Below are positions 1 to 12,200 of a stretch of 12,200 bases of DNA, in pieces (the first letter of the stretch is position 1; every line of letters starts with the position of its first letter). The DNA is taken from positions 1 through 12,200 of the forward strand of contig SCVQ01000037.1 of assembly GCA_004296865.1 (NCBI GenBank). Direction: 5' to 3'. A model generated the notes under the pieces. That model saw only the letters and a list, made by a program, of their open reading frames with translations. It searched no databases and was not told the origin of the DNA. Made by a program: the position numbers and the translations under genes. Origin of the DNA: Nitrospirota bacterium. GTDB taxonomy: Bacteria > Nitrospirota > Nitrospiria > Nitrospirales > Nitrospiraceae.

Positions 1-56
1 ACGAACGACGAGATACGAGATACGTTTTTGAATGACGAGATACGAGGAACGCAAGT
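1..56. repeat. Heptanucleotide tandem repeat leading into cheB
   Basis: Nearly the whole stretch divides into 7-nt units that begin with acg. They are acgaacg at 1, acgagat at 8, 15 and 35, acgtttt at 22, acgagga at 42 and acgcaag at 49, with a single 6-nt unit at 29-34 breaking the phase. The first 17 bases (acgaacgacgagatacg) recur exactly at 9744-9760. The unit at 42-48 is a one-unit variant that creates the GAGGA ribosome binding site (44-48) for cheB, 8 nt before its ATG. The array probably extends upstream of the window. The phasing and identity are seen directly; membership of a genome-wide repeat family is inferred. Confidence 0.75.
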
Positions 57-1109
57 ATGAGTAAGATTCGCACGCTGATCGTGGACGATTCGGCTCTGAT
101 GCGGCAGGTCTTGAAAGAGTTGCTGTCGCAGGACCCGGAGATCGAGGTGGTCGGGGTGGCGGCAGACCCCTACATTGCCCGGGAGAGGATCAAGACGCTC
201 AATCCGGATGTGCTGACGCTGGACGTCGAAATGCCCCGGATGGACGGCCTGACCTTTCTGGAGAAACTCATGGCCGGCCATCCGATGCCGGTGGTCATGG
301 TCAGCTCGCTGACCGAGGCGGGGTGCCAAACTACGCTCCGTGCGCTCGAACTCGGGGCGGTGGATTTCTTTACCAAGCCGAAGATCGATCTGCGGGATGG
401 GTTGGAAGCGCTCGCCCAGGAGCTGGCCGACAAGGTCAAAGCGGCGGCCCAGGTCCATGTGCGGAGCCGAGATCCGGCCGCCTCCTCGCGTGACGTCGCC
501 GGGACCCGCGCGACGCTCACGGCCATGATCAAGACCACGGATACGATCATCGCCATCGGGGCGTCCACGGGAGGGACCGAAGCCATCCGGGAGGTGCTGG
601 AAGTGCTGCCGCCGAACACGCCGCCGATCATCATCACGCAGCACATGCCCGAGAAGTTCACGAAAGCCTTTGCCGACCGCCTGAATGGGCTCTGCCAGAT
701 CACGGTGAAGGAGGCGGAAGACGGCGACAGCGTCCTGACCGGCCATGCGCTCATTGCGCCCGGCAATTTTCACATGACGCTGCAGCGGAGCGGGGCGCGC
801 TACTGTGTGCGGCTGAACCAGGCCCCGCCGGTCAACCGGCACCGGCCCTCGGTGGACGTCATGTTTCACTCGGTCGCGCAGTATGCGGGGGGCAACAGCA
901 TCGGCGTGATCATGACCGGCATGGGCAAGGACGGCGCGGCCGCCCTGTTCGAAATGAAGCAGGCCGGGGCCTATACGATCGCCCAGGATGAAAGTAGTTG
1001 CGTCGTCTTCGGCATGCCCAATGAAGCGATCAAGCTCGGCGGGGTGGACAAGATCCTGCCGTTGGCGCAGATCCCTTCGTCGCTCCTGGCCCGCGTGCGG
1101 ATGCAATGA
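57..1109 (+). CDS. cheB: CheB: chemotaxis response regulator, protein-glutamate methylesterase/deamidase
   Basis: CheB removes methyl groups from (and deamidates) glutamyl residues of methyl-accepting chemotaxis proteins in the cytoplasm, resetting receptor sensitivity when phosphorylated by CheA. The 350-residue length is normal for the family. The N-terminal receiver (about 1-120) has the acidic pair D10/D11, the phosphoacceptor D56 in [11 protein letters not shown], and K107-P108. After a linker, the CheB catalytic domain (about 160-348) shows the triad: S170 in GASTGG, H196 in ITQHMP and D292 in GMGKDGA. The ATG at 57 follows GAGGA (44-48), supplied by the upstream repeat. No cheA, cheR, cheW or receptor gene lies in the window; these may lie upstream or elsewhere. 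A 68-nt gap separates it from the STAS gene, so joint transcription with the partner-switching genes is possible but not shown. Confidence 0.96.
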
Positions 1110-1177
1110 CCGTCGGTGCGGCAGGGTGAACCATAGGTGCAGGGGCTGGAGGTGGTTCGTACAAGGAGACCCACGTT

Positions 1178-1519
1178 ATGCACATCACGGAACGTTCGAT
1201 TCGAGGGGGGACGGTGTTGATGCTCAGCGGTGAATTCAATTTCACCGGCCGGCGCACGTTCAACGACGCTGTCAAGAAGGCTTGGGCCGCCAATTGCCCG
1301 CACCTGCTCGTGAACCTGGAAGGCGTCGCGTTTCTCGACAGCGCCGCCTTGGGCCTGCTCGCCATTGCGAACCAGGCGTGCCAAGAGAAACAGTGCCGTA
1401 TGAGCCTCATCAAGCCACAGCCCTATGTGGCGGAGGTGTTGAAGCTGGCCAACATCCAGAAGATGATCCCCATCCACGCCAACGAAGAGGAGGCGTTGAA
1501 AATGGTGGTGAGGGCATAA
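1178..1519 (+). CDS. STAS-domain protein, anti-sigma-factor antagonist type (HsbA/SpoIIAA-like)
   Basis: This 113-residue cytoplasmic protein is a single STAS domain. Such proteins are partner-switch nodes: an RsbW/SpoIIAB-type kinase phosphorylates a conserved serine, a PP2C phosphatase removes the phosphate, and only the unphosphorylated form binds its target. The motif VNLEGVAFLDSAALGLL contains D54-S55; by alignment with the DSSGLG motif of SpoIIAA, S55 is the expected phosphorylation site. The ATG at 1178 has AAGGAG at 1163-1168, 9 nt upstream. Its TAA stop forms part of the next gene's Shine-Dalgarno (TAAGGAGG, 1517-1524), so the two are very likely translationally coupled. The matching phosphatase and kinase are encoded downstream in the same cluster, which supports this role. 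Its final target (sigma/anti-sigma factor, cyclase or motility component) cannot be read here. Confidence 0.9.
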   Translation: MHITERSIRGGTVLMLSGEFNFTGRRTFNDAVKKAWAANCPHLLVNLEGVAFLDSAALGLLAIANQACQEKQCRMSLIKPQPYVAEVLKLANIQKMIPIHANEEEALKMVVRA

Positions 1520-1524
1520 GGAGG
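1518..1524 (+). promoter_or_regulatory. Shine-Dalgarno AAGGAGG overlapping the STAS stop codon
   Basis: The seven bases AAGGAGG start within the TAA stop codon (1517-1519) of the STAS gene and lie 6 nt before the ATG at 1531. This fixes the start of the receiver-phosphatase gene and rules out the long upstream extension of that reading frame through the STAS gene. Confidence 0.85.
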
Positions 1525-1530
1525 CGTGTG

Positions 1531-2784
1531 ATGGCTATCATGAATCATCCGGTTCCGGAGGGGGCTCGCGCTCCAGTGGGCCTGCCGGCGGGCATCGAGA
1601 GCAGCTCCGCGGTCGCCATTCTCGTGGTGGACGACGAGCCGGTGTCGCGCGCGGCGCTCGCCCTCAAGCTGGAACGACGCGGCTATCGTGTCCTGCAGGC
1701 CGGCGACGGCCGGGAGGGGTTGACGATCGCCCGGTGCGAACATCCGGACGTGATCATCTCTGATTGGATGATGCCGGAAATGGACGGGATCGCGTTTTGT
1801 GACGCCGTCAAGGCGGACGGCGCTCTCCGTGTCATCTATTTCATCCTGCTGACGGTCCACGATCAGCCGGAGCAGATCGTCGAGGGATTCAACCACGGGG
1901 CCGATGACTTCATCGGCAAGACGGCGTCCACCCCGGAGGTCATCGCGAGGGTCAGGGCCGGCCTTCGCGCGCGGGCCATGATGCGCCAACTGGAACGCAC
2001 CCATCAGGACCTGGCCGATTCGCATGAACTCCTGGTGCAAAAGCAGGAGATGATGGAGATGGACCTGCGATCGGCCTCGCGGTTCGTCAGGTCCTTGCTG
2101 CCCAAAGAGGGGCAACTGGTGCCGGGGGTTCATCTGGCGTGGGAGTACCTGCCGTCGCTCGTGCTGGGGGGGGACCTGTTCGGCGCGGTGCCGTGGGGGG
2201 ACGATTGCCTGGGGTTGTACATTCTGGATGCCTCGGGACACGGGGCGAGCGCGGCTCTCCGCGCGGCATCCCTGGTGACGTTCTTGCGGGCCGATGCGTT
2301 ACCCCAGCAAGTCGGGCCCCGCGAGACGGGGAAGATCATGGCGGCCCTCAATCACTTGTTCCCGTTGAGCGAAGCCGGCGAGTATTTCACGGTCTGGATC
2401 GGCAGCCTGCACCTGCCGACTCGCGAATTGTGTTTCAGCACCGCCGGGCACTCCGGATCCGTCCTGGTGCGGAAGGACGGACGCATGGACCACCTCTTTC
2501 AACCGGCTTTGCCGGTCGGGTTTGGGTCCGGCACCAGCTATCCCGCGAAGCGCGTGACGCTCCAAGCCGGAGATCGCGTGATCCTGCCCAGCGACGGCCT
2601 CTATGAGGTCCCTTCGCCCAACGGCGAGCGGTGGGGGCTGACTCGTTTTATGCAAACGGTATTGGATAGTTGCGACCGTCCCCTCGTCCAGTCGATCAAA
2701 GAGGTGATCGTGCAGGCACGGTGCTGGCAGGAGCACCATCGTTTTGCGGACGACGCGGCCTTGGTGGGGCTGGAATTTGAATGA
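1531..2784 (+). CDS. Response regulator with PP2C/SpoIIE-family serine phosphatase output
   Basis: A 417-residue cytoplasmic protein, most likely the phosphatase that dephosphorylates the neighbouring STAS protein under control of a phosphorelay. The receiver (about 27-145) has D34/D35, phosphoacceptor D78 in ISDWMMPEMDG, T108 and K130. The residue after K130 is threonine instead of the usual proline. A likely coiled-coil linker (about 148-182, through LERTHQDLADSHELL) leads to a PP2C_SIG/RsbU-type domain (about 185-417). Metal-binding acidic motifs are visible: LGGDLF with D215, DASGHGASAAL with D233, LPSDGLYE with D355 and FADDAALV with D407/D408. The start at 1531 is chosen for its strong Shine-Dalgarno at 1518-1524; the open frame runs further upstream but overlaps the STAS gene. 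A 40-nt gap precedes the kinase gene. RsbU, HsbR and SypE are functional relatives; the exact substrate is inferred from gene order. Confidence 0.92.
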   Translation: MAIMNHPVPEGARAPVGLPAGIESSSAVAILVVDDEPVSRAALALKLERRGYRVLQAGDGREGLTIARCEHPDVIISDWMMPEMDGIAFCDAVKADGALRVIYFILLTVHDQPEQIVEGFNHGADDFIGKTASTPEVIARVRAGLRARAMMRQLERTHQDLADSHELLVQKQEMMEMDLRSASRFVRSLLPKEGQLVPGVHLAWEYLPSLVLGGDLFGAVPWGDDCLGLYILDASGHGASAALRAASLVTFLRADALPQQVGPRETGKIMAALNHLFPLSEAGEYFTVWIGSLHLPTRELCFSTAGHSGSVLVRKDGRMDHLFQPALPVGFGSGTSYPAKRVTLQAGDRVILPSDGLYEVPSPNGERWGLTRFMQTVLDSCDRPLVQSIKEVIVQARCWQEHHRFADDAALVGLEFE

Positions 2785-2814
2785 GTCGGCCTGCGCACCG
2801 CGGCGCGTGCTCAT

Positions 2815-2818
2815 GAGG
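2815..2818 (+). promoter_or_regulatory. GAGG ribosome binding site choosing the hybrid-kinase start
   Basis: GAGG lies 6 nt before the ATG at 2825. The in-frame ATG at 2813 overlaps this motif and has no Shine-Dalgarno of its own, and the reading frame upstream of it runs into the phosphatase gene. The start at 2825 is therefore preferred. Confidence 0.6.
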
Positions 2819-2824
2819 CACATC

Positions 2825-5800
2825 ATGAGTGGACAACACATCCGGCACGTTCCGCATTGGATGGCGCTGCTCATCGGCGTGATCGTCTTGGCGGCGGCGG
2901 TGATCGGGGGCGTCACCTTCCGGAACGTTGTGCAGCAGCGGGCCCAGCTCGTCGGGGCCTATCTAGCCAATGACGCGGAGGACGTCGCCGAGACCATCGA
3001 CGGCCTGTTGTTCGAACGCTACGGCGATACCCAAATGATGGCCGATGCGTTTCCCGCTCTGGTCTACAATTCCACGGCCCTGACGCAGTATCTCACGAAG
3101 ATGAAGGAGCGGTACCTGGTCTATGACTGGCTCGGTATGACGGATCGAGACGGTCAGGTCGTGGCGGCGACGGATTCCTCGATGGTGGGCGAGGACTGGA
3201 GTCGCCGATCATGGTTTCTGAACACCCGCGATCGGCGGGACGTGTATCTGGAACAAGTCGGCGACGCCGATGTCGAGCCCGATCCGGGCCTCATCTTTTC
3301 GACTGCCATCCGGGATGACGAGGGGCGATTCCTGGGCGTGGTGGTGAGTCGAGTGAAGCTCACGATAGTGCGGGAGATCATCGAGAAAACCATGAGGGTG
3401 AGTCAGGAGACAGAGGGGGCGGTCGGAATAAACGAATGGCAGGTGCTGAATAAGCAGGGGAGCGTGGTCATGGGTTCCCTTACCGCGGATCGAGGGTTGG
3501 TCAACTTGCTTGGGTTGGGGGTTCCGTCGGCCTCGAGGGGTCTTTCGGAACAGCGCGGGTACGTCGAAGAGATGCATCGGCGTCGGCAGGTGCCGGTCAT
3601 CACGGGCTATGCCACGACCCATGGAGAGGGGTCATTCATGGGCCCCGGATGGGTCGTATTGTTGCGCGTGGATCGAGACGCGGTCATCGGTTCTCTCCAC
3701 GTCGCGGCGCGGGAAGCCGGCTTGGGAGCTGCCGTTGTGATCGGGCCGCTGCTGGTTTTGCTCCTGTGGCAGGGTCGAAGGCTGCGGAAGGCGTGGGCCG
3801 CGGGCGAGGAGCAGAACCAGACCCTGCGGCTGTTGCTGGCGACGACGCGGGACCTCACGGTCGAATCGGACACGCAGGCCATCCTGACCCAGTTGACGCA
3901 GACGGCCCGCCAGATCACGGGGGCCAAGTATGCGGCCTTGGGCGTCTTCAACGAGACCGGCACGGCGCTCACGCAGTTCATCACGTCGGGGATGGACGAG
4001 GCGCTCAGGGAGAAGATCGGCGCGCTGCCGATGGGCCGGGGCCTGTTAGGCCATCTGGCGGATGAGCCGGGCGCCCTCCGGCTCAAGGACCTCGCCCAAC
4101 ATGCCGCGTCCTGCGGGTTTCCGGCGCACCATCCGGAGATGCATTCCTTTCTGGGCAGTTCGATCCGCGTGGGGGGGCGCCTCCTCGGCCGGCTCTATGT
4201 CACCGAGAAACAGGGGGGCAGCGAGTTCACGGAGATGGACGAGCAGACCATCACGGCCCTGGCGATGCAGGCGGGCGACCTGATCGAGCGGTGCTCCCTC
4301 CTCAACCAACTCCAGGCCGCCCATGCCCAATCCAGCGCGTTGCTGGAGTCGGTCGGCGAGGGCATCTGCGGCATCGATGCGCAGGGGCGCATCCTCTTCC
4401 TCAACCAGGCCGGCGCGGCGCTGGTGGGCTACGAACCCCACGAACTGATCGGGCAGTCCGCCCACGAGCGGCTCCATTATAGCCATGCCGACGGCACACC
4501 CTATCCCTTCGAACAGTGCCCGATCTATGAGGTCTTGCGAACCGGAGCGGGGTGCCGCATGGAAGGCGAAGTGTACTGGCGGAAGGACGGGACGTCGTTC
4601 CCGGTCGAGTATGCCGCGGCGCCCCTTCGGAGGGATGAAACGGTCGTGGGGGCGGTCATCTCCTTCAACGATATCACCGCACGTAAACAGACGGAGCAGG
4701 CCTTCCGCTCGCTGGTCGAAGGCACCGCCGGAACGGTCGGCGAATCGTTTTTCCGCTCGCTGGTCCAACACCTCGCCGCGGCGCTGAACGTCCGCTATGC
4801 GCTAGCGGCCGAATACACGAACGAGGCGCGCGATCACGCGCGGACCATCGCGATTTGGGACGGCACGGGCTTGCGGGACAATTTCGAATACTCCCTTGCC
4901 GGCGGGCCCTGCGAAAGGCTCCTGGGCACCACCCAGTGGTTCTGCCCCCGCGACCTGCGCCGGCAGTTTCCTTCCATGGAGATGCTCGCCACGCTGGAGA
5001 CGGAGAGTTACCTGGGGATCAGTCTCCGCGACGCCGCCGGCCGCGCGCTCGGCCTCCTCGTGGTGATGGACACGGTCCCCATGATCGAGAGCGAGTTGTC
5101 GCAGACCCTCATCAAAATCTTCGGGGCCCGGGCCGCGGTTGAATTGGAACGCAAGCGGGCGGAGGCGGCGCTGGCAAACAATAATCTAGAGTTGGCCGAG
5201 GCGCGCGACCAGGCCTTGGGGGCGGTGCGGATGAAGTCCCAGTTTCTGGCCACGGTCAGCCATGAAATCCGCACGCCGATGAACGGCGTGCTCGGGATGG
5301 CGGACCTCCTGCTCTCGACGGACTTGACGGCGGACCAGCGCGACTATGCCACGACCATCGTGCAATCGGGGAAGGTGCTCCTCACGATTCTCAACGACAT
5401 TTTGGATTTTTCAAAGATGGAAGCGGCCAAGCTGGAGGTGAAGCACGTCGAATTCAAGCCGCGCCCGATGCTCGACGAAATCCTGGCGCTGTTGGCGACA
5501 CAGGCGCACAGCAAGGGCCTGGAATTGACGAGCTGCGTCCAGGCCGACGTCCCGACGACCTTGCACGGCGACCCCCACCGGCTCAGCCAGATCCTCATCA
5601 ACCTCGTCGGCAATGCGATCAAGTTTACCGAGGCCGGGGAGGTTGCGATCCGTCTCGGCCCGGCCGGGACGGATTCGACGGACGTCCGTTTCGAGGTCCG
5701 CGATTCCGGGATCGGGATTGCGCCGGAGGCCCAGGCGCGCCTGTTCCAACCCTTCTCGCAGGTCGATGGCTCGAATACGAGAAAGTACGGCGGCACCGGG

Positions 5801-7279
5801 CTGGGGCTGGCCATCTGCCGGCAGTTGGTCCACTTGATGGGGGGCGAGATCGGGGTCGAGAGCCGGCCCGGCCAGGGCAGCACTTTCTGGTTCACGATTC
5901 GGCAATTGCGACAGGCCGAGCCGCCTGCCGCGCCGTCGGCGTCGCGCGCGGATTTGCGTGGATTGCGGGTGTGCCTCGTGGGAGTGCACGAGACCAACCG
6001 CGCCATCCTGATGTCGCATTTCCAAGACTGGGGCGTCCGGAGCGTGAGCCTGAAGGACGTTCCGCAGGCTCTTGAGGCGCTACGCGTTGCGGTCGGACGC
6101 GGGGAGCCGTTCGACGTGGCGATGGTCGGGATCCACGTGTCCGGCGCGGAGGGGCTGGTGTTCGCCCGCACGATCAAGGCCGACGCGGAACTGGCGTCTG
6201 TCCGTCTGGTCCTGCTGGCTTCGGCGGAGCAGCCGGTGGATGTCGATCAGGCGCGGCTGGTAGGGATCGAGACCATTCTGTGGAAGCCCATCCAGTCTCC
6301 CCAATTGTATGCCTGTCTGGCCGGAGTGAGTGCGGTGCCGACGCCGGTGCCGTCCTCCGTGCAGGCGATCCCCGTCGAGGCGAGCCCGGTGCGGGAGGTG
6401 CCACGAGACACCCATGCCGGCGACGCCCTGCTGCCCGCCCATCCCCGCATCCTGCTGGCGGAAGACAACCTGCTCAATCAAAAAGTGGCGACGCATATGT
6501 TGGCGAAGTTGGAGTGCCACGTGGACATGGTCGCCACCGGGGTCGAAGCCCTCGATGCCTTGTCCCGCGCGTCGTACGATCTGGTGTTGATGGATTGCCA
6601 GATGCCCGAGATGGACGGGTTCCAGGCGGCGGTCCTCATCCGCCAGCGTGAAGGGGGCGTGCGCCGCACGCCCATTGTGGCGATGACGGCCAACGTGCTC
6701 CTGGGCGACCGGGAACGGTGCTTGGTGGCGGGGATGGACGATTATCTTCCCAAGCCGGTCACGCTGGCGTCGTTGCGGGAGGTGCTCCAGCGGTGGGTGT
6801 CGGGAGATGCCCCGTCGCCATCGATCCCCCAGGCGGTCGGTTCCGGGGTGGTCAGCCCGGCACTTTCCCCGGGCGTACAGGCGGGGCCGCCACCGGCCGC
6901 CACCGAGGGCACACAAGAGGCAGGACCCGCGGTTTTTAACCGGGCCCAAGCGCTGGCTCGGACGGAAGGCGATGTGGAGTTGTTGAAAAGTCTGGCTGGT
7001 CTGTTCGTGGCCGCTGTGCCGCAGGAACTGGCCGGGATCCGCGAGGCCGTAGCGAAGCGAGACGCAGCCGTGCTCATGCAGAAGGCGCACAAGTTACAGG
7101 GCGCCGTGCTGCAATTTTGCGCGCCGGACGTTCTCGCCGCCGTTCGGTCGATGGAAGCGCTCGGCCGGGGCGGAGACCTGGCGGGGGTGGAAACGGCCTG
7201 CGCCGACCTGGAAAAGAACGTCATGGGCCTGGTCGAGGCATTAAAGGCGGTGATGGAGGAGACAACCGTATGTCGGTGA
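2825..7279 (+). CDS. Membrane hybrid histidine kinase: Cache-GAF-PAS-GAF-HisKA-HATPase-REC-REC-HPt
   Basis: A 1484-residue inner-membrane sensor kinase carrying a full phosphorelay in one chain. TM1 (about 12-33) and TM2 (about 297-317) enclose a periplasmic Cache-type sensor, recognisable by IFSTAIRDDEGRFLGVVV. Cytoplasmic domains follow: GAF (about 332-487), PAS (about 501-622, with GICGIDAQGRILFLN), a second GAF-like domain (about 626-780, with FEYSLAGGPCE and ESYLGISL), HisKA with H813 in VSHEIRTPMNG, and HATPase with N930 and the G2 box at 989-994. The first receiver (about 1041-1160) is degenerate: the phosphoacceptor position is G1102 and the N-terminal acidic pair is gone. The second receiver is intact (E1213/D1214, D1257 in LMDCQMPEMDG, K1310). 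A C-terminal HPt has H1422 in KAHKLQGAVLQF. Expected phosphate path: H813 to D1257 to H1422, then out to separate receivers. Those on the flanking phosphatase and anti-sigma-kinase-like proteins are the obvious candidates. Its stop overlaps the next gene by 10 nt. The ligand is unknown. Confidence 0.93.
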   Translation: MSGQHIRHVPHWMALLIGVIVLAAAVIGGVTFRNVVQQRAQLVGAYLANDAEDVAETIDGLLFERYGDTQMMADAFPALVYNSTALTQYLTKMKERYLVYDWLGMTDRDGQVVAATDSSMVGEDWSRRSWFLNTRDRRDVYLEQVGDADVEPDPGLIFSTAIRDDEGRFLGVVVSRVKLTIVREIIEKTMRVSQETEGAVGINEWQVLNKQGSVVMGSLTADRGLVNLLGLGVPSASRGLSEQRGYVEEMHRRRQVPVITGYATTHGEGSFMGPGWVVLLRVDRDAVIGSLHVAAREAGLGAAVVIGPLLVLLLWQGRRLRKAWAAGEEQNQTLRLLLATTRDLTVESDTQAILTQLTQTARQITGAKYAALGVFNETGTALTQFITSGMDEALREKIGALPMGRGLLGHLADEPGALRLKDLAQHAASCGFPAHHPEMHSFLGSSIRVGGRLLGRLYVTEKQGGSEFTEMDEQTITALAMQAGDLIERCSLLNQLQAAHAQSSALLESVGEGICGIDAQGRILFLNQAGAALVGYEPHELIGQSAHERLHYSHADGTPYPFEQCPIYEVLRTGAGCRMEGEVYWRKDGTSFPVEYAAAPLRRDETVVGAVISFNDITARKQTEQAFRSLVEGTAGTVGESFFRSLVQHLAAALNVRYALAAEYTNEARDHARTIAIWDGTGLRDNFEYSLAGGPCERLLGTTQWFCPRDLRRQFPSMEMLATLETESYLGISLRDAAGRALGLLVVMDTVPMIESELSQTLIKIFGARAAVELERKRAEAALANNNLELAEARDQALGAVRMKSQFLATVSHEIRTPMNGVLGMADLLLSTDLTADQRDYATTIVQSGKVLLTILNDILDFSKMEAAKLEVKHVEFKPRPMLDEILALLATQAHSKGLELTSCVQADVPTTLHGDPHRLSQILINLVGNAIKFTEAGEVAIRLGPAGTDSTDVRFEVRDSGIGIAPEAQARLFQPFSQVDGSNTRKYGGTGLGLAICRQLVHLMGGEIGVESRPGQGSTFWFTIRQLRQAEPPAAPSASRADLRGLRVCLVGVHETNRAILMSHFQDWGVRSVSLKDVPQALEALRVAVGRGEPFDVAMVGIHVSGAEGLVFARTIKADAELASVRLVLLASAEQPVDVDQARLVGIETILWKPIQSPQLYACLAGVSAVPTPVPSSVQAIPVEASPVREVPRDTHAGDALLPAHPRILLAEDNLLNQKVATHMLAKLECHVDMVATGVEALDALSRASYDLVLMDCQMPEMDGFQAAVLIRQREGGVRRTPIVAMTANVLLGDRERCLVAGMDDYLPKPVTLASLREVLQRWVSGDAPSPSIPQAVGSGVVSPALSPGVQAGPPPAATEGTQEAGPAVFNRAQALARTEGDVELLKSLAGLFVAAVPQELAGIREAVAKRDAAVLMQKAHKLQGAVLQFCAPDVLAAVRSMEALGRGGDLAGVETACADLEKNVMGLVEALKAVMEETTVCR

Positions 7280-8265
7280 CCCCACACAGCCTTTCCCTGC
7301 TGCTCGTGGACGACGATCCCTCCAGCTGCGACTTTTTGGCGGAATGCTTGACCGATATGGATTTGTCGGTGCGCGCGGCGGCCAGCGGCGAAGAGGGAAT
7401 TGCGGCCTGTGAGTCGGTTTCGCCGGACATCGTCTTGACCGACCTCCACATGCCGGGGATGGGCGGCCTCGCTTTCGCCAAGCAGGTGCGAGAGCGCTGG
7501 CCGGACTGTCCGGTGATCGTCATCACCGGACAAGGCGACGAGGCCTCCGCCATCGCGGCCTTGAAGGCGGGCGCTTCCGACTACCTCAAGAAGCCGGTCA
7601 CCGTCGACGACCTCCACGCCACCGTCCAGCGAGCCGTGGACGTGGCCCAATCGTGCCGAGCGGAACTCCTCATGAACTTGCCCGTCGATCGCATGGATTT
7701 TCAGGTCGTGGTGGGTAGCGCGTTCGCCCATATCGTGTCCCTCATCAATACCCTGGTGCGCGACACCGAGCCGCTTCTGGCCAGCCGGGCCCGTTTCGGA
7801 CTGCGCATCGCGCTCCAGGAAATGCTGTTGAACGCGATCGAGCACGGGAACCTCGAAATTTCCTATCAGGAAAAACTCGACGCGATCGGCCGGGGTCAGT
7901 ACGAGGAACTCCTGGATGCCCGGTGCCGTGAGGCTCGATTCAGAGACCGTCGCGTGACCGTGCAGGTGCTCATCGATCGAGGGCAGAGGCGCATTGCTTA
8001 TCGAATCCGCGATGAAGGCCGGGGCTTCGATTGGCGGACTCAGTTGGCGACCAGCGTGGAGTCTCGTTTGCTCACCGGGGCGGGGGGACGCGGCATTTTT
8101 CTGGCGCGGAGCTTGGTGCCGGACCAGGCGTATAACGAGCGCGGTAATGAAGTGACCCTGACCATTCCTCTTTCGGTAGACGGCGTGCCGGCTTCGAGGC
8201 CGGTCCCTGACCCTGCCTCCTGCGGACGTGCCGAGTCCGTGCCCGAGGCGGCAGCGGGTTTGTAA
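7270..8265 (+). CDS. Response regulator with anti-sigma-type HATPase (RsbW/SpoIIAB-like serine kinase)
   Basis: A 331-residue cytoplasmic protein, probably the kinase that phosphorylates the STAS protein of this cluster. The receiver (about 7-125) has acidic residues at 14-16, phosphoacceptor D58 in LTDLHMPGMGG, T86 and K108-P109. The C-terminal half (about 145-300) is a GHKL ATPase of the anti-sigma type. It shows an N box ALQEMLLNAIEHGN with E184 and N188, a DEGRGFD box at 248-254, and GRGIFLARSL at 273-282. About 55 residues separate the N box from the DEGRGFD box, including an extra helical-looking segment (ISYQEKLDAIGRGQYEELL). There is no HisKA histidine, which argues against a histidine kinase. 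The ATG at 7270 has GGAGGAG at 7255-7261 and overlaps the kinase stop by 10 nt, indicating translational coupling. The last 30 residues are proline/alanine-rich and appear unstructured. The kinase assignment rests on motif type and context. Confidence 0.88.
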   Translation: MSVTPHSLSLLLVDDDPSSCDFLAECLTDMDLSVRAAASGEEGIAACESVSPDIVLTDLHMPGMGGLAFAKQVRERWPDCPVIVITGQGDEASAIAALKAGASDYLKKPVTVDDLHATVQRAVDVAQSCRAELLMNLPVDRMDFQVVVGSAFAHIVSLINTLVRDTEPLLASRARFGLRIALQEMLLNAIEHGNLEISYQEKLDAIGRGQYEELLDARCREARFRDRRVTVQVLIDRGQRRIAYRIRDEGRGFDWRTQLATSVESRLLTGAGGRGIFLARSLVPDQAYNERGNEVTLTIPLSVDGVPASRPVPDPASCGRAESVPEAAAGL

Positions 8266-8389
8266 GCGTCTCCCCGCTCCTCCGTTGTGATGCCGTCCCG
8301 TTGTCACAAGCTGAAACGACCGTGCGTGCAATGCTGCGTTCGCGTGCCGACGTGCGGCGTGTAGGGTGGCGCGGCTTGGCGGAGTTCGG

Positions 8390-8998
8390 TTAGAGGTGCG
8401 ATCGAAAGGAGGACAACGGCGGGCCGATTCGAAGAGGCGGCCTGTCGGGCCCGTTGGGATGGGCGATCGGCAGAAACTCGTTGAACTTCGGGGCCAGGGT
8501 GCGGCTGTCGAAGAAGACGAAGCCGCGCTCTCCCTTGGCTTCATAGGTCAGATTGATTTCGGTGTCGGTCCCGCGCCAGTTGAACTGCTGGTTCAGTCCC
8601 CGCATCATCGATCCGGGAGAGCGATCGATCGGCCCGTAGTGCGATTGGAGATAGGCCAGCACCTGCTCGTGGGTTTTCTTCCCCTTGTACCGGACGCCCA
8701 CCCGGGCGAATTCTCCGTCATAGGCGTAAAAGGTCATGGACTCGACCCTGGCTTCGCCGAGCGGCAGCGGGCCTTGCGTGAGGGCGTATTCCTGGATGTG
8801 TTCTTCGGCGTTGATGAGGGTGAGGTCCTGGACCTTGGCCAGGGACGAGCCCCACTGAATGCCGTGAAAGCCCTTCGGATCGTTCAGCAAGGTGCCGGCG
8901 GTGGCGGGCATTGGGAGGACGCCGAGCACCGACCAGCCCAGCAGCATCCACGTGCGCCAAACGCTAGCGACGGCAACCAATCGACGGTGTGGGCTCAT
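8390..8998 (-). CDS. Hypothetical exported protein (GFxGIxWG-type family)
   Basis: A 202-residue protein of unknown function. It begins with a basic stretch (HRR at 4-6), a hydrophobic core (about 17-29) and a good signal-peptidase I site at ATA|G (34/35), so it is probably periplasmic. The mature part opens with GFHGIQWGSSLAKVQDL (43-59) and continues with RVESMTFYAYDGEFARVGVRYKG. From memory this resembles a family of uncharacterised secreted proteins in Nitrospirota and Deltaproteobacteria that start GFRGIxWGT and share the FYxGxFxxVxIxxxG strand. No catalytic motif is visible. The ATG at 8998 has only a weak purine-rich leader. A long open frame on the opposite strand covers the same DNA but looks like a shadow. 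The gene is convergent with the signalling block (124-bp gap without a clear terminator) and divergent from the decarboxylase operon. Confidence 0.8.
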   Translation of the reverse strand: MSPHRRLVAVASVWRTWMLLGWSVLGVLPMPATAGTLLNDPKGFHGIQWGSSLAKVQDLTLINAEEHIQEYALTQGPLPLGEARVESMTFYAYDGEFARVGVRYKGKKTHEQVLAYLQSHYGPIDRSPGSMMRGLNQQFNWRGTDTEINLTYEAKGERGFVFFDSRTLAPKFNEFLPIAHPNGPDRPPLRIGPPLSSFRSHL

Positions 8999-9055
8999 CT
9001 CGCGCTCACGCTGGACCAGAGCGGCACCGTAGCACGATCGCGCGATGAAGGCAAT

Positions 9056-9091
9056 CGGCGCCTCCGCTCGCGAGGCGCTCGGCAGGCGCCG
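9056..9091. other. Overlapping, mutually exclusive GC-rich stem-loops in the divergent intergenic region
   Basis: Two perfect stems share the same left arm. GCGCCTC (9058-9064) can pair with GAGGCGC (9072-9078), giving a 7-bp stem and 7-nt loop. CGGCGCCT (9056-9063) can instead pair with AGGCGCCG (9084-9091), giving an 8-bp stem and 20-nt loop. Neither is followed by a T-run. The region lies upstream of the + strand promoter, so on RNA it would occur only in a transcript of the - strand gene. The pairing is certain; any function is speculative, and GC-rich DNA gives such stems by chance. Confidence 0.35.
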
Positions 9092-9103
9092 GTCGCCAGC
9101 CGG

Positions 9104-9132
9104 TTGTGAATGTCATCCCCCCTCGCTATAAT
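9104..9132 (+). promoter_or_regulatory. Sigma70-type promoter for the decarboxylase/aminotransferase operon
   Basis: TTGTGA (9104-9109, four of six matches to the -35 consensus) is separated by exactly 17 nt from a perfect TATAAT (9127-9132). Transcription would start near 9139, leaving an untranslated leader of about 70 nt before the ATG at 9208. In such GC-rich DNA a perfect TATAAT at optimal spacing in an intergenic region is notable. Its position also rules out the upstream ATG at 9106, which would lie inside the promoter. Confidence 0.75.
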
Positions 9133-9207
9133 GCGACCGTTTCGCGGCCGGCTGTCGTGCTGCTGCCCCGGTGCGCGTGTCGTCATGTCCGGTCACGAGG
9201 GGAGAGG

Positions 9208-9705
9208 ATGATCGAGAGCGAGGCCTTTGTGCAAGCGCTGGAGGACATCGGATTCGACTTCTTCACCGGCGTCCCGGATGTGCTGCTGGCGGGGGTCATC
9301 GAGACGCTGCTGACGCGCCGGCTCTATACCCCGGCCGTTCGAGAGGACGAGGCGGTGGCGATGGCGGCCGGCGCCTACCTGGGCGGCAGGGTCCCGGCGG
9401 TGCTCATGTCGAATGCGGGGCTGGGGACGTCCCTGAATACGCTGCTCTCGTTGAACCTGCTCTATCGGCACCCTTGTCTGTTGATCGTGGCATGGCGGGG
9501 CTTCGAGGGCCATGATGCGCCGGAACATCGCAGCATGGGCCAGGTCATGACGCCCCTGCTGGACACGGTGCGCATTCCCCATCGAACCCTTTCGGATGCC
9601 ACGGCCCTGGACGATTTCAACTGGGTGGCGCAGACGTTCATGAAGACACGCATCCCGGTCGCGCTGCTCCTGAAGCCCGGTGTGGTCCGGGGGATTCAGC
9701 CGTGA
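9208..9705 (+). CDS. Phosphonopyruvate/sulfopyruvate decarboxylase, alpha subunit (TPP Pyr domain)
   Basis: This 165-residue protein is the N-terminal (pyrimidine-binding) half of a thiamine-diphosphate decarboxylase that converts phosphonopyruvate to phosphonoacetaldehyde, or sulfopyruvate to sulfoacetaldehyde. FFTGVPDVLL (18-27) matches the GVPDS motif of the family. E46 in VREDEAVAMAAGAYLGG is the expected glutamate that activates the cofactor aminopyrimidine. SNAGLGTSLNTLLSL (68-82) and AWRGFEGHDAPEH (95-107) are also family-typical. Bacterial phosphonopyruvate decarboxylases are usually one chain of about 370-400 residues, whereas ComD/ComE of methanogens are split as here. The REDEAVxxAAGAYLxG pattern is rather ComD-like, so the substrate is undecided. 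The ATG at 9208 follows AGGGGAG at 9198-9204; the longer frame from 9106 overlaps the promoter. The partner subunit follows after a repeat-filled gap. Confidence 0.87.
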   Translation: MIESEAFVQALEDIGFDFFTGVPDVLLAGVIETLLTRRLYTPAVREDEAVAMAAGAYLGGRVPAVLMSNAGLGTSLNTLLSLNLLYRHPCLLIVAWRGFEGHDAPEHRSMGQVMTPLLDTVRIPHRTLSDATALDDFNWVAQTFMKTRIPVALLLKPGVVRGIQP

Positions 9706-9785
9706 AGCGTGAAGAAAGAGGGCCTTCCTACGAACGATGCATCACGAACGACGAGATACGCTTCACGAGATACGAACGACGATAC
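9701..9785. repeat. Heptanucleotide repeat between the two decarboxylase subunit genes
   Basis: The element starts on the stop codon of the alpha gene with two copies of cgtgaag (9701-9714). From 9730 to 9785 it reads as eight consecutive 7-nt units. Seven begin with acg: acgaacg at 9730, 9744 and 9772, acgagat at 9751 and 9765, acgcttc at 9758 and acgatac at 9779. The exception is atgcatc at 9737. The 17 bases at 9744-9760 are identical to 1-17. The bases cttcacg at 9761-9767 are the reverse complement of the opening cgtgaag units. The element fills the 94-nt gap almost completely and ends just before the beta-gene Shine-Dalgarno. The in-frame ATG at 9737 belongs to the repeat and is not the gene start. 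Confidence 0.75.
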
Positions 9786-9789
9786 AGGT

Positions 9790-9794
9790 AGGAG
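9790..9794 (+). promoter_or_regulatory. AGGAG ribosome binding site fixing the beta-subunit start
   Basis: AGGAG lies 5 nt before the ATG at 9800. The open frame extends upstream to 9737, but those 21 codons are translated repeat. A second in-frame ATG at 9821 is possible but is preceded by a weaker purine stretch. Confidence 0.7.
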
Positions 9795-9799
9795 TTGAA

Positions 9800-10381
9800 A
9801 TGAGACCCGAAGAAGGCACGATGCAGAGCCGTGCGCGGGCCATTCAGGCGTTGCTGGAGCTGATTCCCGGCGACGTCCCGGTCATCATCTGCAACGGCTT
9901 CCCCTCGCGTGAGGCGTTCAAGTTGGTGGACCGCCCGACCCATTTCTATATGATGGGGTCCATGGGGATGGCGGCGGCGATCGGGCTGGGCGTGGCTTTG
10001 GCCAAGCCCGCCAAGAAGGTGGTCGTGTTGGACGGCGACGGCAATGTCTTGATGGGGCTGGGGACGCTGGGCACGGTCGGGGCGCTCAAGCCCAAGAATT
10101 TCATCCACGTGGTGCTGGACAACGAAGTCTATGGGAGCAGCGGCAATCAGCCGAGCTACGCGCGGGTGGTGCGGCTGGACCAGGTGGCCAAAGCGGCCGG
10201 GTATGCGCACGTCGAGCGGGTGCGGGAGCGGGAAGACCTCGTCTATGAGTTCAAGGATCTGCTGGGCAAGGACGGTCCCGGCTTCCTGCTCGTGAAAGTC
10301 TCGGAGCAGGCGGAGGACGTCGGGTGGGTGTCGCTCGAGCCGTCCCAGATCACCCAGCGATTTCGAAAGGCCATTGAATAA
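9800..10381 (+). CDS. Phosphonopyruvate/sulfopyruvate decarboxylase, beta subunit (TPP PP domain)
   Basis: A 193-residue protein, the diphosphate-binding half of the thiamine-diphosphate decarboxylase; it should form the active site together with the alpha subunit encoded upstream. The TPP/Mg motif begins with GDGN (79-82) and ends with DNE (107-109), about the spacing of the classic GDG-x(24-27)-N motif. NGFPSREAF (32-40) and FYMMGSMGMAAAIGLGVAL (49-67) match the ComE/Ppd C-terminal domain, where SRE and GSMG are conserved. The methanogen ComE subunit is similar in length (about 190). The start is chosen for AGGAG at 9790-9794. A 94-nt gap of 7-nt repeats separates it from the alpha gene, which is unusual for two subunits of one enzyme. 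The aminotransferase gene begins about 107 nt downstream. Phosphonopyruvate and sulfopyruvate cannot be distinguished by eye. Confidence 0.87.
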   Translation: MRPEEGTMQSRARAIQALLELIPGDVPVIICNGFPSREAFKLVDRPTHFYMMGSMGMAAAIGLGVALAKPAKKVVVLDGDGNVLMGLGTLGTVGALKPKNFIHVVLDNEVYGSSGNQPSYARVVRLDQVAKAAGYAHVERVREREDLVYEFKDLLGKDGPGFLLVKVSEQAEDVGWVSLEPSQITQRFRKAIE

Positions 10382-10383
10382 CA

Positions 10384-10475
10384 GAGCTGCCAGCGATCAG
10401 CCGTCGGTTTTCAGCAAGATGAAACCCCTCGCCCGATAGCCGGCACCCAACGGTTCATCACTGATCACTGAAAAC
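10384..10475. repeat. Second type of intergenic repeat (cagc heptads and inverted copies)
   Basis: Between the beta gene and the aminotransferase, 10391-10418 reads in 7-nt units: cagcgat at 10391, cagccgt at 10398, cggtttt at 10405 and cagcaag at 10412. At the far end, gatcag (10395-10400) and gttttcag (10407-10414) reappear in inverted form as ctgatc (10461-10466) and ctgaaaac (10468-10475). The gap thus carries two oppositely oriented copies of related words. It resembles short dispersed repeats but is more degenerate than the acg-type arrays. No terminator or promoter is evident in it. Confidence 0.5.
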
Positions 10476-10481
10476 AAGGAG
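10476..10481 (+). promoter_or_regulatory. AAGGAG ribosome binding site for the aminotransferase
   Basis: AAGGAG lies 7 nt before the ATG at 10489 and only 4 nt before the in-frame GTG at 10486. Spacing favours the ATG; the two starts differ by a single residue. Confidence 0.7.
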
Positions 10482-10488
10482 CTACGTG

Positions 10489-11580
10489 ATGATCTTCTTG
10501 ACTCCAGAGGCCGCGCATATTTCAACGCGTGTGCGCGCGGCGCTGCAACGGCCGGCGCTCAGTCATGAGGAGCCGGAGTTTGCGGAACTTCTGCACGGCA
10601 TCAGGCAGAAGCTGTTGCGGGCGTTTGTGCCGGGGGCCGAGTCGGACTATACGGCGGTGATCATGACCGGGTCCGGGAGCATGGCCGTCGAAGCCGCCCT
10701 CCTCTCCTCCCTGCCGCATGGGAAACGGGCTCTGGTCATCAACAACGGGGTCTATGGAGAGCTGATGGCCTCCATCCTCGGCGTGCCCCGCTTGGGCGTG
10801 GCGGAGTTCAAGCTGGATTGGGGCGCCAGGCCCGATCCGGAAAAGCTGAGGTTGGCGCTCCGGCAGCACCCTGAAGTCTATGCGGTGGCGATGGTGCACC
10901 ATGAGACGACGACCGGCCTCATCAATCCGGTCAAGGAGATCGCGGAGGTGGTGGACAGTCAGAACCGGGTGTTCATTGTGGATGCGGTGAGCGGCTTGGG
11001 CGGCGAAGCGCTGGACATTGCCGGGCCGCATCTGTACATGGTCGCCGGCACCGCCCAGGGAGGCATTCAGGGCGTGCCCGGCGTCTCCTTCGTGCTGGTG
11101 CGCAAGGGCTTCATGGAGCGGATGAAGGGCTATCCGAAACGGTCCTGGTATCTGTACCTGCCGCATTACTATGAGAATGAAGAACGAGGACGGATTCCCT
11201 TCACGCCGGCGGTGCAGGCCTATGTGGCCTTCGACGAGGCGCTCAGCGAGCTGTTGGAAGAAGGGCTCGCCAACCGCATCTTGCGCTACAAGAAGGCGGC
11301 TGCCGCGATCCGCCACAAGATGAGCGCGTGGGGGCTGACGCCGGTCCTGCCGTTGGAATGTCACTCCAACGGTCTCACGGCCTATCATCTTCCTTCCGGG
11401 CTGAGCTATGAGACGCTCCACGCTCGCCTGAAGGAGCAGGGCTATGTCATCGCGTCCGGCCAGGGGCCGCTCGCATCCAAAATCTTTCGAGTCGCCAACA
11501 TGGGGGCGTTGAGCGAAGCGGATATCGAGGGCTTTCTCTCCGCCTTCCAGCGCGTGCTGGAGACGGCTGCCGTCCGCTGA
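10489..11580 (+). CDS. PhnW-like (2-aminoethylphosphonate:pyruvate) class V aminotransferase homologue lacking the PLP lysine
   Basis: A 363-residue fold-type I, class V aminotransferase-like protein, near full family length and closest by eye to PhnW. PhnW interconverts phosphonoacetaldehyde and 2-aminoethylphosphonate with alanine/pyruvate. Preserved motifs: LTPEAAHIS near the N-terminus, the phosphate-binding GSGSMAVEA (61-69), HHETTTG (137-143), the pyridine-binding aspartate D165 in FIVDAVSGLGG, IQGVPGVSFV (193-202) and the carboxylate-binding arginine R334 in FRVANMG. The position of the Schiff-base lysine (NKCIQGVPG in PhnW, SQKALNAPPG in alanine-glyoxylate enzymes) is occupied by G191 in AQGGIQGVPG. 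No lysine occurs between D165 and K206. The codon there is GGA, two changes from AAG or AAA, so a simple read error is unlikely. It follows the decarboxylase genes, so an aminoacetaldehyde-forming role (2-aminoethylphosphonate or taurine) is expected from context, but normal transaminase chemistry is doubtful. Confidence 0.85.
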   Translation: MIFLTPEAAHISTRVRAALQRPALSHEEPEFAELLHGIRQKLLRAFVPGAESDYTAVIMTGSGSMAVEAALLSSLPHGKRALVINNGVYGELMASILGVPRLGVAEFKLDWGARPDPEKLRLALRQHPEVYAVAMVHHETTTGLINPVKEIAEVVDSQNRVFIVDAVSGLGGEALDIAGPHLYMVAGTAQGGIQGVPGVSFVLVRKGFMERMKGYPKRSWYLYLPHYYENEERGRIPFTPAVQAYVAFDEALSELLEEGLANRILRYKKAAAAIRHKMSAWGLTPVLPLECHSNGLTAYHLPSGLSYETLHARLKEQGYVIASGQGPLASKIFRVANMGALSEADIEGFLSAFQRVLETAAVR

Positions 11581-11779
11581 CGGGTGACGCGGCGCTTTTC
11601 CCGCGCAACGCTTTCTCCGCCCCACTTGCTCTCGCAGCACAGCCACGGGATGACGGTCCTCGTCCGGCATTCTCTTTACCGCGATACCGTGTCATGGAAG
11701 GGAGCGGATGAAACCGGGTGCGTCAGGTTACGCGGGAGACGTTTAAGTTGGTCCAGCCTGTGCCGGCTCGTGACTCCCA

Positions 11780-11808
11780 TTTACAGGGCTTCGGTGGCTT
11801 GTTAGGAT
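11780..11808 (+). promoter_or_regulatory. Possible promoter immediately before cstA
   Basis: TTTACA (11780-11785, five of six matches to -35) and TAGGAT (11803-11808, four of six to -10) are 17 nt apart. Transcription would then begin only about 3 nt before the ATG at 11818, giving a nearly leaderless message. The AGGA in the -10 could otherwise serve as a distant Shine-Dalgarno of a longer transcript. The rest of the 237-nt gap after the aminotransferase shows no convincing gene, terminator or repeat. Confidence 0.35.
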
Positions 11809-11817
11809 ACCGCCACA

Positions 11818-12200
11818 ATGCACGGTGGGATGAAGATCTTGTGGGGACTGGTGGCGGTCCTTTGCGCGGTGGCCTTCGGCTTCGTCACGGGGCTCCTCAA
11901 CCCCGGCGAGAAGGTGAACGGCCTGTGGCTGGTGGTGGCCGCCGTCTGTTTCTACGTCCTGGCCTTCCGGTTCTACGGGCGCTTCCTGGCCCGCCGCGTT
12001 CTTGAACTGAACGATGCGCGCATTACCCCCGCCCACCGTTTGCAGGACGGCACGAACTTTTATCCCGCGAACAAATACGTGCTGTTCGGGCACCACTTCG
12101 CGGCGATTGCCGGAGCGGGGCCGCTGTTGGGGCCCGTGCTGGCCGCGCAGTTCGGCTTTCTCCCCGGGTTTCTGTGGCTGGTGATCGGCGCGGTCCTGGC
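11818..12200 (+). CDS. cstA: CstA: carbon starvation protein A family transporter (N-terminal part, cut by window end)
   Basis: The first 127 residues of a multi-spanning inner-membrane protein of the CstA family, which in enterobacteria imports peptides or pyruvate (CstA, BtsT). Visible are TM1 (about 5-27), TM2 (about 34-55) and the start of the conserved CstA core. The latter includes LFGHHFAAIAGAGPLLGPV (89-107) followed by LAAQFGFLPGFLWL, a near-signature match to the family. The motif DGTNFYPANKYVLFGHH links the second membrane segment to the core. The gene continues beyond 12200; full-length members are about 550-700 residues. The ATG at 11818 is chosen because the hydrophobic N-terminus follows directly; an in-frame ATG at 11830 is an alternative start. 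Spacing from AGGA (11804-11807) is long at 10 nt. There is no clear functional link with the upstream operon. Confidence 0.93.
   Translation, partial: MHGGMKILWGLVAVLCAVAFGFVTGLLNPGEKVNGLWLVVAAVCFYVLAFRFYGRFLARRVLELNDARITPAHRLQDGTNFYPANKYVLFGHHFAAIAGAGPLLGPVLAAQFGFLPGFLWLVIGAVL

Follow-up and report, generated by a model that had tools for sequence, protein, structure and literature searches.

What is a transaminase kept for once its catalytic lysine has gone? The question is raised by a gene, hereafter F5, in a stretch of 12,200 nucleotides from a Nitrospirota contig (the window, Table 1), where a PhnW-family class V aminotransferase fold is encoded directly behind the two halves, alpha and beta, of a TPP decarboxylase. 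Residues of F5 are numbered from the ATG at 10489; the GTG at 10486 is an alternative start, and the 364-aa reading was used in some searches. The original prediction, that glycine replaces the PLP lysine, is correct: GGA encodes residue 191, which phmmer alignments placed opposite the lysine of Salmonella PhnW (1m32, SSANKCIQGVPG) and of Vibrio PhnW (9kk8), and opposite the methionine of 9kka, a K193M mutant according to its PDB title. As first noted, the query sequence is free of lysine between D165 and K206. The list of PhnW motifs drawn up at the same time also holds, the P-loop reading GSGS, although it is GSGT in lysine-bearing relatives.

Table 1. Features of the window and the basis of their naming.
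Feature	Position	Strand	Details or basis
CheB-like	57-1109		named by eye, ORF list
STAS-like	1178-1519		named by eye, ORF list
Response regulator/phosphatase	1282-2784		named by eye, ORF list
Large hybrid histidine kinase	2744-7279		named by eye, ORF list
Response regulator with HATPase-like domain	7117-8265		named by eye, ORF list
202-aa protein, signal-like N-terminus, motif NDPKGFxGIxWG	8390-8998	-	no Pfam/NCBIfam match
Alpha, N-terminal TPP domain, phosphonopyruvate/sulfopyruvate decarboxylase type	9208..9705	+	REDEAVA Glu kept, QNSG changed to SNAG
Beta, C-terminal TPP domain	9800..10381	+	GDG and DNE kept; Ile52 to Met, Thr114 to Ser, Arg176 to Trp
Shine-Dalgarno-like AAGGAG ahead of the lysine-less F5 gene	10476..10481	+	sequence read
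F5, PhnW-family class V aminotransferase fold without PLP lysine, 363 aa	10489..11580	+	
Codon GGA, Gly191, position of the PLP lysine in PhnW (K193 in Vibrio PhnW)	11059..11061	+	sequence, phmmer alignment, locus reads

F5 resembles the PhnW/AEP transaminases over its full length, in sequence and in fold. It scored below the PhnW equivalog cut-offs (297.8 versus 360.8 for TIGR03301, 229.1 versus 296 for NF010006, 220.8 versus 400.8 for TIGR02326); for TIGR03301 the same was true of two lysine-bearing relatives (347.9 and 349.5) and of another lysine-less protein, L038 (342.4). With Gly191, F5 is without the catalytic PLP lysine of a functional PhnW.

Two orthologues from the same genus, G001 (94% identical) and G002 (84%), likewise have glycine at 191. 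A wider count was made in 175 genomes of the Nitrospiraceae, taken as the family of the window genome. A single-copy ortholog of F5 was found in 165 of them (E<=1e-60), and a DNA pattern for the lysine motif was present in 156; the remaining 19 were ten genomes without F5 at E<=1e-60 and nine lysine-less ones. The nine span four genera: G000-G002 (Gly), G174 (Glu), G169-G172 (Asp) and G016 (Val). Direct reading of residue 191 covered two sets of loci: one of 30, with lysine in 21 and another residue in nine, and one of 76, with lysine in 66 and another residue in ten. Some of the 76 duplicate one another (L112 and L039, for example, stand for one record), and elsewhere residue 191 was taken from the DNA pattern, among the sites listed for it. 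It had been pointed out at the outset that lysine in all close orthologues would indicate a local mutation or error. This is not so within the genus, where 3/3 genomes have Gly, but it is the case for most of the family (156 of the 165 genomes with an ortholog). Among the best 120 of 1383 homologues, 94 had lysine and 26 did not (D 8, E 6, G 4, T 3, M 2, and L, A and V 1 each). Outside the family, 395 genomes drawn from the phylum yielded 32 orthologues, 31 with lysine and one, in G384, with alanine. That count leaves out L142, a family member, and L183, the second pattern match of G110, dropped because it gave no F5-like alignment at the motif.

The lysine-less proteins belong together. In a tree of the 120 proteins, computed with the motif columns left out, all 26 lay on one side of a branch (SH-aLRT 97), and in a 42-row F5 tree rooted on G296 the nine lysine-less rows formed a clade (100/97), nested beside the lysine-bearing G006 and G011 (97/90). 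The operon described below is complete in G011, whereas in G006 the contig breaks off within PntD. The same clade was recovered from alpha and beta (99/97) and from the neighbouring MFP and RND genes (100/99, with five lysine-less among 11 rows), while support in the CstA tree was weak (66/73). Since F5, alpha plus beta and MFP plus RND all give this clade, the loss of the lysine appears to have been inherited vertically, and its age is such that four genera share it. G384, from another family, adjoins the lysine-bearing G447 in the 42-row tree, and its K191A is a separate, second loss. The window assembly is in 613 contigs, and a sequencing or assembly error, or contamination in a metagenome-assembled genome, could be suspected on that account, but the lysine is missing from nine genomes of four genera and from 26 of the best 120 proteins, in one clade. 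The independent lysine-less genomes rule out an error or a lone mutation at 191, and we regard this explanation as refuted for practical purposes.

It had also been suggested that another residue might stand in for the lysine, as in ColD, a natural lysine-less PLP enzyme with histidine. F5 is like ColD in being a natural lysine-less PLP fold and unlike it in the residue: the idea fails, because none of the 26 lysine-less proteins has His at 191. Residue 191 is moreover not fixed in the clade, so that no new catalytic side chain was selected there. Twelve lysines are shared by 80% or more of the lysine-less proteins (41, 79, 108, 119, 149, 206, 213, 217, 277, 284, 315 and 331); as for one of them taking over, K277 alone is peculiar to the clade, and the model places it in the long helix 260-280, outside the pocket motifs. 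A close lysine-bearing paralog in the window genome was looked for as well, and the three other class V matches are just 27-32% identical to F5. AlphaFold2 models largely agreed in the succession of helices and strands with and without the lysine (for the lysine-bearing alignment A3, pLDDT was 78.5 and pTM 0.84). The N-terminus (residues 1-7) was of low confidence in both models, and residues 214-222 solely in the lysine-less one.

The lysine-bearing relatives suggest what the gene once did. Downstream of alpha, beta and F5, the 14 lysine-bearing loci read in the family encode a PntC-like nucleotidyltransferase of 240 aa (14/14), a PntD-like protein of 490 aa with a CDP-alcohol phosphatidyltransferase domain (14/14, three in part only) and an HpnL/LPG-synthase-type membrane protein, the flippase (12/14, the other two stretches ending before it). 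Upstream, 10/14 have a divergent fusion of PEP mutase and NTP transferase (PepM). In Nitrospira moscoviensis (L074), PepM, alpha, beta, F5, PntC, PntD and the flippase are all inside the 21 kb read. Outside the family, PntC was present in 15, PntD in 16 and the flippase in 14 of the 17 loci read. The operon was seen in the Nitrospirales loci L041-L053, L074 and L136-L153. It can be read as an apparent phosphonolipid pathway, leading from PEP through phosphonopyruvate, phosphonoacetaldehyde, 2-aminoethylphosphonate (AEP) and CMP-AEP to the lipid and its export. The names PntC and PntD are given by analogy with the AEP cytidylyltransferase pathway described in the part of PMC6697681 available to us.

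The pathway was lost together with the lysine. PntD was detected in 156/156 lysine-bearing, 0/9 lysine-less and 4/10 F5-free genomes (160/175 in total); Fisher's test on PntD versus lysine gave p=5e-15, a value that serves as a scale only, because the genomes are related by descent. PepM matches at E<=1e-25 were found in 149/156 lysine-bearing genomes, a few of them weak (G038 and G080, for example), and in 1/9 lysine-less genomes. The fusion-type PepM of lysine-bearing genomes scored 278-290 bits, under the curated cut-off of 319.55, which among 16 genomes tested was exceeded solely by G124 and G019. The sole lysine-less match, in G016, is a frame of about 300 aa that is probably a methylisocitrate lyase, because its 138 bits are at the level of second matches in other genomes. 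No true PepM was thus found in any of the nine lysine-less genomes. Nor was a PntC ortholog found in these nine, the best E-values being 1.4e-8 to 2.7e-5, against 1e-88 to 1e-164 in six lysine-bearing genomes tested, the query's own included. A tblastn search at E 0.05 detected no remnants of PepM, PntC, PntD or the flippase in the stretches of DNA available for the nine lysine-less loci. Beta is present in all nine genomes, and the order alpha-beta-F5-CstA in all nine loci. The trio alpha-beta-F5 is accordingly what remains of the operon in 9/9 lysine-less loci, and gene context supports the originally proposed link between F5 and the upstream decarboxylase.

The second case of lysine loss resembles the first in this respect. 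G384 has neither a true PepM (a match of 124 bits only) nor PntC (2.2e-6), and its PntD frame, of 281 aa, is without the CDP-OH_P_transf domain present in G447. In the locus itself (L149, 1176-5434), K191A was seen with PntC missing, PntD reduced to its N-terminal part and a 333-aa flippase frame kept; this independent case, as far as its genes can be read, also has a collapsed pathway. Conversely, among the 17 loci read outside the family, one lysine-bearing F5 gene stands without PntC (L145, G281, 7993-8041) and another without PntD and the flippase (L143, G245, after 8005) in the stretch read, and 7/156 lysine-bearing genomes gave no PepM match, so that pathway damage is not always coupled to the loss of the lysine.

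The DNA ahead of the trio differs among the lysine-less loci. MFP/RND genes lie there in 5/9 loci, and three contigs are too short to tell. The 9.2 kb upstream in the window are without MFP/RND, and signalling genes, named by eye from the ORF list, occupy the region (57-8265) at the site of the RND efflux pair in five other lysine-less loci. Between them and alpha lies the 202-aa NDPKGFxGIxWG protein; by eye, one or two look-alikes occur upstream of alpha in L037, L038 and L040, and three of these look-alikes gave no Pfam match either.

Alpha and beta were compared with curated models and structures. Alpha matched Pfam PF02776 and PDB 9iz3_A (E=7e-29), and beta Pfam PF02775 and PDB 9iz3_B (E=4e-32). 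Against TIGR03297, which models a fused protein of 360 positions, alpha scored 114.7 bits and beta 172.8 with a cut-off of 312.5, lysine-bearing relatives falling below it too; scores with the sulfopyruvate models were likewise under cut-off (for beta, 185.8 versus 221.5 with TIGR03846). The TPP motifs, alpha E45 and beta GDG and DNE, are kept in 9/9 lysine-less loci; we take the Glu of REDEAVA to be the TPP glutamate and GDG-(x)-N to be the TPP signature.

Other positions of the decarboxylase, near-invariant in 31-32 lysine-bearing rows, have changed in the lysine-less loci: Q67 (8/9), S69 (9/9, S69A), I84 (9/9) and S94 (7/9) in alpha, and I52, T114 (T114S/G) and R176 (R176W/P), 9/9 each, in beta. 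Alpha 67-72 is the QNSGLG motif, common to RhiE of 9iz3. Beta 113 aligned to residue 460 of benzoylformate decarboxylase, whose residues 460-461 presumably shape the substrate pocket. These changes at near-invariant positions mean that alpha/beta of the lysine-less clade probably decarboxylates another 2-oxoacid; PEP mutase, as a source of phosphonopyruvate, had no match in 8/9 lysine-less genomes. In G384 the same positions are unchanged. Retargeting of the decarboxylase is therefore not general, and the G384 loss looks younger or different. Neither this change nor the joint loss of lysine and pathway is visible from the window alone, and the first reading of F5, which offered a non-canonical enzyme and a non-catalytic decarboxylase partner as alternatives, is supported in part.

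Selection on F5 was estimated as dN/dS (Nei-Gojobori, own script). Values were 0.090-0.219 (mean 0.16) in 15 lysine-less pairs and 0.043-0.155 (mean 0.09) in 15 of 16 lysine-bearing pairs, one pair being saturated; for CstA they were 0.084-0.190 in ten lysine-less pairs. No internal stop was found in the nine lysine-less F5 reading frames. The marks of a pseudogene, frame damage or a neutral dN/dS, are thus absent from F5, and the earlier argument against decay is borne out by one clade across four genera, with dN/dS of 0.09-0.22 and intact frames. A relic in slow decay, in which the trio is held by constraint lingering after the loss of the phosphonolipid pathway, would agree with a dN/dS about 1.8 times that of the lysine relatives and with the relaxation of 31 of 142 near-invariant columns described below. 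We nevertheless consider it improbable, as dN/dS stays far below 1 over four genera and close to that of the neighbour CstA, all nine F5 frames are free of stops, and the TPP motifs of alpha and beta are kept.

Conservation within F5 was compared column by column. The 94 lysine proteins have 142 near-invariant columns, and the 26 lysine-less ones are relaxed at 31 of these, among them, in the NPGPVN motif, 5-7 and 9-10, and outside it D23, C25, H26, R27, T64, R92, T141, S168, 190-192, F196, Y322, A323 and Q325. The motif regions of the original prediction held 11 of the 31 relaxed versus 18 of the 111 kept columns (p=0.025), a modest support for a concentration of the relaxation there. D165, V167, S62, G63, H138 and Q194 are kept in 26/26 and R334 and T239 in 25/26 lysine-less proteins. 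A323 became Pro in 24/26, which, on the alignment, is a new constraint. All these positions are taken here to have the roles that they have in class V enzymes. The pattern would fit a protein kept for its fold, perhaps for its pocket, and not for lysine chemistry.

The kept residues can be read in another way, namely that F5 is still an enzyme, with PLP or PMP bound non-covalently and another acid/base (Asp/Glu191, His/Gln190 or His137/138) promoting a different reaction on a PLP adduct. Retention of the cofactor contacts D165, R334, S62, G63, H138 and Q194 and the new proline at 323 speak for this, as do the title of 9kka, a K193M PhnW holding PLP and AEP, and the non-covalent PLP in crystals of PntC-AEPT and Salmonella PhnW reported in the part of PMC6697681 at hand. 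Position 191, however, has eight identities and position 190 four (H, Q, E and D), so that neither offers a conserved substitute acid/base; constraint is relaxed at Thr64, Thr141 and Ser168 and in the N-terminal NPGPVN motif, and the pathway that supplied the substrate is gone. We therefore rate a surviving enzyme as unlikely. Still less probable to us is that F5 acts on its own, with no decarboxylase partner, as a sensor or carrier of a PLP vitamer, an amine or a phosphonate-like ligand. The kept pocket residues would suit it, and a lysine-less PhnW can be crystallised with PLP and an amine, to go by the title of 9kka, but F5 lies directly behind alpha and beta in 9/9 lysine-less loci, from which PntC, PntD, the flippase and PepM have gone.

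The explanation that we favour, and to which we give about even chances, is that the trio has been repurposed and that F5 is a transaminase-dead, non-catalytic partner of a retargeted 2-oxoacid decarboxylase, a partnership to which gene order and retention point. F5 would descend from a working AEP transaminase of the Nitrospirales phosphonolipid pathway, an ancestral function suggested by the operon. An ancestor within the Nitrospiraceae lost PEP mutase, the nucleotidyltransferase, the phosphatidyltransferase and the flippase but retained alpha, beta and F5. F5 itself lost the PLP lysine, so that neither an internal aldimine nor normal ping-pong transamination is expected of it, and is nevertheless held by purifying selection. 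Alpha and beta would form an active TPP decarboxylase working on a new 2-oxoacid, with F5 as a scaffold, or as a gate that holds a ligand and perhaps still binds PLP, or an adduct of PLP with an amine, non-covalently. Of this account, the losses of lysine and pathway, the retention of the trio, the selection on F5 and the joint change of alpha and beta are observed, while the complex, its new substrate and its ligand are inferred.

Several observations stand against this repurposing of the trio. Residue 191 is variable and several active-site positions are relaxed, and very slow decay would look alike; dN/dS of F5 is above that of its lysine relatives (mean 0.16 versus 0.09). Alpha and beta are unchanged in G384, pathway damage did not always come with lysine loss, and CstA gave its weak tree support (66/73). 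The retention of D165 and R334 would be superfluous in a pure scaffold. A more specific proposal, which we hold only tentatively, is that alpha, beta and F5 make up a three-protein TPP decarboxylase for a non-phosphonate 2-oxoacid, in which the dead transaminase might be an obligate subunit that holds PLP or the product non-covalently and gates or channels the aldehyde.

Comparison with known systems brings out what is particular to F5. The PhnW/AEP transaminases (Salmonella 1m32, Vibrio 9kk8, TIGR03301/TIGR02326) have the PLP lysine, whereas F5 has Gly and its clade also D, E, V, T, M, L and A; F5 differs from them further in its relaxed active-site positions and in a genome where no true PEP mutase or nucleotidyltransferase ortholog was found. 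The lysine-bearing Nitrospirales orthologues (N. moscoviensis L074, for example) correspond to F5 one to one, are about 47-77% identical to it in the loci read and occupy the same place behind alpha and beta; unlike F5, they have the lysine and most of the inferred phosphonolipid operon. In RhiEF phosphonopyruvate decarboxylase (9iz3) and ComDE sulfopyruvate decarboxylase (PMC12141560), alpha and beta are likewise separate TPP subunits and the motifs are the same; the lysine-less clade differs at QNSG and at further positions, and a source of phosphonopyruvate was not found in it. A parallel in kind is LCB1 (SPTLC1) of serine palmitoyltransferase, a subunit of PLP fold that has no PLP lysine and is retained for the sake of its partner enzyme (PMC3794620). 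The partner of LCB1 is a homologous PLP subunit, whereas that proposed for F5, on gene order and retention, would be an unrelated TPP decarboxylase. In the literature searched, which covered few subscription journals, neither a lysine-less PhnW nor a direct precedent for such a PLP pseudoenzyme was found, nor was a publication on 9kka.

F5 is a natural, conserved ortholog of a fold-type I transaminase from which the catalytic lysine has gone in a whole clade. That the protein is kept intact beside the decarboxylase despite the loss of the lysine and much of the pathway points to a new role other than transamination, and the annotation "AEP transaminase" carried by some lysine-less proteins (P0011 and P0049, for example) is misleading here. 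The ancestor's probable function and the co-lost genes can be read from close relatives, so that the origin of a PLP-fold pseudoenzyme becomes testable step by step. The same relatives show that Nitrospirales, including nitrifiers such as Nitrospira moscoviensis, have an apparent phosphonolipid operon not met in the literature searched: those sources, with few subscription journals among them, held no report of phosphonolipids in Nitrospira, and the parts of PMC12874732 available to us mention Nitrospira and AEP without connecting them. If the trio does make up the three-protein enzyme proposed above, loss of the lysine, with two independent cases, would mark a repeatable route for recycling a collapsed phosphonate pathway.
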